Assembly (NCBI GenBank): GCA_018399495.1
Contig: JAGYOG010000001.1
Span: 124,001-188,000, forward strand
Reading direction: 5' to 3'
Length of the DNA: 64,000 nt
Source: Sphaerochaeta sp.
GTDB lineage: Bacteria > Spirochaetota > Spirochaetia > Sphaerochaetales > Sphaerochaetaceae
In this document: one piece after another, positions 1 to 64,000 of the stretch
Position numbering within the stretch: position 1 is the stretch's first letter
How the letters are laid out: every line of letters begins with the position of its first letter
Program-made: the position numbers and the translations under genes
The notes under the pieces: model-generated
The model's input: only the letters and a program-made list of their open reading frames with translations
What the model was told of the DNA's origin: nothing
Database searches by the model: none

Positions 1-53
1 TTCAATCCAGGAGTATCTCCTCCAGAGGTTAGAATCCCGATCAACTTACTCAT
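1..53 (-). CDS. pfkA: 6-phosphofructokinase, N-terminal fragment (cut by window edge)
   Basis: Only the first 17 codons are inside the window. They read MSKLIGILTSGGDTPGL, the glycine-rich ATP-binding start typical of PfkA-family phosphofructokinases (GGDxPGxN). The ATG at 53 is preceded by AAAGGAG at a normal distance. The upstream parA stop codon lies 5 bp away, so this gene is probably the last one of, or follows directly on, the ppk-CHAD-parA operon. Whether it is an ATP- or PPi-dependent enzyme cannot be told from this fragment. Confidence 0.8.
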   Translation of the reverse strand, partial: MSKLIGILTSGGDTPGL

Positions 54-58
54 CGATA

Positions 59-835
59 TTACTCCTTTTTCTCAGAACGCCCACTCGGTGAACGCTCTAT
101 CAGAAATGGTACCAGCTCTTCGTACAAACCACGGAAGGCAAGAGCACTTTTCCCCTTTGGATTGCTTGTTACTACCGGTTTCTGTATCTCACCCATTTTC
201 TCTATCTCACTAGCGAAAGGGATCACACTTTGCAATGCCTCGCTTCTGTGCAAAAGATCCAATGCTGTCTTCACTTGTAGCTTTTTTCTCCTGTCGAGCA
301 TGGAAACAACAAGATGCACCCTCGTATCCTTCTGCTGTAAACGTTCCAGCTCACCCCGCAATTGGTCATAGGCAAGTACCGCAAAGGGAGTGGGGACAAC
401 CGGAACCAACAGCATATCAGAGGCATACAGTACATTTTCACTGACTAGGCTCATGGTAGGGGAAGCATCGATGATGACCAGGTCATACGTGGATCTCAAC
501 TCCTCCAGTCGTTTTTCCAACCGATGGTGTGAGTGCTTCTTTGCATCAAAAAGAATGGAAAGATAGCGATAAGCCATAGAAGAAGGCAGTACATCGAGTG
601 AGGAGAAACTGGTGGCCTGAATCTGCTTTTTCAGCTGCTTCCCTCCCTTCACCAATGCTCGAGCATTGTGGCTCTTCTTTGGCTTTACATCCAGCAAGTA
701 GCTACTTGAGCCCAAGGGGTCAAGATCGACCAACAAGGTTCGTTGTCCGGCCATCGCAGAGAGCACTGCCAGATTCACACTGATGGTGCTCTTGCCTACT
801 CCCCCCTTGATGCTGTATACGGCCAGTGTTGTCAT
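59..835 (-). CDS. ParA/MinD-family ATPase in a polyphosphate operon
   Basis: 258 residues. The deviant Walker A motif KGGVGKST lies at residues 10-17, and DLDPLGSSS and VIIDASP supply the remaining nucleotide-binding motifs of ParA/Soj proteins, which form ATP-dependent dimers on the nucleoid or a surface and position cargo. The start at 835 is chosen because GGGAGGAG precedes it and its ATGA overlaps the stop of the CHAD gene. No parB or parS-like partner is seen in the window, and the neighbours are CHAD and ppk, so the cargo may not be DNA. A chromosome-partitioning role remains possible. Confidence 0.85.
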   Translation of the reverse strand: MTTLAVYSIKGGVGKSTISVNLAVLSAMAGQRTLLVDLDPLGSSSYLLDVKPKKSHNARALVKGGKQLKKQIQATSFSSLDVLPSSMAYRYLSILFDAKKHSHHRLEKRLEELRSTYDLVIIDASPTMSLVSENVLYASDMLLVPVVPTPFAVLAYDQLRGELERLQQKDTRVHLVVSMLDRRKKLQVKTALDLLHRSEALQSVIPFASEIEKMGEIQKPVVTSNPKGKSALAFRGLYEELVPFLIERSPSGRSEKKE

Positions 836-1818
836 ACCATCTCCTCCCAATATTCACTACTCACTTGTCGATACTCACCCGCAAGATGTTTTACTTCCTT
901 TTCTAAGTCAACCAATATCCTCAAGGATTCTATTGGTGCCTTTTTTTGCTTCAAAAGTAGATCCTGAAGTAGGATAAGATCATGCCATCGACCTAAAATC
1001 TTCTCGAGGGAATAGAGTTGCTTATCCTGTTTTACTGATGCCATCTCACTCACTGCAAGCAAAGAACGTACCCAACGCAGCACCTTGTGCATTGCCTGCA
1101 CATCCCTCTCTGAGTGTACCTTGTGAACTGCCTTAACCAATTTTCTGTGAGCCTTTGCTACCAGAACCTTTGGATGATACCCTGAGAAGGCAAACCGGTT
1201 CTGCTCTAAAAGTTCCTGAAGATCAGAGACAAAGGAGGCAGAAAGGGTATCCTTCAGTTTTACAAGATGTTTCTTGAACTTCAGCCGTTTCTGCTCTTGC
1301 GCCAGGCCTCTCTCGTCCAACAACTGAAATAGTACCTGATCATCACGAACTTTCCCTGCATAGTTCACCAGTTTCTTGAGCAATCGTTTCAAATCTTTCT
1401 GTCGCTCTTTGGAAAGTGTTTTCCCAATACGTGGAACTATCATATAGAGATTGCACAACGCTGTTCTGAATGCCTGCATCGATTTCATGTCTTCCAGATT
1501 TGCAATATGTTCAGAAAGGATTGCAACCTGTTTCTCACACCAACCAATGATGGGACTGTTGCACATCTCCCTGAAAGCCGGCACGGTAAGCAGTCCTTCA
1601 AGTTGAGCCTGGGTCTCAGAAAGTGGAAAAAGTTCCAGACGCAACTCCTCAGGAAAGTATCTCACTTCCCCTACAGGCTGTTTGTTCAGAAACAGTGTAC
1701 CCTCAAGCGGGATGGATGCTTCCATCCAGGCAATTCGATAGGGAGAGAAAGCCTGTTCCCAAGTTGCAGGAGCAGACTGGGTTTCGAATAACAGATAGTA
1801 CGGGCCGGTATTGTTCAT
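832..1818 (-). CDS. CHAD domain protein
   Basis: 328 residues. The C-terminal two thirds form an all-helical, lysine- and histidine-rich CHAD domain; conserved pieces such as HKVLRWVRSLLAVSE and LEKILGRWHDLILLQDLL are readable. CHAD domains bind inorganic polyphosphate and can localise proteins to polyphosphate granules. There is no N-terminal CYTH domain; the first 100 residues are unassigned. The gene overlaps ppk upstream by 4 bp and parA downstream by 4 bp, so the three are translationally coupled. The CHAD call rests on pattern and on the ppk context. Confidence 0.8.
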   Translation of the reverse strand: MNNTGPYYLLFETQSAPATWEQAFSPYRIAWMEASIPLEGTLFLNKQPVGEVRYFPEELRLELFPLSETQAQLEGLLTVPAFREMCNSPIIGWCEKQVAILSEHIANLEDMKSMQAFRTALCNLYMIVPRIGKTLSKERQKDLKRLLKKLVNYAGKVRDDQVLFQLLDERGLAQEQKRLKFKKHLVKLKDTLSASFVSDLQELLEQNRFAFSGYHPKVLVAKAHRKLVKAVHKVHSERDVQAMHKVLRWVRSLLAVSEMASVKQDKQLYSLEKILGRWHDLILLQDLLLKQKKAPIESLRILVDLEKEVKHLAGEYRQVSSEYWEEMV

Positions 1819-3878
1819 ATAGTTTCCTCCAACTGACTCTGATACCAGAGATACAAATCCCGTTGTGCACGAGGCTCATTGTTTTCACCAGTCTGAAGAC
1901 GCTGGTTGTAATTTTCTTCATGAATACTGAAAGAAGAGGCGGTGTCATTCCAGTGTGCCTGCAGGAACACCTCCAGTTCTTCCTTGATCCTGTCATCAAA
2001 GACAGGAACCATGACCTCGATACGGGTGTCAAGATTTCGTTCCATCCAATCCGCAGAACCAAGGAAATACAGTGGATTGCCCTTGTTGTGAAACTTGACC
2101 ACTCGAGTATGCTCAAGATACCGGTCAATCAAGGCCTTTCCCCGGAAATTGCTTTGTTCTGGGTAGAGTACCATGGAACATATTCCCCGGATCATCAAGG
2201 TAATGGATACTCCACTACGCTCAGCCTTGCATAAATGCTTAATCATTCCCTCATCAACGAGGTTGTTCAACTTGAGCGTAATTCCTGCAGGCCTACCCTC
2301 CCTCGCTTCCTCCATCTCCTTCTTGATCAGTGAGATGAATCGTTTGCGGGTATGGAAGGGAGAAACAATCAGATACTTGAACTTGATATCTGCAAACCCA
2401 CGGTCCAAGAGGGTGAAGAGTAAGTCAATTTCTTGGGTAATCTTTGGGTTGGAGGTAAGCAGAAGATGGTCACTGTACTGACTCGCCGTCACTTCGTTGA
2501 AATTCCCTGTTCCAATGATTGCTATCTTCTTCTGCTTCTTTCCACTGAGCCGAGTAATGAGACCAAGCTTGCTGTGTACCTTCATCCCCTCAACCCCATT
2601 GATCAGATTGATGTGGCGTTCACGGGTGAGGGTCTCAGTCCACTGCATGTTGATCTCCTCGTCAAACCGCGCCTGCAGCTCCAGGTACAATACGATCTCC
2701 TTCCCGTTCCTTGCTGCATTTCTGAGTGCATTGATTACATTGGATTTCTCCGGTACGCGGTAAAGCGCCATCTTGATTCCCTGCACTGTCCTATCCAAGG
2801 CTGCTTCCCGCAACAGGTCTATGATGCAATCATAACTGTGGTAAGGAAGTGTCACCAAGTGGTCTCGCTCTTCAATCTGATCAAGCAGACTTCGATCCTC
2901 CTTCAAGGTGTGGTGAGGCAAGGGAGGTTGCTCCTCAAAATACAGCTGGTCATTCCCGACCTTGGGGAAATGTAAAAAATCCCTTGCATTGTGATACCTA
3001 CCCCCGGGAATGATGATCCTGCACTGTTTCAGCTGTGCATGTTCCATGAAATAATCAAGCATAGTTTTGGGCAACTCCCGGTCATAGACAAACCTGACCG
3101 GATCACCTTGACTGCGCTGCTTGATGGAAGAGGAGAGTTTCTCATAGAGACTTCTGGTAATTTCATCCGTCAAATCATATTCACCATCACGGGTAATCTT
3201 GATGGTATAAGCATCATAACAGTCATAACTGAATGCCTTGAAGATGTCTGCCAACTTGAATCGGATAATATCTTCAAGGGCAATGAAGTGATGCCAGCCA
3301 CCACGAGAAGGCAGTTGCACGTACCGCTTAATCAACTCACTGGGAACCTCGATCAAGGCATAACGGAAATCCTTCGGATCGTCACTGTAGTACATATGCA
3401 CAGCAAGATAGAGCGTTACGTGCTTGAGATAAGGAAATGGTAGTTTTGGCTCAAGGAGAATAGGAAACAGGCGGTTTCTGAGTGTATGACGGAAAAACCC
3501 TTCCAGAAATTGTTTTTGCTCATCGGAAAGTGTTGATTCATCCACTATGGCTATATGATGTGTCCTGAGTGTTCTGAAGAGCTGTTCAACCACCCGATCC
3601 ATTCGATCATTGAGTCGTTTCACTTCCTTGAGAATCTGTTTGATCAAAGTTTTGGGATTGCTACTCTCCTTGAGTTTATAGTGCTCAGGATCAAGAAGAG
3701 CACGATGAATCGAGCCGACCCTTACTGCATAGAATTCATCCAGGTTGGAAGAGAATATCCCGATGAACTTTAATCGCTCCATCAAGGGAATATTCGGATT
3801 TTCAGCACTCATCAAAACCCGTTCATTGAAACTCAGCCATCTCAGTTCGCGATTCACATATACTTTTTTTGAACCCAT
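1815..3878 (-). CDS. ppk: polyphosphate kinase 1
   Basis: 687 residues, normal for PPK1, which reversibly makes polyphosphate from ATP. The N-terminal domain opens with NRELRWLSFNERVL. The phosphohistidine candidate is H435 in GMKVHSKLGL, and the second conserved histidine lies in FHNKGNPLYFLGSADW near the C-terminus. A predicted promoter lies about 40 bp upstream, and CHAD and parA follow with overlapping ends, suggesting one transcript. No frameshift or missing motif is seen. Confidence 0.95.
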   Translation of the reverse strand: MGSKKVYVNRELRWLSFNERVLMSAENPNIPLMERLKFIGIFSSNLDEFYAVRVGSIHRALLDPEHYKLKESSNPKTLIKQILKEVKRLNDRMDRVVEQLFRTLRTHHIAIVDESTLSDEQKQFLEGFFRHTLRNRLFPILLEPKLPFPYLKHVTLYLAVHMYYSDDPKDFRYALIEVPSELIKRYVQLPSRGGWHHFIALEDIIRFKLADIFKAFSYDCYDAYTIKITRDGEYDLTDEITRSLYEKLSSSIKQRSQGDPVRFVYDRELPKTMLDYFMEHAQLKQCRIIIPGGRYHNARDFLHFPKVGNDQLYFEEQPPLPHHTLKEDRSLLDQIEERDHLVTLPYHSYDCIIDLLREAALDRTVQGIKMALYRVPEKSNVINALRNAARNGKEIVLYLELQARFDEEINMQWTETLTRERHINLINGVEGMKVHSKLGLITRLSGKKQKKIAIIGTGNFNEVTASQYSDHLLLTSNPKITQEIDLLFTLLDRGFADIKFKYLIVSPFHTRKRFISLIKKEMEEAREGRPAGITLKLNNLVDEGMIKHLCKAERSGVSITLMIRGICSMVLYPEQSNFRGKALIDRYLEHTRVVKFHNKGNPLYFLGSADWMERNLDTRIEVMVPVFDDRIKEELEVFLQAHWNDTASSFSIHEENYNQRLQTGENNEPRAQRDLYLWYQSQLEETI

Positions 3879-3915
3879 CGCTATGCTCCATGTAGTTTTA
3901 ATACCCTACAGAACT

Positions 3916-3945
3916 AGTATACGGGCTCCCAAGAAGCACTGTCCA
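3916..3945 (-). promoter_or_regulatory. predicted sigma-70 promoter for ppk-CHAD-parA
   Basis: On the minus strand TGGACA, an 18-base spacer, then TATACT. It ends 37 bases before the ppk start codon. Pattern match only. Confidence 0.5.
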
Positions 3946-4096
3946 CGATGAATTATAAGAAATTTGGTAAATATACTATAATAATATCAATTTTATTCAT
4001 TTTCGTTCGGTATCAACACTTTAGAAACCTTCTGCTCCCTGAGGGTATGTTCCCCTGCTGTTTTTTGGTATATTGGAGAACGTGAACGGAGGATTC

Positions 4097-5296
4097 ATGG
4101 AAACATTGCTTACACGTTATGCACGTCTTGTTGTTGAAGTGCAATTGAAATTACGCGAGGGGGACAGCCTCTCGATAAACAGTGACGCGAGTACCCTATC
4201 TTTTGCCCGGTTGCTTGCACAGACGGCCGCTATTGCCACTAGGCAGACGGTCACCATCGTACATACCAATCATGGGAAGGTGGTTGACGCCATACCCATC
4301 GAACCAATAGAGAAAGAAATCTTCCGTCCTCCCGTACAGGGATCCGTCATGTGCCATATTATAGACCTCGACGGACATCCCTACCTAACCCCAACTGATC
4401 TCAACACTGCAGCAGATGAGGTTACAACCTTGGGAAAATATGGGTTGCTTGCTGATCCCGTTTTCCTTGACCGGAGAATTGCAGTTCCTTGGGCGAATAT
4501 TCCTTATCCCGGCCCTCGCTGGGCTTTGCAGTTGCTTGGTTCCCAAGCGAGCGAAGATGATATGTGGAAACTATTCACTGCGCTTTATCGTATTGAAGAT
4601 GAGCACGCCTTTCGTTTTTGGGAAGAGCAAGGGAACCTCCTGGCATACAGAAAACAAAAACTGAATGAACAAGGACGCTGTATCCTGCATATGGTTGGCG
4701 ATGGCTGGCAGATGGAAGCTATCATGGCTAGGGACACAGTCTGGGCAGGAGGAATACAAACCTTGCCAAGCCAACGTTCGTTCTTCTCTTCCCTACCGGT
4801 ACAAGCGCTCCATGCCGCCATTGATGCAAACAGTGCCAAGGGAACATTCACATCCTCCAGGCCCTTCTATGTACTTGGAAAGGAAGTCAAGGGAGCTCGC
4901 TTCACTGTAGAAGATGGAATGGTCATCGACTATACAGCGGAGACAGGAGAGGATGCCCTGGAGGTGCTCTTTTCCGTGGATGAGGGAGCAAAACGTGTCA
5001 GTGAAATCGCCCTTGCGGACCATGACACGGTTGAAAGCCACTATCTAGGAAAATCGATTCATCCCCACTTTGCTCGAGAGATGACGAGTATGATTGTGCT
5101 TGGAGGACTCTCCCTGGACAATCTGACAACGCAACAAAATGAAGAGGATATCAATAAAAGTTCGCTCTGCACGTCTCTGGTGAGAGTAGCTATCCCAATC
5201 GGGGACAGCCACCTTTCGGTAACACTTCACAGGGAAGATGGAACTGATGCCTCTCTCATGGAAGAAGGAATATTCACGGAGGAGGAACTGATATGA
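4097..5296 (+). CDS. M29 aminopeptidase paralog, metal ligands lost
   Basis: 399 residues from the ATG preceded by CGGAGGATTC. It aligns along its whole length with the next gene, an intact M29 (AmpS/AmpT-type) metallo-aminopeptidase. At ligand positions it differs: NLPTEEIF is SLPVQALH, SCHLALG is SMIVLGG, and MHVDF is VRVAI. Only the glutamate in SEIALAD matches. It is therefore probably not a peptidase by itself. It overlaps its paralog by 4 bp (ATGA), so the two products are likely made together; M29 enzymes are dimers, and a regulatory heterodimer is a reasonable inference. Alternatively it has another substrate or is decaying, although the frame is fully open. Confidence 0.8.
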   Translation: METLLTRYARLVVEVQLKLREGDSLSINSDASTLSFARLLAQTAAIATRQTVTIVHTNHGKVVDAIPIEPIEKEIFRPPVQGSVMCHIIDLDGHPYLTPTDLNTAADEVTTLGKYGLLADPVFLDRRIAVPWANIPYPGPRWALQLLGSQASEDDMWKLFTALYRIEDEHAFRFWEEQGNLLAYRKQKLNEQGRCILHMVGDGWQMEAIMARDTVWAGGIQTLPSQRSFFSSLPVQALHAAIDANSAKGTFTSSRPFYVLGKEVKGARFTVEDGMVIDYTAETGEDALEVLFSVDEGAKRVSEIALADHDTVESHYLGKSIHPHFAREMTSMIVLGGLSLDNLTTQQNEEDINKSSLCTSLVRVAIPIGDSHLSVTLHREDGTDASLMEEGIFTEEELI

Positions 5297-6516
5297 ACCA
5301 ACAAGAAATTGAGAGATACGCTGACTTGATCATCCGTAAGGGAATCAACCTACAGAGCGGAAAAGGTGTTGTCATCACCACAGGACCGGGCACCTATTAC
5401 TTCGCCCGTGCGCTGAGCAAGTCAGCTTACCGTAGCGGTGCAAGCTACGTGCAAGTACTGCTTGATGACCTTGATGTCCTCTCTTCCCGCTTACAACATC
5501 AGGATGATGAAGCATTGAAATTCAACCCGCATTTCATCAAGACATTCGACTACGAGTTCGTCAGTGAGGGTTGGTCCCATATCCGGATCGACAGCACTGA
5601 GGAGAGACTTGATCATGCTCCGCTCGATGGTAGGAAGAACCAGATCCTTGGAAAGGCTAAACGGCAGTTCAGTGAAGCAAAAACCAAGAAACTAATGCGC
5701 CATCAACTCCCTTGGTGTGTATGTGTTGCTCCCGGTCCCCTTTGGGCGAAACAAGTACTGGGAGATGACGCAACCACTGATGATCTCATGAAGGTACTTA
5801 CTCCTATCTTGCTCCTTGATGCAAATGATCCACAGAAGGCTTGGGATGAGAAGGCAGTTCTCCTGAAGAAACGCCAAGACTACCTCAATGGACTCGGGAT
5901 CGACACACTGCACTACCAGAGCAGCAAGAGTGACCTGACTATCGGGTTCACAGACAAGGCCCTCTTCACCGGAGGGAGCGAGACACTACCTGATGGCAGG
6001 GAGTTTTTCGCCAATCTCCCCACTGAGGAGATTTTCACTACACCGAACAACCTCCGCGCAGAAGGCTATATTACCACAACCAAACCGGTGGAGGTACTGA
6101 ACACCACCACCGAGGAAGTCCGCTTTGTATTCAAGGATGGAAAGGTGGTTGAGTATCAGGCCAAGGCGGGACAGGATGCGTTGGACAGGTTCTTTGCCAT
6201 TGATGACGGGACGCGTAGACTTGGGGAGGTTGCATTGGTGGATGAGACCAGCCCGATAGCGAAAAGCAATCTTGTTTTCAACTCAATCCTGCTTGATGAG
6301 AATGCCTCCTGCCACCTGGCTCTTGGAGAGGGATATCCCACTGCACTGAAGGATGGTGCAACATTGGATACCAAGGAACAGCTGCAACAAGCACATTGCA
6401 ATACCAGCTTGATGCATGTTGATTTCATGGTAGGCTCCCAAGACATGAAAATCACCGCCTATACAGATGATGGGCATCAAGTAGTGATTATGGAAAATGG
6501 GACGTTTACTTTCTAA
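5293..6516 (+). CDS. M29-family metallo-aminopeptidase
   Basis: 407 residues, usual family length. The expected two-metal ligands are visible: E245/E246 in NLPTEEIFTTP, E312 in GEVALVDE, H341 in ENASCHLALG, and H375 with D377 in NTSLMHVDF; the family tyrosine may be Y348. M29 enzymes release N-terminal residues from peptides in the cytoplasm; there is no signal peptide here. The start codon overlaps the stop of the degenerate paralog upstream. The 3' end overlaps the convergent coaX by 4 bp. Confidence 0.9.
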   Translation: MNQQEIERYADLIIRKGINLQSGKGVVITTGPGTYYFARALSKSAYRSGASYVQVLLDDLDVLSSRLQHQDDEALKFNPHFIKTFDYEFVSEGWSHIRIDSTEERLDHAPLDGRKNQILGKAKRQFSEAKTKKLMRHQLPWCVCVAPGPLWAKQVLGDDATTDDLMKVLTPILLLDANDPQKAWDEKAVLLKKRQDYLNGLGIDTLHYQSSKSDLTIGFTDKALFTGGSETLPDGREFFANLPTEEIFTTPNNLRAEGYITTTKPVEVLNTTTEEVRFVFKDGKVVEYQAKAGQDALDRFFAIDDGTRRLGEVALVDETSPIAKSNLVFNSILLDENASCHLALGEGYPTALKDGATLDTKEQLQQAHCNTSLMHVDFMVGSQDMKITAYTDDGHQVVIMENGTFTF

Positions 6517-7274
6517 TTAAGTTCTTCGATGAGCTTAAGCCCATCAAGCGTATGCATAATTGCAATCTGATTGATCCGGTCGATGAGCGGGGCGATGGTC
6601 CTGCTCAGACCACCGGTTGCTATAACGTATACCTCTTTACCAATCTCCTGTTCAACACGCTCGATCATGGTCTTTACCATGCCGGCGTAACCAAACATGA
6701 TTCCGCTCCTGATCGAGTCCTTGCTGTTCTGCCCAAGGACAGAGGGAGGAATTTTTAATTCTACCTGGGGGAGCTGTGCTGTATTCCCAAAGAGAGCGTT
6801 CACCGCAGTAACCAGGCCAGGGGCAATGGAAACTCCCAGCACAGAACCATCACTGTCCACTGTCGCCAGGGTAAGTGCAGTTCCGAAATCAACAACCACT
6901 ACTGCATGCTCTGGGCATGCAAAATGCGCTTGGGCAAGGTTTGCTAACAGGTCACTCCCCAGTTCAGCGGGAATGGTCTCTCGTTTCAAACCTGTATTTG
7001 CAGTATGATCAACCATCAGGGGCTGCACATCAAACAATCTCATGATGTTCTTCTGCATTGACCTCGTGAGGTTGGGAACAACAGAGCTGATCACAGCCCG
7101 GTTGATATCATGCTTGTAGAGTTGTGAATGACTCAATAGGCTATCCAGCACAACAAAATACTCATCGCTGGTCTTTCGTTGGTCACTATATATCCTGTAT
7201 GAGTGTATCCATTGCTGTCCGTCATGGACAGCAATCACAATATTCGTATTTCCAATATCTACAGCAAGCAGCAT
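6513..7274 (-). CDS. coaX: type III pantothenate kinase
   Basis: 253 residues. It starts MLLAVDIGNTN, the phosphate-binding motif of the ASKHA-fold CoaX kinases, and contains VVDFGTALTLATVD and ATGGLSRT, also typical. It phosphorylates pantothenate, the first step of coenzyme A synthesis, in the cytoplasm. The gene follows the ABC-F gene by 9 bp on the same strand, so the two are probably cotranscribed. Confidence 0.93.
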   Translation of the reverse strand: MLLAVDIGNTNIVIAVHDGQQWIHSYRIYSDQRKTSDEYFVVLDSLLSHSQLYKHDINRAVISSVVPNLTRSMQKNIMRLFDVQPLMVDHTANTGLKRETIPAELGSDLLANLAQAHFACPEHAVVVVDFGTALTLATVDSDGSVLGVSIAPGLVTAVNALFGNTAQLPQVELKIPPSVLGQNSKDSIRSGIMFGYAGMVKTMIERVEQEIGKEVYVIATGGLSRTIAPLIDRINQIAIMHTLDGLKLIEELN

Positions 7275-7283
7275 GAGACCTCC

Positions 7284-8921
7284 TTATAAGGCCATGGCAT
7301 GATGAGAACCACTATACATCTTATCACGTAATACCTTGATGGATTCGTCATTGAAATAATCCTCGAATCCAATCAGCCTGTCAATAACGCCGGATGGGGT
7401 GAACTCGATAATTCGGTTTGCAATTGTATCAACAAACTGATGATCATGGCTGTTGAAAAGCAAGACACCGCTGAATTCAATCAATCCGTCATTGAGGGCA
7501 GTGATGGCTTCCAAGTCAAGATGGCTTGTCGGTTCATCCAGAATCAAGCAGTTGGATTGCTCCAGCATCATGCGGGCAAGTACGACTCTAACCTTCTCCC
7601 CTCCACTGAGTACCGTGCAGTCCTTGAGCGCATCATCACCACTAAAGAGCATTCTGCCGAGGAAGGAGCGGATGTACGTATCATCCTTATCACTACTGTA
7701 CGTCCTGAGCCAATCGGTAATGGATACATGTTCACTGAAAAGATGGGCATTGTTCTTGGGAAAGTATGAGAGACTGGTGGTAACCCCCCACTCATAGGTG
7801 CCTTCATCTGGTTCCATGTTTCCATTGAGAATCTCAAACAGTACAGTTTTTGCAAAGTGGTTCGGTCCAACAAAGGCTACTTTGTCATTTCCGTTGAGTA
7901 CCATGCTGAAATTGTCCAACACTTTTTCGCCCTCAATGGTCTTGGTCAGTCCCTTGACTTCCAGGATCTTCTTCCCGACTTCTCGTTCCGGTTTGAATGC
8001 CACATAGGGGAATCGTCTGCTGGACGGTTTGATATCATCAATGGTGAGTTTATCAATCAACTTCTTGCGGCTGGTTGCCTGCTTTGCCTTAGCCACATTG
8101 CTGCTGAATCGTTGGATGAAATCTTTCAATTCGGATATCTTTTCTTCCCTGCGTTTCTTCATATCCTTCATCTGCTTTGCAGCAAGCTGGCTTGAGAGAT
8201 ACCAGAAATCGTAGTTTCCGACATAAAGTTGGATTTTACCAAAATCAATGTCTGCAATATGGGTACAAACGGTGTTCAGGAAATGACGGTCATGGCTTAC
8301 TACAATGACGGTATTGTCAAAGTTGGAAAGAAATTCCTCAAGCCAATGGATGGATTCAAGGTCGAGGTGGTTGGTAGGTTCGTCGAGCAACAAGATGTCA
8401 GGATTACCGAATAGTGCCTGAGCCAGAAGAACACGAACCTTTATGTTGTCTTCCACCTCTGCCATCATTTTCTGCTGCATATCGGTGTTGAGGCCAAGCC
8501 CGTCAAGCATCTGTGCTGCCTGGGCTTCAGCTTCCCATCCACCAAGATCGGCAAAGTCACCTTCGAGTTCTGCTGCCCTAAGGCCATCCTCCTCGGTGAA
8601 ATCTTCCTTTGCATAGATGGCATCACGTTCTTTCATAATTGAATAGAGCTGTTCGTAGCCCATGATCACGGTTTCAATCACAGAATATTCATTGAAGGCA
8701 AAGTGATCCTGTCTGAGTACTGCCATACGTTGACCGGAGGAAATGATGACTTCACCACTATCTGCCTCAATCTCACCACTGAGAATTTTCAGAAAGGTGG
8801 ACTTACCCGCCCCATTCGCTCCGATTACCCCATAGCAGTTTCCTGGGGTGAATTTTATGTTGACTTCTTTGAAGAGTACTTGTGTCCCGTAGGATAGACC
8901 AATGTTAGCAGCTGTTATCAT
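7284..8921 (-). CDS. ABC-F family ATPase (YbiT-like)
   Basis: 545 residues with two ABC domains and no membrane segment. Walker A GANGAGKST lies near residue 38, Walker B LLLDEPTNHLD and signature LSGGEKVRV are present, and an ABC-F linker of charged helices joins the halves. The second Walker A is atypical (GPNHFAKT), with N-H-F-A where GKS/T would be expected, so the second site may be weak. ABC-F proteins act on ribosomes. The start at 8921 is favoured over one at 8942 because AGAGGA precedes it. Confidence 0.88.
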   Translation of the reverse strand: MITAANIGLSYGTQVLFKEVNIKFTPGNCYGVIGANGAGKSTFLKILSGEIEADSGEVIISSGQRMAVLRQDHFAFNEYSVIETVIMGYEQLYSIMKERDAIYAKEDFTEEDGLRAAELEGDFADLGGWEAEAQAAQMLDGLGLNTDMQQKMMAEVEDNIKVRVLLAQALFGNPDILLLDEPTNHLDLESIHWLEEFLSNFDNTVIVVSHDRHFLNTVCTHIADIDFGKIQLYVGNYDFWYLSSQLAAKQMKDMKKRREEKISELKDFIQRFSSNVAKAKQATSRKKLIDKLTIDDIKPSSRRFPYVAFKPEREVGKKILEVKGLTKTIEGEKVLDNFSMVLNGNDKVAFVGPNHFAKTVLFEILNGNMEPDEGTYEWGVTTSLSYFPKNNAHLFSEHVSITDWLRTYSSDKDDTYIRSFLGRMLFSGDDALKDCTVLSGGEKVRVVLARMMLEQSNCLILDEPTSHLDLEAITALNDGLIEFSGVLLFNSHDHQFVDTIANRIIEFTPSGVIDRLIGFEDYFNDESIKVLRDKMYSGSHHAMAL

Positions 8922-8950
8922 GATTTGTGGTTCCTCTTGCATAGTATCCG

Positions 8951-8980
8951 AAAAAAAAGAGCAACCTGCAAGGCTGCCCC
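8951..8980 (-). terminator. terminator of the tRNA-Gln/Glu unit
   Basis: On the minus strand GGGCAGCC, loop TTGCA, GGTTGCTC, then eight T. It sits between tRNA-Glu and the ABC-F start codon. Confidence 0.75.
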
Positions 8981-8995
8981 TTCCATATAAACTAT

Positions 8996-9065
8996 AGTTC
9001 CTAGGGGAATCGAACCCCTATTTAGAGACTGAGAATCTCCTGTCCTAACCATTAGACGAAGGAAC
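8996..9065 (-). tRNA. tRNA-Glu (anticodon CTC)
   Basis: The minus strand gives acceptor GTTCC, D arm TCTAATGGTTAGGA, anticodon stem GGAGA/TCTCT with loop TTCTCAG (CTC, reads GAG), and T arm GGGGTTCGATTCCCC. Cloverleaf inferred by eye. Confidence 0.9.
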
Positions 9066-9071
9066 CGGTGT

Positions 9072-9142
9072 CTGGGATGGAGGGATTCGAACCCCCAAAG
9101 GCAGAACCAGAATCTGCAGTGTTACCATTACACTACATCCCA
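9072..9142 (-). tRNA. tRNA-Gln (anticodon CTG)
   Basis: Minus-strand cloverleaf: acceptor TGGGATG/CATCCCA, anticodon stem GCAGA/TCTGC with loop TTCTGGT (CTG, reads CAG), and T arm GGGGGTTCGAATCCCTC. It lies 6 bp upstream of tRNA-Glu in one unit. Confidence 0.92.
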
Positions 9143-9160
9143 ATGTCAAAATCCTGTGGT

Positions 9161-9189
9161 AGGATACGGAAATGCGTATACTTTGTCAA
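9161..9189 (-). promoter_or_regulatory. promoter of the tRNA-Gln/Glu unit
   Basis: TTGACA, 17-base spacer, TATCCT on the minus strand, 18 bases before the tRNA-Gln 5' end. It has a perfect -35 and ideal spacing. Confidence 0.75.
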
Positions 9190-9209
9190 GTACATGCAGG
9201 AATTTCTTC

Positions 9210-9743
9210 CTACTCACCGTGATAGATCTGCAAAACATCGACGGGGTATCCATCCAAGACTTTTTCATAGTCAAGGAACGGTAAACCAATAACCCCTAAG
9301 AACCCTTCTACATGGGCTCCGTGCTCTTTAAACATGGTAGCTGCTGCTTTCAGGGTACCTCCAGTTGCAATCAGATCATCAACAAGCATTACATTGGTAT
9401 TCGGGACAATATCTACTTCTTGGACACATATCACATCTGAGCCATACTCAAGATCAAAGCTTTTCTTATAGGTCTTGTTTGGCAATTTCCCAGGCTTCCT
9501 GACGAGGATCAAAGGAAGAGAAAGCCGTTCGGCCAAGGGAGCTGCAAACACGAATCCACGTGCTTCAACCGCTGCAATAGCATCAATTTTTCTCCCTTTA
9601 CAGAGCTCTTCAAGGCGATCAATGCAGTAACGGAAAGCCTTCGGTTCTGCTAGAATACCGGTAATGTCATAGTACAGAACTCCCTGCTTCGGAAAATTGG
9701 GAACCTTTCTGATTACACTGTCCAAATCATAGTTAGTGTCCAT
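9210..9743 (-). CDS. apt: adenine phosphoribosyltransferase
   Basis: 177 residues from the ATG preceded by GAGAGG. VMLVDDLIATGGTL is the PRPP-binding signature of type I phosphoribosyltransferases, and FPKQGVLYYDITG near the N-terminus is characteristic of Apt. It salvages adenine with PRPP to AMP. It follows tsaD closely, with the start only 9 bp before the tsaD stop in the other frame, and probably shares its transcript. Confidence 0.94.
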   Translation of the reverse strand: MDTNYDLDSVIRKVPNFPKQGVLYYDITGILAEPKAFRYCIDRLEELCKGRKIDAIAAVEARGFVFAAPLAERLSLPLILVRKPGKLPNKTYKKSFDLEYGSDVICVQEVDIVPNTNVMLVDDLIATGGTLKAAATMFKEHGAHVEGFLGVIGLPFLDYEKVLDGYPVDVLQIYHGE

Positions 9744-9751
9744 AGAACCTC

Positions 9752-10774
9752 TCACTTGGTGTATTGTTTCTTGAATGCTGTAACCCGGGCACTCGGTGCC
9801 TCGGAAAAATCACTTCTTCTTCCATCCTGAAGATACCGATAGGCAAGAGCAGCTATCATGGCACCGTTGTCGGTACAGAGCTTCAATGAGGGGAAGGAAA
9901 TCTCATATCCCCCATTCTGCAAGGAAAGCAGCTCGCTTCTCAAGTAACTGTTTGCTGCTACACCACCACCTGCACTCAGACGTTTGAGCCCTGTTTCCTT
10001 CAGTGCCTGCCGTACCCGCTTCATCAGCATGTTCACAGCGGAACGTTGGAATGATGCGGCAATATTTTCGGAACTTTTCTCACTTTCCCCATCCCAGAAA
10101 CTGTCCAGCTGATTGATGACAGCGGTCTTCAGACCACTGTAGGAGATATCATAGGGGTGATCCATAATATTTAGTTTTGGACCAGGAAACAAAAAAGCCA
10201 CAGGATTGCCGGTCTTGGCAAGCCGGTCAATGGCAATCCCCCCGGGGTATCCAAACCCATAGTGCTTGGCAACTTTGTCAAAGGCCTCACCTATTGCATC
10301 ATCAATTGTAGTCCCAAGGACCTCGATGGAATCATAATCATCAACGCGGCAAATTACCGTATGTCCTCCGGAGACAAGGACCCCGAGATAGGGATATTCC
10401 AAAGGATGTTCAATCTGGGAGGCATATAGATGTGCTCTTATGTGATCAATGGTAATAAAGGGAAGATTGAGGGAGGCAGCAAACCCTTTTGCGAAGCTTA
10501 CTCCGACAAGCAAGGATCCCAAGAGTCCCGGGCGGCTGGTAACAGCAACTGCATCGATGTCTGCGACAGTAAGATTTGCCTTATCAAGAGCCGATTTCAC
10601 AACCTGGCTTATCCATTCGGTATGGAGACGGCTGGCCAGCTCGGGCACTACGCCCTCATAGGGTTTATGGAGTTCAATTTGGGTTGCAATTATATTGCTG
10701 AGTATGGTATGACCATCCTCAACCAAGGCAGCGCTACACTCATCACAGGATGTTTCAATACCAAGGACAATCAT
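9752..10774 (-). CDS. tsaD: tRNA N6-threonylcarbamoyltransferase subunit TsaD
   Basis: 340 residues. It opens MIVLGIETSCDECSAAL, and carries the metal-binding HIRAH motif near residue 110 and GGGVAANSYLR near the C-terminus, all TsaD hallmarks. TsaD transfers the threonylcarbamoyl group to A37 of ANN-decoding tRNAs with TsaB and TsaE, which are not in the window. The start overlaps a small uncharacterised gene by 4 bp. Confidence 0.95.
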   Translation of the reverse strand: MIVLGIETSCDECSAALVEDGHTILSNIIATQIELHKPYEGVVPELASRLHTEWISQVVKSALDKANLTVADIDAVAVTSRPGLLGSLLVGVSFAKGFAASLNLPFITIDHIRAHLYASQIEHPLEYPYLGVLVSGGHTVICRVDDYDSIEVLGTTIDDAIGEAFDKVAKHYGFGYPGGIAIDRLAKTGNPVAFLFPGPKLNIMDHPYDISYSGLKTAVINQLDSFWDGESEKSSENIAASFQRSAVNMLMKRVRQALKETGLKRLSAGGGVAANSYLRSELLSLQNGGYEISFPSLKLCTDNGAMIAALAYRYLQDGRRSDFSEAPSARVTAFKKQYTK

Positions 10775-11052
10775 AGATCCTCCAAGTCATAATCATCAAG
10801 CAATGCATAGTCCTCCAAACGTAAGTTGATTACTCTCTCACTGACCAACGGCGCAATATCCTTGAGCTCAAAACCATACTCCAAGGCACCAGGAAACATG
10901 TCCAACAAAAATTGGGCGACATCTGGCTGCCACCCTAACCCGACTTTGGTACGTACTGCTTGTTTTTCTGTATTCAACAAGACAACCACCTCCTGGGCGA
11001 CAGCATGTCTGAACCGTCTCTCTCTGTTCACCGCATCCCTCTTCACCCGCAA
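10771..11052 (-). CDS. small uncharacterised protein overlapping tsaD
   Basis: Up to 93 residues, no family recognised. It is basic at the N-terminus and acidic at the end (LEDYALLDDYDLEDL). The 4-bp overlap with tsaD and the open frame over its whole length support it being real. The listed start is a TTG; GTG codons at 11046 and 11034 are alternatives, and no clear ribosome binding site decides. No membrane segment, no cysteine cluster. Confidence 0.55.
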   Translation of the reverse strand: MRVKRDAVNRERRFRHAVAQEVVVLLNTEKQAVRTKVGLGWQPDVAQFLLDMFPGALEYGFELKDIAPLVSERVINLRLEDYALLDDYDLEDL

Positions 11053-11117
11053 GCCTACTCGACATTAGAGGGGAAGGTCAAGGCAAAGATGAGTAGGGTT
11101 TTTATATGCAATCCGTC

Positions 11118-11146
11118 TTTACCTTCTTCCCTGTTTCGGGTAGAAT
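11118..11146 (+). promoter_or_regulatory. predicted promoter of tRNA-Thr
   Basis: TTTACC, 17-base spacer, TAGAAT; the -10 ends 24 bases before the tRNA. Confidence 0.55.
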
Positions 11147-11169
11147 GCATCTGTTTTCAGTAGTTTGTT

Positions 11170-11241
11170 GCCAAAATAGCTCAGCGGTAGAGCAGCTCAC
11201 TCGTAATGAGCAGGTCAAGGGTTCAATTCCCTTTTTTGGCT
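11170..11241 (+). tRNA. tRNA-Thr (anticodon CGT)
   Basis: GCCAAAA acceptor, D arm AGCTCAGCGGTAGAGC, anticodon stem CTCA/TGAG around loop CTCGTAA (CGT, reads ACG), T arm AGGGTTCAATTCCCT, 3' TTTTGGC. Its last 13 bases recur at 13160, see the island finding. Confidence 0.93.
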
Positions 11242-11251
11242 AAAGAAGTGG
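11229..11251 (+). repeat. tRNA-Thr 3'-end repeat, left copy (possible attL)
   Basis: CCCTTTTTTGGCT plus AAGAAG and GG, starting in the T arm of tRNA-Thr. The same stretch, with two differences, recurs at 13160-13182 and with a further change at 17462-17483. Confidence 0.5.
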
Positions 11252-11417
11252 TTTGTTGTGTATCTCAGAAGAAAAGAAACGGATTTTCCGTACCCCCCCG
11301 ATGATACAAGTTGCTAAGGAACTCTCGAAAATGACAGTGTCGGTGTTATCGTTTTCTTGTATCAAATATATTTGTAACCTTGAAAATATCAGTCTTTATG
11401 TACAACTATACATCGGT

Positions 11418-11741
11418 TCAGGCATGTAGAAACTTTTGTTTTCCCATCGTCTGTTCGTAAGTTGGCAGCAAATCGATTTCTTTCTTGATAACCAGCTTCT
11501 CAGCTTCCAAGGCGACTTTTGTCTGCAGGTTGGCAAAGTATTCGTCACTGGATCCGAAGTAGTGAGCAAGGCGCAGAGCGGTATCCATCGAGATTTTTCT
11601 CCTATTGGCCAGAATCTCCTGGATACGGCTTACCGGTACATCAATATCCTTTGCAAGCTTGTATGCGCTGATGCCAAGGGGAACCATGAATTCTTCCTTC
11701 AAAAATTCTCCGACCGTCAAGGCTGGCATATAGTAATCCAT
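11418..11741 (-). CDS. higA: HigA-type antitoxin
   Basis: 107 residues with an HTH of the XRE/HigA class (ISAYKLAKDIDVPVSRIQEILANRRKIS in two pieces around residues 25-52), followed by the helical SMDTALRLAHYFGSS typical of HigA. It binds and neutralises HigB and represses the operon. It follows higB by 9 bp, the reversed toxin-first order of this family. A strong AGGAGG five bases before the ATG should give it efficient translation. Downstream to tRNA-Thr (11242-11417) no gene is seen. Confidence 0.9.
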   Translation of the reverse strand: MDYYMPALTVGEFLKEEFMVPLGISAYKLAKDIDVPVSRIQEILANRRKISMDTALRLAHYFGSSDEYFANLQTKVALEAEKLVIKKEIDLLPTYEQTMGKQKFLHA

Positions 11742-11750
11742 TTCGTCCTC

Positions 11751-12038
11751 CTAATGGTAGTCGACTATCTCGACTTCGGTTGCAATACCTTCCGTCTCAT
11801 TCCAGACAAAACATATTCTCCATTGGTCATTGACCCTGATGATGTGCTGACCTTTTCGCTTTCCCTTCAACTGTTCCAAACGGTTCCCCGGAGGGACATT
11901 CAGGTCACTGGTTCTCATAGCAATATCAATCGACCATAGTTTACGCCTAACGATACTCTGTACTTCCTTCGAAAACTTCTTGACGAATATCGATTGGAAT
12001 ATCCTTTCTGTATCCTTGTCGGCGAAACTCTTTATCAT
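11751..12038 (-). CDS. higB: HigB-type toxin (plasmid-maintenance killer family)
   Basis: 95 residues. MIKSFADKDTERIF, then PPGNRLEQLKGKRKGQ and INDQWRICFVW-like residues (VNDQWRICFVW), match HigB/RelE-fold mRNA interferases that cut translated mRNA. The family start MIKSF fixes the ATG at 12038, although the frame stays open further upstream. That ATG lies where transcription from the predicted promoter should begin, so the mRNA may be leaderless. Toxin and antitoxin together form a stabilisation module in this island. Confidence 0.9.
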   Translation of the reverse strand: MIKSFADKDTERIFQSIFVKKFSKEVQSIVRRKLWSIDIAMRTSDLNVPPGNRLEQLKGKRKGQHIIRVNDQWRICFVWNETEGIATEVEIVDYH

Positions 12039-12044
12039 GTATGC

Positions 12045-12073
12045 AATATACCTTAAGTGCGTATATACGTCAA
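12045..12073 (-). promoter_or_regulatory. promoter of higBA
   Basis: Minus strand TTGACG, 17-base spacer, TATATT. The -10 ends 6 bases before the higB ATG, placing the likely start point at or next to that ATG. Confidence 0.75.
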
Positions 12074-12083
12074 CAAGGTATAT
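12046..12083. promoter_or_regulatory. nested-dyad operator of higBA
   Basis: Perfect 9-base arms ATATACCTT and AAGGTATAT lie 20 bases apart. The 10-base palindrome CGTATATACG sits exactly at the same centre (12064.5). The arms flank the -35 and overlap the -10, as expected for autorepression by HigA. Confidence 0.75.
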
Positions 12084-12142
12084 GATGAGCTTTGATATCA
12101 GGTAGTAGAGAAATATTCTTGATTGTTTCTGATTCTTGTCCC

Positions 12143-12337
12143 CTACCAACCAAACCGCTCTGGCATATACGTTTTTTTCAGCATAACTGACACTCTCCCT
12201 GAAGGGCTCTCTGATGCCTCTATCCGATAGAGTCCCGGATGTTCCTGACCATCTCCAGGACTGATCGACCACACCTGACCAGGTTCGAGGGGAGCACTTC
12301 TGATCCCTGCTCCGCTTTGAAGCTCCTGGATACTCAC
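12143..12337 (-). pseudogene. orphan fragment, possibly from a BrxL/Lon-like protein
   Basis: About 64 open codons, PLEPGQVWSISPGDG followed by EHPGLYRIEASES. The PGxV...GLYRIE pattern recalls the entry to the Lon-type C-terminal region of BrxL-like proteins of BREX systems, but this is memory-based and weak. The frame ends after 20 further codons and nothing homologous flanks it, so it would be a remnant. It lies upstream of higBA inside the presumed island. Confidence 0.3.
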
Positions 12338-12805
12338 AAACTTCTCTACACCTTTCAGATCACATTACCTAACTGAGATGGGTATTACGGAACTCAACAA
12401 CATCTATACATTTCTGCTGCTCCTTCACCCTTCTCCGTGACTCCAATGCTATGAGTACAGGCATATCTCTAATAATGAAGTACCTACTGTATGGGTCTCT
12501 TTTGGGCTTGTAGTCGTAAGGAACATATCCTTATAGCCGTTTATAAGGCGGTATTAGTTTTCAAAGGATAGCATCTCAATTGCTTTCTGGTGATCAGGAA
12601 TAGTAAGGCCAGGTTTTTCAAGATTTCAATCTGAGCCTCAATACTTGTGAAACATTTCCCAGACACCAAGCAACCCCCTATAAGTAAGCAGCCCCGAGCC
12701 CTTAGGCGACCAGAGCTCAATGACTTAGATGAATATTTCGGGTACCCAAGCAAATAGTAAACTCATAAATCGTTATCAGGATGCATTTTGATTATCTACT
12801 CAACT
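12338..12805. other. gene-free stretch
   Basis: I see no gene supported by codon pattern or homology here; short open frames lack ribosome binding sites. It is probably degraded island DNA between the BrxL-like scrap and the 459-bp repeat. Confidence 0.5.
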
Positions 12806-13159
12806 AATAAATGTACCAATACCAAAAACGTTAACCCCGTTTAGGTTCCCTACTCTTATAGGGGCGAATTTCCCTATAGTGCAGACATCTAAGAAAACGT
12901 AGAGCCAAGAAGTAAATACCGTCAGACAAGAACAATCCTTTTATATACAGCATGTACATTTTAGATATATGATTCGCAGTAAGAGCAAGCAAGGTGTGTA
13001 TTTTCTAGTACCATCAACAATATCTATTATTTGGGCATAGAGCTGTGATGGACACAAAAAAGACACAACCAGATGTGAAGCGTCTTTACATCTGGTCGGC
13101 GTATAAGCCATCTGGCTATCATCCTTGAAGGTTTCTTCGTATGTAGCCTAGTAAGGTCG

Positions 13160-13182
13160 CCCTTTTTTGGCTCAAGAAGCGG
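13160..13182 (+). repeat. tRNA-Thr 3'-end repeat, right copy (possible attR)
   Basis: CCCTTTTTTGGCT, then CAAGAAGCGG, matching the tRNA-Thr 3' end and the bases after it. It is directly followed by a terminator, as a displaced native tRNA 3' flank would be. Confidence 0.5.
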
Positions 13183-13206
13183 TTCCTTAGGGGACCGCTT
13201 TTTCTT
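13181..13206 (+). terminator. terminator after the tRNA-Thr 3' fragment
   Basis: GCGGTTCC, loop TTAG, GGGACCGC, then TTTTTCTT. It is repeated at 17481-17505. Confidence 0.75.
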
Positions 13207-13209
13207 GTC

Positions 13210-14307
13210 TCAGGTACTAAACGAACTGTTGAATGAAAATATCCCGGGCCGAAGCCCGGGATACATTCTTGTAAATAAGAGACTTACGCCTTCTTTCTTC
13301 AGTACCCTGCTCTTGGTCCTGGTCCATGTCTTGCACTTGGCAAGCTTTGTCTTCTTGCTTGCCGAGGAGTAGACTCCATAGTGTCGGATCCTCGTGAACC
13401 CGGACGGGGGAACATGCAGGAGAAACCTCCTGATGAACTCCTCGTTATCAAGAGTCATGTTCTTCTGTCGGCACTTGTCCTTGTAGTCCTTGTAGGTGAA
13501 GGTTGTCTTCTTGGGTGTCACGTCTACAATCCTGCTGTTGGTAATGGCAGTCCTGTGGGTGTAGCTCCCCAGATACCTGAACACCCCCTCAGAACCATTG
13601 AAGGGCTTCTTGCAGTAGACAACCCAATCCTTACCCATGACGGTATCCAGAAGGGCATCGAACTCCTTTTGTTCGAACACGATGTCCCCTGACTCGAAGG
13701 CCTTGCGCAACAACGATACGAACAGGCCCCTGAACTTTTTCGACATGGCTCTCACAGGCAGGAAGAATTTCTTCTTGCCCTCTACCCATCCCACTTCCGA
13801 ATATCCACCTCCGGTGATAATCATATGGATATGGGGGTGGAAGACGAGAGTCTTCCCCCAGGTGTGCAACACCGCTGTCATCCCCGGCAACGCCCCAAGA
13901 TGCTTCTTGTCGGCAGCAAGCGCCTTCACCGTCTCCGTAGCTGCCATGAATAGTAGGCAATAGAACACTCGCTTGTTTGCCAAAGCCAACTTGTTGAGTT
14001 CTTCAGCCACAGTAAAGACGGCATGAAAGTGTCTCACATCCAATATGCTGCAGAGCCTTCCCTCAATCCAGGATTCCCTCTTCATGGAGCCGCACTTGGG
14101 ACAGCATCGGCAACGGCAGCTGTTGTAGCTGATGCGCGAGAACCCGCAGGAGCAGGAGTCCTTATGGCCACCCAGGGCTGCCGTCCTGCAGTGCAGGATG
14201 GCATTGACGGCCTTGTACTGGTCCTTGTCAAGCGAATGCCTGAGCCTGAAGCTGTCGAACGAGTGCGCGAGGATGTCCTGTACCTCAAAGTGTGGGCGAG
14301 TCAACAT
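13210..14307 (-). CDS. IS91-type HUH transposase
   Basis: 365 residues from MLTRPHFEVQ; an upstream ATG at 14340 is possible. An N-terminal cysteine cluster (CSCGF, then CRCRCCPKCG) forms the zinc-binding region. HPHIHMII is the HUH metal motif, and YLGSYTHR carries two tyrosines four apart, as in the Y2 rolling-circle transposases of the IS91 family. The start lies inside the tyrosine recombinase gene, so the two are coupled; such a recombinase partner is known for part of the family. The last 18 residues are encoded by repeat R, so the natural C-terminus may have been replaced. Confidence 0.88.
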   Translation of the reverse strand: MLTRPHFEVQDILAHSFDSFRLRHSLDKDQYKAVNAILHCRTAALGGHKDSCSCGFSRISYNSCRCRCCPKCGSMKRESWIEGRLCSILDVRHFHAVFTVAEELNKLALANKRVFYCLLFMAATETVKALAADKKHLGALPGMTAVLHTWGKTLVFHPHIHMIITGGGYSEVGWVEGKKKFFLPVRAMSKKFRGLFVSLLRKAFESGDIVFEQKEFDALLDTVMGKDWVVYCKKPFNGSEGVFRYLGSYTHRTAITNSRIVDVTPKKTTFTYKDYKDKCRQKNMTLDNEEFIRRFLLHVPPSGFTRIRHYGVYSSASKKTKLAKCKTWTRTKSRVLKKEGVSLLFTRMYPGLRPGIFSFNSSFST

Positions 14308-15204
14308 GACGGGCCTTGTACTGGTTCCAGAGTATTTCACAGACTTCCGAGGGACTCAGCGTGTTTGTGGTGTCGATATAGCTGAGGGGCAAGTAAATTT
14401 CTGTGGAGGCGAGGGAAGCGTGACCGAGAAGGTGCTTGAGTGTCAGTATGCCATGGGGGTTGTTCTGCATGAAGTGGCAGCTGAAACTGTTTCGAAGACT
14501 ATGGGGATGGAATTCCGAGGATAATCTGCTACGCTCAAGGCAGGTCTTGAAATCATTGTTGGTGACAGTGCACTTCGAGCTACCTAGTATCGCTTTGGCC
14601 GGGAACATCCATTTGTCGGGGGTTTCCGGCCTGTTTTCTGACCAATAATGGCGCAGTGCCTGGTAGCATACCTCCGGCAGTATCACCATCCGTTCCTTGT
14701 TTCTCTTCCCATGGGGAATCCTCACGAATCTCGTCCCCGAATGGCTGTCGGTCTCGATATCGGTATACTTCATATTCTTCAGCTCAAACGTTCTCATGCC
14801 GGTCGCATACAGGATGAGAAAAAAGATAAAGTCCTTGATGTTGTTGAGATGTGCAAAGAACTGCAGCAGCTGTTCCACCCTGAAGTAGACAGGCTGCTTG
14901 TGGTAGGCACGTACATTGGGGACCTGCTTCCTGTTGATTGTCTTGTCGAGCACAACCTCCAGGAAGAACTTGCACCCTGCATTGTAGGTGTTGATGCTGG
15001 TCCCCTGAAGTTTGCAATCCTTGCGCAAATGCAACAGGAAGGCCCTCAGGTCATCCTGATTCAATTCGGCAAGCCTGTCCTGCTTTCCTGCGAACTCGCT
15101 GAACCGCTTCAGCGCAGTGAGATAGGTCTCCTTGGTCTTTTCAGAACTTCCCGAAGCAGAAAGTCCTCTTCCATCTTCTCCAATACCTGTTCATTCGTCA
15201 TCAT
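14285..15204 (-). pseudogene. tyrosine recombinase of the IS91-like element, frameshifted
   Basis: The ATG at 15204 (or 15201) has a good CAGGAGG site and begins MMTNEQVLEKMEEDF. After about 18 codons the sense frame must shift near 15150 to GSSEKTKETYLTALKRF, which leads into the open frame that continues to 14285. Catalytic residues are present in the long part: R in ATGMRTFELK, HSLRNSF, and LLGHASLASTEIY. About 300 residues in all, normal for an XerC/D-like phage-type integrase. A start at 15064 would lack the N-terminal core-binding half. A one-base sequencing error would restore it. Confidence 0.7.
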
Positions 15205-15363
15205 TGGTAAAATCCTCCTGTGAAATAGTTTGGTTCTAGGAACCACAACCATGGTACAGGAAGATTTGGGGAGGACTCAATTAAATATGGGAAGAGACCG
15301 AAGGAGTATGGATGAGACTCACGAGCACAATGTCTTAGAAGCTTCCGCGCAGCGGATTAGTTC

Positions 15364-15528
15364 AATAAATGTACCAATACCAAAAACGTTAACCCCGTTT
15401 AGGTTCCCTACTCTTATAGGGGCGAATTTCCCTATAGTGCAGACATCTAAGAAAACGTAGAGCCAAGAAGTAAATACCGTCAGACAAGAACAATCCTTTT
15501 ATATACAGCATGTACATTTTAGATATAT
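15364..15528. repeat. direct repeat R, right copy, left part
   Basis: 165 bases matching 12806-12970. It ends at the left target-site copy ATATAT of the insertion sequence. Confidence 0.85.
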
Positions 15529-17269
15529 CTGTAACGTTTCATCCTTAGGGTGCTGAATCCTATTATTCTCTGCCTGAAACCCCAAAAAAAACCTTATTTC
15601 TCATCTCCAATGCACGATTTACTCTTGCTGTGTGGAGAGGCTTGTGGTATGCTATAAGCACCTCTAAATTAGGTGCTGGAGTAGCCATGAACATCAAGCA
15701 TGAGAGACCCGATTTTGTCAGGAATTTCGTCAAGCCGAAGAACACCGAGATCAAGCATATCAGCGGGCATTGGTACTCTACGAGCGGGGTTTTCCCCCAA
15801 GTACAACCTCGAGACCGGAAAGTCAAATCCGTCTCCGGCAAGATGCTGGGAAGCATCACCGAACAGGGGCTTGTCGGGAAGAGGGTCTCCTTTTCCATAT
15901 CCGTAAGATCGAGGTTGTCGAGCTCGGGGCTTCCTGTACTTCACGGCGAGAAGGGGAGCCCTGATACGCGAAAGGCCCAGGCAATTCTTTCCTTGATGTC
16001 TGGCGCGAGATATTCACGGTAGCCGTCATGAGGCTTGTCTATGACAGGACGCTGCGGGAGATGCCACACCCACTATGAGACGAGCATCATGTCCTCCCTT
16101 TCCCCAACCTCCCGATTTCTCCCGCCAGCCTTACGAGGCTGCTCGACCGCCTCGGTCAGGACCGTGGCAACATCAGGCTTTCATGCTTTCCATGCCCAGG
16201 ATGCGAACCGGTTCATGACGGTCGACGGGCATCGCTCGTCCGCCTCCCCGTACCCTCGAGAATGCCGAGATCGGCTATGACTCTCGAAGCTCAGGTACAA
16301 GAACCAGATCAACCCCGTACATCTTCCCTTGGTGATGCAGGGCCGTCCCGAGTACTATATGCAGTTTGCCGGAAACATCCCTGATGTCACCGCAGCCCTG
16401 TTGAGGGAGGCGGGAATCGATGAGAAGACCTGTATCTTCATCATGGACAAGGGGTTCGGCAGCAAAGACAACTTCGACCTTGTTGACGACAGCTCCCTGT
16501 ATTACCCTGACGCCCCTCAAGAGGGGCAACTCGATGTGAGGGGTAAGGTGCCCGGCTCGCAGTCCGACTACGAGTATGGGTTCATCTATCACAAGAGGCC
16601 GATCCTTGCCAAGAGGATCGACTGGGTGAAGGGTACGCGGTCCACCTGTTCTCGATCCCAGTCTCCTCACTGAAGAGACTGCTATGATGCTCACGAGGCT
16701 GGGCAAGAAGAATGCAACAATGGGAGTGAAGAGGGATAAGGAGCTGGCGCGCAGGGAGAAGAACAAGGGCCGCCTCACTGATGAGGCTCTGCGCCATGGT
16801 GCCATGCACGCTAGACGAGTTTTCAGACAAGACGGGAGATGGGTACCATCTCGATAAGGACCAACCAGCTGAGCTGTCACCTGAGCAGGTGTATTGCATC
16901 TACAAGCAGAGACAGGCAGTCGAACAGTTCTTCAAGACCTTTCGACTGCACTCCCTGGAATTCAATGCCAGCCATATGCGCGGCATCTACTCCATGGAAG
17001 CCTGGCTGTTCCTGAACCACCTGAGCATGACGATGGGCGGAAGCTATGGATTCGATAGCCAACCTTGGCAAGACACAGGACATATCCCTTGATGATTTCA
17101 TCCAGGGATGCGCAAGATAAAGGCTACCAAGGTCGAGGGGAAATGGTATCCCGCACAGGTCACCAAGAAGGTGAGCACGATGTGCGCCCAGCTGGGCATA
17201 GAGCTGATTCGATTGACAATCTAATCAAGTCGGAAGGGCTTTCAGCACCCTAACGATGAAACGTTACAG
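15529..17269 (+). mobile_element. DDE insertion sequence (IS4-clan, IS1634-like), 1741 bp
   Basis: Bounded by 29-base inverted repeats CTGTAACGTTTCATC-N-TTAGGGTGCTGAA (one mismatch) at 15529-15557 and 17241-17269. It is flanked by the 6-base duplication ATATAT (15523-15528 and 17270-17275), which occurs once at the intact site in the left R copy near 12965-12970. The target is thus known exactly. The transposase inside is broken. Confidence 0.9.
15687..17224 (+). pseudogene. transposase of the IS4-clan element, multiple frameshifts
   Basis: Reads MNIKHERPDFVRNFVKPKNT from an ATG with GGAG upstream, then continues in changing frames: HISGHWYLYERG, SGKMLGSITEQGL, FGSKDNFDLVDDSS, then YKQRQAVEQFFKTFR, the Y-2R-3E-6K signature of IS4-clan DDE transposases, and ends CAQLGIELIRLTI and stop. 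About 512 residues if repaired. Each piece is well conserved, so many of the shifts may be consensus errors in a multicopy element rather than decay. Confidence 0.8.
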
Positions 17270-17564
17270 ATATATGATTCGCAGTAAGAGCAAGCAAGGT
17301 GTGTATTTTCTAGTACCATCAACAATATCTATTATTTGGGCATAGAGCTGTGATGGACACAAAGACACAACCAGGATGTGAAGCGTCTTTACATCTGGTC
17401 GGCGTATAGCCATCTGGCTATCATCCTTGAAGGTTTCTTCGCATGTAGCCTAGTAAGGTCGCCCTTTTTTACTCAAGAAGCGGTTCCTTAGGGACCGCTT
17501 TTTCTTGTCTCAGGTACTAAACGAACTGTTGAATGAAAATATCCCGGGCCGAAGCCCGGGATAC
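17270..17564. repeat. direct repeat R, right copy, right part
   Basis: Matches 12971-13264, with small indels. It contains the altered tRNA-Thr end at 17462-17483 (CCCTTTTTTACTC), the plus-strand terminator at 17481-17505 and the ppdK terminator. Confidence 0.85.
17535..17564 (-). terminator. ppdK terminator
   Basis: Minus strand TATCCCGGGC, TTCG tetraloop, GCCCGGGATA, then TTTTC, about 20 bases after the restored ppdK stop. It is a perfect 10-bp stem, and an identical copy lies in the left repeat at 13231-13264. Confidence 0.85.
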
Positions 17565-17583
17565 AGTATTGTAAATGAAAGAT

Positions 17584-20291
17584 TTATGCGTTCTTCTTCG
17601 CCTCTCAATTACAGCCTGTGCTGCAGCAAGACGGGCAATAGGAACACGGAACGGAGAACATAAGAGACATAACCAAGCCGACCCCGTTACAGAAGGCAAT
17701 GTCTTCGGGTCTCCTCCATGTTCACCGCAGATACCCCAACTTGATATCCGTTTGCAGAGCGACCAAGCTTGGCCGCCATTTCCACGAGTTTGCCCACACC
17801 TTCCACATCAAGAGTGGCAAACGGGTCATACTCATAGAACTGCTTGTCAGCATCGTTGACATAGGCACTCCAGGAATGAAGCCGCATCATCACGGCTGAA
17901 TCCACAGGTCAGCTGTGTCAGGTCATTGGTACCAAAGCTGAAGAACTCTGCTTCCTTGGCAATCTCATCTGCAGTGATGGCAGCACGAGGAACCTCAATC
18001 ATGGTACCGATCTTGTAGTGCACCTGATAGACTGTTCACTGAAGATTTGTTCGATTACTCGAGGGCATGCTTTGGTGAACACGAACCTTGTAGTTACCTA
18101 CCAACGGAATCATGATCTCAGGAAGTACTTCCACACCCTTTCGCTTCACATTGATTGCAGCCTCGATAATTGCTCTACCTGCATTCTCAAAATCTCAGGA
18201 TAGATGATCGCAAGACGACAACCGCGAAACCAAGCATCGGGTTGAATTCATGCAATGCGGAAGATTTCTGCGCTACTTCCTCAACAGTAATACCCATCTG
18301 CAAGGCAAGCTCATGCCTACTTCTGTGTGGTCATTGGGAAGGAATTCATGCAATGGGGGATCCAACAAACGGATGGTGGCCGGGCGGCCATCAAGTGCTA
18401 TGAAAATCTCCTCGAAGTCACTCCTCTGCATTGGAAGCAACTCAGCGAGAGCTTTCTCTCGCTCTACTGTATTATTTGCAAGAATCATCTTTCTGATCGA
18501 CATGATTCTGTCACCACCGAAAAACATATGCTCTGTACGGCAAAGCCCAATACCTTCAGCACCAAAAGAAACAGCCATTTCTGTATCATGCGGTGTGTCT
18601 GCATTGGTATAGACACCCAATACCTTCAGTTCCTGGACAAACTTCATGAAAGTCTTGTAATCCCTATACAGGATTGATTCGCTTTCTTTCATGGAACCAT
18701 TGAGAACTTGGACGATCTCTGAAGCTCTGACAGGAATCTTGGCTCCATAAACATCACCGGTGAATCCATCAATAGAAATGAAATCCCCCTCGCTGAGAAT
18801 AGTGCCATTTACTTCAAGGAAACGCTTGGGTTCATTGATCCGAATCTCTCCGGCACCACTGACACACGGGCAGCCCATGCCACGGGCTACTACTGCCGCA
18901 TGGCTTGTCATACCTCCACGACAGGTAACAACACCCTTTGCAACCGCCATGCCACCGATATCTTCCGGGCTGGTCTCTGTGCGAACAAGAATGACATCTT
19001 TTCCTTCTGCTGCCATCTCTTCTGCTCTCTCTGCAGTGAAATAGACTTGGCCACATGCACCACCGGGGCTGGCGTTCAGACCATGGCTAATCACTTCCAG
19101 AGAGTTATCCCTGATATGCTTGGCATCGAGAATAGGCGCAAACAACTTGCCGAACTCACCGGATGGAACACGACTTACTGCCGTTTCCTTGTCAATCAAG
19201 CCTTCCTCGACCATCTCGACTTGGGTGCGCAACCAGCTAAAAATAGTTCGCTTTCCGGTTCTGGTCTGCAACATGTACAGGTTGCCTTCCTGAATGGTGA
19301 ATTCAAGATCCTGCATATCCTTGTAGTGTTTTTCAAGAATCCCACGGATATCGACCAACTGGTCGTAAACCTTTTCATTGACTTTCTTGAGTGTTTCAAT
19401 CGATTGTGGGGTACGAATACCTGCAACAACATCCTCACCTTGGGCGTTCATCAGATACTCGCCGTAGAACTGATTCTCACCAGTAGATGGGTCACGTGTA
19501 AAGGCTACACCAGTTCCACTGGTTTCCCCCATGTTTCCAAACACCATGCTCTGGATGTTTACTGCAGTACCAAGCAAGCCGCGGATGTCGTTCATTTGGC
19601 GGTACTTGATTGCACGTTCATTGTTCCAAGACTTGAATACAGCATTGATAGCTTTGAACAACTGGTCAATTGGATCTGTTGGGAAATCTTCCCCAGTATA
19701 GCGCTTATACAACCTCTGATAGCGGGCAATAACTTCCTGCAGATCTTTGCTATCAAGGTCGGTATCGAGTTCAATACCATGAGTATCCTTTACATCCTGC
19801 AACGCACTTTCAAACTCATGATGGGGAACACCCATGACGACATCGCCGAACATCTGCATAAAACGGCGGTAGCTGTCCCAAGCGAATCGTTCATTGTTCG
19901 TTTTCTTAATCAATCCCTGCACGGAATCAGGAGTAAGCCCCAGGTTGAGGATGGTATCCATCATTCCGGGCATGGATTGTGCAGCTCCACTTCTTACAGA
20001 TACAAGCAATGGATCATTGTTGTCTCCAAGTTTAGCACCCATCATCTTCTCGAGTCTGGCAAGGTGTTCCAGCACTTCTTCTCTCAAGCCTTCAGGATAG
20101 TTACCTTTATTGGCACTGTAAAAGGCGCAAGCCTCAGTGCTGATTGTAAAGCCCGGTGGGACAGGAAGCCCGATGCTGGTCATCTCGGCAAGGTTTGCAC
20201 CCTTTCCACCGAGTAAGTCTTTCATCTGGGCAGTTCCTTCTGCCTTACCGGAGCCAAAAAAATAGACATACTTTGTGTTCTTTGTTGCCAT
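17584..20291 (-). pseudogene. ppdK: pyruvate phosphate dikinase, 3' part frameshifted
   Basis: The first 660 or so residues are in one frame: KYVYFFGSGKAEG, GGKGANLAEMTSIGLPVPPG, and the phosphohistidine loop CRGGMTSHAAVVARGMG. From about 18316 the frame breaks repeatedly, yet the sense pieces are well conserved: [80 protein letters not shown], then AKKNA and stop at 17584. Repaired length is about 902, normal for PPDK, which interconverts pyruvate, ATP and phosphate with PEP, AMP and PPi. The shifts are about one base each, often in short runs, so the gene may be intact in the real genome. Confidence 0.85.
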
Positions 20292-20331
20292 ACAAGACTC
20301 CTCTTATTATTCACTATAACTTGACCTGCAA

Positions 20332-20360
20332 ATCCTACCTGCTTAGCTCCTTACTGTCAA
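20332..20360 (-). promoter_or_regulatory. ppdK promoter
   Basis: TTGACA, 17-base spacer, TAGGAT on the minus strand, 40 bases before the ppdK ATG. Confidence 0.7.
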
Positions 20361-20624
20361 TGAAGCCAGGGAATAAAAGAGGGAGTTTGGACTCTTCCAA
20401 CTTCTTATTAGATAAATATTTGATAATATTCTTTTTGGAACATTATTCCATTTTTGTCTTAGGATTCATTATGCAGGGTATCTTAAGAAATCTTTTTTTT
20501 GCTACTTTCTATCAGCATTCATTGGATTATTACACGTACGCGCAATTCATTATTTCTTTGTAACTACATCCCTCATCTTTTCAACAAACAGTAACCACCT
20601 TACCTATTGCCCCAACCCTAAGCA
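20361..20624. other. AT-rich intergenic stretch
   Basis: No gene, RNA or clear repeat is seen between the ppdK promoter and the kduD terminator. Confidence 0.5.
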
Positions 20625-20663
20625 GAAAAAAATCACCCACATTCCTTTGGGGGAACATGGGTG
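20625..20663 (-). terminator. terminator of the dctPQM-kduID operon
   Basis: Minus strand CACCCATGTTCC, loop, GGAATGTGGGTG, then a T-rich tract ATTTTTTT, 20 bases after the kduD stop. Confidence 0.8.
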
Positions 20664-20682
20664 TATAGAATAATTCTGTTGC

Positions 20683-21491
20683 TTATGGCTGTTTTCCGAT
20701 ATAGGCGAGGATACCCCCATCGACATACAGCACATGGCCGTTCACGAAGTCACTCGCGCCTGATGCCAGGAACAGGGCTGGACCGGTAAGGTCCTCGGTC
20801 GTCCCCCAATGCCCGCCGGTGTCTTGGCAATGATGAATGAGTCGAACGGATGCCGGCTTCCGTCGGCCTGCCGCTCCCTTTAGCGGGGCTGTCTGCGGGG
20901 TCGCTATGTAGCCAGGCCCGATCCCGTTGCACTGGATGTTGTACTTGCCGTACTCGCTGCAGATGTTCCTCGTCAGCATCTTTCAGCCCAATTCCTTCGC
21001 AGCCGCATACGCACTCACCGTCTCTCGGCCCAGCTCACTCATCATCGAACAGATGTTGATGATCTTTCCCAGCTCTTCTCCATCATTCAGCGGTAACACC
21101 GCCTTTGCTCACGATGAACGGCGCACTCAGGTCGATGTCGACTACCTTGCGCCACTCCTCCGCACTCATCTCGTGCATCGGCACGCGCCGGATGATCCCC
21201 GCGTTGTTCACCAGGATGTCGATCGGTCCCAGGTCCTGGTTATCCTCTCCGTGGTCCCTGCTACCGCATTCTCGTCGGTCACATCACACACGTAGCCCTT
21301 CACCTCGATGCCTGCATCCTTGTAGGAGGCAAGCCCCTTGTCCACCAGTTCTTGGTTGATGTCGTTGAACGCTATCCTCGCTCCGGCCGCCGCATAGGCG
21401 CTGGCGATCGCGAACCCGATCCCGTAGCTCGCCCCGGTTACCCAGGCCACCTTCCCTTCCAGGGAGAATTTCTCTCTTCACTATATCCCAT
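20683..21491 (-). pseudogene. kduD: 2-dehydro-3-deoxy-D-gluconate 5-dehydrogenase, copy 1 (frameshifted)
   Basis: SDR-family enzyme. Readable pieces in changing frames: [35 protein letters not shown] split by shifts (cofactor motif TGASYGIG), AAAKGGLKMLT-type active-site region, QCNGIGPGYIATPQTAPLK, TGPALFLASGASDFVNGHVLYVDGG and C-terminus AYIGKQP. It oxidises or reduces 5-keto-4-deoxyuronate-derived intermediate to 2-keto-3-deoxygluconate. It is the last gene after dctPQM-kduI. At least four frame changes occur, at places different from those in copy 2, with little loss of conserved residues. Confidence 0.85.
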
Positions 21492-21499
21492 GGCCTCTA

Positions 21500-22347
21500 C
21501 CTCAGATCCTCGTCGCCACATGGTCCATGTCCGTGTAGGTTCGGTTCTCACCACACATCGACCAGATGAACGTGTAGTTGCTTCCTCGTGCCTGCTCCGC
21601 TGTGGATCGACCATCACGACGGGGTTGATCACCGCCTGTTCATTGTGCACCACGATGTGCCCCGTCTCACCCGGTTCCCAAAGAAGTGGAACAAGTGTCT
21701 GCTCCTCGTCTATGTCAAAGTAGAAGTACACCTCCATCCTCCGCTCATGTGTGTGCACCGGCACGTGTTCCACACGCTGCCCGCCTCCAGCCGCGTCAAG
21801 CCCATCGACAGCTGGCAGGTGTCCAGGACGTCCGGGTGGATGTACTGGTTGATCACCCGCCTATGCTTCCGCCTTGCTCCCCGCCTTCACATGCTTTCGT
21901 GACCGCGAACACGATGTCTCGCGTATCGAAGGCGTGGTGGGCAGGGGTGCTGCTCATGTTAGAACTTCTCGCCGGCTTCTTCCCGTCATTGCTCCCTAGG
22001 TCACCTTCCTCGTGCCCATCGGCAGATACAGCCCATCCAGACTCACCAGTTCATAGCGTTTGCCATCAGCCACAACGTACCTGTCACCACCGATGTTGAT
22101 CATCCCTGATCTCACGACGCTGCAGAAAGTACTCGACCCCGAATTCCTTCATCGCGTCGATGTTCTTCTCCAGGTCCACTTCCCCCTTAATCGGCATCGC
22201 TCCCATCGTCACTATCCTGTCGATGTGCGAGTACACGCCGCTTACTTCGTCCGCATGAAAAATGCCGTCCACCAGAAACTCTTCCCTGAGTTCCTGTGTC
22301 GTCATGTGCTTGAATGCCTCTTTCCCTGTCGAATACCTTGTATTCAT
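21500..22347 (-). pseudogene. kduI: 5-dehydro-4-deoxy-D-glucuronate isomerase, copy 1 (frameshifted)
   Basis: Starts MNTRYSTGKEAFKHMTTQEL after TAAGGAGTAACAAT, runs in frame for 87 residues to FLQRREI, then shifts. Later KduI pieces are readable: [34 protein letters not shown] (metal-binding cupin residues), PGETGHIVVHNEQAVI and TDMDHVA. KduI opens and isomerises 4-deoxy-uronate released from pectin or glycosaminoglycan-like chains. It follows dctM by 46 bp. Confidence 0.85.
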
Positions 22348-22392
22348 ATTGTTACTCCTTACAATAAATATTTCTTAAATCGATACCATCAT

Positions 22393-23670
22393 CTAGATGA
22401 TTGATGGTAACCACAAACTCAAAGCGGGAAAAAAAGTAATTCCCACCAATATAATCACATTACAGATGATGAATGGGGCGGCAGACTTAAATACACTGAT
22501 AATATCCATTCTACAAATCTTACTTGCCACATTCAGGCACATTCCTACCGGTGGCGTCACCAACCCAATTGCCAGCCCCACGATGATGATTGCTCCAAAC
22601 TGCAACTCGTTCATTCCGAACTGCTGCATGACGGGAAGCAGTATCGGACTGATCAGCAGAATACAGGGAGTCACATCAAGGAAGGTGCCGAGCAAGAGGA
22701 TAATGATATCCAAGAACAGGAACACCAACCAAGCTGGAATGTTTGAATTTATTAAAAATGCACCGATTGCAGCAGGCACCTGCTCAACGGCAAGAATCCA
22801 GGTGAAGATCATGGTAAAACCACCGATGATCATGATTGAAGAAGACATCATGAAGGTCTTCTTCAATGCGTTCTTCACTTCAGACCACTTCAACTCCTTA
22901 TAAACAAAAAATCCAAGAATCGTTGCGTAGAGTACAGCAAGACCGGCTGATTCACTTGCCGTGGCGATGCCGAAGGAGACACTGACAATAATCAAGACGG
23001 GCATGACAACGGCAAGCGAACCATCTTTGGTCACCTTCAATGCCTGTCTCCACTCAATCTTCTCCTTCTCAGGATGGTACCCTCTGCGCCGAGAAATCAC
23101 GAAAGTCATAATCAACTGCGTTGCACCAACCAAAACACCGGGAATGAGCCCAGCCAAGAAGAGTTTTCCCACTGAAGCACCGCTGACCATGGCATACATA
23201 AGCATAGGCACTGAGGGGGGTATGATCATTCCAATGGTTGAGGAAGCAACGGTAATACCGGCAGCAAACCCCTTAGGATACCCCTTCTTCACCATATCGG
23301 GAATCAAGATGGAACCAAGGGCTGAGGTATCGGCAACAGAAGAACCAGAAATACCACCGAAAATCATGGATGCAACCACGTTGACCTCACCCAGTCCACC
23401 ACGGATGGGACGCACCAGGAGCATGGAAAAATCAATCAGTCTCCTAGTCAACCCACTGTGATTCATCAACTCTCCTGTAAGCATGAACAGCGGCATGGCA
23501 ACGATGATAAAGCTTTCTGTTCCCGACCAAACCCGCTGAGGAAAAGTCAACAAAAAAGTGGGATTGCTCATCACCATATAGATGACACCCGAGGCCCCAA
23601 TTGAATATGCGATAGGCACACCAATCACCAGAAGGACAATCAATGCAAAAAACATGAGTGAAAGTTCCAT
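22393..23670 (-). CDS. dctM: TRAP transporter large membrane subunit
   Basis: 425 residues, about 12 hydrophobic segments. Family stretches MPLFMLTGELMNHSGLTRRLIDF, GGLGEVNVVASMIFGGISGSS and VTPPVGMCLNVA are present in order. DctM forms the Na+-coupled transport channel with DctQ. It overlaps dctQ by one base. With kduI-kduD downstream, the likely cargo is a uronate or unsaturated uronide; this is inferred from context. Confidence 0.93.
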   Translation of the reverse strand: MELSLMFFALIVLLVIGVPIAYSIGASGVIYMVMSNPTFLLTFPQRVWSGTESFIIVAMPLFMLTGELMNHSGLTRRLIDFSMLLVRPIRGGLGEVNVVASMIFGGISGSSVADTSALGSILIPDMVKKGYPKGFAAGITVASSTIGMIIPPSVPMLMYAMVSGASVGKLFLAGLIPGVLVGATQLIMTFVISRRRGYHPEKEKIEWRQALKVTKDGSLAVVMPVLIIVSVSFGIATASESAGLAVLYATILGFFVYKELKWSEVKNALKKTFMMSSSIMIIGGFTMIFTWILAVEQVPAAIGAFLINSNIPAWLVFLFLDIIILLLGTFLDVTPCILLISPILLPVMQQFGMNELQFGAIIIVGLAIGLVTPPVGMCLNVASKICRMDIISVFKSAAPFIICNVIILVGITFFPALSLWLPSII

Positions 23671-24200
23671 TATGCGTCTCCTTCGGCGTCTATCATGCCC
23701 AATTCATAATCATCCTTGTACCCTTTCACTGGTTCAGGGATGTCAAAAAACTCTTTCAGGATATTCACCACACCATAAAAAATGGTTAATAGAAACGTAA
23801 TGGGGATCATTGCATAGTAATACCCACGGGGTATTCCTGTAGCTGGAGAAGGCACCTTTCCTACCTTCATAATCATTCGATAGCTGTAATATATCATTCC
23901 CATGGAAACCAATATAATGACTACTTGGCCAATAACAGCAAAAACCTTACGTGCCTTTGTAGGCATAGCTGAGACAAAATTGGATACCGCAATATGCTCG
24001 GACTCACGAAGTCCAAGGGCGGCCCCAAAGAACGTGGTTGCCACGAAAACCATCGTCAACAACTCCTCAGACTGGACGAAGGCAATGGAGAACACATAGC
24101 GGAGTATCACCGAAATGATTACTCCTGTTGCAAGAATTGCGGTCATGGCAATGCCTACCACTGAAAGGAACCGATCGATTCCCAGAATGAGTTTCTTCAT
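23670..24200 (-). CDS. dctQ: TRAP transporter small membrane subunit
   Basis: 176 residues with four hydrophobic segments and the DctQ stretch SEELLTMVFVATTFFGAALGLRESEHIAV. The start MKKLILGIDRFLS at 24200 is chosen over one 12 bases upstream as it suits the family. It lies between dctP and dctM. Confidence 0.92.
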   Translation of the reverse strand: MKKLILGIDRFLSVVGIAMTAILATGVIISVILRYVFSIAFVQSEELLTMVFVATTFFGAALGLRESEHIAVSNFVSAMPTKARKVFAVIGQVVIILVSMGMIYYSYRMIMKVGKVPSPATGIPRGYYYAMIPITFLLTIFYGVVNILKEFFDIPEPVKGYKDDYELGMIDAEGDA

Positions 24201-24232
24201 ACAAAACCACACTTATCCTTTAGACAGAAATT

Positions 24233-24256
24233 GCCCGTCCCCTGAAGAAGACGGGC
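24233..24256 (-). terminator. stem-loop between dctP and dctQ
   Basis: GCCCGTC, 10-base loop, GACGGGC, then AATTTC, without a good T run. Such hairpins after binding-protein genes often stabilise or attenuate so that the binding protein is made in excess. Confidence 0.55.
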
Positions 24257-24264
24257 CCATAGAA

Positions 24265-25275
24265 TTATGTTTCGTTAACAATTCTGCGCATCTCATCCAG
24301 TTCTGCCTGGGTGAAAATACCTTTATTCACGAAATAGGAGTACACCGGCTGACAAGCCTCGATGAACTGCTGAATCTCTGCATCTGTGGGTGAATAGACA
24401 GTCACGCCACCATCAACGATCATGTCATAGTAATGCTCGTTGAGCTCGCGGCGAAGCCTGTTCTGCTCATCGGTATAAATCCATGCACCAGCCTGAAGGA
24501 CTTCCTGCAGATCACTGGGGAGGGAGTTCCAGACGTCAAGGTTCACATCAATTGGTTCGGGATGGAATTGATAATCGATCATGGTCATGTATTTCTGTAC
24601 TTCGAAGAACTTCATGTCGCCGATATTAGCCAATGGGTTTTCCTGGCCGTCAGCAACACCAGTCTTCAGAGCCATGTAGGTATCCCCATAAGGAATGGAA
24701 ACAGGATTGGCGCCCAGAGCTTCCATGCTCTTGATGATGGATTCAATTGGTGGGGTCCTGATCTTCAATCCTTTCATGTCTGCAGGGGTCTTGATTGGAC
24801 GAGCGTTGTTGGTAATCTGGCGGGAACCACCATCACCAACTGCCAACATCTTGATTCCATACTCTTCTGCACTTGCCATGATCTCTGCACCAAAGTCACT
24901 ATGGGAGACTTTCATCAAGTCAGCCTGTGTGGGGAAGAAGAACGGCATTAGGAAAATTTCAAGTTTCGGGGTCTGGGAAGCAAAAACACCACCGACAAAC
25001 ATCTCCTGGGTACCAAGCTTCATTGCTTCAATCATGTCAGATTCGTTTCCGAGGGTCCCTGCAGGATAAATCTCAATCTGCAAGCGTCCATCAGACTCTT
25101 TCTCGACATACTCTTCCATCACCAGCAAGGCATTATGCCTTGTTGATTCCGTTGTTGAAGCGTGCCCCATTTTCAAGGTGAACGTCTTTTCACCAACTGC
25201 CTCTTGTTGTCCTTGTGCAAAGACTGCAGAGAACACAAGCAACATGAAAAGCGCCAAACATACAGCTTTTTTCAT
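24265..25275 (-). CDS. dctP: TRAP transporter solute-binding protein
   Basis: 336 residues with a Sec signal peptide (MKKAVCLALFMLLVFSAVFA, no lipobox cysteine seen). DctP fold motifs are GHASTTESTRHNAL near the mature N-terminus and GLKIRTPP around residue 165, whose arginine binds the carboxylate of organic-acid ligands. AGGAGG precedes the ATG. It is first gene of dctPQM-kduI-kduD and faces the divergent iclR gene, with an operator-like site over its presumed start point. Periplasmic. Confidence 0.92.
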   Translation of the reverse strand: MKKAVCLALFMLLVFSAVFAQGQQEAVGEKTFTLKMGHASTTESTRHNALLVMEEYVEKESDGRLQIEIYPAGTLGNESDMIEAMKLGTQEMFVGGVFASQTPKLEIFLMPFFFPTQADLMKVSHSDFGAEIMASAEEYGIKMLAVGDGGSRQITNNARPIKTPADMKGLKIRTPPIESIIKSMEALGANPVSIPYGDTYMALKTGVADGQENPLANIGDMKFFEVQKYMTMIDYQFHPEPIDVNLDVWNSLPSDLQEVLQAGAWIYTDEQNRLRRELNEHYYDMIVDGGVTVYSPTDAEIQQFIEACQPVYSYFVNKGIFTQAELDEMRRIVNET

Positions 25276-25305
25276 GCTTTCCTCCTAAATTTATGTCCCA
25301 TATTA

Positions 25306-25320
25306 TGGAACGTCTTTTCA
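25306..25320 (+). promoter_or_regulatory. IclR/KdgR-like operator, dctP-proximal
   Basis: TGGAA-N5-TTTCA. It lies just downstream of the predicted dctP -10, a repressing position. The same pattern recurs at 25387. Confidence 0.55.
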
Positions 25321-25332
25321 TATTGGTAAGAT

Positions 25333-25362
25333 ATTATATGATTTTTCACTAATATTACCCAA
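25333..25362 (-). promoter_or_regulatory. predicted dctP promoter
   Basis: TTGGGT, 18-base spacer, perfect TATAAT on the minus strand. Confidence 0.6.
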
Positions 25363-25386
25363 TATATCCATTCTCGTCCCACATGG

Positions 25387-25401
25387 TGGAATTCTATTTC
25401 A
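25387..25401 (+). promoter_or_regulatory. IclR/KdgR-like operator, iclR-proximal
   Basis: TGGAA-N5-TTTCA, identical in both half-sites to the site at 25306, 81 bases away. It lies 20 bases upstream of the iclR -35. Confidence 0.55.
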
Positions 25402-25421
25402 TTATAAAGCACATGTCTCTC

Positions 25422-25450
25422 TTGTCAAGAAGATTTAAATAGAATATATT
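25422..25450 (+). promoter_or_regulatory. iclR promoter
   Basis: TTGTCA, 17-base spacer, TATATT. Confidence 0.7.
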
Positions 25451-25471
25451 GCAATTTAAGGAGGATGAGAG

Positions 25472-26260
25472 GTGCCATCAGAATTTAAAGTACAATCACT
25501 TGATCGAGCCTTTGACATCTTGGAGTTGTTGGGGAATGAGCAATATGGCTATAACCTGATACAGATTTCTGAGATGCTCAAACTCCCAAAAAGTACGGTA
25601 CATCGTCTCATCGGAGTGCTCATTCAACGAGAATATGTAAGAAAATCAGAAGATACAGGTCGTTACCGTCTCGGCCCTGGGTTTATTGCCCTAGGAAGCA
25701 ACTATCTCAACAACCTCGAGCTTAAAACGGAAAGCTCCCCTGCAATGGATGAACTATCCGTTACTACAGGTAATGTGGTCTTTCTTGCCATCCGCCAAGA
25801 GAACAAAATGGTCTATGTGGATAGCAAGGAACAAATCAACAGCCTTCGTAAGTATGCTATTGTCGGACAGAGAAAACCGCTATACTGCACTTCGTTGGGA
25901 AAATCTTTGTTGATGGGACTGAGTGACGACGAAATCCGTACACTCCTCGCTCATGAAACCTTCTCCCGTCAGGGGCTGAACACCCATACCAATATGGAAA
26001 GTCTTCTCCAGGATATTCGCGAATGCAGGAGAAGAGGATGGTCTCTTGATGACCAGGAGGCGGAACCCGCCATCAATTGCGTGGCTGCCCCAATCCACGA
26101 CTACCGCGGACAGGTCATTGCAGCTATTTCTACTTCCTGGGTACTAGCCCAGCATCCAGAAATGAGGCCTGAGACAATGGCAGTGTTGGTAATGCGCTGT
26201 GCTGCTACCATTAGTTACAACATGGGCTATACGGGTAAAACCAATCGTCCAGATCTCTAG
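25472..26260 (+). CDS. IclR-family regulator of the uronate locus
   Basis: 262 residues from a GTG start with AAGGAGG seven bases upstream. The winged HTH occupies residues 8-70 (LDRAFDILELLG, ISEMLKLPKSTVHRLIGVL), followed by the IclR effector domain (LYCTSLGKSLLMGL, GWSLDDQEAEPAINCVAAPI). Such regulators of the KdgR type sense sugar-acid intermediates. It is transcribed divergently from dctPQM-kduID, with two matching half-site pairs in between, so control of that operon and of itself is likely. Confidence 0.92.
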   Translation: MPSEFKVQSLDRAFDILELLGNEQYGYNLIQISEMLKLPKSTVHRLIGVLIQREYVRKSEDTGRYRLGPGFIALGSNYLNNLELKTESSPAMDELSVTTGNVVFLAIRQENKMVYVDSKEQINSLRKYAIVGQRKPLYCTSLGKSLLMGLSDDEIRTLLAHETFSRQGLNTHTNMESLLQDIRECRRRGWSLDDQEAEPAINCVAAPIHDYRGQVIAAISTSWVLAQHPEMRPETMAVLVMRCAATISYNMGYTGKTNRPDL

Positions 26261-26288
26261 AAAATGTGATTACGTATAGCGAAGGACA

Positions 26289-26315
26289 GGAGATCGGGCA
26301 ACCCGGTCTCCTTTT
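26289..26315 (+). terminator. iclR terminator
   Basis: GGAGATCGGG, CAA loop, CCCGGTCTCC, TTTTC. Confidence 0.8.
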
Positions 26316-26341
26316 CTATCATTGCATACTACCATATATGC

Positions 26342-27142
26342 TTATGGCTGTTTTCCGATATAGGCGAGGATACCCCCATCGACATACAGCACATGGCCGT
26401 TCACGAAGTCACTCGCGCCCGATGCCAGGAACAGGGCTGGACCGGTGGGCGTCCCCCGGTCGTCCCCCATCGCCCGCCGGTGTCTTGGCAACGATGAATG
26501 AGTCGAACGGATGGCTTCCGTCGGCCTGCCGCTCCCTTTAGCGGGGCTGTCTGCGGGGTCGCTATGTAGGCCAGGCCCGATCCCGTTGCACTGGATGTTG
26601 TACTTGCTGCAATTTCGCTGCAGATGTCTTCGTCAGCATCTTCAGCCCACCCTTCGCAGCCGCATACGCACTCACCGTCTCTCGGCCCAGCTCACTCTCA
26701 TCATCGAACAGATGTTGATGATCTTCCCGCTCTTCCATCATCTGCGGCAACACTGCCTTGCCACGATGAACGGCGCACTCGTGTCGATGTCGATCACCTT
26801 GCGCCACTCCTCCGCACTCATCTCGTGCATCGGCACGCCGGATGATCCCCGCGTTGTTCACTGTATGTCATTGATTTGGTCCCCAGGATCCTTGGTTATC
26901 CTCTCCGTGGTCCCTGCTACCGCATTCTCGCCGGTCACATCACACACGTAGCTCCTTTCACCTCGATGCCTGCATCCTTGTAGGAGGCAGCCCTTGTCCA
27001 CCAGTTCCTGGTTGATGTCGTTGAACGCTATCCCGCTCCGGCCGCCGCATAGGCGCTGGCGATCGCGAACCCGATCCCGTAGCTCGCCCCGGTTACCTGT
27101 GCCACCTTCCCTTCCAGGGAGAATTTCTTCACTATATCCCAT
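26342..27142 (-). pseudogene. kduD: kduD, copy 2 (frameshifted)
   Basis: Nearly identical to copy 1 at 20683-21491, from the C-terminal AYIGKQP stop to the start ATGGGATATAGTGAAG. Readable pieces include [53 protein letters not shown] and MNNAGIIRRAD. Its frame changes are at different positions than in copy 1; where one copy is shifted the other often reads through. No terminator hairpin like that of copy 1 follows. Confidence 0.85.
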
Positions 27143-27149
27143 GGTTTCA

Positions 27150-27976
27150 CTCTCAGATCCTTCGTCGCCACATGGTCCATGTCCGTGTAGGTTCGGTTCT
27201 CACCACACATCGACCAGATGAACGTAGTTGCCGTGCCCGCTCCGCTGTGGATCGACCACGACGGGTTGATCACCGCCTGTTCATTGTGCATCATGATATG
27301 CTCGTCCTTACCCGGCTCGCCGAAGAAGTGGAACAACGTCTGTTTCCATCAATATCGAAATAGAAGTACACTTCCATTCTTCGTTCATGGGTGTGTACTG
27401 CTATCGTATTCCTACACGCTACCCTCTTTCAATTGTGTCAGTCCCATGGAAAGTTGGCAGGTATCCAATACATCGGGGTGATATATTGGTTGATTACCCG
27501 TTCATTACTCTCAGCCTTATTAAGTTGCTGGTACATGCTTCATCGGCGAATACGATGTGTCTCGCATCGAAGGCGGTGGGCAGGGTGCTGCTCATGTAGA
27601 ACTTGCAGGCTTTTTCCATCATTGCTCCCAAGGGCTTACCTTTTTGTTCCCATCGGCAGATACAGCCCATCCAGACTCACCAGTTCATAGCGTTTGCCAT
27701 CAGCCACAACGTACCCGTCACCACCGATGTTGATCATCCCGATCTCACGACGCTGCAGAAAGTACTCGACCCCGAATTCCTTCATCGCGTCGATGTTCTT
27801 CCAGGTCCACTTCCCTTAATCGGCATCGCTCCCATCGTCACTATCCTGTCGATGTGCGAGTACACGCCGCTTACTTCGTCCGCATGAAAAATGCCGTCCA
27901 CCAGAAACTCTTCCCTGAGTTCCTGTGTCGTCATGTGCTTGAATGCCTCTTTCCCTGTCGAATACCTTGTATTCAT
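27150..27976 (-). pseudogene. kduI: kduI, copy 2 (frameshifted)
   Basis: Begins with the same MNTRYSTGKEAFKH and the same TAAGGAGTAACAAT leader as copy 1, which shows that the duplication includes the ribosome binding site but little further upstream. Pieces [20 protein letters not shown] and [19 protein letters not shown] are readable. The middle part (about 27320-27650) differs more from copy 1 by substitutions, so this is not only a misassembly of one locus. The boundary to kduD2 is unclear: the frame runs on past the expected KduI end. Confidence 0.8.
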
Positions 27977-28129
27977 ATTGTTACTCCTTAAAAAATAATC
28001 TAATCATGTAAGACTCCGTGGCTTTCTCATGGCACGGACCTTGTCCAAATACTTGTTGATATCATTGCAATCACAGAAATACATGCAGAGATCAGTCTGC
28101 AAGAGCAGCATCCATTATTGCCCGACTCC

Positions 28130-28734
28130 CTCTCCATAGTGATGATAGGTTATGACTTGCTCAATTTCTTCCAGTCTTTTTTTCAATAAGGGAGAGCAAT
28201 ACCATATGTTCTTCCACTAAATCTCGGAAAGTATGCATCCTTACAATATCCAGCATCCTAAAACGGGTATATGAAATCTCTGCATCTTGTATAAGCTTCC
28301 AAAAAGCGGTAGACCCGATTCCTGAACTACAGAGCTGATGCAATTCCAGATCCAACTCGTAAAACGTTGTTTCAGCAAAGGCCCCACTTTCTATAATATG
28401 AATATCTGCTTTCTCAGCACATGCATGCACCGCCTAAGAGCAAAGGGGTCTGCTATACGGGAAAATTCCTGTACAGCTTTTGTCTCCAAAAGAATGCGTA
28501 TCATGATGTTCTGATAGATATCTGAAAATTGAGCAGGGTTGTATCGTACCCTTTGTAAGGAATGAATTCCACCAAGCCTTCATCAGCCAACTTCTCCAGT
28601 GCAGCATGGCCCCGATAGATGCGGTAGGTGCTCTCGTTGATCTTGTTGACGTACATTCCCTTCTTCTTGTGTTCCATGACCCATGGCGGATACGGCATAA
28701 GGCCTCCTAATGTATTACATTCGATGTAATACAT
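28130..28734 (-). pseudogene. GntR/FadR-type regulator remnant
   Basis: The N-terminal part reads VNKINESTYR then ALEKLADEGLVEFIPYKGYDTT, the end of a GntR winged helix, but the first helix is missing or out of frame. After a break near 28500 the effector domain continues: KADIHIIESGAFAETTFYELDLELHQLC and YTRFRMLDIVRMHTFRDLVEEHMVLL, FCD-like with conserved histidines. At least two breaks. It lies upstream of kduI copy 2 and may once have controlled it. Confidence 0.65.
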
Positions 28735-28906
28735 TATACAACAAACCCACCTTTATTACCAGAAAAACTTTCGTTTTTGCCAATATTTTCGGTGGTTAAT
28801 TCAATAGGAGGATATACTTACCTACCGCTCATGCGTTTGTCCTGGAAACCGGACAGCTTGTGCCCGGTTTCTTTCAATATATATATTATACACCCTTTTG
28901 GTGCTG

Positions 28907-29794
28907 TTATGCGATGTAACTCTCTACAAGCCTTGAACGTGAGGGATTACGCAATCTCTCGATGGCTTTCTTCTCGATCTGCCGAATTCTCTCCTTGGTC
29001 AAGTTATACAACTCTCCAATTTCTTTAAGAGACATGGGGTTCTTTCCTTCAAGCCCAAAACGCAACTCAATGATTTCTCGTTCCTTGTCACTCAAGGTGG
29101 AAAGTAGTGAACGAACGTCAGCTTCCAACGAATGCTCAAGAAGACTATCTTCAGGACTCATCTGTGAATCGTCCTCTATAAAATCACCAATATTGCTTGC
29201 ACTTCCATCATTGAAGATTGGGGCATCGAGGCTTATCATATCCCTGCTGATTGAAAGCATATTACCCACATGCTCAGGATCGAAACCAGTAAGAGCGCCA
29301 ATCTCTTCAACACTCACGTCCTCTGAATTCAGATCCTTCATAAGAGCTTTCTGGGCCTTTTGGATTTGGAACAACTCATTGGTTCTGTTCAGAGGAAGGC
29401 GTACGGCCCGACTCTTTTCATTGATTGCTTTCATGATTGCCTGTCGGATCCACCATACTGCATAACTGATGAAATGGTACCCTTTGTCTACGTCAAACTT
29501 TTCAAGGGCAGTCATCAAGCCAATATTTCCCTCATTGATAAGATCAACCAAAGGCATTCCCTGGTTCTGATATTTCTTGGCAACGTTGACGACGAAACGT
29601 AAATTAGATTCAATCATTTTCTTTCGTGCAAACTCTTCACCGTCTTGTGCTCGCTTTGCAAGTGCCACTTCCTCTTCAGGAGTAAGCAAAGGAATTCTGT
29701 TGATCTCCTTGAGGTACATGCTCAGAATGTTTGCGTCATCGTAAGCATAAGATTTTTCAATTGCATTCAACATCGTATTATTTTTTTTCATCAT
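28907..29794 (-). CDS. sigma-70 family RNA polymerase sigma factor (RpoD/RpoS type)
   Basis: 295 residues. Region 1.2 (ILSMYLKEINRIPLLTPEEE), region 2 with YAVWWIRQAIMKAI, region 3, and region 4.2 (TKERIRQIEKKAIERLR) are all present, while the long region 1.1 of RpoD is missing. It directs polymerase to -35/-10 promoters like those found in this window. Short length points to a group 1 or 2 factor; which of them cannot be told. The ATG with MMKK and that of MLNAIEK are alternatives a few codons apart. Confidence 0.93.
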   Translation of the reverse strand: MMKKNNTMLNAIEKSYAYDDANILSMYLKEINRIPLLTPEEEVALAKRAQDGEEFARKKMIESNLRFVVNVAKKYQNQGMPLVDLINEGNIGLMTALEKFDVDKGYHFISYAVWWIRQAIMKAINEKSRAVRLPLNRTNELFQIQKAQKALMKDLNSEDVSVEEIGALTGFDPEHVGNMLSISRDMISLDAPIFNDGSASNIGDFIEDDSQMSPEDSLLEHSLEADVRSLLSTLSDKEREIIELRFGLEGKNPMSLKEIGELYNLTKERIRQIEKKAIERLRNPSRSRLVESYIA

Positions 29795-29967
29795 GTGCCT
29801 TCCTGTTTGGTCGTTAGAAAGGTATTTGCAACTAACGTGCCAACTTATAATTTGGCATTATTATTTATATTTGGTGTAGTATTTTAAATATTTATTTTTA
29901 CGATCAGTTCAGAAAAAGAGTTCACATTCCCCTAGCTTTTTCTTGAAAAAGTGTCATTTTGACTCAC

Positions 29968-29997
29968 ATAAAAAATATCCCTTGGTTTTTGGGACAT
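29968..29997 (-). terminator. terminator of the 30 kb hypothetical gene
   Basis: ATGTCCC, 9-base loop, GGGATAT, TTTTT on the minus strand. Confidence 0.65.
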
Positions 29998-30033
29998 TCT
30001 GACTCGAACGGGTGGTGAACTGACAGTACATCG

Positions 30034-30480
30034 TTACCCAACAGACCATTTTGGCTCACACTCAGCAACAAGCCAAGGGAAATCAAGCTCGAGGGAAGCA
30101 AGCCAAGGGGCAAGCCACTCACCCTTGAAAGGGATCTCACTTTCACTGAGATCCTTCTTGATCTGTTCATATTCCATCCTGAGGAAATCATGAACCATAT
30201 CACCTTCACTGAGGGAACAGGAAATTCTCTTTTTCCCAATAAGATAGATGGCAAACTGACGCCTGAAGAAATCGAGCCAGTCCTTGTCTGGATTGTGCAG
30301 CTCATTCCCCCTGATCAAAAAAACATCAATGAAGCAATTGAGACTCCTGTTCAAATCCTGGGAACGGGCAAACATACAAGCTAAACGATAGAAATGCCTC
30401 CAAACCTGGTTGGTCTCCCAATCTTCAGGATTGTCTTTCAGGACCAAAGGATAGTTTCTGTCTTTTTGTCTGTTCTCCAT
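30034..30480 (-). CDS. uncharacterised soluble protein
   Basis: 148 residues from MENRQKDRNYPL; the frame is open to 30570. No family recognised. It is rich in tryptophan and aromatic residues (WRHFYRLACMF, DKDWLDFFRRQFAIYLIGKKRIS, GEWLAPWLASLELDFPWLVAECEPKW), probably helical and cytoplasmic. It is transcribed away from groES and followed by its own terminator. Confidence 0.6.
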   Translation of the reverse strand: MENRQKDRNYPLVLKDNPEDWETNQVWRHFYRLACMFARSQDLNRSLNCFIDVFLIRGNELHNPDKDWLDFFRRQFAIYLIGKKRISCSLSEGDMVHDFLRMEYEQIKKDLSESEIPFKGEWLAPWLASLELDFPWLVAECEPKWSVG

Positions 30481-30587
30481 ACCTGCATCCTTTCTTTTTG
30501 CTTCGCACTGAATATAGTAATACTTCCTAGTAACGGCAAGTATCTTTTGCACAGTGGGAAGGATCTGCACACTCGAACAGAATCAGC

Positions 30588-30616
30588 TTGCCCCTTCTCC
30601 TTCTTTTGACTATATT
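30588..30616 (+). promoter_or_regulatory. groES promoter
   Basis: TTGCCC, 17-base spacer, TATATT. No CIRCE inverted repeat is seen near it. Confidence 0.6.
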
Positions 30617-30683
30617 ATCGAAAGCGAAGGTACATCCATCGCTGTTACACTTTCACATTCATTTTTGGTTGGAGGAAGATACA

Positions 30684-30956
30684 ATGACCATTAAGCCTTT
30701 GGCAGACAGATTATTGGTAAAGATGGAAGAGCTGCAGGAGAAGACCGCTAGCGGTCTTTATATTCCCCAGACAGCGCAAGAAAAGACCCAGATCGGAGTG
30801 GTCGTGGCAGTCGGCGAAGGAACCGAGGACGTCAAGATGAACGTCAAAGAAGGTGATCGCGTCATGCATGACAAGTATGCTGGAACTTCTGTAAAAGCTG
30901 ATGGCACCGAATACCTGATTCTCAGCATGAAGGATATTCTTGCAATCATCGAATAG
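30684..30956 (+). CDS. groES: co-chaperonin GroES
   Basis: 90 residues, MTIKPLADRLLVKMEE, mobile loop TASGLYIPQTAQEKTQ, and GDRVMHDKYAGT, family length and motifs. GGAGGA precedes the ATG. It caps GroEL during protein folding. groEL is not adjacent: a terminator follows and the next gene is on the other strand. Confidence 0.96.
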   Translation: MTIKPLADRLLVKMEELQEKTASGLYIPQTAQEKTQIGVVVAVGEGTEDVKMNVKEGDRVMHDKYAGTSVKADGTEYLILSMKDILAIIE

Positions 30957-30975
30957 TTGATAGCATCAAATCACA

Positions 30976-31020
30976 CAAGGCTGTTTCCTAGGCTTTTGCT
31001 TGGAAACAGTCCTTTTTTTT
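30976..31020 (+). terminator. groES terminator
   Basis: AAGGCTGTTTCC, 13-base loop, GGAAACAGTCCTT, with eight T. Confidence 0.85.
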
Positions 31021-31023
31021 GGA

Positions 31024-33119
31024 TCACCCTCCATAGAAAAAATTTTCTATCTTGTCAGATATTCCTGCCGTCTCAGTTTCCGGATGATAGCTCTCCGGCA
31101 AGGATCGAATCATGTACGTGCCATAATTCTTGCTCACCACCCTGCTGTCCAAGATGATTACCACACCACGATCGCACGCTGAACGCAATAGACGGCCATA
31201 GCCTTGTTTCAATTTCATCGTTGCCGACTGCAAGGCAAGCTGGTAGAACCCACTCCCCCCATTTGCATCAATCGCCTCGCATCGAGCCTTAAACACAGGA
31301 TCGGAAGGGACAGTGAAAGGAAGCTTGACTATGATAACCATGCGAAGTGTTTCTCCTGGGGCGTCTACCCCTTCCCAGAATGAGGAAGTAGCAAACAGAA
31401 CACTGTCTTTCTCACTGATGAACCTGTTAAGCAAGGTATATCGGTCGTATTCCCCCTGGCAAAGCAAGGTAAGGCCTTCTTTTGCAAAGGTTTCGCTGAG
31501 TTGTTGGTGTACCTTCTTAAGCATAGAGTAGCTGGTAAACAACACCAGAGCACCTCCTCCTGCTGAAAGCACTGAAGACATGATTGTTTCACCAAGGTAT
31601 GCCCCGTAGGTTTCCTCTCGTTCCTTGCTGTATAAAGGAGCATCGGTAGGTGTTAGGAGCAGTAGTTTATTCCTATAGTCAAAGGGGGAAGAAAAAGCTC
31701 CTTTGAGAAATGGACGTTCCTCATCATAGGGGAGCCCAACACGGCTGGACCAAAACGCGAATTCATCGTTCAGATCAAGGGTTGCAGAAGTACATACCAC
31801 TGTATCCAATTTTCTGAACACCGCCTCTACAAGCAGTGGTGCAATAGAAAGGGGGGTGATACATACCTGTACTTGGCGATGCGTTCCATAGGATTCGGCA
31901 TTGAACCAGTGCACTTCATCCTGCCACAGGGGAAAATTACAGAATTTTGTCAGCACTTCGCTCATCAGGGCAATCCGTGTGCCACGTACCTTCAGTTCAT
32001 TGATTTTACCATCCAGTTCCTGGGGAGCCTTGTTCTGTTCAAGGAATGTGTTGATCTTTGCTGCAAGCCTGCCACTGGCCTGGGAGACACTGGTTGCTGT
32101 CTCAATAAACTGCTGTAATCGTCCCTGATGTTCCACTTTTATCAACACAGGTTGGTAGTCGTTCTTCTGGAAAACACCAAGCAAGTATTGGTCGAGCGTT
32201 CCCACGTTCTGGGTCAAGAGATGGATATCATCTTGGATTCGGTCGATTATGTCTGCTTCAGTACTGTACTCCCCTAGTTGCTCCAGAAGGCTCTTTCCCC
32301 TGAATCGTCCAGATCTCTGAATCTTGGAAATCTGGCGCAACAACTGCTGAGAGTCATATACTTCAGTGAAATACTCGGTTGCATTCGACTCTATATTGTG
32401 GGCCTCATCAATGATCAAGCGATTAAATGGAGGCAAGATCATCTCCTCTTCATATCCTACATCACTGATGAAACGACTCTGGGCATCTGTAAAAAGCAAG
32501 TGGTGGTTGCTGATGATGATCTTCGCATCTTTTGCCTTTGCTTTTGCCTTGAAATAGAAACAGTCACGGAAATAGTCGCAGGCATGGTTTTGACAGAGGT
32601 CTCCATCACTGCAGATCTCCCCTTTCAGTTCTCCACTCAGCCGACCAGGGAAGTCTGCAAAAAGACCTGTTTCGCTTTCCTTGATCCACTGCCCCACCTG
32701 ATAGAGTTCACTTGCAGGATCTTGGGCGAGCAAGCTGGAATCCGACTTTGCTTGCATGAAGCGGTTGATGCAAAGGTAGTTCCCCCTCCCCACCGCAAGT
32801 GCAATCTTGCAGGACAAACCAAGGAACTTGAACAGCATTGGAATATCCTTCTCATACAGCTGTTTCTGCAAGTTGATCGTACTGGTTGCAATTACCGTAC
32901 GTTCATCAGGAGATTGCATGGCTGAATACAGAGCAACGGCTAGATAGGCGAAAGATTTGCCTATGCCGGTTCCAGCCTCAATTGCTGCTATGGCATTGCG
33001 CTCAAAACTCTCTCTGACAAGATCAGCCATATTGAGCTGTCCTTCGCGGTATTCATAGGAAGGGAAGTGTTGTTCCAGCAACCCATCCTTATCGAAAATA
33101 TGGTCTATGTCATACTTGG
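31024..33119 (-). CDS. DinG/XPD-type DNA helicase with FeS cluster
   Basis: About 700 residues. Walker A EAGTGIGKSFAYL, DEAH-type box IIDEAHNIES, four cysteines CSDGDLCQNHACDYFRDC of an XPD-like iron-sulfur domain, and C-terminal motifs FATSSFWEGVDAPGETLRMV and KQGYGRLLRS. Related helicases unwind DNA with 5'-3' polarity during repair. The start is uncertain: a TTG at 33119 just beyond the regulator stop fits best, while the frame is open to 33213, inside the upstream gene. Confidence 0.88.
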
Positions 33120-34471
33120 TCAATTTGATATTCCTGTACTTTTCTATGCAAGGTTTTCCTTCCAATTCCCAAGACTTCTGCAGCCTTGGTCTTATTACCC
33201 CCGTACTGCGCAAGGGTACTGATAATCAATTGCTTTTCCGCTTCTGCCAAGGTAACGCCAACATCAATGGAGAGATTTTGTGTGTTCTCCGTTTTGGTAA
33301 CACTTGGGGGAAGGTCATCATGCTCAATGACTGTTCCACGAGCAAGCACAACAGCACTCTCAATGCAATTCCTAAGTTCCCTGATATTTCCCGGCCAGTC
33401 ATAACTGAGCAAGGCACGTTTTGCCTGGGGTGAAAAACCCGCAATAGTGCGGTTGTTCTCTTTGCTGAACTGTGTCAGGAATGAGGTCATCAAGAGTGGA
33501 ATGTCATCCTTTCTCTCCCTAAGTGGAGATACTTCCAGGTGGACGACATTCAAGCGATAGTATAAATCTTCACGGAAATTGCCCTTCTCGATCTCCTTGA
33601 GCAGATCCCTGTTGGTGGCACACATGATACGGACATCCACGGAAATCGATTTCTCCCCTCCAACCCGCTCGAACTTTTTCTCCTGCAGTACTCTCAGCAG
33701 TTTTACCTGGGTAGCCGAATCAATCTCGCCAATCTCATCGAGGAAAATCGTCCCCCCGTCGGCAAGCTCAAACCGTCCACGTTTTTCTTTCACCGCGCCA
33801 GTAAAAGAACCCTTTTCATGACCAAACAATTCACTCTCCAGCAAGCTGGCAGTCAGAGCAGCACAGTGGACTTTAATCAAAGGACCTTTGCTTCTATTGC
33901 TTAGCTCGTGGATTGCATCTGCAACAAGTTCCTTTCCTACCCCACTCTCTCCTGTAATCAATACCGAGGCTTTGGTAGGGGCAACCTGGCTGACGATGTC
34001 CATCAGTTCCACCATTTTCTGGCTCTTGCCAATGATACGGTCATAGCGGTTGCGTGCCTTCAACTGGGCGACTTCTTCTTTCAGTCTCTCATGTTCAATA
34101 TAGAGATCATTATTGGAGAGTGCTTTCTTCACCACCAGTGTCAATCGATCGAGATCTACCGGTTTGGTGAAGAAATCAATAGCACCTGAACGCATTGCCT
34201 CAACGGCTGTCTCAATGGTCCCATGGCCGGTGAGTACAATAACCGGCATCCTAGGGTAGGCACTATTGATTCTCTTCAACAGTTCTTCTCCACTCATGTT
34301 CGGCATTCTTAAATCAGTGATAACAAGATCAACAGATTGTTTGTTTACCAGATTCCATGCTGCCTTTCCATCCTCAGCTTCAAAGGTTTCAAATCCCTCG
34401 AGCTCCATAGCCAAGGCCAAACCATTTCTAATATTTTTCTCATCATCACATATCAGGATGCTACGATTCAT
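33110..34471 (-). CDS. NtrC-type sigma-54-dependent response regulator
   Basis: 453 residues. Receiver domain with phosphoacceptor D53 (DLVITDLRMPN) and K103; AAA+ domain with GESGVGKE at 174-181 and the sigma-54 contact loop GSFTGA at 221-226; C-terminal Fis-type HTH (NKTKAAEVLGIGRKTLHRKV). It activates sigma-54 promoters on phosphorylation. It overlaps the kinase gene by 11 bp. An rpoN gene must exist elsewhere if functional. Confidence 0.94.
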   Translation of the reverse strand: MNRSILICDDEKNIRNGLALAMELEGFETFEAEDGKAAWNLVNKQSVDLVITDLRMPNMSGEELLKRINSAYPRMPVIVLTGHGTIETAVEAMRSGAIDFFTKPVDLDRLTLVVKKALSNNDLYIEHERLKEEVAQLKARNRYDRIIGKSQKMVELMDIVSQVAPTKASVLITGESGVGKELVADAIHELSNRSKGPLIKVHCAALTASLLESELFGHEKGSFTGAVKEKRGRFELADGGTIFLDEIGEIDSATQVKLLRVLQEKKFERVGGEKSISVDVRIMCATNRDLLKEIEKGNFREDLYYRLNVVHLEVSPLRERKDDIPLLMTSFLTQFSKENNRTIAGFSPQAKRALLSYDWPGNIRELRNCIESAVVLARGTVIEHDDLPPSVTKTENTQNLSIDVGVTLAEAEKQLIISTLAQYGGNKTKAAEVLGIGRKTLHRKVQEYQIDQV

Positions 34472-35654
34472 AATGTACCTCCGCTACAGTATCCCATTTC
34501 AGGGCAAGCCGCTCACTCTTGGGAACCGGGAATGCAAGGGTAAACACCGTACCTTCGCCAAGTTTGCTCTGCACAGTGATATCTCCCTTGTGCTCCTTCA
34601 AAATCTTATATACCACAGTCAAACCAAGGCCTGTGCCTGTGGCTTTCGTGGTAAAGTAGGGTTCAAAGATTTTCTGTTGTGTTTCTTCATTCATCCCGAT
34701 ACCGGTATCCTGGATTCTCAATAACACCTGGTCACCATCAAGACGGGACTGCATGATAAGCTTTCCCCCTCCCTCCATGGCATTCATCGCATTCTTGATC
34801 AGGTTGAGCACGGCTTGTTTGAGCAAATGCTCATCGTATTCCAACCGAGGCAGGGAACTTGCAAAATCCCTGATCAAATGCACATTGTGTTCCTCCAGTT
34901 CTGGTTCTACAAAGGAGCATATATCTTCCAATGTCTTGGTCATCTGGGCAAGACGAAGTCTTGTATCCATCGGACGCACCGCGAAGAGAAAATCTACCAC
35001 GATACCATTGAGTCGGCTGATCTCTTCCTCCAAGACCGTAAGATACCGCTCAGCATCGGAGTATGTAAGTGTCTCCTTGCGTTCAAAAGCTTTCTTGAGC
35101 AGTTGCAGATGAATTCCCATTGCAGCCAGCGGGTTCTTTATTTCATGGGCGACCCCAGCGGCCATGGTGGTCATTGAAGCAAGGTTCTCACTCCTGCGGA
35201 GCCGTGCTTCATTGACATTGTGCTCAGTAACGTCACTGAACATTACAACGAAAGAGGAACGCATCCTCTCAGAGCTGTTCATATAGGAGTAAACCGTCAC
35301 AGCGATGGTCTGTACCTTGGTCCCCTTTTGGAACGTGAACTCATTCTCCTCATCCTGATGCGTTCCTTTAAGTGCCAACATGATGTAGCGAAGGACATGT
35401 TCGTCCTCGATGACCCTGGAGAGGGCCATCCCTTCATAATTTCTCATTCGCGCCATAGGAATGAGGGTGCGACATCGACTGTTTGCATAGTGGACAATTT
35501 TTCTCTCGTCGGTAAGGATAACACCATCTTGAATTGACTCCAACACACTCTCCAGCATCTCTAGGTCACTGGATTGGCTTTTAAGAATCTCCACAATTTG
35601 GTTAGTATCAAGTTGGTCAATTTTTTGGATTGCCCGTTCGACAAAGTTTTTCAT
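34461..35654 (-). CDS. soluble PAS-histidine kinase (NtrB-like)
   Basis: 397 residues, no membrane segment. A PAS domain occupies about residues 35-145; the phosphoacceptor is H170 in GVAHEIKNPLAAM; ATP-binding boxes are NLIKNAMNAME, DTGIGM and GTGLGLTVVYKI. It is the likely partner of the NtrC-type regulator encoded directly downstream. It senses a cytoplasmic cue that the sequence does not show. The start overlaps the holB stop by 4 bp. Confidence 0.93.
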   Translation of the reverse strand: MKNFVERAIQKIDQLDTNQIVEILKSQSSDLEMLESVLESIQDGVILTDERKIVHYANSRCRTLIPMARMRNYEGMALSRVIEDEHVLRYIMLALKGTHQDEENEFTFQKGTKVQTIAVTVYSYMNSSERMRSSFVVMFSDVTEHNVNEARLRRSENLASMTTMAAGVAHEIKNPLAAMGIHLQLLKKAFERKETLTYSDAERYLTVLEEEISRLNGIVVDFLFAVRPMDTRLRLAQMTKTLEDICSFVEPELEEHNVHLIRDFASSLPRLEYDEHLLKQAVLNLIKNAMNAMEGGGKLIMQSRLDGDQVLLRIQDTGIGMNEETQQKIFEPYFTTKATGTGLGLTVVYKILKEHKGDITVQSKLGEGTVFTLAFPVPKSERLALKWDTVAEVHYES

Positions 35655-36823
35655 GCCTCCTCCATCATTCGGTAATACAGTGATTCAAGCATCAGTCGGT
35701 TGTTCTGGTTGTAGATCTTCGCGGCATTGTACGTAGAATTGACTAACGATGAAAGCGTTTGCAGTGACTTGGATGGCATCACCTTAGCCAACGATTCAAG
35801 CATTGCTTTTAATACAAACTCGTATCCTTGCATCTCATCAATCTCCTTGAGAAGAGCAGCAAAATCACTACTCTGCAGATAGCGCTGTTCCTGTATCGAT
35901 GTGACAAGAAGTTGCGCAATCTGTGTAGCACGGGATAGATCCATACCACCCCCCTCAAGGAAAAATGACTCCAACGTTTCATAGTGCTTGTCATGAAGAT
36001 AGAACGGTTGAAGGAACCGGCCAACTGCCTCAGGGGAGAGCGGAGGGAATGCGTATCTGCGCACTCTTGAGAGTATTGTCTGCATAATCCGATTTGGATA
36101 TTCGCTGATCAAGAAGAAGTACGTATCCTTCGCTGGTTCCTCAAGCATCTTCAACAAGCTGTTGCGAGCAGAGCTGTTTGTCATTTCCAGAGCTTCCAGA
36201 ATGATGAATCGCTTTCCTGCGCCCATACTGGTCTGGCCAATCCACTGTTCCAGAGCCCGTACCTGCCCAATGGTCACGGTTGTATTCTTCTTTGAAGCGG
36301 TAAACAACCCTTTAAGCGCACTGCGGAGTTCCTTGACTGCTTTCTTTGCCTTGGGGGCATTGCCTGTCTCCATCCGAGCAAGGTCAACAAGAAGATCACT
36401 GACCTGGCCCGCAAGAGCAGCAGCCGCATTCTGACTCTGTGTCTGGGAACCAGTGAGCAAGGCAGGGTGATACTGGAGCAACATACGTCTGATACTCTGG
36501 ATGACGAATTGTCTGGAAAAATCGTTGTACAGTCTCTCGAACGTGGAAAGGCTTGTTTCAATAATGCTTCTATGGTCCCTCTGGCTTATGATTACCACAT
36601 TTGAGACAGTGAGGTTCCGAAATTGCCGGCAACTCTCACAATTACAGTGCTCCTCTCCTCCTTTGTTACAAGAAAGCACTCGTGCAGTCTCAAGGGCAAA
36701 ACTCATCCTGAGGCCGTAACGACTCCCCCCAAAAAGATTGACCTGGCTCAGGGTACCTGAGGTAATCTGACTCTGCAGTTGTTCAGCTATACCCTGCTGA
36801 TATTCCCTCAATATTTCAAACAT
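35651..36823 (-). CDS. holB: DNA polymerase III delta' subunit
   Basis: 390 residues. A Walker-A-like but degenerate loop (LFGGSRYGLRMSF), a zinc module of four cysteines (SCNKGGEEHCNCESC) and NSLLKMLEEPAKDTYFFL with the sensor region SRVRRYAF fit delta' of the clamp loader. It assists loading of the sliding clamp. The sequence is divergent and the C-terminal half is not clearly recognisable. It overlaps cvpA by 8 bp. Confidence 0.78.
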   Translation of the reverse strand: MFEILREYQQGIAEQLQSQITSGTLSQVNLFGGSRYGLRMSFALETARVLSCNKGGEEHCNCESCRQFRNLTVSNVVIISQRDHRSIIETSLSTFERLYNDFSRQFVIQSIRRMLLQYHPALLTGSQTQSQNAAAALAGQVSDLLVDLARMETGNAPKAKKAVKELRSALKGLFTASKKNTTVTIGQVRALEQWIGQTSMGAGKRFIILEALEMTNSSARNSLLKMLEEPAKDTYFFLISEYPNRIMQTILSRVRRYAFPPLSPEAVGRFLQPFYLHDKHYETLESFFLEGGGMDLSRATQIAQLLVTSIQEQRYLQSSDFAALLKEIDEMQGYEFVLKAMLESLAKVMPSKSLQTLSSLVNSTYNAAKIYNQNNRLMLESLYYRMMEEA

Positions 36824-37343
36824 TGGGAGCCTTCACTGTTGAAGCGAACCAGTTTACCGTCTCCGGAACCAAGGGCCTAACTACATTAAGAGTGAATTGG
36901 CTTTTATCGAATATAGAGGAAAGATCAAAAACCGTTTGGAGTTCCAATACATAAACAACCAAAGCACATACAATCCCTACCTCAAGGACGCCCCACAGGA
37001 AACCAAGCAAACCATTCACTGAACGGAGCCCAGTGGCATTCAATGCTGTCTCCAAAAGATTTCCCACAAAACGCATCAATGCATAGCCAACCAAGAATAG
37101 AATGACAAAACTGATCAGGCTTGCTAGCAACCCAGGGAGTGCAAAGGATTGCACCAACAACTCAGCAATCAGTTTGGTGAACATCAAAGCAGAGAAAAAG
37201 CCCACGATGTAGCCACTACGATGACTGAATGCATCAGCAAATCCACTAAGGGTATCAGCGATTCCTCCAATGATTGCAAGCAAAAAAATGATAATATCGA
37301 TTGAATTGAAATACACAGAACCTATGGTCAATCCCCACTGCAT
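36816..37343 (-). CDS. cvpA: CvpA family membrane protein
   Basis: 175 residues with four hydrophobic segments. N-terminal FNSIDIIIFLLAIIGGIADTLSGFADAFSHRSG follows the CvpA pattern (GxxxGFxxA/S). It is an inner-membrane protein with a proposed role in envelope homeostasis. It overlaps murG by 16 bp. Confidence 0.75.
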   Translation of the reverse strand: MQWGLTIGSVYFNSIDIIIFLLAIIGGIADTLSGFADAFSHRSGYIVGFFSALMFTKLIAELLVQSFALPGLLASLISFVILFLVGYALMRFVGNLLETALNATGLRSVNGLLGFLWGVLEVGIVCALVVYVLELQTVFDLSSIFDKSQFTLNVVRPLVPETVNWFASTVKAPNV

Positions 37344-38416
37344 GATGACTCCTTCACTGTTTTCAGCACAGTCGCTATGTGTTGCGCACTCGTTCCATGA
37401 GCAAGCTTTCTTACGTTGATACTCAACTTCTCTCGAAGCTCCTTGTCACCAACCAAGGAAGATATACCTTCCAAAAACTGCTTTGCATCCAAGGTGTCTG
37501 GATAGAGCACCCTTGCTGCATTCCTTCGTTCAAACAAGTGTGCATTGTCTATCTGATCGCCCCGGCTTGCTGCCCCACTGAGGGGAATAAGGAGGGATGA
37601 ACATCCAAACAACGCAAGTTCAGCCAAAGTATTTGCTCCCGCTCGGCTTACGACCACAGTCGCATGTTTTAGGAGGAGGGGCAACGCTTCATCGATGAAT
37701 GGCACCTCCTGATAGTGGTCATAAACAAGGTGCTGTACATCCTTGGCACCACACTGATGATAGACATACCCTATCTTAGTCAGGGAAGCAAGGGTTTCTC
37801 GCACCAAAAGATTAATCTGGGCTGAGCCGCTACTGCCTCCCAAAATCAGGATGAGTGGCTCAGAGGGTTTGAGAAAAGAAGGTCTCTGAAAATCTTCTTG
37901 CTGTGAGGCAAGCACCAGGGCTTTCCGTATCGGGTTGCCTGTTACGACTACCTTGCACGTCTTCAATAAAGAGAACCCTTCAGGAAAAGGAACACAGACG
38001 CACTGGGAAAACCTTGCATTAATCCTGGTCGCAAGACCGGGGCTTGCATCACTCTCATGGCTTACCACTGGGATATGCAACACTGCGGCAGCAAGAACAG
38101 GAGGGACCGAAACAAACCCTCCTTTGGAGAAAATAACATCCGGTTTCTGGGCTCTGAGAATGCGCAGAGACTGAAAGAATGCAATACAAATGTTTCCTAT
38201 ATCCAGAACATTCCTGAAAGACCAATATCGTCGAAGTTTCCCCCACCGTATGGGAAAGAAGGAGAGTCCATAGTGTTCCACAGCTTCCTTCTCCAATGGG
38301 TCCTGCCTCCCGATCCAGAATGCCTGGTAGTCATTGGAATGGGCAAGTTCCTCATGGACGGCCAAAGCTGGAAAAACATGTCCGAGGGTACCTCCCCCTG
38401 TATAACAAACTACCAT
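37328..38416 (-). CDS. murG: UDP-N-acetylglucosamine transferase MurG
   Basis: 362 residues from MVVCYTGGGTLGHVFPALA; a start 18 bases upstream is possible. The glycine loop TGGGTLGH, HIPVVSHESDASPG, LILGGSSGSAQIN and ISRAGANTLAE-like VSRAGANTLAEL are MurG motifs. It adds GlcNAc to lipid I, making lipid II at the inner face of the membrane. It sits away from the division cluster, in a holB-cvpA-murG group. Confidence 0.93.
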   Translation of the reverse strand: MVVCYTGGGTLGHVFPALAVHEELAHSNDYQAFWIGRQDPLEKEAVEHYGLSFFPIRWGKLRRYWSFRNVLDIGNICIAFFQSLRILRAQKPDVIFSKGGFVSVPPVLAAAVLHIPVVSHESDASPGLATRINARFSQCVCVPFPEGFSLLKTCKVVVTGNPIRKALVLASQQEDFQRPSFLKPSEPLILILGGSSGSAQINLLVRETLASLTKIGYVYHQCGAKDVQHLVYDHYQEVPFIDEALPLLLKHATVVVSRAGANTLAELALFGCSSLLIPLSGAASRGDQIDNAHLFERRNAARVLYPDTLDAKQFLEGISSLVGDKELREKLSINVRKLAHGTSAQHIATVLKTVKESSCSGD

Positions 38417-38593
38417 GTATTCACTATACCACAACAGGAAAGCTTACTCTAGTAAAATTGTATCAATTTGATACACTATGGGTAGAATTGTCCCATCTTT
38501 TCCCAACACTTCTCCTTTTCTTACAACTGTTGTATAAGTATACTTACAAGAAGGGACAAAACCCTTATATTCGCAACAACAAGAGAGATATTC

Positions 38594-41359
38594 ATGGGCA
38601 CCTCATTATTTACTAAACTGTTCGGAACCAAACAAGATAAAGACCTCAAGTCCCTTAAACCACTCGTAGACTTGGTCAACAAGGAAGCAGCTTGGGCAAA
38701 AAAACTGAGTGCTGAAGAGGTACGTCAGCAAACCCAGAGATTCAAGGAACAGGTAGCACAAGGAACAAGCTTGTATTCCCTGCTGCCTAAGGCTTTTGCC
38801 TTGGCAAGGGAAGCAGCAAGCCGCGTACTGGGAGAAAGACACTACGACGTCCAAATCATGGGAGCGGCTGTCCTGCACCATGGGAAGATTCTAGAAATGA
38901 AAACCGGTGAAGGAAAAACGCTTACCTGTGTCCCTGCCGCATACCTGAATGCGCTTTCTGGCGAGGGCGTACATGTGGTCACGGTTAACGACTACCTAGC
39001 TGGTCGTGATGCCTCCTGGATGGGTCCGGTATACGAATACCTCGGTCTTTCTGTGGGCGTCATCCTATCCTCGATGGACAACGAAGCAAAACGCATTGCC
39101 TATGCTAAGGATGTAACATACGGGACGAATAATGAGTTTGGTTTTGACTATCTCAGGGACAACATGAAGTGGTCTCAGGATGAAAAGATCCAACCAAAAC
39201 ACCACTACTGTATTATCGACGAAATTGACTCCATCCTTATCGATGAAGCAAGAACCCCCTTGATCATCAGCGGACAGAGTGAAGATGACTCAGCACAGGT
39301 ACTGGGAGCGGCAAAGGTAGCCCCAATGCTCAGTGAGTGTGAGAAGAATCCAGATACCGGTGACTACTATGAGCCAGACCCACTTGCCCGCTTCGACCGC
39401 AAAGCCCCAGTCTTCGAGGAACGTGGGGACTACAAGTTGGATGAAAAACAGAAACGGGTTTCATTCACCAACCAAGGGATGACCCATATTGAAGAGTTGC
39501 TTAACAGGTATCATAGCATCAACGGTTCACTGTATGAGGATGAGAACTTTGAGTATGTACACTATGTTACTCAAGCAGTAAAAGCGTTACGACTCTACAC
39601 TCCCGATGTTGATTATGTTGTCGTCGATGGACAAGTACAGATCGTCGATGAATTCACCGGTCGTATTCTCCATGGAAGGCGTTACAGTGAAGGACTCCAC
39701 CAGGCAATTGAGGCGAAAGAGAAAATTAAAATCCTTGGCCAGAACAAGACCCTCGCAACAATCACGTACCAGAACTTTTTCAGGATGTACGACAAGATCA
39801 GTGGAATGACAGGTACTGCAGACACCGAAGCTCCTGAATTCCTCAAGATTTATAACCTTGATGTGGTAGTCATACCGACTAACATGCCACTTATCAGAAA
39901 GGACTATCCTGATTTGGTCTACTATAATGAAGAGTTCAAATTCAAGGCTATCTGTGAGGAAATACAGAAGGTCCATAGCGCTGGACAACCAATTCTTGTG
40001 GGTACGATCAGCATTGAGAAAAGTGAACTGCTTTCTGTACTCCTGCGTCGAATGGGTATAAAACATGAGGTGCTTAACGCAAAAAACCATGCCCGTGAAG
40101 CTTTGATCATTGAGAATGCAGGAGCAAAAGGTGCAGTCACCATCGCCACCAATATGGCAGGACGTGGAACAGACATCAAACTTGGAGGCAGTCTGGATGC
40201 AAGAGCCAGAGCACTTTGCGGGGCTGATGCCACAGCAGAGGAACTCACTGAAGCTATCAAGAAAGTGTATGCATCATGGAAGCATGATTATGAAGAGGTA
40301 AAGGAACTCGGTGGACTCTACATCCTAGGCACAGAGCGACATGAATCCAGACGTATTGATAATCAGCTTCGTGGACGAAGTGGTCGTCAAGGAGATCCCG
40401 GTGCAAGTCGGTTCTTCGTCTCCTTGGACGATCCCCTGATGCGGCTGTTTGCCTCGGAGAACCTAAAGAACATACTCGGTAAAATTGGTATGCAGGAAGG
40501 CGAGCCCATTGAACATCGCATGCTGAGCAATGCAATTGAGAAAGCACAGAAGCGTGTTGAGGACCGCAACTTTGAGATCAGAAAGCACCTCCTCGATTAC
40601 GATGATGTGTTGAATGAACAAAGAAACTACCTGTATGAGGAACGAGATGCAATTCTCAGCGATGAGCACCTACTGGAGCGGGTACGAAGCATTTGTCACG
40701 ATATCAGTGATGATATGGTTGACCAGGTGTTCTCTGATGAAAGGGATGATAAGAAGGGTGTTAAGTTGCTCGAAGAGATGCTTACTACCTTCCACCTTGA
40801 AATCCCTCCCCTTCCTGAGCAGGCTTCTGCTGAGGAGTACAAGCAACAGCTGCGAGAGTATATTGACAAGGAAATAGATGACAAGGTTGCCCTCACCGGT
40901 GAGAAACCGTTCAATGATTTCCTTCGCTTCAACTACCTTCGTCAGATCGACCTAAGATGGCAGGATCATCTTATGGCACTTGAAGACCTTCGCGATGCCG
41001 TGGGCCTGAGAAGTTATGCACAACGCAATCCTCTGGTTGAATACAAAGTAGAAGGATTTGAGATCTTTACCGAGATGCTGGAAGGAATCAAGATTTTCAT
41101 GGCACAAACCCTGGTCAGGGTGAAGATCACCAAACCTGAACAACAGTACCGCCAGAAGGCCAAGGAAGCAAATACCGTGGAAACACACCAAGCTCAGGGC
41201 GCTTTCAGCAGTGCGGGCCAGAGTCCTAGACGGGTACAGGGCGGAGGAGACACCGCTCCAGTCACTGTCAGGAGGCAGACCCCGAAGGTTGGAAGGAATG
41301 ATCCCTGTCCTTGTGGAAGCGGCAAGAAATACAAGCATTGCTGCGGAAAGAATGTCTAA
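38594..41359 (+). CDS. secA: preprotein translocase ATPase SecA
   Basis: 921 residues. Walker A MKTGEGKT near residue 102, Walker B region [30 protein letters not shown], and the zinc-binding C-terminus [13 protein letters not shown]. It drives Sec-dependent export. A terminator follows. Longer than the roughly 840-residue forms but normal for spirochaetes and proteobacteria. Confidence 0.97.
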
Positions 41360-41377
41360 GATTTTACTATTATCAAA

Positions 41378-41409
41378 GGAGACCGTGTTTTCGGTCTCCT
41401 CTTTTTTTT
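41378..41409 (+). terminator. secA terminator
   Basis: GGAGACCG, TGTTTT loop, CGGTCTCC, then T-rich tract of eight T. Confidence 0.9.
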
Positions 41410-41430
41410 GGTCATTACAAACGGTTGATT

Positions 41431-42546
41431 TTAGAAGAACTGCATGGGGTCAAGCGCAATACCCGACTGCTCTATACTGAAGAAGAGGGTCGGTTGTTCA
41501 TAATCAGTACCACTGGTGCCAATGCTTCCTATGGTCTGACCTTTCTCCAAGCTCATCCCGATCCTCACTGCAGTATCGACGTTTTCCAGATGGTAATAAC
41601 TGGTTCGGTATCCACCTTCGTGGCTGAGGATAACAAATCGGCCCCTGCCCTTCTGTTCGTTCCCTGCATCTACAACTTCACCCTTTGCAGAGGCCACAAC
41701 TGCTTCTCCCCAGTCTCCTTCGATGAGGATACCAGCAAGAATTTCACTGGCTCCTGTGGCTGGATTCTCATAGGACTGGCCAAAGAGCTTGCTGATTGTC
41801 CCTCGGAAAGGTTTCTGGAACTGTATTGGGGAAACATCAGTGAGCTGAGCAAGAGAAGATGATGTGGTATCAGGAATAAAGAGCTGTTGTCCGACGAAGA
41901 TACGCTCATTCTTCAAGTTATTGAGCTCCTGCAAGGTCTTCCAACCCAAGGTGGGACTGTACTTGCGGGCGATGGTGCTGAGCATATCCCCTTCCCTCAC
42001 CGTGTAAAGCTGGCCATCACGGTCGGGAATGGTAAGGGTAACCCCTTCCTTGACTGCCTGGATATTCCTGATTTGGTTTACACTGATCAACGTTTGGGGC
42101 TTGAGGTTGTAGAGTTTTGCAATGCCAGCAAGATCCTCATCATCCTTGACCACATGATCAGCATATTGGATGGATGCACTACTGGTGGATGGACTTCTGC
42201 GAACCGATGACTGGGAATCAATCGCCCTGGCACTCTCACTATCAACTACCGGGGCATCAGATGGAGAGGGATTTTCTTCTCCACCTTCGGTTGGTTGGAT
42301 CTGGGGAGCATCAGCAATTTCTTTTACCTCAGGCAGTACTTCCTCAATCACCGTAGATTGCCCTTGGGATCCTTGGCTCTGGGCAGGAAAGAACTGATAC
42401 CAGATTACAATGACAACCACACAGATAGCGATACCCAGTGCGATCGTCCAGATCAGCCCTTTGCTCGGTCTGTTATTTTCTGAGCCTTCCCTTCCTGAAC
42501 GCCAAGAAGGTCGCTCTTGCATGTCATCGTAGTAGTCTTTTCCCAT
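41431..42546 (-). CDS. membrane-anchored LysM protein with degenerate M23 domain
   Basis: 371 residues: short cytoplasmic N-terminus, one membrane segment at 31-50, Ser/Pro-rich linker, two LysM repeats (about 128-174 and 179-225), and a C-terminal M23/LytM fold. Of the zinc ligands, HxxxD is replaced by ILIEGDWG and HxH by QPTLFFSI; only H319 in YYHLEN remains. It is probably not an endopeptidase; EnvC- and NlpD-like proteins with dead LytM domains activate amidases. Divergent from the penicillin-binding protein gene, with 41 bp between. Confidence 0.88.
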   Translation of the reverse strand: MGKDYYDDMQERPSWRSGREGSENNRPSKGLIWTIALGIAICVVVIVIWYQFFPAQSQGSQGQSTVIEEVLPEVKEIADAPQIQPTEGGEENPSPSDAPVVDSESARAIDSQSSVRRSPSTSSASIQYADHVVKDDEDLAGIAKLYNLKPQTLISVNQIRNIQAVKEGVTLTIPDRDGQLYTVREGDMLSTIARKYSPTLGWKTLQELNNLKNERIFVGQQLFIPDTTSSSLAQLTDVSPIQFQKPFRGTISKLFGQSYENPATGASEILAGILIEGDWGEAVVASAKGEVVDAGNEQKGRGRFVILSHEGGYRTSYYHLENVDTAVRIGMSLEKGQTIGSIGTSGTDYEQPTLFFSIEQSGIALDPMQFF

Positions 42547-42587
42547 AGCTCGACATTACCTTTCCTACATAGTAGTATAAATCAATC

Positions 42588-44255
42588 ATGGCTACCAGTC
42601 CAAAACATACTTATATCCAATTCTTCACCGTGCTTACTTCCATTATTCTTGGGATTTTTTTCATCAGATTGGGCATTCTGATGATTTTTAACCAGCCCCA
42701 GTCAAAAACATACCGTAATCCAGAGGTAGCTGAAAGCGTGGTAAGAGGTACTATCTATGACCGAAACGGAAGAATCCTTGCCATTGAAAGACCTTACTGG
42801 GGTGTCTACCTGCATCTGAATATGATCGACGACATTAGGCTGGTAAGTGAGGTCATTGCTCCCTATGTGCAAATGAGCCCATCAGAGATACAACAGAAAG
42901 CAGAAAATTACACCACGTATGCCCAGATCAAGAAAGAGATTGATGACCGGCAGGTAGACCGCCTCCGCAGTACCTTGCGAGAATATGGCCTGCAAAACCA
43001 AGTAAACATAGAAAAACGGGTGGGACGTACCTACCCTGCACAATTCCATGCATCTCAGACCATCGGCTTCACCAATATGGAGATGGAGGGAATCGAAGGA
43101 ATAGAACTGACTCAAGAATCGTATTTGCATCCCTATCCCGAGATTGGAAAGAGTGGAACTACCTACGGGGAGGATGTAATACTCACCCTGGATGTGGATA
43201 TCCAATATGCACTAGATGTACAGCTGCAACAGATTGCTGATGAATTCAACCCTGATTATGCAATGGCACTCGTTCTGGATGCCAAAAATGGAGACATATT
43301 GGGCATGTCCAGCTTCCCTTGGTACGACATAAATACACTGGAAAACAGTGAAGAGGAAGAAAGAAAAAACCATGCAGTTAATCATTTATTTGAACCTGGG
43401 TCTGTTTTCAAGCTGTTCAGTACGGCTTCCATCCTTCAGATTGGCGAAGCACAGACAGAGGAGCCCTTTCTCTGTGATGGTTCCTATACCTTCAAAGCAG
43501 GATCCAGCATGGTTACAATCAACTGCACCTCGACCCATGGAGAGGTTGATGTGGAAACCATGCTCGCAAAATCCTGTAATGGTGCAATCTCACACTGGGC
43601 GTTGCAGACTGATGCTGAGGCCTTTTACACCTTGTTGGCGCAACTGGGCTTCACCAGCAGCTATGACATCTCGCTTCCTTCAACGGCAAAAGCCTTTATA
43701 ACAGACCCTTCCCAGTGGTCGGGACGAACCCAGCCCACCATCGCTTTTGGGCAGGAGCTACTGGTGAGTGCTCTGCATCTCTGTACTGCTGCAACAGCAC
43801 TCTCTCCAAGCGGGGAACTCTTGGCCCCCCATCTCATTCTTTCCCGCTCATCCCCTGTTACAGGAGAGAAAAGCTACCAAAGGAAATGTACCGTACTCAC
43901 ACAGGTGCTTGATCCAGCAGTCACTGAACGTATTCGTGAGGGTATGCATCGAGCCTCGCTTACTGGGGGGACCGGAACACAGGCGAACGTTGAAGGGGTG
44001 GATCTTGGAGTAAAAACAGGAACTGCCCAATTATTCAATGAAGAAACAGGGAGTTATGAGGATGGTACCATCCTTGTATCGACACTTGCTATGGTGCCGA
44101 TTGACGATCCAAACTACATCATCTATGTGGGAGCTGGGAACCCGAAAGGAACTTCCCTCTATGGTTCGAATGTAGCTGCGCCAGCAGTTGGTGCCATTGT
44201 AAAGACACTCATGAGTCAAGGAAAACTAATTGCAAGTGATACGACCATTCTCTAG
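42588..44255 (+). CDS. class B penicillin-binding protein (FtsI/PBP2-like transpeptidase)
   Basis: 555 residues: one membrane segment at about 12-35, PBP dimerisation domain (RGTIYDRNGRILA at 53-65), and transpeptidase domain with all three motifs: SVFK (S272), SCN (329-331) and KTGT (476-479). It cross-links peptidoglycan and is inhibited by beta-lactams in the family. It is on the plus strand, outside the division cluster where ftsI is absent, so it may be the septal enzyme. It overlaps the convergent flhF by 4 bp. Confidence 0.92.
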   Translation: MATSPKHTYIQFFTVLTSIILGIFFIRLGILMIFNQPQSKTYRNPEVAESVVRGTIYDRNGRILAIERPYWGVYLHLNMIDDIRLVSEVIAPYVQMSPSEIQQKAENYTTYAQIKKEIDDRQVDRLRSTLREYGLQNQVNIEKRVGRTYPAQFHASQTIGFTNMEMEGIEGIELTQESYLHPYPEIGKSGTTYGEDVILTLDVDIQYALDVQLQQIADEFNPDYAMALVLDAKNGDILGMSSFPWYDINTLENSEEEERKNHAVNHLFEPGSVFKLFSTASILQIGEAQTEEPFLCDGSYTFKAGSSMVTINCTSTHGEVDVETMLAKSCNGAISHWALQTDAEAFYTLLAQLGFTSSYDISLPSTAKAFITDPSQWSGRTQPTIAFGQELLVSALHLCTAATALSPSGELLAPHLILSRSSPVTGEKSYQRKCTVLTQVLDPAVTERIREGMHRASLTGGTGTQANVEGVDLGVKTGTAQLFNEETGSYEDGTILVSTLAMVPIDDPNYIIYVGAGNPKGTSLYGSNVAAPAVGAIVKTLMSQGKLIASDTTIL

Positions 44256-45253
44256 AGAGATGGAAAGAATTGATCGAGCTCTAGACTGAATCCTCGTAAT
44301 CGGGAAACCAAAACCGAGGCATCGGCACGGTGAAAATCCTCGGGAACCCCCTGTCCATCAGCCAAGAAGGAGAGAGGAAGACCTGCCTCCTTTGCAAAAA
44401 GGAGTATATTGCCAATTCCTTGGGTTTCATCCAACTTGGTCACCAGTATTTTTTTCAGTTGGTATTCATTGAATAGCTCAAATTGTGAAAGAAGATCAGC
44501 AAATTTACTGCTTGCACTGACAACCAAAGTATATTCACGTTCCTTATCATCAAAGGATGAGAACAAGTCAGAAAGAGAATCTCTCAGCATGACATCCTTG
44601 CTACTGTGCCCAATGGTATCAACCAGAACGTGGTCATACGTCTCCAAGTCATCCAGCATCTCAGACAATGTCTCTGCGTCGGTGGCCTCATACAGCGGTA
44701 ACGAGTATTCCTTTGCAAAGAATCGCACCTGTTCCAAGGCACCGGGTCGGTGGACATCAAAACTGAGCAAGGCTACTTTCTTACCCTCTTGTGCCCTGAG
44801 ATGGATTGCCAGCTTTACCAGACTGGTGGTCTTTCCCACCCCGGCTGGGCCTACCAATACTACGTACTGGTGCTGAATTGCATCCTCAAACTGCAGACCC
44901 TCAAGTAGGAACTGAAAGAACTGGATTTCTAGCTCTGATTGACCTAAAAGTTTCTCTTCTGGCAAGAGCATGCTTTTTATCTGTTCCACTTTGGTGGTAG
45001 GAATCTCATTCTGCTCTATGAGGTAGGAGAGGTGGACTTCTGCATTGAAGACAGGTTCCTCAACCACCTTTTCTTCAATAGGCTTCTGTTCCTCTACCAG
45101 GAAGAAGGTGATACGACAGCGTTTTTCACTGTGCATCCCCTTCTTTACCTGGAAATCCTTACGCGTATGAACACGCACTGCACTACCCCACGTTGTGCGG
45201 GCTTCTCTCAGTGCACGTTCATAATCTTCTGCTTCAAGCGTAAGGAATTCCAA
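44252..45253 (-). CDS. flhF: FlhF-type SRP GTPase
   Basis: 333 residues. It begins EDYERALREARTTWGSAVRVHTRK as FlhF does; GTPase motifs are GPAGVGKTTS (135-144), DTIGHSS and TKLDET. FlhF places and numbers flagella at the membrane. No other flagellar gene is in the window; it lies directly after hslU (9 bp), probably in the same transcript. It could also be an orphan SRP-like GTPase with another role. Confidence 0.85.
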   Translation of the reverse strand: MEFLTLEAEDYERALREARTTWGSAVRVHTRKDFQVKKGMHSEKRCRITFFLVEEQKPIEEKVVEEPVFNAEVHLSYLIEQNEIPTTKVEQIKSMLLPEEKLLGQSELEIQFFQFLLEGLQFEDAIQHQYVVLVGPAGVGKTTSLVKLAIHLRAQEGKKVALLSFDVHRPGALEQVRFFAKEYSLPLYEATDAETLSEMLDDLETYDHVLVDTIGHSSKDVMLRDSLSDLFSSFDDKEREYTLVVSASSKFADLLSQFELFNEYQLKKILVTKLDETQGIGNILLFAKEAGLPLSFLADGQGVPEDFHRADASVLVSRLRGFSLELDQFFPSL

Positions 45254-45262
45254 ATGGCCCCC

Positions 45263-46642
45263 TTAGAGAATGAACTTGGATAGGTCTTGATCCTGCAGAA
45301 CATCACGCAATCGTTCATCGACGTAGGCTGCTGTGATAGTAATGGTCTGACCTGCAAGTTCATCTGCACTGAAAGAGAGTTCCTCCAACAGTTTTTCCAT
45401 GATGGTGAACAACCTTCTTGCTCCTATATTATCATTGGTTGTATTCACTTCATAGGCTATCTCACTGACTTTCCGGATGGCAGCATCATCAAATATGATC
45501 TCCACTCCTTCTGTCTTGAGCAGCTCATGGTATTGCATGGTCATTGCATTCGCAGGTTCTGTAAGGATGCGATAGAAGTCATCAGCACTCAAGTCATCCA
45601 ATTCAACACGAAGCGGAAAACGTCCCTGCAACTCAGGAATCAAATCACTGGGCTTGGAAACATGAAATGCCCCACTGGCGATGAAAAGAATGTGAGTGGT
45701 ATCAATCACACCCCATTTGGTGGAAACACTGGTGCCTTCCACGATTGGGAGGATATCACGCTGTACACCTTCCCGGCTGACATCAATACTGGAGGAAGCA
45801 CCACCGCTTTTTACAACCTTGTCGATTTCATCAAGGAATACAATACCCATCTGCTCGACCCGTTCCTTTGCTTCATCGATGGCACGGTCGTTATCTACAG
45901 CCTTCTCTGTCTCTTCCTCGGTAAAAATTTCCCGAGCCCGTTTTATGGTCAACTTCCGGTTGTGTCCACGACCGTTACCGAAGATTGAGCCAAGACTCTG
46001 CATTGCATCCTGCAACTCTTCCATGTTTGGCTGACCAAGGACCTCGATGCCAACCCGTTTCCGGCTCTGGACATTAACCTCTATCTCACGGTCATCGAAC
46101 TTACCCTCTCTGAGCATTTCCCTGAAACGTTCACGGGTAGCCTTCTGGCTGTCGGTAAAGCTGGTACCTGAGGGGACCACATCACTCTTGTCCTCGTCCT
46201 TTGCCTGAGGAAGCAGCATATCGAGCAACCGCTCCTCAACCCTGCTGGCAACCTTTTCCTTCTCAGCCTCAGCAAGTTCAGCTTTCACTTGCTGTACAGC
46301 AATACTCATAAGGTCCCTGATGATTGATTCAACATCCCTACCAACGTACCCTACCTCGGTGTACTTACTAGCCTCGACCTTGATGAACGGAGCATTGGAT
46401 AGCTTGGCGATACGCCTAGCTATCTCAGTCTTCCCTACTCCCGTCGGTCCAATCATGATGATGTTCTTCGGAGAAACCTCGTCCCTGATCTCTTCAGGAA
46501 GCCGCTTCCTCCGAGTCCTGTTGCGGATGGCAACTGCTATGGTTCGTTTAGCCTTCTGCTGGCCGATGATATACTTATCAAGTTCCGTGACAATCTGTGC
46601 AGGTTTGAGCTCATCAAGCTTCCTGCTTGCTGAATATCCCAT
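45263..46642 (-). CDS. hslU: HslU ATPase of the HslUV protease
   Basis: 459 residues. Walker A GPTGVGKTEIARR near residue 60, GYVGRDVESIIRDL, Walker B FLDEIDKVV, and the C-terminal LSKFIL that docks into HslV. It unfolds substrates for HslV. The inserted I domain includes GRGHNRKLTI. It follows hslV by 4 bp. Confidence 0.96.
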   Translation of the reverse strand: MGYSASRKLDELKPAQIVTELDKYIIGQQKAKRTIAVAIRNRTRRKRLPEEIRDEVSPKNIIMIGPTGVGKTEIARRIAKLSNAPFIKVEASKYTEVGYVGRDVESIIRDLMSIAVQQVKAELAEAEKEKVASRVEERLLDMLLPQAKDEDKSDVVPSGTSFTDSQKATRERFREMLREGKFDDREIEVNVQSRKRVGIEVLGQPNMEELQDAMQSLGSIFGNGRGHNRKLTIKRAREIFTEEETEKAVDNDRAIDEAKERVEQMGIVFLDEIDKVVKSGGASSSIDVSREGVQRDILPIVEGTSVSTKWGVIDTTHILFIASGAFHVSKPSDLIPELQGRFPLRVELDDLSADDFYRILTEPANAMTMQYHELLKTEGVEIIFDDAAIRKVSEIAYEVNTTNDNIGARRLFTIMEKLLEELSFSADELAGQTITITAAYVDERLRDVLQDQDLSKFIL

Positions 46643-46646
46643 ATGC

Positions 46647-47183
46647 TTACAATACCTCTACATTAATCTGGTCATCTGTGTAGATACACACTGAAGCTGC
46701 TATCTGCACACTTTTTCTGGCAATCTCTTCAGCTGACATCGAAGAATCTGCTTCCAAGTATGCCAAAGCTGCACTGAGTGCGTAGTTTCCCCCACTTCCA
46801 ATGCCGATGGCATCTCTCTCAGGGTCTACCACATCCCCCGCCCCATTGATCAGGAAGATTCGCTTTCCATCACTGACAAGCATCATTGCTTCGAGCTGGC
46901 GAAGCTGTTTGTCGGTTCTCCACTGCTTTGCCAATTCCACAGCCGAGCGGGTCAAATCCCCGTTGTATTGCTTCAATTTTCCCTCAAAGAGCTCAAAGAG
47001 GGTAAAAGCATCAGCAGTTGTACCTGCAAAGCCCGTGATTACCTTCCCTTCATACAGCGTACGCACCTTATGTGCGTTTGACTTAAGAATTGTATCTCCT
47101 GCGGTGACCTGTCCATCGCCAGCTATGGCCACATGACCATTCCTTCTCACTGCTACGATGGTTGTTCCTTTAAAACTTCTCAT
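46647..47183 (-). CDS. hslV: HslV peptidase subunit
   Basis: 178 residues from [17 protein letters not shown] short propeptide precedes the catalytic threonine (T7 or T8 before IVAV). [22 protein letters not shown] and [10 protein letters not shown] are proteasome-beta motifs of HslV. The start overlaps the end of xerC by 14 bp. The open frame extends further upstream but inside xerC. Confidence 0.95.
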
Positions 47184-48066
47184 ATTGTTTCCTTCCATGA
47201 GGATGGCAGGACTCATAGACCCGTGCCAGCCTCTCTTTCGATACATGGGTGTAGATCTGTGTGGTAGAGATGCTGGCATGACCAAGCAATTCCTGTACCA
47301 ATCGGATATCTGCCCCATTGTCAAGAAGATGGGTTGCATAGGTATGCCTCAATACATGCGGCGTAAACTGTTTCTGCCACCCAAGCCTTCTTCTATATGT
47401 AGCAAACATACTACCAACGGTGCTCATCGGCAACTGTTTTCCCTTGATTGAACAGAACAAGAAAGGGCTGATAAACCGTTCTCTTTTTAGGCTCAGATAG
47501 GTTTGCATTACCTTCGCACAATGCTTGGTAAAAAAGACATATCGGCTCTTTGAACCCTTTCCCAAGACTCGTATCCGTCGCTTCTCCCATTCAATTGAGT
47601 CCTCCTCTATGCCAAGTACCTCACTGATTCTGCAACCAGTGTCATAGAGCAACGTAAAGAGTGAGATTGCACAAGCTGAGCGGAAATCATTATAGGGCTG
47701 GCTAAGCAGTTCTGCCACCTCATGTACGCTGAGCACAGTGGGAAGATGGTTCTGTGTCCTGTGTGTAGCTACCAGGGAGAATGGATTCACCGAGCACACT
47801 CCACGTTTGCAAAGAGAAGTATAAAAAGAACGTACACAGCTTATCTTCCGGTTGACTGTTGTTTCTCTATAACGGTTTTCCGTTTTCAGAAACCGAAGAT
47901 ACATTCTTCCATCTTCCCTTCCAGCCTCTGCCATACCAATCCCAAGCGAAGAGAAATATGCCGAGAGCTGTTCCAAATCGCGCCTGTACGCAAGCAGTGT
48001 ATGGTCACTGAGACCACGAATTTGTTTCTGCGTTTCCAGGAACTCCTGGATCAAGGATTCATGCAT
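47170..48066 (-). CDS. XerC/D-type tyrosine recombinase (first)
   Basis: 298 residues from [20 protein letters not shown]. Catalytic residues: R in [21 protein letters not shown], and [17 protein letters not shown] second, similar recombinase is encoded 1.6 kb upstream. Together they match a XerC-XerD pair that resolves chromosome dimers at dif; which is which cannot be assigned. It is placed between dprA and hslVU, overlapping both. Confidence 0.92.
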
Positions 48067-48937
48067 ATTCAAGACTATACCATGCGTTTCCAAATCGGTA
48101 CAATGTTCCGGCTCCTCCTCGTTGTTCCACCACGGCAACCGTACTCTTCCATTCAAGGTGCGAAGCAAGCTCAGAAAACGTAGAAATTGAAGAAGCTCCC
48201 ATCTGAGACAAAAAAGTCACCCCACCGTCAATAACCCCACCATCTATTCCTTCACGGTGGACAAACACATCCTTTCCTTGGTCCAGTGCCGAAGTTGCAC
48301 AATGCAGAGAGCCACTCTTTTCGGGTGCCTGGACAACCATGGTGGCGATACCCAAAGCTGTGGAGAGCATATTCCTGCTCAAACAACGGGATGGGTATGC
48401 CACATCATCAGGTTCATAAGGGGAGAGCAACGAAACAGTGGGAATTGAGCGGTATGCCTTAACGCGTTTTGTCGCCAAACCACAATCACAGATGACAAAC
48501 GAATTGACTTTCAGGTCCTGACCGGCATAAAGAGCGGTCCGATCAATGCCACGGCTATTGCTTGTCACCAATGTGGTCTTGTTGGCACAAACTTCAAGAG
48601 CAAACCGATAAGCCCGTTGAGCACCCATCCCATTGGGATAGCGGGTTCCACAAAGGGTGAGCAACTGAGAGGAATCGTCGGGCAATACTTTGGTGTACAT
48701 GATTCTGAACGGCGGGTTCTCCATCTGGTAGAGCATTGAAGGATACCCCTCCATTCCCCAAAAACAGACTTGCACCGCTTGCTCTTCCTGGAGAAATTGG
48801 AGCATCCTTTGTACCCGGGATATACTTGCCCCACGATGAGCAAGTTCTTGCAGTGTTATACCAGAAAAGGCCAGTTTTATCCGCTGTTCACAGGAGAGTG
48901 GGAGGAGGCTAAGCGCCAACAACACAGAAAGTTTCAT
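48059..48937 (-). CDS. dprA: DprA-like protein
   Basis: About 292 residues from MKLSVLLALSLLPL; the frame is open to 48988. A Rossmann-type region holds GTRYPNGMGAQRAYRF and TLVTSNSRGIDRTALYAG, the DprA/Smf pattern, though with S-N-S in place of the usual S-G-x. The family loads RecA on incoming single-stranded DNA. Divergent in its C-terminal half, with no clear winged helix. Confidence 0.75.
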   Translation of the reverse strand: MKLSVLLALSLLPLSCEQRIKLAFSGITLQELAHRGASISRVQRMLQFLQEEQAVQVCFWGMEGYPSMLYQMENPPFRIMYTKVLPDDSSQLLTLCGTRYPNGMGAQRAYRFALEVCANKTTLVTSNSRGIDRTALYAGQDLKVNSFVICDCGLATKRVKAYRSIPTVSLLSPYEPDDVAYPSRCLSRNMLSTALGIATMVVQAPEKSGSLHCATSALDQGKDVFVHREGIDGGVIDGGVTFLSQMGASSISTFSELASHLEWKSTVAVVEQRGGAGTLYRFGNAWYSLEYA

Positions 48938-48968
48938 ACTCTGGAAGATAAAAAGGAGGAGTATTGCT

Positions 48969-49712
48969 TCAGAACCTTTCGACGACAACCTTTATAAGCA
49001 ACAGGGAAAGCACCAGTAGCATGACCGGTTTCACTACCTTCTGACCAATCCTAAGCGCCATATGACTTCCGATGTATCCGCCAATGATGGCACTAACGGC
49101 ACAAGGAATCGCAATGGAGAAATCGACTGCCCCATGATAGAGAAACATGGACAATGCTGCGATGTTGGAAGCAAGGTTTACGATTCGTGCCGTCCCACAT
49201 GCCTTAAGCAGGTCAAGCCCAAGTACCGCGGTAAAGATGATGGTGAGAAACATTCCCGTACCTGGTCCAAAAAAGCCGTCATACATTCCCACTACCAAAC
49301 CGGTAATTCCACTGAGCAACAAGGTAAAAGATTTCCCCCTTGGCTGGGCTTTCCCAAAATTTGGGTTCACCAACATAAAGACGGCGATGGAGGGAACCAG
49401 GATGATCAAAAGATAGGAGAGATATGTTGAGGCGTACCGTGTCGCCAGGAACGAGCCATACGAAGAACCAATGAAGGTCGTCACAATGGCAATACCTCCG
49501 ACCAAGAAGCTGACCTGTTTATTGGCTAGGTATTGGATGGTTGCAACCAATGTTCCACTTGCTGAGGCAAACTTATTGTTCCCCAAGGCAGTTGTCGGGG
49601 GAAGACCCACTGCTACGTAGGCCGTCAAAGTAATCAGGCCTCCACCTCCAGCGATGGCATCAATCGCCGCCCCAAAGGCGATGATTGGGCAGAGAATCCA
49701 CAATACACTCAC
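48969..49712 (-). CDS. TauE/SafE family permease
   Basis: 247 residues, seven or eight hydrophobic segments, GGGGLITLTAYVAVGLPPTTALGNNKFAS near the start and GMYDGFFGPGTGMFLTI in the middle, the family's repeated glycine-rich motifs. It is a membrane transporter, often of sulfite-, sulfonate- or organosulfur-type anions; substrate unknown. It lies between the two Xer genes. Confidence 0.88.
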   Translation of the reverse strand: MSVLWILCPIIAFGAAIDAIAGGGGLITLTAYVAVGLPPTTALGNNKFASASGTLVATIQYLANKQVSFLVGGIAIVTTFIGSSYGSFLATRYASTYLSYLLIILVPSIAVFMLVNPNFGKAQPRGKSFTLLLSGITGLVVGMYDGFFGPGTGMFLTIIFTAVLGLDLLKACGTARIVNLASNIAALSMFLYHGAVDFSIAIPCAVSAIIGGYIGSHMALRIGQKVVKPVMLLVLSLLLIKVVVERF

Positions 49713-49714
49713 GC

Positions 49715-50608
49715 TTACTCCTCGTTCCCTTGCTCGTCATGGTACGCATCGTAAGCATGCTGCAGGGAAGCAGTATCCACATGGGTGTAGATCTGCGTTG
49801 TCTTGATATCTGCATGACCAAGCAGTTCCTGGACACTTCTAAGGTCTGCACCACCTTCGAGGAGGTGGGTGGCAAAACTGTGACGCAAGGTATGTACCTT
49901 TGCATCAAGGTTGCACTCCTCGCAGTAACTTACAAACCGTTTGTACACCGCCTGCCGGGTAAGTTTTTTTCCTCTACGTCCGACAAAAAGGGCCTTGGTA
50001 GCGAGACGCATACCCACAAGTATAGGACGGATATCCTTGAGATACACCTTTAGATACTGGGCTGCCACTTCTCCCACTGGAACAATGCGTAGTTTATCCC
50101 GTTTCCCCAGCACTCTCAATTTCCCATCCTGGTAATCAGAAACCTCCAGATTGCATGCCTCGCTGATTCTCAATCCACAGGAGTAGATCAACTCAAAGAG
50201 GGTTCGGTCCCTATATCCTAGCGGAGAAGCAGTATCTATACTCTCAAGGAGTGTATCAACCTGGCTTACACTCGCCACTTGTGGAAGTGTACGGGGTTTT
50301 TGTGAGTGGCTGATCAATAGGACAGGGTTGTCCTGACGAATTTTCTGGAGTTGTAGGAAAGCAAAGAATGACCTGAAAGCGCTGAGAGTCTTTGCAAGGC
50401 TGGCCGCAGAAAGTTTTCTCAGTTTTCTCTCCTGTATCAGGTATGTTTCCAATTGTGTTGCATCCACCGTTTCGAGAGGTAGGGAAGTTTCCAATAAACG
50501 GGAAACTTCGTATAGATAGACCGACAGCGTCGCATGGGATAAACGACGCTGCAGCATCAAATAATCCTCGTACTCTTCAAGCAAGAGTTGGTCAACGGGG
50601 AGAGCCAT
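49715..50608 (-). CDS. XerC/D-type tyrosine recombinase (second)
   Basis: 297 residues. Core-binding N-terminal domain; catalytic R in SCGLRISEACNL, HTLRHSFATHLL, and [16 protein letters not shown]. It closely resembles the recombinase at 47170 in length and motifs. It starts 3 bp after the ftsZ stop, so it probably shares the division-cluster transcript. Confidence 0.93.
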   Translation of the reverse strand: MALPVDQLLLEEYEDYLMLQRRLSHATLSVYLYEVSRLLETSLPLETVDATQLETYLIQERKLRKLSAASLAKTLSAFRSFFAFLQLQKIRQDNPVLLISHSQKPRTLPQVASVSQVDTLLESIDTASPLGYRDRTLFELIYSCGLRISEACNLEVSDYQDGKLRVLGKRDKLRIVPVGEVAAQYLKVYLKDIRPILVGMRLATKALFVGRRGKKLTRQAVYKRFVSYCEECNLDAKVHTLRHSFATHLLEGGADLRSVQELLGHADIKTTQIYTHVDTASLQHAYDAYHDEQGNEE

Positions 50609-50610
50609 AG

Positions 50611-51855
50611 CTACTTCTCTTCTGCTTTATTCCTGGAGTACCTCAGTACGGCAGGGATGGTATAATCATTGGGATTACTGCCTGGCCCCTTGCCTAATTG
50701 TTTTTGCAGATCCTGCCAACGATTGACCTGGATGGCTGGGATTGCTTCCTCATCCTCTTGGGTACTCTTGGCTGCTGGCTTTTCATCTTCCTGTTTCTTC
50801 TCTCCCCCCTTGGCAGCCGCATAGTGGCGTTTGACCATATCCATTTCTGGTATTTCAGCACCTACTACCTCTTCTTTCCGTTCAAAACCGGTTGCTACCA
50901 CCGTTACCTTGATCCGATCACCCAACTCAGGATTGAAGGCCTGACCTGCAATGATCAGTGCATCATCACTGCACTTGTCGGTCACCAACTCAACAACATC
51001 TTGGTACTCTTGGAGGGTAAGATTGTCACTACCGGAAAGATTAACCAGAACACTTTTAGCCCCTTCTATACTGGCATTTTCCAACAAGGGATTGTTTATG
51101 GCCTGACGTGCGGCATCAACCGCGCGATTGGCACCTTCACCAAATCCAATGCCCATGAGTGCATCACCCTTGCCTTTCATAACTGTTCTGACGTCCGCAA
51201 AGTCTATGTTGATCTCCCCCGGTTCAGTAATCAACTCACTGATTCCTTGGACACCCATGTACAACACTTCGTCTGCCATCAGGAAGGCTTGCTTGATGGG
51301 GGTATTGTTTTCCACCACTTTCAGCAAATACTGGTTGGGGATGATAATCAAGGTATCCACCTGCTTCCGCAGTTTCTCAATGCCTGCCTGTGCCAACAAC
51401 AATTTCTTCTTTCCTTCGAAAGCAAACGGGGTGGTTACCACTGCAACAGTGAGGGCATTGCAACTCTTTGCAATTTCAGCAACAACAGGAGCGGAACCGG
51501 TACCGGTTCCGCCTCCCATTCCGGCGGTGATGAACACCATGTCGGCGTTCTCAATCTCGTGACGGATGTCCTCTTTGCTCTCCTGGGCTGCCTTTTCCCC
51601 AACCTCGGGGACGCCTCCAGCACCAAGCCCTCCTGTCAACTCCTTGCCGATGGGAAGACGGACCTGTGCATTGGATCGCTGTAGGGCCTGCATATCAGTG
51701 TTCATGGTAACGAACTGAACTTTTTTCAAGCCGCTGGCAATCATACGATTAACCGCATTCCCCCCAGCACCACCAACCCCGAGCACTTTGATGACCGTGG
51801 CAGTGGTTTGTTCATCCTGAACCATATCCTCAACTTCAAACATTCCAAAATCCAT
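50611..51855 (-). CDS. ftsZ: cell division GTPase FtsZ
   Basis: 414 residues. The tubulin signature GGGTGTGSA is at 114-122; N-terminal VLGVGGAGGNAVNRM; synergy-loop region GRIRVTVVATGF-like DRIKVTVVATGFE. The C-terminal peptide is DYTIPAVLRYSRNK, for contact with FtsA. It forms the division ring. It follows ftsA by about 30 bp. Confidence 0.97.
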   Translation of the reverse strand: MDFGMFEVEDMVQDEQTTATVIKVLGVGGAGGNAVNRMIASGLKKVQFVTMNTDMQALQRSNAQVRLPIGKELTGGLGAGGVPEVGEKAAQESKEDIRHEIENADMVFITAGMGGGTGTGSAPVVAEIAKSCNALTVAVVTTPFAFEGKKKLLLAQAGIEKLRKQVDTLIIIPNQYLLKVVENNTPIKQAFLMADEVLYMGVQGISELITEPGEINIDFADVRTVMKGKGDALMGIGFGEGANRAVDAARQAINNPLLENASIEGAKSVLVNLSGSDNLTLQEYQDVVELVTDKCSDDALIIAGQAFNPELGDRIKVTVVATGFERKEEVVGAEIPEMDMVKRHYAAAKGGEKKQEDEKPAAKSTQEDEEAIPAIQVNRWQDLQKQLGKGPGSNPNDYTIPAVLRYSRNKAEEK

Positions 51856-51882
51856 ACTCTATTCCTTCGCCCTTGGGCACGC

Positions 51883-53130
51883 TTAAAACAGTGTCCTGAA
51901 AAAATCACGGAGCTTTGAGACCGCCCCACCCTCTTTACGACGCGTTCGCTCTTTGCGTGAATGTGTCCCGGTAGCAGTATCCCGTACCTTACGAGCTTCA
52001 CTCTTCATCAGTCCAAGCACCGTCGTATACTGAGGACTGATATAACTCCGATCCAATCCCCCAATGGCCTCAGGAAAACCCAATCTGGCCGGGAGCTGGA
52101 AAATCTCACTGGCTAGTTCAGTAACCCCGCTGAGCAGGGCTCCCCCTCCAACCAATACCACTCCACCACCAAAGGAGCCTTGCACTTGAGACTTCTCCAA
52201 CTCACTCTGCAATCGGCTGAAAATTTCAGCCATTCTTGGTTCGATGACCTTGCTGAGTTCCTTCTTTGGCATTTTGATGGGAGGAAGTCCTCCTACTTGA
52301 GGAATGAGTACCATATCTTCACTACTGACAGAAGGCACATAACTATGCCCACTTTCACACTTGATTTGCTCAGCAGTACCCCGCGTCTTGTTCAGGATGT
52401 AGGCAATATCATTGGTGACAGCGTCACCTCCTAGGTTTACCCCGCCTGTATAGACAGGGGCCCCATTGGTATATGCAATCATATTGGTGATACCACTACC
52501 GATATTAATGAGAATTGTACCCATCTCTTTTTCTTCACTGCTGAGGACAACCTCTGCATCCGCAAGGCTTTGCAAGACCATTCTCTGCACAACCAGGCCA
52601 GAACGTTGGATACACTTACGCTCATTCTGGCAGATTGCAGAAGAAGCAGTAACAATCAGTACACGGCTCTCGAGCCGGTGTCCAAGCATATCAATGGGAT
52701 CCTTGATGCCCATCTGTCCATCAATCTGGAAATCTTGGACCAATGTATGAAGAATCTCTCGGTCCTGGGGTAGTTCAAACGCCCTGGCCACCTCGAGACT
52801 GCGAAAAATATCTTCCCGCTTGATTTCCTGGTCCTTGCTATTGATTCCCACCACACCGGTGCTGGGAATTCCTACGATATTCTCCCCACCGATTCCGATG
52901 ATGACCTCACTCATCTCTGCCCCTGCCTGGAGCTCTGCTTCGTTGATCACCGTTTGGATGGTCTTCAAGGTCTGTTCAATATTTACGATGGAACCGGCTC
53001 GAACTCCTTCACTGAAGTGCTCACAGATGCTGTCGACCATCAACTGGCCATCCCGGCTCACTGAGCCGATCACGCATCTAGTTCGGCTTGAGCCTATATC
53101 CAGACCCATCAACATCTTATCACCAGCCAT
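51883..53130 (-). CDS. ftsA: cell division protein FtsA
   Basis: 415 residues from MAGDKMLMGLDIGSSRTRC; AAGGGGG precedes the ATG. Actin-fold motifs are LDIGSSRTR, INIGSGITN and GGGVVLVGGGALL. The last residues VSKLRDFFRTLF form an amphipathic helix as used for membrane attachment. It tethers FtsZ to the membrane. Confidence 0.95.
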   Translation of the reverse strand: MAGDKMLMGLDIGSSRTRCVIGSVSRDGQLMVDSICEHFSEGVRAGSIVNIEQTLKTIQTVINEAELQAGAEMSEVIIGIGGENIVGIPSTGVVGINSKDQEIKREDIFRSLEVARAFELPQDREILHTLVQDFQIDGQMGIKDPIDMLGHRLESRVLIVTASSAICQNERKCIQRSGLVVQRMVLQSLADAEVVLSSEEKEMGTILINIGSGITNMIAYTNGAPVYTGGVNLGGDAVTNDIAYILNKTRGTAEQIKCESGHSYVPSVSSEDMVLIPQVGGLPPIKMPKKELSKVIEPRMAEIFSRLQSELEKSQVQGSFGGGVVLVGGGALLSGVTELASEIFQLPARLGFPEAIGGLDRSYISPQYTTVLGLMKSEARKVRDTATGTHSRKERTRRKEGGAVSKLRDFFRTLF

Positions 53131-53158
53131 TACAGCAACCCCCTTCTGGTCGGTCTCA

Positions 53159-53914
53159 TTACCTGCGCACCAAACCCTCTCGATAGAGGTCATAACGCTT
53201 TTTGTCCGAGCTGAGGAAGGAAAGTATATCCTTCTGGTCCTGTTGGACCAGTGCCACGGCTGCTTGTATCTGGGCCGCTCCTACAGACTCCCTCACCCAA
53301 ATCTGGGCATTGAGGGACGAGATTTCCAAAACCATCTTTCCAAAGCTGTTACTACTATTATTATCGTATTTTATACTTGTTATCAAGGTAGTTTTCTCTT
53401 CGAGAGAATTTGCCAACTCCATCACCTGATGAAATGAACGGTCAAGTCCATAACTAGAGAGCATCTGTGCATAGGAATTAGGCACCTCGATTGTTACCAA
53501 TTCCTGTTTCCATGCACCGATATCCTCTTCAGGAATCCTCACCAACGAAGTTCCATCAACCAAATACGTCTCTTTTCCATCACTTGTCTGTACCAAGGCA
53601 GAACTTGCTATTAAAAATATTGTTGCCAGAAGAGAGGAAGGAAATTTTCTTTGGAGCTGAACAGAGGACACAGTCGGATATTCCCCCAAATCCCGCTCTA
53701 AACGATAGAGGTCCAATTCAAAGAGAGAAAGCCCTACAAAGGAGGCAAGAGATTCCTTTAGTGAAACAGGAACTTTCCCACTTCCACTCTCAGCAGCAAC
53801 CTGTATGGTTGTAATCTTGAACTGGGGAAGGGATCGAAGGGTTACGAGTGCCATGAATGCAACCAAGGGGAGCAACAGCACAGTCAGCTTCACCTTGAGC
53901 GATACACGTCTCAT
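53159..53914 (-). CDS. ftsQ: FtsQ/DivIB-like division protein
   Basis: 251 residues: one membrane segment at about 8-26, a POTRA-like part (FKITTIQVAAE ... LSLFELDLYRLERDLGEYPTVSSV) and a beta domain with WKQELVTIEVPN. Recognised mostly by position between ftsW and ftsA and by architecture; sequence identity in the family is always low. It links the FtsBL complex to the divisome. Confidence 0.85.
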   Translation of the reverse strand: MRRVSLKVKLTVLLLPLVAFMALVTLRSLPQFKITTIQVAAESGSGKVPVSLKESLASFVGLSLFELDLYRLERDLGEYPTVSSVQLQRKFPSSLLATIFLIASSALVQTSDGKETYLVDGTSLVRIPEEDIGAWKQELVTIEVPNSYAQMLSSYGLDRSFHQVMELANSLEEKTTLITSIKYDNNSSNSFGKMVLEISSLNAQIWVRESVGAAQIQAAVALVQQDQKDILSFLSSDKKRYDLYREGLVRR

Positions 53915-55146
53915 TCAACGCCCCCTTGTGCGGGAAACTGAATCTCTGTTCGCTCCTCTTTATCCAAGGAACTTTTATAGAGAGGTATCCTGCCGCTGCT
54001 AATCAACAGAATTCGGTACAACAGAGCACAACTGAGTAAAATCACCAAAAGGTTGGTTCCCCCTTGACTGAAAAACGGCAAAGGAATACCTGTAGGTGGC
54101 AACAAGGCAGTAACTACTCCCAAATTGAGAACTGCTTGAAAAAGCACCATGCTGGTCAAACCGAAGGCCGCTAGGCTAAGAAAACGATCTCTGTCTTGCA
54201 TCCGGCGGCTCGCATGATAACCCAAAATTGCAAACATGAGAAAAAGTGCAAGAATGAAAGCACCACCGACAAAACCCAATTCCTCACATACTGATGCAAA
54301 GATGAAGTCACTCTGGACTTCTGGGAGAATCCCAAGCTTGTAGGAGCCGTTTCCAAGCCCAACCCCAAACAATCCCCCTGAGGAGATTGCCTTCAGCCCG
54401 GTACGCACCTGATAGTTCATTCCACTGGGATCAAGGGAAGGAAACAGGAATGAGAAGATACGCTTCACACGGTAGGATTGGCTGAACAGGGCAACTAGTG
54501 CCGGGGGAGCCAGGAATGCAAGGAGAATGACCATATGAAGGAGCTTGAATCCACTGGCAATCAACATGGCAAAACTGATCCCCAGAAACAGAAGCGCTGA
54601 GGAGTAGTCTCTCTGTAGGAAGATCAGCAATGTTATCAACAAGCTGGTTGCAATGGGCAGAGCATAACGCCTGATAATGGATTGTGTGCTGCGATCTTTT
54701 TTGTAATAGTTTGCAAAGAAAAGGATTATTCCCACTTTTGCAAATTCTGAAGGCTGAAAAGAAGGGAGAGGACCTATCTGCAGCCAACGTTTGGAACCAA
54801 GTCGCTCCTGTCCAAAAGGAGAAAAGAGAGTCATCAACAATAATAGAATTGAAAGGGCCAGAACCAAGTAGGAGATATTCTCAATCCAGCGGAGCGGTAT
54901 ATAACGAATGACCAGCCATCCAACCAAGGCCAAGGCAACGAACATCAGCTGCCGGGTAAAGAAGTAGTGATGAGGAAGGCCATGGATGAGCGCCTCATTG
55001 TATGATGCACTGTACAGCATGGTAAGGCCGAGGGAGGTGATAAGGATGACAATACATAAAAAGGTGAAGGCACTCAGGTTCCCTCCCCCTTCCTCAAGTG
55101 GTTCTTCTCTTTGTTGCCAGTCATCAAATTCCCTTCGTATATCCAT
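53911..55146 (-). CDS. ftsW: SEDS glycosyltransferase FtsW
   Basis: 411 residues with about ten membrane segments. LQIGPLPSFQPSEFAKVGIILFFANY and GVGLGNGSYKLGILPEVQSDFIFA-type SEDS signatures are present, as is PPTGIPLPFFSQGGTNLL. It polymerises glycan strands at the septum with a class B PBP. The ATG at 55146 follows AGGTG; a GTG at 55155 overlapping the mraY stop is equally possible. Confidence 0.93.
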   Translation of the reverse strand: MDIRREFDDWQQREEPLEEGGGNLSAFTFLCIVILITSLGLTMLYSASYNEALIHGLPHHYFFTRQLMFVALALVGWLVIRYIPLRWIENISYLVLALSILLLLMTLFSPFGQERLGSKRWLQIGPLPSFQPSEFAKVGIILFFANYYKKDRSTQSIIRRYALPIATSLLITLLIFLQRDYSSALLFLGISFAMLIASGFKLLHMVILLAFLAPPALVALFSQSYRVKRIFSFLFPSLDPSGMNYQVRTGLKAISSGGLFGVGLGNGSYKLGILPEVQSDFIFASVCEELGFVGGAFILALFLMFAILGYHASRRMQDRDRFLSLAAFGLTSMVLFQAVLNLGVVTALLPPTGIPLPFFSQGGTNLLVILLSCALLYRILLISSGRIPLYKSSLDKEERTEIQFPAQGGVE

Positions 55147-55151
55147 GGCGT

Positions 55152-56087
55152 TCACCTACTTATCAGCAATGAGACTGCTGCAAACAACCAGGAGACAAGG
55201 GTGAAAGCAATGACAATACGGCCTTCTTTCACTCCCTTGAGTTCATAGGCGTGGTGAAGTGGCGCAATGATAAATACCTTGCGACCAAACCGTCTTATGG
55301 AGATTATCTGAATCAGGCTGGATGCAAGTTCAAGCAGGAACAGCCCGCTCGCAAGGAACAGTGCAAGCTCGCACCCCATCAACAGTGCCGATATTGCTAT
55401 ATAGGCTCCGAGCGCATGGCTTCCGCAATCCCCCATGAAATATCGGGCAGGAGGGAGATTAAAGAAGAGAAAGGCAAGCAAGGACCCAAGCAACGCACTG
55501 GAAGCGAGGCTCCCCTGTTTATACGAGAGCATGACAAGCAGTAAAAGCATAGGAAGACTGCTTCCTGCAGCCAGTGCATCGAGCCCATCGGTAATATTTA
55601 CAGCGTTTACGAAATAGAGAATGTAGAACAAAGCAAACAAGTAGTACCCAATCCCCAGATCAAGTTGAAAAACCAGCAAATCAATACGGGTATCAAGCAG
55701 GTTCTGCCCCTTGGCCAAGACCAGGAGCAATACCGCTCCCTGCATCTGCAGTAACAGTTTCACCAATGAAGGCAAGCCATCCCCGTTGGAACGTTTGCTC
55801 TTCATGTGGTCGTCGAGGAACCCGATACCGGCAAAAAGCACCAAGGCAAGCAAGGGAAACAACAGCTGAGGCTCAGCCAACGCTGGATCAAACAAGGAGA
55901 CCAACAATGTCCCCAGGGTGAATGCCAGACCGCCGAGGACAGGAGTACCTGCTTTTTGCTTCTGGAAGGCCCTGAGCTCCGGTTTTACTGCTATGTCGCT
56001 CCTTTTTACAAAAGACAACAGAACCTTCGAGATTACGAAGGTTACGACAAAGGAAAGTACAAGTAGGAGCAACAACCTATCAGGCAT
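55152..56087 (-). CDS. mraY: phospho-MurNAc-pentapeptide transferase
   Basis: 311 residues from MPDRLLLLLV, about ten membrane segments. GTPVLGGLAF near the N-terminus, DDHMKSK (the aspartate pair region), NITDGLDALAAG and FMGDCGSHALG are MraY motifs. It makes lipid I. The start overlaps the murF stop by 8 bp. The C-terminal HHAYELKG carries the histidine motif. Confidence 0.95.
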   Translation of the reverse strand: MPDRLLLLLVLSFVVTFVISKVLLSFVKRSDIAVKPELRAFQKQKAGTPVLGGLAFTLGTLLVSLFDPALAEPQLLFPLLALVLFAGIGFLDDHMKSKRSNGDGLPSLVKLLLQMQGAVLLLVLAKGQNLLDTRIDLLVFQLDLGIGYYLFALFYILYFVNAVNITDGLDALAAGSSLPMLLLLVMLSYKQGSLASSALLGSLLAFLFFNLPPARYFMGDCGSHALGAYIAISALLMGCELALFLASGLFLLELASSLIQIISIRRFGRKVFIIAPLHHAYELKGVKEGRIVIAFTLVSWLFAAVSLLISR

Positions 56088-57477
56088 ACCGTAGGGGCCT
56101 CCTTGTAGCATATTCGGTCAAGCCAGGAATCAGGCGCTCCATACCAACAGAGCGAGAGGCCTTGAGCAGGAACAGGTCTCCCCGATTGCTTTGTTTCTCG
56201 ACACTCTCTTCCAACTCCTCGAAATTTTCTGTGAAAGAAACCTTGTCTGCATAGCCAAGTTGTCGTAGCTGGTTTGCAGCATCTGCCATCTCACTCCCAT
56301 AGAGGTATGCCCTGCCAAATGAGGATCTTGCGAGCAGATTCGCGACGGAGCGATGGGCAAATCGAGACTGGTTACCCAATTCCTTCATCGGTCCAAGCAC
56401 CACTTTCTTTTCCCCATTCCACCTGAGGTTGGAGATATAGGAGAGGATGCTCCTCGTGGAATCCAAGCTGGCATTATAGGAATCGTCGATAATGGTAATA
56501 TCGCTTCTATGCACCGAACTTCTGCCTTGCATCGGTGTAAACCCTTCCAAGGCTTGGGCAATCTCTCTCGGGTTTGCTCCAAGATAGGTTCCTATCTCGA
56601 TGGCACCAACGACATCCTCGAGCAAATGCTTTCCTACTGCCCTGATCTGGAAGGGCTCTCCGCCATAGGTCACCAACCACCCTTCCAACCCCATGTTAAC
56701 AGCCTGTACCGCATTCGTATCATACCGATGCAGTGTTCTTGAGGCATATTTCTCAATGAGTTGAAGATGTTTGCAGGAACGACTCACAAAACCAGCCTCA
56801 AGTTCTGGGTGAAAAATTTTCGCCTTCTCCTGAGCAATGATCACCTGGCTCCCAAACTTCTCAAGATGGGAAATTCCAATATTCGTCAACAGTGCAATGT
56901 TGGGGTTGAGGATGGAGACCATTCTGTCCATCTCTCCGACATGGTCAATGCCCATCTCGAAAATTCCATAGCGGCTCTGTTTTTCCAAGGAGAAGGTACT
57001 CAAGGGAAGACCGTATTCGCTGTTGAGGTTACCGGGGGTCTTTGCAGTAGGTCCGAGTTGTCCTGCAATACAGGCAATTGCTTCCTTCGTGGTACTCTTT
57101 CCACAGCTTCCCGTGACTCCTACAGTTGTCAACTGAGGGAATAGGGAGAGGTAAGACCGGGAGAGGGCATGCAGACTTCCCAACACATCATCACTTATGA
57201 GGATTGCACATTCGCACATTCGCATGGCTTCTTGAGCACGTTCAGTCGGTACAACGACTGCCGCCGCTTCTTTTTCAGAAACTGACTTGATGTATGCAAA
57301 ACCGTCGGTATTCTCCCCTTTCAAGGCAAAGAAGAGACTTCCCTGAGAACAAAGTCTGCTGTCTATTTGTACATCAACAATCCGCGTGGAAGTACTTCTG
57401 ATGCAAGTTGCCTGACAAAGGGAAGCAATCGATAAGGAGTTAAAGGCGAACTGGTCGATATGTTGGTAGTTGTTCAT
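56080..57477 (-). CDS. murF: UDP-MurNAc-tripeptide D-Ala-D-Ala ligase
   Basis: 465 residues from MNNYQHIDQFAF. ATP motif GVTGSCGKSTTKEAI near residue 113, NSEYGLPLSTF, FEMGIDHVGEMD and DDSYNASLDS are Mur-ligase features matching MurF. It adds D-Ala-D-Ala to the peptidoglycan precursor. The start overlaps the ftsL stop (ATGA). murE, murD and murC are not in this cluster. Confidence 0.94.
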   Translation of the reverse strand: MNNYQHIDQFAFNSLSIASLCQATCIRSTSTRIVDVQIDSRLCSQGSLFFALKGENTDGFAYIKSVSEKEAAAVVVPTERAQEAMRMCECAILISDDVLGSLHALSRSYLSLFPQLTTVGVTGSCGKSTTKEAIACIAGQLGPTAKTPGNLNSEYGLPLSTFSLEKQSRYGIFEMGIDHVGEMDRMVSILNPNIALLTNIGISHLEKFGSQVIIAQEKAKIFHPELEAGFVSRSCKHLQLIEKYASRTLHRYDTNAVQAVNMGLEGWLVTYGGEPFQIRAVGKHLLEDVVGAIEIGTYLGANPREIAQALEGFTPMQGRSSVHRSDITIIDDSYNASLDSTRSILSYISNLRWNGEKKVVLGPMKELGNQSRFAHRSVANLLARSSFGRAYLYGSEMADAANQLRQLGYADKVSFTENFEELEESVEKQSNRGDLFLLKASRSVGMERLIPGLTEYATRRPLRYA

Positions 57478-57818
57478 TGGATGCTCCTTGAGATGCGGAG
57501 CACTGCCTCTGCCTTGATGGGCTGGAATATAATATCTTCCCTCCATGCACCATCGGCCAAGGCTTCAGGCATGCTGAGGGAGGAAATACTTGCCATCAGG
57601 ACCTGTTGCTCCTCTTCCAATGCCTTGCGATTCTCCAAGAGCGTCTGATATTCCACTTCAAGTGAGCGATTGATTCCCCGCTGCCAGAGTGGCAGGAAAA
57701 TAGCCACCATAAGGAAAAGCAACATAACCAGGATCATGACATGTTGGAGGCGTTCAGCATGATGGCGATTTGCAGACGGTTGTCTGTCAATCTCCACGGT
57801 GTACCAGTCCTGTACCAT
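57474..57818 (-). CDS. ftsL: FtsL-like division protein
   Basis: 114 residues: basic N-terminus, one membrane segment (VMILVMLLFLMVAIFLPLW, about 27-45) and a coiled coil (EYQTLLENRKALEEEQQVLM). Position between rsmH and murF and this architecture indicate FtsL, the bitopic partner of FtsB and FtsQ. Sequence conservation is too low to prove it. Confidence 0.8.
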   Translation of the reverse strand: MVQDWYTVEIDRQPSANRHHAERLQHVMILVMLLFLMVAIFLPLWQRGINRSLEVEYQTLLENRKALEEEQQVLMASISSLSMPEALADGAWREDIIFQPIKAEAVLRISRSIQ

Positions 57819-57831
57819 ACCTCGCCTCCTT

Positions 57832-58722
57832 TTAAAGCTTTTCGATAATTCTTAGTTTTGCGCTCCTACTTGCTGGGTTCTCTCTCACTTCATTTTCACT
57901 GGGGATCAAAGGCTTTTTCGTGAGGATTTTTATGGTTGCCGCATCCCCCTCTGCCATACCTTTGAACAGCCACTTCACCGGTCGGTCCTCCAACGAATGG
58001 AAACTGATGACGGCAAGTCTTCCCCCTCTCTTCAATGCGCCCACCGCACCCTTGAGTGCAGGCTCTATCCTGTCCAGTTCCCGGTTCACCTCGATTCGAA
58101 TTGCCTGAAAGCTTCGGGTGGCAGGGTGGATCCTTCCATAGCGATAGTTGGGAGGAACTGACTTGTAAATGATAGAGGCCAGCTCTTCACTGCCGGTTAT
58201 CCTATGCAGCTTCCGTGCCTCAACAATCGCTCGAGCAATACGTCTGGAGTAGCGTTCCTCACCAAATTGGTAGATGACATCCGCGAGACGTTTTTCTTGA
58301 TATCCGTTCACCACGTCCTGCGCGCTGATCGGGGCATCCTTGTCCAGTCTCATGTCGAGCTCTTCACCCTTTCGGAAAGAGAACCCTCGTTCGGACTCTT
58401 CAAAGTGAAAACTGGAAATTCCTAGGTCAAAGAGTACCAGATCCAGGTCCTGCTCCTGATAATCGGAAAAGAAATCATCAAACCAGATATTCTTGGCGGT
58501 AAAACGATCGGCGAAGGATTCCATCCTCTTGATCGCTTTTTCCTGGATTTCACGGTCACGGTCCAATCCTAAAACTTCCAGATTCGGATATTTGGAGAGG
58601 AACAGGAACGTATGGCCACCTTCACCGCATGTACAGTCGACCATCTTCGCTGGCCGGTCCTGGGGAGGTACCAAGTACTCAAGGATTTCTTGAGTCATTA
58701 CTGAGTAGTGTACGTACTCCAT
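57832..58722 (-). CDS. rsmH: 16S rRNA m4C1402 methyltransferase
   Basis: 296 residues. HYSVMTQEILEYLVP, SAM motif VDCTCGEGGHTFLFL, DLGISSFHFEESERGFSF and SFHSLEDRPVKWLFK identify RsmH (MraW). It methylates N4 of C1402 in 16S rRNA. Its ATG overlaps the mraZ stop by one base (TGATG). Confidence 0.96.
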   Translation of the reverse strand: MEYVHYSVMTQEILEYLVPPQDRPAKMVDCTCGEGGHTFLFLSKYPNLEVLGLDRDREIQEKAIKRMESFADRFTAKNIWFDDFFSDYQEQDLDLVLFDLGISSFHFEESERGFSFRKGEELDMRLDKDAPISAQDVVNGYQEKRLADVIYQFGEERYSRRIARAIVEARKLHRITGSEELASIIYKSVPPNYRYGRIHPATRSFQAIRIEVNRELDRIEPALKGAVGALKRGGRLAVISFHSLEDRPVKWLFKGMAEGDAATIKILTKKPLIPSENEVRENPASRSAKLRIIEKL

Positions 58723-59177
58723 CAGAAATCCTCCCTGATCATTTCACTAAGCGACTGTGCTGCATCAAGGAACTCGTCCATACTTGCATGCAGGTATTGT
58801 TCATAGGAATTACGGTTCCAGAGCTCCAGATAATTACCGGTGCCAAGGAGTACTGAATCCTCTTTCGCGGCAAGGGAGACACTCTCCCTGAGGCTCTGAG
58901 GGATGTTGATCCTGCCTACCTTGTCAAACTCACACAACTGCGCCGGGGCAATCATGCCACGTTGCAAAATCCTAAGTTTCCGATCGAACATTGCACCGGG
59001 ACCATTCATAATCGTGTTTTTAAGTTTTTCGAAATCAGTGGGAAGCATCAGCCAAAGACAATTCTCTAGACCCCTGGTTACATAGAGAGCCTCCCCTTCC
59101 AATGCACTACGCAATCGGGAAGGGATGAGTATACGACCCTTGTCGTCTATGGTGTTGTAAAACTCACCAGTCAACAT
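58722..59177 (-). CDS. mraZ: division-cluster regulator MraZ
   Basis: 151 residues from MLTGEFYNTIDDKGRI, with AGGAG seven bases upstream; an ATG at 59201 is an alternative. Two SpoVT-AbrB-like repeats are visible: DDKGRILIPSRLR and FDKVGRINIPQSLR. MraZ binds repeated TGGG-type boxes upstream of its own gene and represses or tunes the cluster; a matching array lies 84 bases upstream. Confidence 0.95.
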   Translation of the reverse strand: MLTGEFYNTIDDKGRILIPSRLRSALEGEALYVTRGLENCLWLMLPTDFEKLKNTIMNGPGAMFDRKLRILQRGMIAPAQLCEFDKVGRINIPQSLRESVSLAAKEDSVLLGTGNYLELWNRNSYEQYLHASMDEFLDAAQSLSEMIREDF

Positions 59178-59260
59178 GACCAGGCTCCTCACCTTATTCA
59201 TTATTTGGGATTTTTTCCCACTTACATCCATAAATGTACACTTCTTACCACTACAGCACA

Positions 59261-59282
59261 ACCAAACATCCCAGTCTTTCCA
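59261..59282 (-). promoter_or_regulatory. MraZ box array
   Basis: Minus strand TGGA-N5-TGGG-N5-TGGT, exact 9-base period, like the TGGGN5 repeats bound by MraZ in other bacteria. Confidence 0.65.
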
Positions 59283-59367
59283 CCTGTATATGGGATAAAA
59301 ATGTCACTCATTGCTTAACAAGCGTAGACCTTTTCGCGATATTTTCACGATTTTATCTCAATACAGA

Positions 59368-61401
59368 ATCGGGTAGGCAGGAGCCTCACGGCTCCGACCT
59401 CCCACGCCACCAACGGCATACCGTTCGGTACCGGGCGGCTCAATCAAACGACATTACCAATTGATGCATGGATATGCATCAATCAGTAACCTTGTCTCTT
59501 GCTCTGCTTCATACTGCCTACATAGGTAGTCATTGAAGTCGAGCTCATAGTCACGCTCCATTCTCTTCTTGTGCCAACCCCTGAAGATGTTTTCGAAGTC
59601 TCGCAATCCAAAGTACTCGACCAGCATTTTATTGGTTACCAAGCTGCCCATCACTATACTCATTTTCCAATAACTACGCGATGACCACCCTAGGTCTTTC
59701 TTAATATGCCATTCGGGCACTCCGGCTTTCCTGAGGTGCCTTTTCCGACTTTTGGCAGTCTTCCAAATCTTCCACAGGTATTGCCGTATCCTTCGCCTCA
59801 GCCAAGGGAGGAGTTCTTTTGTCAGCCAATTCATGATACTTCCCCGTGCATAGTAGGCAAGCCAACCCAGCATGGTTTCGTTTATTTCCCTGATTACCTG
59901 ATGTATCGACACTCCTCGGTTCCTCTTGGTTATCTCCTTGAGTCTACCCTTGAGGCCCTCGATTTTCTTACCCCTTGGTCTGCACACCCCTCTTCCGTCT
60001 TCCTTGCTTCCCAGTGTGATGAAGGTGAACCCAAGAAAACAAGAACCTATTGCTTCTCTGGCTTCAGTCTTTTCGACATTCACCTTCAGCTTCAGCTTGC
60101 CTTCCAGATATTTCGTTGCGTTTTTCATCACACGCGCGGCCGCGTAATCGGATTTGGTGAAAAGCTGGCAATCGTCGGCGTAGCGGACGAATCTCAGTCC
60201 TCTCTTCTCCATCTCCTTGTCAAACGGCGTAAGGTACACATTTGCAAGCAGTGGGCTCAATGGGTTTCCTTGGCTAACACCTAGTTCGGTTTTCTCCAGT
60301 TTGTCCCTGTACAGAACCCCTGCCTTGAGGAATACAAAGATTAGCCTCCTAATGTCCTTGTCTTCCATGTCCTTGTCCACCAGTCCCATGAGGATATCAT
60401 GGTCTACGGTATCGAAGTATTTGGAAAGGTCGAGATCCACAACGTGGTTGTAGCCCTCGGACATGTAGAGCTGAGCGAGTCTCACCGCATCCTCTGCACT
60501 CCGGTTCGGCCTGTAGCCGAAGCTGAAATCCGAGAATGTCGGCTCGAACACTGGTGTCAGCACCTGTACCAACGCTTGCTGGACTATCCTGTCCCTTACG
60601 GTGGGGATGCCCAGCAGTCTCTTCTTGCCGTTTGCCTTGGGTATCTCGACCCTTCTCACCGGACTCGGCTTGTACTTCCTCGTGATAATCTCGCTGACAA
60701 TCCTTTCCTGGTTTTCCAGCAGGTACACCAATGCATCTTCGGCCGGTATGCCGTCAATGCCTGGTGCCCCATCGTTGGACCTGACCTTCTTGGCGGCCTT
60801 GGTCAGGTTGTCATCGGAAACGAGCTTCTCACAAAGCGTGGTGTTCGGCACTGCCATGCCTTCTCTTGTCATAGTTTCCTTCCTCTCCTGCTGTACAAAT
60901 ACAGGTTCCGAGCCGGTCGCTTGGTTTTCGCAATCTTCTCTTCCTCCCTTTGCAACAGGTTGGCGTTTTCGCTCCCAAGAGCGTTCGATCGTTCGGCCCT
61001 TCACGACATTCCGATGCCGCTACTATGGCCTCTGCTGACTTCTGCGGCCGAGCAGCACATGTTGCTTTGACACTCCATGTGCCTTGTCCCCGTCATCACC
61101 GGTATTGCAGGCTAGAGGACAGGACGCAGACCTCCCCAGTTAATGGCAATAACTTTCATCCCATGCGGCCACTGGATTTACCTGTTGACTTCGCGGTTGG
61201 ACTTCGTCACATTTTGTAGACTCATCCGGTCAACCGGCCTTGTATCCAGTTTCTGTTCGTTGGCTCAGGACTTTGCCGCCGGCTTCCTTCACACAAGCAC
61301 TCACATGCTTGCACTTGCCTTGAGCTAGTGGTTCTGCCCTTGGCAGTACCGCACCCACAGTGGACTTTCACCACCAAGTTATTGCCCATGCTGGGCAAAC
61401 A
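59368..61401 (-). mobile_element. group II intron with reverse transcriptase
   Basis: The RNA runs on the minus strand. The 5' part (from about 61401) holds GCCCAGCATGGGC and GGTGGTGAAAGTCCACT, typical of domain I. After the ORF come domain V at 59404-59441 (GAGCCGCC, inner stem CGGTACC with GAAC loop, GGTGGC) and domain VI ending CCTACCCGAT at 59368 with a plausible bulged A. The 3' end is well supported; the 5' end is uncertain by a few bases. It is inserted just after a terminator stem, a habit of the IIC class. Confidence 0.85.
59454..60872 (-). CDS. ltrA: group II intron reverse transcriptase/maturase
   Basis: 472 residues from MTREGMAVPN, which has AGGAAGG upstream; the frame is open to 61004. 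RT motifs in order: RRVEIPKANGKKRLLGIPTV, FGYRPNRSAEDAV, LDLSKYFDTVDHD, GVSQGNPLSPLLANVYL, RYADD (active-site aspartates), LGFTF. A maturase X domain follows (LGWLAYYARGSI, WLRRRIRQYLWKIWK). No HNH endonuclease domain at the C-terminus. Intact, so the intron may be mobile. Confidence 0.93.
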   Translation of the reverse strand: MTREGMAVPNTTLCEKLVSDDNLTKAAKKVRSNDGAPGIDGIPAEDALVYLLENQERIVSEIITRKYKPSPVRRVEIPKANGKKRLLGIPTVRDRIVQQALVQVLTPVFEPTFSDFSFGYRPNRSAEDAVRLAQLYMSEGYNHVVDLDLSKYFDTVDHDILMGLVDKDMEDKDIRRLIFVFLKAGVLYRDKLEKTELGVSQGNPLSPLLANVYLTPFDKEMEKRGLRFVRYADDCQLFTKSDYAAARVMKNATKYLEGKLKLKVNVEKTEAREAIGSCFLGFTFITLGSKEDGRGVCRPRGKKIEGLKGRLKEITKRNRGVSIHQVIREINETMLGWLAYYARGSIMNWLTKELLPWLRRRIRQYLWKIWKTAKSRKRHLRKAGVPEWHIKKDLGWSSRSYWKMSIVMGSLVTNKMLVEYFGLRDFENIFRGWHKKRMERDYELDFNDYLCRQYEAEQETRLLIDAYPCINW

Positions 61402-61427
61402 AAATCCCCCTCCAAAAAGGAAGGGGA
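61402..61427 (-). terminator. terminator of the GH57 gene
   Basis: Minus strand CCCCTTCC, TTTTT loop, GGAGGGG(G), ATTTTG. It ends at the presumed intron 5' splice site. Confidence 0.8.
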
Positions 61428-61449
61428 CCAATCAATGCAAATTTTTTAT

Positions 61450-63045
61450 TTATCGTTCAGGATTGAAGATGTTGTAATCGATGTCGCTGAAGATAATATC
61501 TCGCTTTTCTGCCTTTACCAACCACTCGGTATTCACGGCATTTTTGCACATATTGCCATAGACAACATTGAAGTTTTTCAGATGATCTCCTATTCGCTTC
61601 TGGGCATATTCGGTACTGCTCTTGTTGAATAGGATAAATGGCCAGTCACTTGCCATGGAAAGCAGTACTTCCCTTGCAGCCTGATTAAGGAATCTCTGTT
61701 TCAGGCTAATCTGGTCATTGAATCGAACAGCAAGTTCATCCATCCTCTCGATGGCCTTATGAATGTGCCGGTAGGTCCAAGCATTTGATCCATCAAGCCA
61801 AACTGCACTGTAGCCGCCCTGTCCCCATGAGGAGAATGCAGGTCGTACCGTTTGCAGTGTGTCTTTTTCTTTTGCCAGGAAAGCAGAGGGAGACACAAAG
61901 GATACCTGTTTTTCATTCTCTGCATTCTGACGAATCACTTGCTCAATCCAATCGATCCCTTCAAACCACCAGTGGCCAAACAACTCAGTATCATAGCCCA
62001 AGGTAAATACAGGATCTTTGTCCAGTACATTTTCCAGAGTCTTGGTTCTCTTTTCTACGTTGTACAGGAAATTCCTTGCATGCTCTGCCACACGCTTCTG
62101 CGCAAGATCACGACGATAGGGAATTTTTTGGTCAGTCTGGCCAGTGATTGCCCAATACTTGTACCCCGTGAATACCCTAACTGAAGGCTCATGGATATAA
62201 GGCTTGATGTACTCCATGGGAAGATCATAGCCAATATCACGGTAAAACTCACGATATTTACGATCGGTAGGATAGCCGGAGGTATTGGACCATACCAAAC
62301 TGGTGGTCTGGAAATCCCTAGAGAAGGTAGCTACACCGTTTGGACACTGCACAGGACGGTAGGTGCCATACTTAACCTTGTCAGGAGAGAGCAACATGCT
62401 CTGGCTGGCTGTCTGAAACCAGGAGATACCATGGTACTTCAATGATTCCTCAAGGCCGGGATAATACCCACACTCCGGCAACCAGAATCCTTTTGGAAGA
62501 TGGCCGAAGGTGGTAAGGAAGGACTGTACACCCAGTTCTACCTGTGCATTGATCGCCGTCGGGTAGTCCTTGTAGAGAGGAAGATAGGCGTGTGTTGCAG
62601 CAGTTGTTGCCAATTCCAGATGACCACTCATCTCCAGCGCCTTGAAACCCTCCAAGATATTGCCCCGATATCGATCTTGGAAGTCACTCAAGTTCTCCCG
62701 TGTTTGATCAAGATAGAATTGGGCCATCTCGAGGAATTCAGGTTGTTCCTTGGAGCATCGTAAGACTTCTTTCTCCCCCAGTTCAATATGAAGCTCAAGA
62801 TACTCAAGGAATCGTTCTTGAAGCACAGCATCAGTGAGCATACAGCAAAGTGTAGGAGAAAAACTTATAGTCATTTTGAATTGTATCTTGTCTTGCACAA
62901 GCCGGTTGAACATTCTCAATAAAGGTAGATAACTCTCACTAATGGATTCAAAGAGCCAATCTTCCTCGAGGAATCGTGGGTATTCAGGATGCCTGACAAA
63001 GGGGAGATGGGCATTCAAAATGAATGCAATTGACAGTTTGGACAT
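61450..63045 (-). CDS. GH57 family alpha-glucan branching enzyme-like protein
   Basis: 531 residues. N-terminal LSIAFILNAHLPFVRHPE, nucleophile E191 in FWLPECGYYPGLE, acid D352 in LGYDTELFGHWWFEG, the conserved GH57 residues. This subgroup forms alpha-1,6 branches in glycogen-like glucan. Cytoplasmic, no signal peptide. The start touches the stop of the DUF4912 gene upstream, so the two are cotranscribed. A terminator and then the intron follow. Confidence 0.88.
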   Translation of the reverse strand: MSKLSIAFILNAHLPFVRHPEYPRFLEEDWLFESISESYLPLLRMFNRLVQDKIQFKMTISFSPTLCCMLTDAVLQERFLEYLELHIELGEKEVLRCSKEQPEFLEMAQFYLDQTRENLSDFQDRYRGNILEGFKALEMSGHLELATTAATHAYLPLYKDYPTAINAQVELGVQSFLTTFGHLPKGFWLPECGYYPGLEESLKYHGISWFQTASQSMLLSPDKVKYGTYRPVQCPNGVATFSRDFQTTSLVWSNTSGYPTDRKYREFYRDIGYDLPMEYIKPYIHEPSVRVFTGYKYWAITGQTDQKIPYRRDLAQKRVAEHARNFLYNVEKRTKTLENVLDKDPVFTLGYDTELFGHWWFEGIDWIEQVIRQNAENEKQVSFVSPSAFLAKEKDTLQTVRPAFSSWGQGGYSAVWLDGSNAWTYRHIHKAIERMDELAVRFNDQISLKQRFLNQAAREVLLSMASDWPFILFNKSSTEYAQKRIGDHLKNFNVVYGNMCKNAVNTEWLVKAEKRDIIFSDIDYNIFNPER

Positions 63046-63776
63046 TATAGTACCCCCTTGCTCAGATGCTGTGCGAGTTCCCTGATTACTGCATTATCAA
63101 CAATCTCCCCTTCCTTGGTTACCAGGGAAGAGAAATTTGAAAGGAATAAGGAGTAATTTTCCACCATCTCTTCCCTATACTTCTGCCAATAGGCAGGATA
63201 GGTATCCACACTCTTGCTCTGGGCTAAAGACATCTCATTCCCCTTTCGGTCACGCCAACAAAGATCCACCAGATAGGAGGAACCCATATTGGGTAGATTA
63301 ATGTTCCACTGGGTATCTTCGCGGTCGACCACAATGTCAAAGGTTATTACATCCCCACTCTCCAGTTTGGTTTCCTGTATACGAAGGAAAAGGCTACTTT
63401 GAACTTGTCCATCGTCACCGAAGACCATCAGCTGGGAAGCTGGCGATAAAGACCAATAGGCATAGGCCCATTGAGGGTCACGAAGCAAGAGATGAATAGA
63501 TGTATCCAAATAGGTTTCAGGCAACTGTTCAACGCCAGGAAGATCGCTCAAATTCTGCTTATCCCCCCGATAGTCCGTGAGGGAGTTGCAAAATCTGTTT
63601 CTATGGATTTTCCCCTTCTGTGCCGAAGAGACTTCATCGTCCTGTTCGCCGAAGGCTTCTTCCAATGCGTCGATTAGCTCCTTTCGATTAAGCGTCTGCC
63701 AATCCTCCAAGCATTCCTGCTGGGCGATGTATTGCAGCTCGGTAGTAGACAAGGAATCAATATTGATGAGAATCAT
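63045..63776 (-). CDS. DUF4912 domain protein
   Basis: 243 residues from MILINIDSLSTTELQYIAQQ, preceded by GGGAG. The start resembles a Rho-N/SAP-like helical domain (TELQYIAQQECLEDWQTLNRKELIDAL), the rest a DUF4912 beta domain (LLLRDPQWAYAYWSLSP, VDLCWRDRKGNEM). Often encoded next to GH57 enzymes in spirochaetes, as here. Its role is unknown; a glucan- or regulation-related one is suggested only by the neighbour. Confidence 0.8.
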   Translation of the reverse strand: MILINIDSLSTTELQYIAQQECLEDWQTLNRKELIDALEEAFGEQDDEVSSAQKGKIHRNRFCNSLTDYRGDKQNLSDLPGVEQLPETYLDTSIHLLLRDPQWAYAYWSLSPASQLMVFGDDGQVQSSLFLRIQETKLESGDVITFDIVVDREDTQWNINLPNMGSSYLVDLCWRDRKGNEMSLAQSKSVDTYPAYWQKYREEMVENYSLFLSNFSSLVTKEGEIVDNAVIRELAQHLSKGVL

Positions 63777-63865
63777 GCTTACTCCCAAAAAGTATCTTAA
63801 CAGATGTTCTTTAGGGCAATCGTAAAAGAATCAGTGTTCTTAGTCAACCAATCACTCTTTTGCCC

Positions 63866-64000
63866 TCACTCAAAGAGTGTCTGCAAGGCCAAATCAACCA
63901 TCGAGTCAAAAGTGGTCTGTCGCTCCTTCGGAGCAACCTGGTCTCCGCTAAGCAGGGAGTCACTGACGGTAAGCAATGTCAGGGCCTCGATCCCCTTCAG
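63866..64000 (-). CDS. deoD: DeoD-type purine nucleoside phosphorylase, C-terminal fragment
   Basis: The last 44 codons are inside the window: ALTLLTVSDSLLSGDQ, then ERQTTFDSMVDLALQTLFE and stop. The TVSDSL and ERQTTF motifs match the DeoD C-terminus, where the aspartate binds the purine base. The rest lies beyond the edge. It is followed 90 bp downstream by the DUF4912 gene. Confidence 0.85.
   Translation of the reverse strand: MKGIEALTLLTVSDSLLSGDQVAPKERQTTFDSMVDLALQTLFE

Follow-up and report, generated by a model that had tools for sequence, protein, structure and literature searches.

The window analyzed here, the whole stretch of 64,000 nucleotides from a Sphaerochaeta sp. contig, carries three genes on its minus strand in the order ppk1, CHAD, parA, followed by pfk. 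The features of this operon, from low to high coordinates, are as follows.

1..53, minus strand: 5′ end of pfk (6-phosphofructokinase; PF00365, 313.8 bits; cut-off, 30.9)
59..835, minus strand: parA, a ParA-type ATPase of 258 aa with the motif KGGVGKST (PF13614, 119.6 bits; solved-chain matches; tree)
832..835, minus strand: ATGA in which the CHAD stop and parA start overlap by 4 bp (sequence)
841-847, minus strand: GGAGGAG, a ribosome-binding-type stretch directly upstream of the parA start (sequence)
832..1818, minus strand: CHAD-family protein of 328 aa (PF05235, hhalign, AlphaFold2 model)
1815..1818, minus strand: ATGA in which the ppk stop and CHAD start overlap by 4 bp (sequence)
1815..3878, minus strand: ppk1, polyphosphate kinase 1 of 687 aa (PF02503, PF13089, PF13090 and PF17941 above cut-off; TIGR03705)
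3916..3945 (L002 19916-19945), minus strand: promoter-like site upstream of ppk, TGGACA and TATACT separated by 18 nt (10/12; a consensus match alone)

This layout agrees with the sequence-only reading, which had described PPK1, a CHAD gene and a ParA with an intact KGGVGKST motif joined by ATGA overlaps. PPK1 is full length, with four PPK1 domains and a TIGR03705 score of 652 bits (cut-off, 466), and its gene has a dN/dS of ∼0.04 to 0.06 among congeners. The start of parA is most likely the ATG at 835 rather than the TTG at 850 given in the list of open reading frames. The fourth gene, pfk, starts 5 bp past the parA stop and extends outside the window (L002 14983-16053); it also lies 3′ of parA in the related loci that we inspected. 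The region holds six promoter-like matches, a number not above that in shuffled sequences (mean, 8.4).

The CHAD protein of the window scores 22.1 bits against PF05235, under the cut-off of 25.6. Among the other family CHADs in the class sample (n = 8), seven pass this cut-off alone, and that of G090 passes only when its neighbors are in the frame. The best match to a solved CHAD reached only an E value of 0.0095; a profile of the family CHADs aligned to canonical CHADs over residues 66-291 with an hhalign probability of 97.2. Most strands of the window protein fall in a small N-terminal part (residues 7-65), which is followed by a helical CHAD region (AlphaFold2 model from a 10-row alignment; mean pLDDT, 89.6; pTM, 0.85). 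Its N terminus is not basic, with K or R at 1 of the first 30 residues and a strand beginning at residue 7 in the model.

CHAD proteins (phosins; PF05235) are described as often lying beside polyphosphate enzymes (PMC6537752). The window protein probably shares this family relationship but differs in being degenerate at the polyphosphate-binding positions. We tested H253, R256, R260, R296, R418 and Y419 of CtCHAD, as given in the available text of that source (PMC6537752), assigning its numbering to our alignment columns by motif spacing. The window protein and that of G090 each keep two of the six positions, six core congeners keep three, and G100 and G101 keep all six. Outside the family, all six were intact in each of the 10 aligned CHADs that adjoin parA. 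The earlier label of a polyphosphate-binding CHAD protein probably holds as to the CHAD family, but this very protein is at most a putative polyphosphate binder, as it lacks several of the binding positions. We rejected the idea that the gene is decaying, which a dN/dS of ∼0.1 disfavors (∼0.05 to 0.11 among congeners), although the lost binding positions remain. Purifying selection acts on both CHAD and ParA, with some of the dS values exceeding 1.

The window ParA passes the PF13614 cut-off of 27 bits, and profile matches to solved ParA and Soj chains had E values of 5.8e-24 and 1.9e-22. Its best NCBIfam match is to partition ParA (88.4 of 180 bits, below cut-off), followed by BcsQ (TIGR03371; 73.9 of 157.85 bits, far under cut-off). 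A tree branch with support of 96/97 separates 21 subfamily rows from 16 rows of Soj and other ParAs, with long branches flagged. Judged by their sequences, the ParAs of CHAD-parA loci belong to a distinct, non-Soj subfamily. Within it, the CHAD-linked members do not form a single clade (three changes on the tree). The deviant Walker A motif KGGVGK[ST] is present in all 21 subfamily rows, and K10-K15, D37, D39 and D123 are invariant in 15; among these residues are those that we take to be the Walker aspartates. R183 and K184 are likewise invariant in 15 members, in a stretch that aligns with the MYDxRT region of Soj, presumably the site of the Soj DNA-binding residues. This invariance is only suggestive of ATP-dependent matrix binding by ParA.

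No parB lies near the window locus, as the sequence-only reading had noted, and the single ParB_N match in the genome (88.6% complete) is beside Soj on another contig (C12). A search of the window and L002 for parS-like sites with up to three mismatches to the consensus found none. A chromosomal ParABS system (Soj/Spo0J) was thus rejected, as parB and parS are missing nearby and the ParA falls outside the Soj clade.

Conservation of the gene order was surveyed with a maximum of 6 to 14 first-look ParA candidates scored in each genome. Of 139 family genomes, 10 have CHAD immediately 5′ of a subfamily ParA; in two of these (G109 and G090), parA is decayed and CHAD stays open; parA is therefore dispensable. 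Among 16 other genomes of the class with CHAD above cut-off (G412 and G022, with CHAD matches under cut-off, are left out), a subfamily ParA was found in six and adjoins CHAD in all six; in the remaining 10, it is not next door. The pair also occurs in one genome of another class (G507) and on 6/6 Paracoccus plasmids, part of a sample of 11 examined out of 33 plasmid records. At 23 CHAD/parA junctions, the genes overlap by 4 bp (ATGA or GTGA) in 15 and are 0 to 1 bp apart in 6 more. Several families from two phyla thus share the order, which is beyond chance, and its recurrence across the family, the class, another class and the Paracoccus plasmids rules out a strain-specific curiosity. The conserved unit is the CHAD-parA pair rather than the triple with ppk that the window displays: among the loci examined, only those of the Sphaerochaeta-type family, G216 and G152 have ppk nearby.

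Outside the family, 7 of 13 class genomes have a subfamily ParA but no CHAD; five other, non-Paracoccus plasmids carry one without an adjoining CHAD, and G500, G519 and G523 hold both genes on separate contigs. With four CHAD proteins as tblastn queries against the fetched stretches, no CHAD was found beside ParA on these five plasmids or beside the ParAs of f8, f31, f34/f41 and f75; the idea that the neighbor of the f8 ParA is a hidden CHAD was not supported (hhalign probability of 0.05 on a scale of 100). Phage records gave no match at an E value of 1e-30. The single-contig Sphaerochaeta-type genomes carry the locus on their main replicon (e.g., G110 C1, 3.26 Mb).

Some CHAD-parA loci also contain ppx, ppk, sixA, CYTH or NUDIX genes, neighbors that strengthen a link to polyphosphate. 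The order in G216 is ppx-ppk-sixA-(CYTH-CHAD)-parA. Two loci without ParA have related content: G324 has consecutive CHAD, sixA-like and ppk genes, and G218 has RHH-CHAD-(CYTH-NUDIX). PPK1 was not found in G342 or G204. Outside the family, 8 of 13 CHAD-parA loci encode a small ribbon-helix-helix (RHH) protein with a basic N-tail, its gene upstream of CHAD (six Paracoccus plasmids, G333 and G342); no RHH matches were found in the window or the fetched family stretches. ParG is a small RHH protein with a flexible basic N-tail, and the ParF/ParG pair resembles these loci in combining a small ParA with a small basic-tail RHH protein. It differs in that CHAD here stands between RHH and ParA, that no ParG-type RHH gene adjoins the ATPase gene in the window or the fetched family stretches, and that Pfam ParG matches two of three RHH proteins only weakly (14.3 and 16.0 bits; cut-off, 21.4). 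Partners of ParA/MinD cargo ATPases have been described as having a positively charged, disordered N terminus (PMC10241942).

In our best explanation, which we regard as an even call, the operon makes polyphosphate and probably also places it, with ParA moving or spacing granules and CHAD serving as adaptor. Gene content, order, conservation, ParA subfamily and purifying selection are established; we infer every binding, release and movement step. PPK1 builds the polymer, and the CHAD protein would bind polymer or granule as the cargo adaptor. ParA would alternate between a nucleoid-bound ATP dimer and a released form, release being triggered at the granule. This would space the granules or divide them among daughters, in the way that McdA/McdB handles carboxysomes; there, an adaptor connects the cargo to a ParA-type ATPase (PMC10241942, PMC13052382). 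In fuller versions elsewhere, the peptide that stimulates the ATPase may come from the basic N-tail of the RHH protein, and the polymer may be trimmed by CYTH, NUDIX and PPX enzymes; in Sphaerochaeta, stimulation would fall to CHAD itself or to a factor encoded elsewhere.

Granule positioning is supported by the adjacency of CHAD and ParA, the tight junctions, the polyphosphate operon of G216, the intact binding positions outside the family, purifying selection, a ParA that is not Soj, a ParB located elsewhere and the lack of a parS-like site in the window and L002. For ParA/MinD ATPases, gene neighborhood has also been reported to indicate which cargo they serve (PMC10241942). Against it stand the two of six positions and the nonbasic N terminus of the window CHAD, the dispensability of parA, CHAD loci without ParA, subfamily ParAs without CHAD, the scattered CHAD-linked ParAs and the failure to find PPK1 in G342 and G204. 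Since the order is conserved and the ParA is not chromosomal Soj, the proposal of the sequence-only reading that PPK builds, CHAD coats and ParA distributes granules is reasonable as an inference, with the polyphosphate-gene neighborhoods in its favor.

Alternatively, ParA may be an ATP-driven switch or assembly factor acting on polyphosphate metabolism, where it would set how many granules form, how large they are or how active PPK, CYTH or NUDIX enzymes are, without moving granules, which we consider improbable though credible. BcsQ beside cellulose synthase is comparable to a ParA in such a role, and BcsQ is the second NCBIfam match, if a distant one. Several neighbors are enzymes of polymer synthesis or hydrolysis rather than segregation genes, and parA has been lost where CHAD was kept. 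This explanation accords poorly, however, with top NCBIfam (sub-cut-off) and PDB matches to partition ParA and Soj, with the invariance of the basic residues R183 and K184 and with an RHH neighbor whose basic tail suits ParA stimulation. Operon hitch-hiking, in which expression is the sole thing common to CHAD and parA, seems quite unlikely: parA is dispensable and its subfamily also lies away from CHAD (the 7 of 13 class genomes), but the same order and tight junctions recur in several spirochete families and in Alphaproteobacteria, and a cluster is published from Acidithiobacillus. Least probable is a DNA partition cassette of ParA and a ParG-like RHH centromere-binding protein that acquired CHAD, with ParA segregating DNA and CHAD tethering polyphosphate or incidental; the RHH genes 5′ of CHAD and the weak ParG matches favor it, but single-contig Sphaerochaeta-type genomes have the locus on their main replicon, the fetched family stretches have no RHH match, G218 retains RHH-CHAD without ParA, and the window and L002 have no canonical parS match.

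Returning to granule positioning, a broader version is possible, although we lean against it: a horizontally spread partition module for polyphosphate granules, with a signature ParA subfamily, CHAD as granule adaptor, the basic-tail RHH protein as ATPase-stimulating or DNA-tethering partner and CYTH/NUDIX polymer trimmers. It would be a plasmid-partition-like machine reused for a mineral-like storage granule and common to Spirochaetota and Alphaproteobacteria, perhaps also Acidithiobacillia; the Sphaerochaeta version would be reduced and drifting.

A related published arrangement is the folD-ppk-parA-CHAD cluster of Acidithiobacillus, called highly conserved in PMC10892726 and also printed in PMC6416229, with a CYTH-CHAD protein. 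It unites the same gene types as the window operon, a likeness by gene type. It appeared as genomic background to work on copper or cAMP, and a positioning role was not found in the available portions of these papers. The earlier statement that no such system had been described thus gives way as to the genes and holds, within those portions, as to the positioning hypothesis. The window operon was thus partly anticipated. McdA/McdB is similar in that a ParA-type ATPase gene lies beside genes of a non-DNA cargo, but the cargo here would be polyphosphate and the candidate adaptor CHAD rather than McdB. In Pseudomonas aeruginosa, granules form in the nucleoid region and are spaced evenly by AlgP, a histone-H1-like DNA-binding protein thought to act as a tether (PMC9239181). 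AlgP is, like the system proposed here, a dedicated factor for granule spacing; unlike it, AlgP is neither an ATPase nor a CHAD protein.

A 2025 review states, in its available text, that energy use in polyphosphate granule localization remains to be seen and tables ATP dependence as unknown (PMC13052382). The conserved CHAD-ParA pair, which some genomes carry within polyphosphate operons, is a direct and testable candidate for ATP-driven positioning of polyphosphate granules, which, if true, would add to the cargoes assigned to ParA/MinD ATPases.

The overlapping genes described in the sequence-only reading, for PPK1, a CHAD protein and a ParA with an intact KGGVGKST motif, were confirmed at 59-3878 on the minus strand, with a pfk gene following them:

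1815-3878, minus strand: ppk1, encoding full-length PPK1
832-1818, minus strand: CHAD-family gene, sharing an ATGA with ppk1
59-835, minus strand: parA, sharing an ATGA with the CHAD gene; KGGVGKST present
from 5 bases past the parA stop, minus strand: pfk, following parA

Two M29 aminopeptidase genes that overlap each other by 4 bp stand in tandem (window 4073-6516), divergent from ppk, and related loci carry M29 homologues at the matching place. The family profile of the window ParA matched solved ParA and Soj chains. The CHAD protein matches PF05235 weakly (22.1 bits; cut-off, 25.6), its best match to any solved CHAD having an E value of 0.0095. Aligning the family CHAD profile to canonical CHADs with hhalign gave a probability of 97.2 over residues 66-291. 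AlphaFold2, run on a 10-row alignment (mean pLDDT, 89.6), predicts a small N-terminal part that holds most of the strands and then a helical part. Searched with the CHAD protein, named genomes yielded two loci, in a Sphaerochaetaceae MAG and in Sphaerochaeta halotolerans, each 78% identical.

The ppk-CHAD-parA order is conserved rather than being one strain's. CHAD of the window type occurs in 10 of 139 Sphaerochaetaceae genomes, from 2 of 22 genera, and in all 10 an orthologous ppk lies directly upstream and parA directly after, although parA has decayed in two (compared genomes are numbered G and fetched stretches L): an internal deletion and a frameshift disrupt that of G109, and only a remnant of 98 codons is left in G090. 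Orthologues of ppk (at least 50% identity) were found in 14 of the 139 genomes; contig ends interrupt G108 and G111, and in G089 and G104 ppk adjoins pfk with neither CHAD nor parA in between. Comparing 10/14 with 0/125 gave P = 1.9e-12 by a Fisher test uncorrected for relatedness. Purifying selection acts on CHAD and ParA (dN/dS, ∼0.05 to 0.12; some dS values exceed 1), though less strongly than on PPK and PFK (∼0.03 to 0.06).

That this ParA might belong to a chromosomal parAB system with parB elsewhere was ruled out. The sole ParB_N match of the genome (88.6% complete) adjoins a separate Soj on contig C12, a search for parS-like sites that tolerated up to 3 mismatches found none in the window or the operon's 20-kb surroundings, and a 37-row ParA tree, in which long branches were flagged, splits 21 rows of a non-Soj subfamily including the window ParA from 16 Soj and other rows (support, 96/97). 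The motif [SN]-[ML]-[VIL]-[DE]-x-R-[KR] was matched by a regular expression in 20 of 21 subfamily rows and none of the 16 others; the match in G333 sits at another place, and its true motif was seen in the alignment. An IPRxxR stretch is absent from the subfamily and present in 10 of the 16 other rows. CHAD-linked rows are not monophyletic within the subfamily: CHAD-less rows branch among them (3 changes), a pattern consistent with an old CHAD-ParA link and later losses but no demonstration of it. A second ParA-type match lies ∼157 to 176 kb from the CHAD-linked parA, on the same strand and contig, in five of five genomes (G101, G110, G113, G114 and G115).

Among 394 genomes of the class Spirochaetia, 27 had a CHAD match, 24 of them over the cut-off. 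The 27 comprise 10 in the family (that of G022 being weak and to a different protein), 16 elsewhere that pass the cut-off, and a stop-laden fragment in G412. Subfamily ParAs (>130 bits; the next value, 116.8, is a Soj beside Spo0J) were found in 13 class genomes outside the family. Six of these also have CHAD, in every case directly 5′ of parA (G216, G333, G152, G342, G146 and G204); the other seven have no CHAD match. The order is ppx-ppk-sixA-(CYTH-CHAD)-parA in G216, the gene that we take to be sixA being named from PF00300 and recall, and CHAD-parA-(CYTH-NUDIX) in G333 and G152, with pfk and ppk next door and divergent in G152. PPK1 was detected in 21 of 24 chosen genomes; among the six that pair CHAD with parA, it was not found in G342 and G204. 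In G324 (L170:8546-13161), CHAD, a sixA-like gene and ppk are consecutive, with no ParA between. Across 185 genomes sampled from the phylum, G507, of another class, has an adjacent CHAD-parA pair; in G500, G519 and G523 the two genes are present but lie on separate contigs.

A plasmid search with the G216 ParA matched 33 records, 11 of which were examined. On all six Paracoccus plasmids examined, an annotated CYTH gene comes after CHAD-parA, and four have NUDIX annotated; CHAD is absent from the fetched stretches of the Marinobacter, Halomonas, Pontibacter, Sphingomonas and Novosphingobium plasmids. The proposed ppk-CHAD-parA triple holds in the family, where ppk is upstream in 10 of 10 carriers, but not in the fetched Paracoccus and G507 stretches, which have no ppk. 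Of 23 CHAD-parA loci, 15 have a 4-bp ATGA/GTGA overlap where the two genes meet and 6 have a gap of 0 to 1 bp; the gap is 18 bp in G152, and G090 has the parA remnant. The subfamily ParA directly adjoins pyruvate kinase, with phbB near, on the Marinobacter plasmid and lies ∼3.3 kb from pyruvate kinase on the Halomonas plasmid (L188:673-5747 and L192:101-5624); these ParAs possibly have a link to other storage polymers.

Six positions of CtCHAD have been probed by mutation for polyphosphate (polyP) binding (PMC6537752), and we mapped them to alignment columns ourselves. In all 10 parA-linked CHADs that were aligned from outside the family, and in G100 and G101, the six are intact; six core congeners retain H253, R256 and R296, the window CHAD R256 and R296 (two of six), and G090 R256 and Y419. 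Five CHADs without parA retain six positions (three proteins) or five (two proteins). The sequence-only reading spoke of a polyP-binding CHAD; the retained positions suggest a polyP link that is strong for the CHAD-parA module but weak for the window's own copy.

ParA/MinD ATPase partners are reported to have in common a positively charged, disordered N-terminus (PMC10241942), and the window CHAD is without a positively charged one. Outside the family, 8 of 13 CHAD-parA loci (six Paracoccus plasmids, G333 and G342) encode, upstream of CHAD, a small ribbon-helix-helix (RHH) protein with a lysine-rich N-tail; it is 51 to 67 amino acids long in five compared, and its Pfam matches are all below the cut-off. 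A profile search of the fetched loci, inside and outside the family, and of the window found no RHH protein in any family stretch and a single one without parA. In that case, G218 (L175:828-3329), RHH-CHAD-(CYTH-NUDIX-like), the last gene named from sequence, has tight junctions; the RHH gene thus accompanies CHAD even without the ATPase.

Other ParA neighbors were seen. In three genomes of group f8 (G145, G170 and G188), a parA of the subfamily is directly 3′ of a conserved ∼320-amino-acid protein whose three copies align well (L162:7826-8785, L163:7333-8292 and L161:9402-10367); no Pfam match to the L161 or L162 copy passes the cut-off, hhalign gives no support for a hidden CHAD, and the protein is possibly a different cargo adaptor. 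In group f75, parA of G519 (L250:4932-6034) shares one base with the gene for a 117-amino-acid protein, a possible ParA partner whose Pfam matches are all weak, of coiled-coil type and below the cut-off. A ParA in G519 and one in G500 (L251:3939-5792 and L253:4723-6589) follow a gene that matches PGA_cap (PF09587) in G519, the G500 copy being similar by appearance.

The remark that no described system of exactly this make-up was known needs qualifying, as a folD-ppk-parA-CHAD cluster is printed for Acidithiobacillus (PMC10892726; PMC6416229); it unites ppk, parA and CHAD as in the window, with folD in addition, and the available portions of those papers give it no positioning role. A 2025 review gives AlgP for polyP granules and enters ATP dependence as unknown (PMC13052382), and among the titles and opening lines of abstracts that searches of open-licence papers brought up we recognized no proposal of ParA-driven polyP granule positioning. 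Most likely, PPK would synthesize the polymer, CHAD would attach to it, and nucleoid-bound ParA would space or partition it; the analysis shows the facts at the level of genes, and from these we infer binding, stimulation and movement. Alternatively, ParA may regulate assembly or the activity of enzymes. An accessory role for ParA fits the retention of CHAD where parA is broken (G109 and G090) or absent (G218 and G324). With polymer spacing or partitioning as its function, CHAD-parA would belong to an established type of system, that of ParA/MinD cargo positioning, with what is probably a new cargo.
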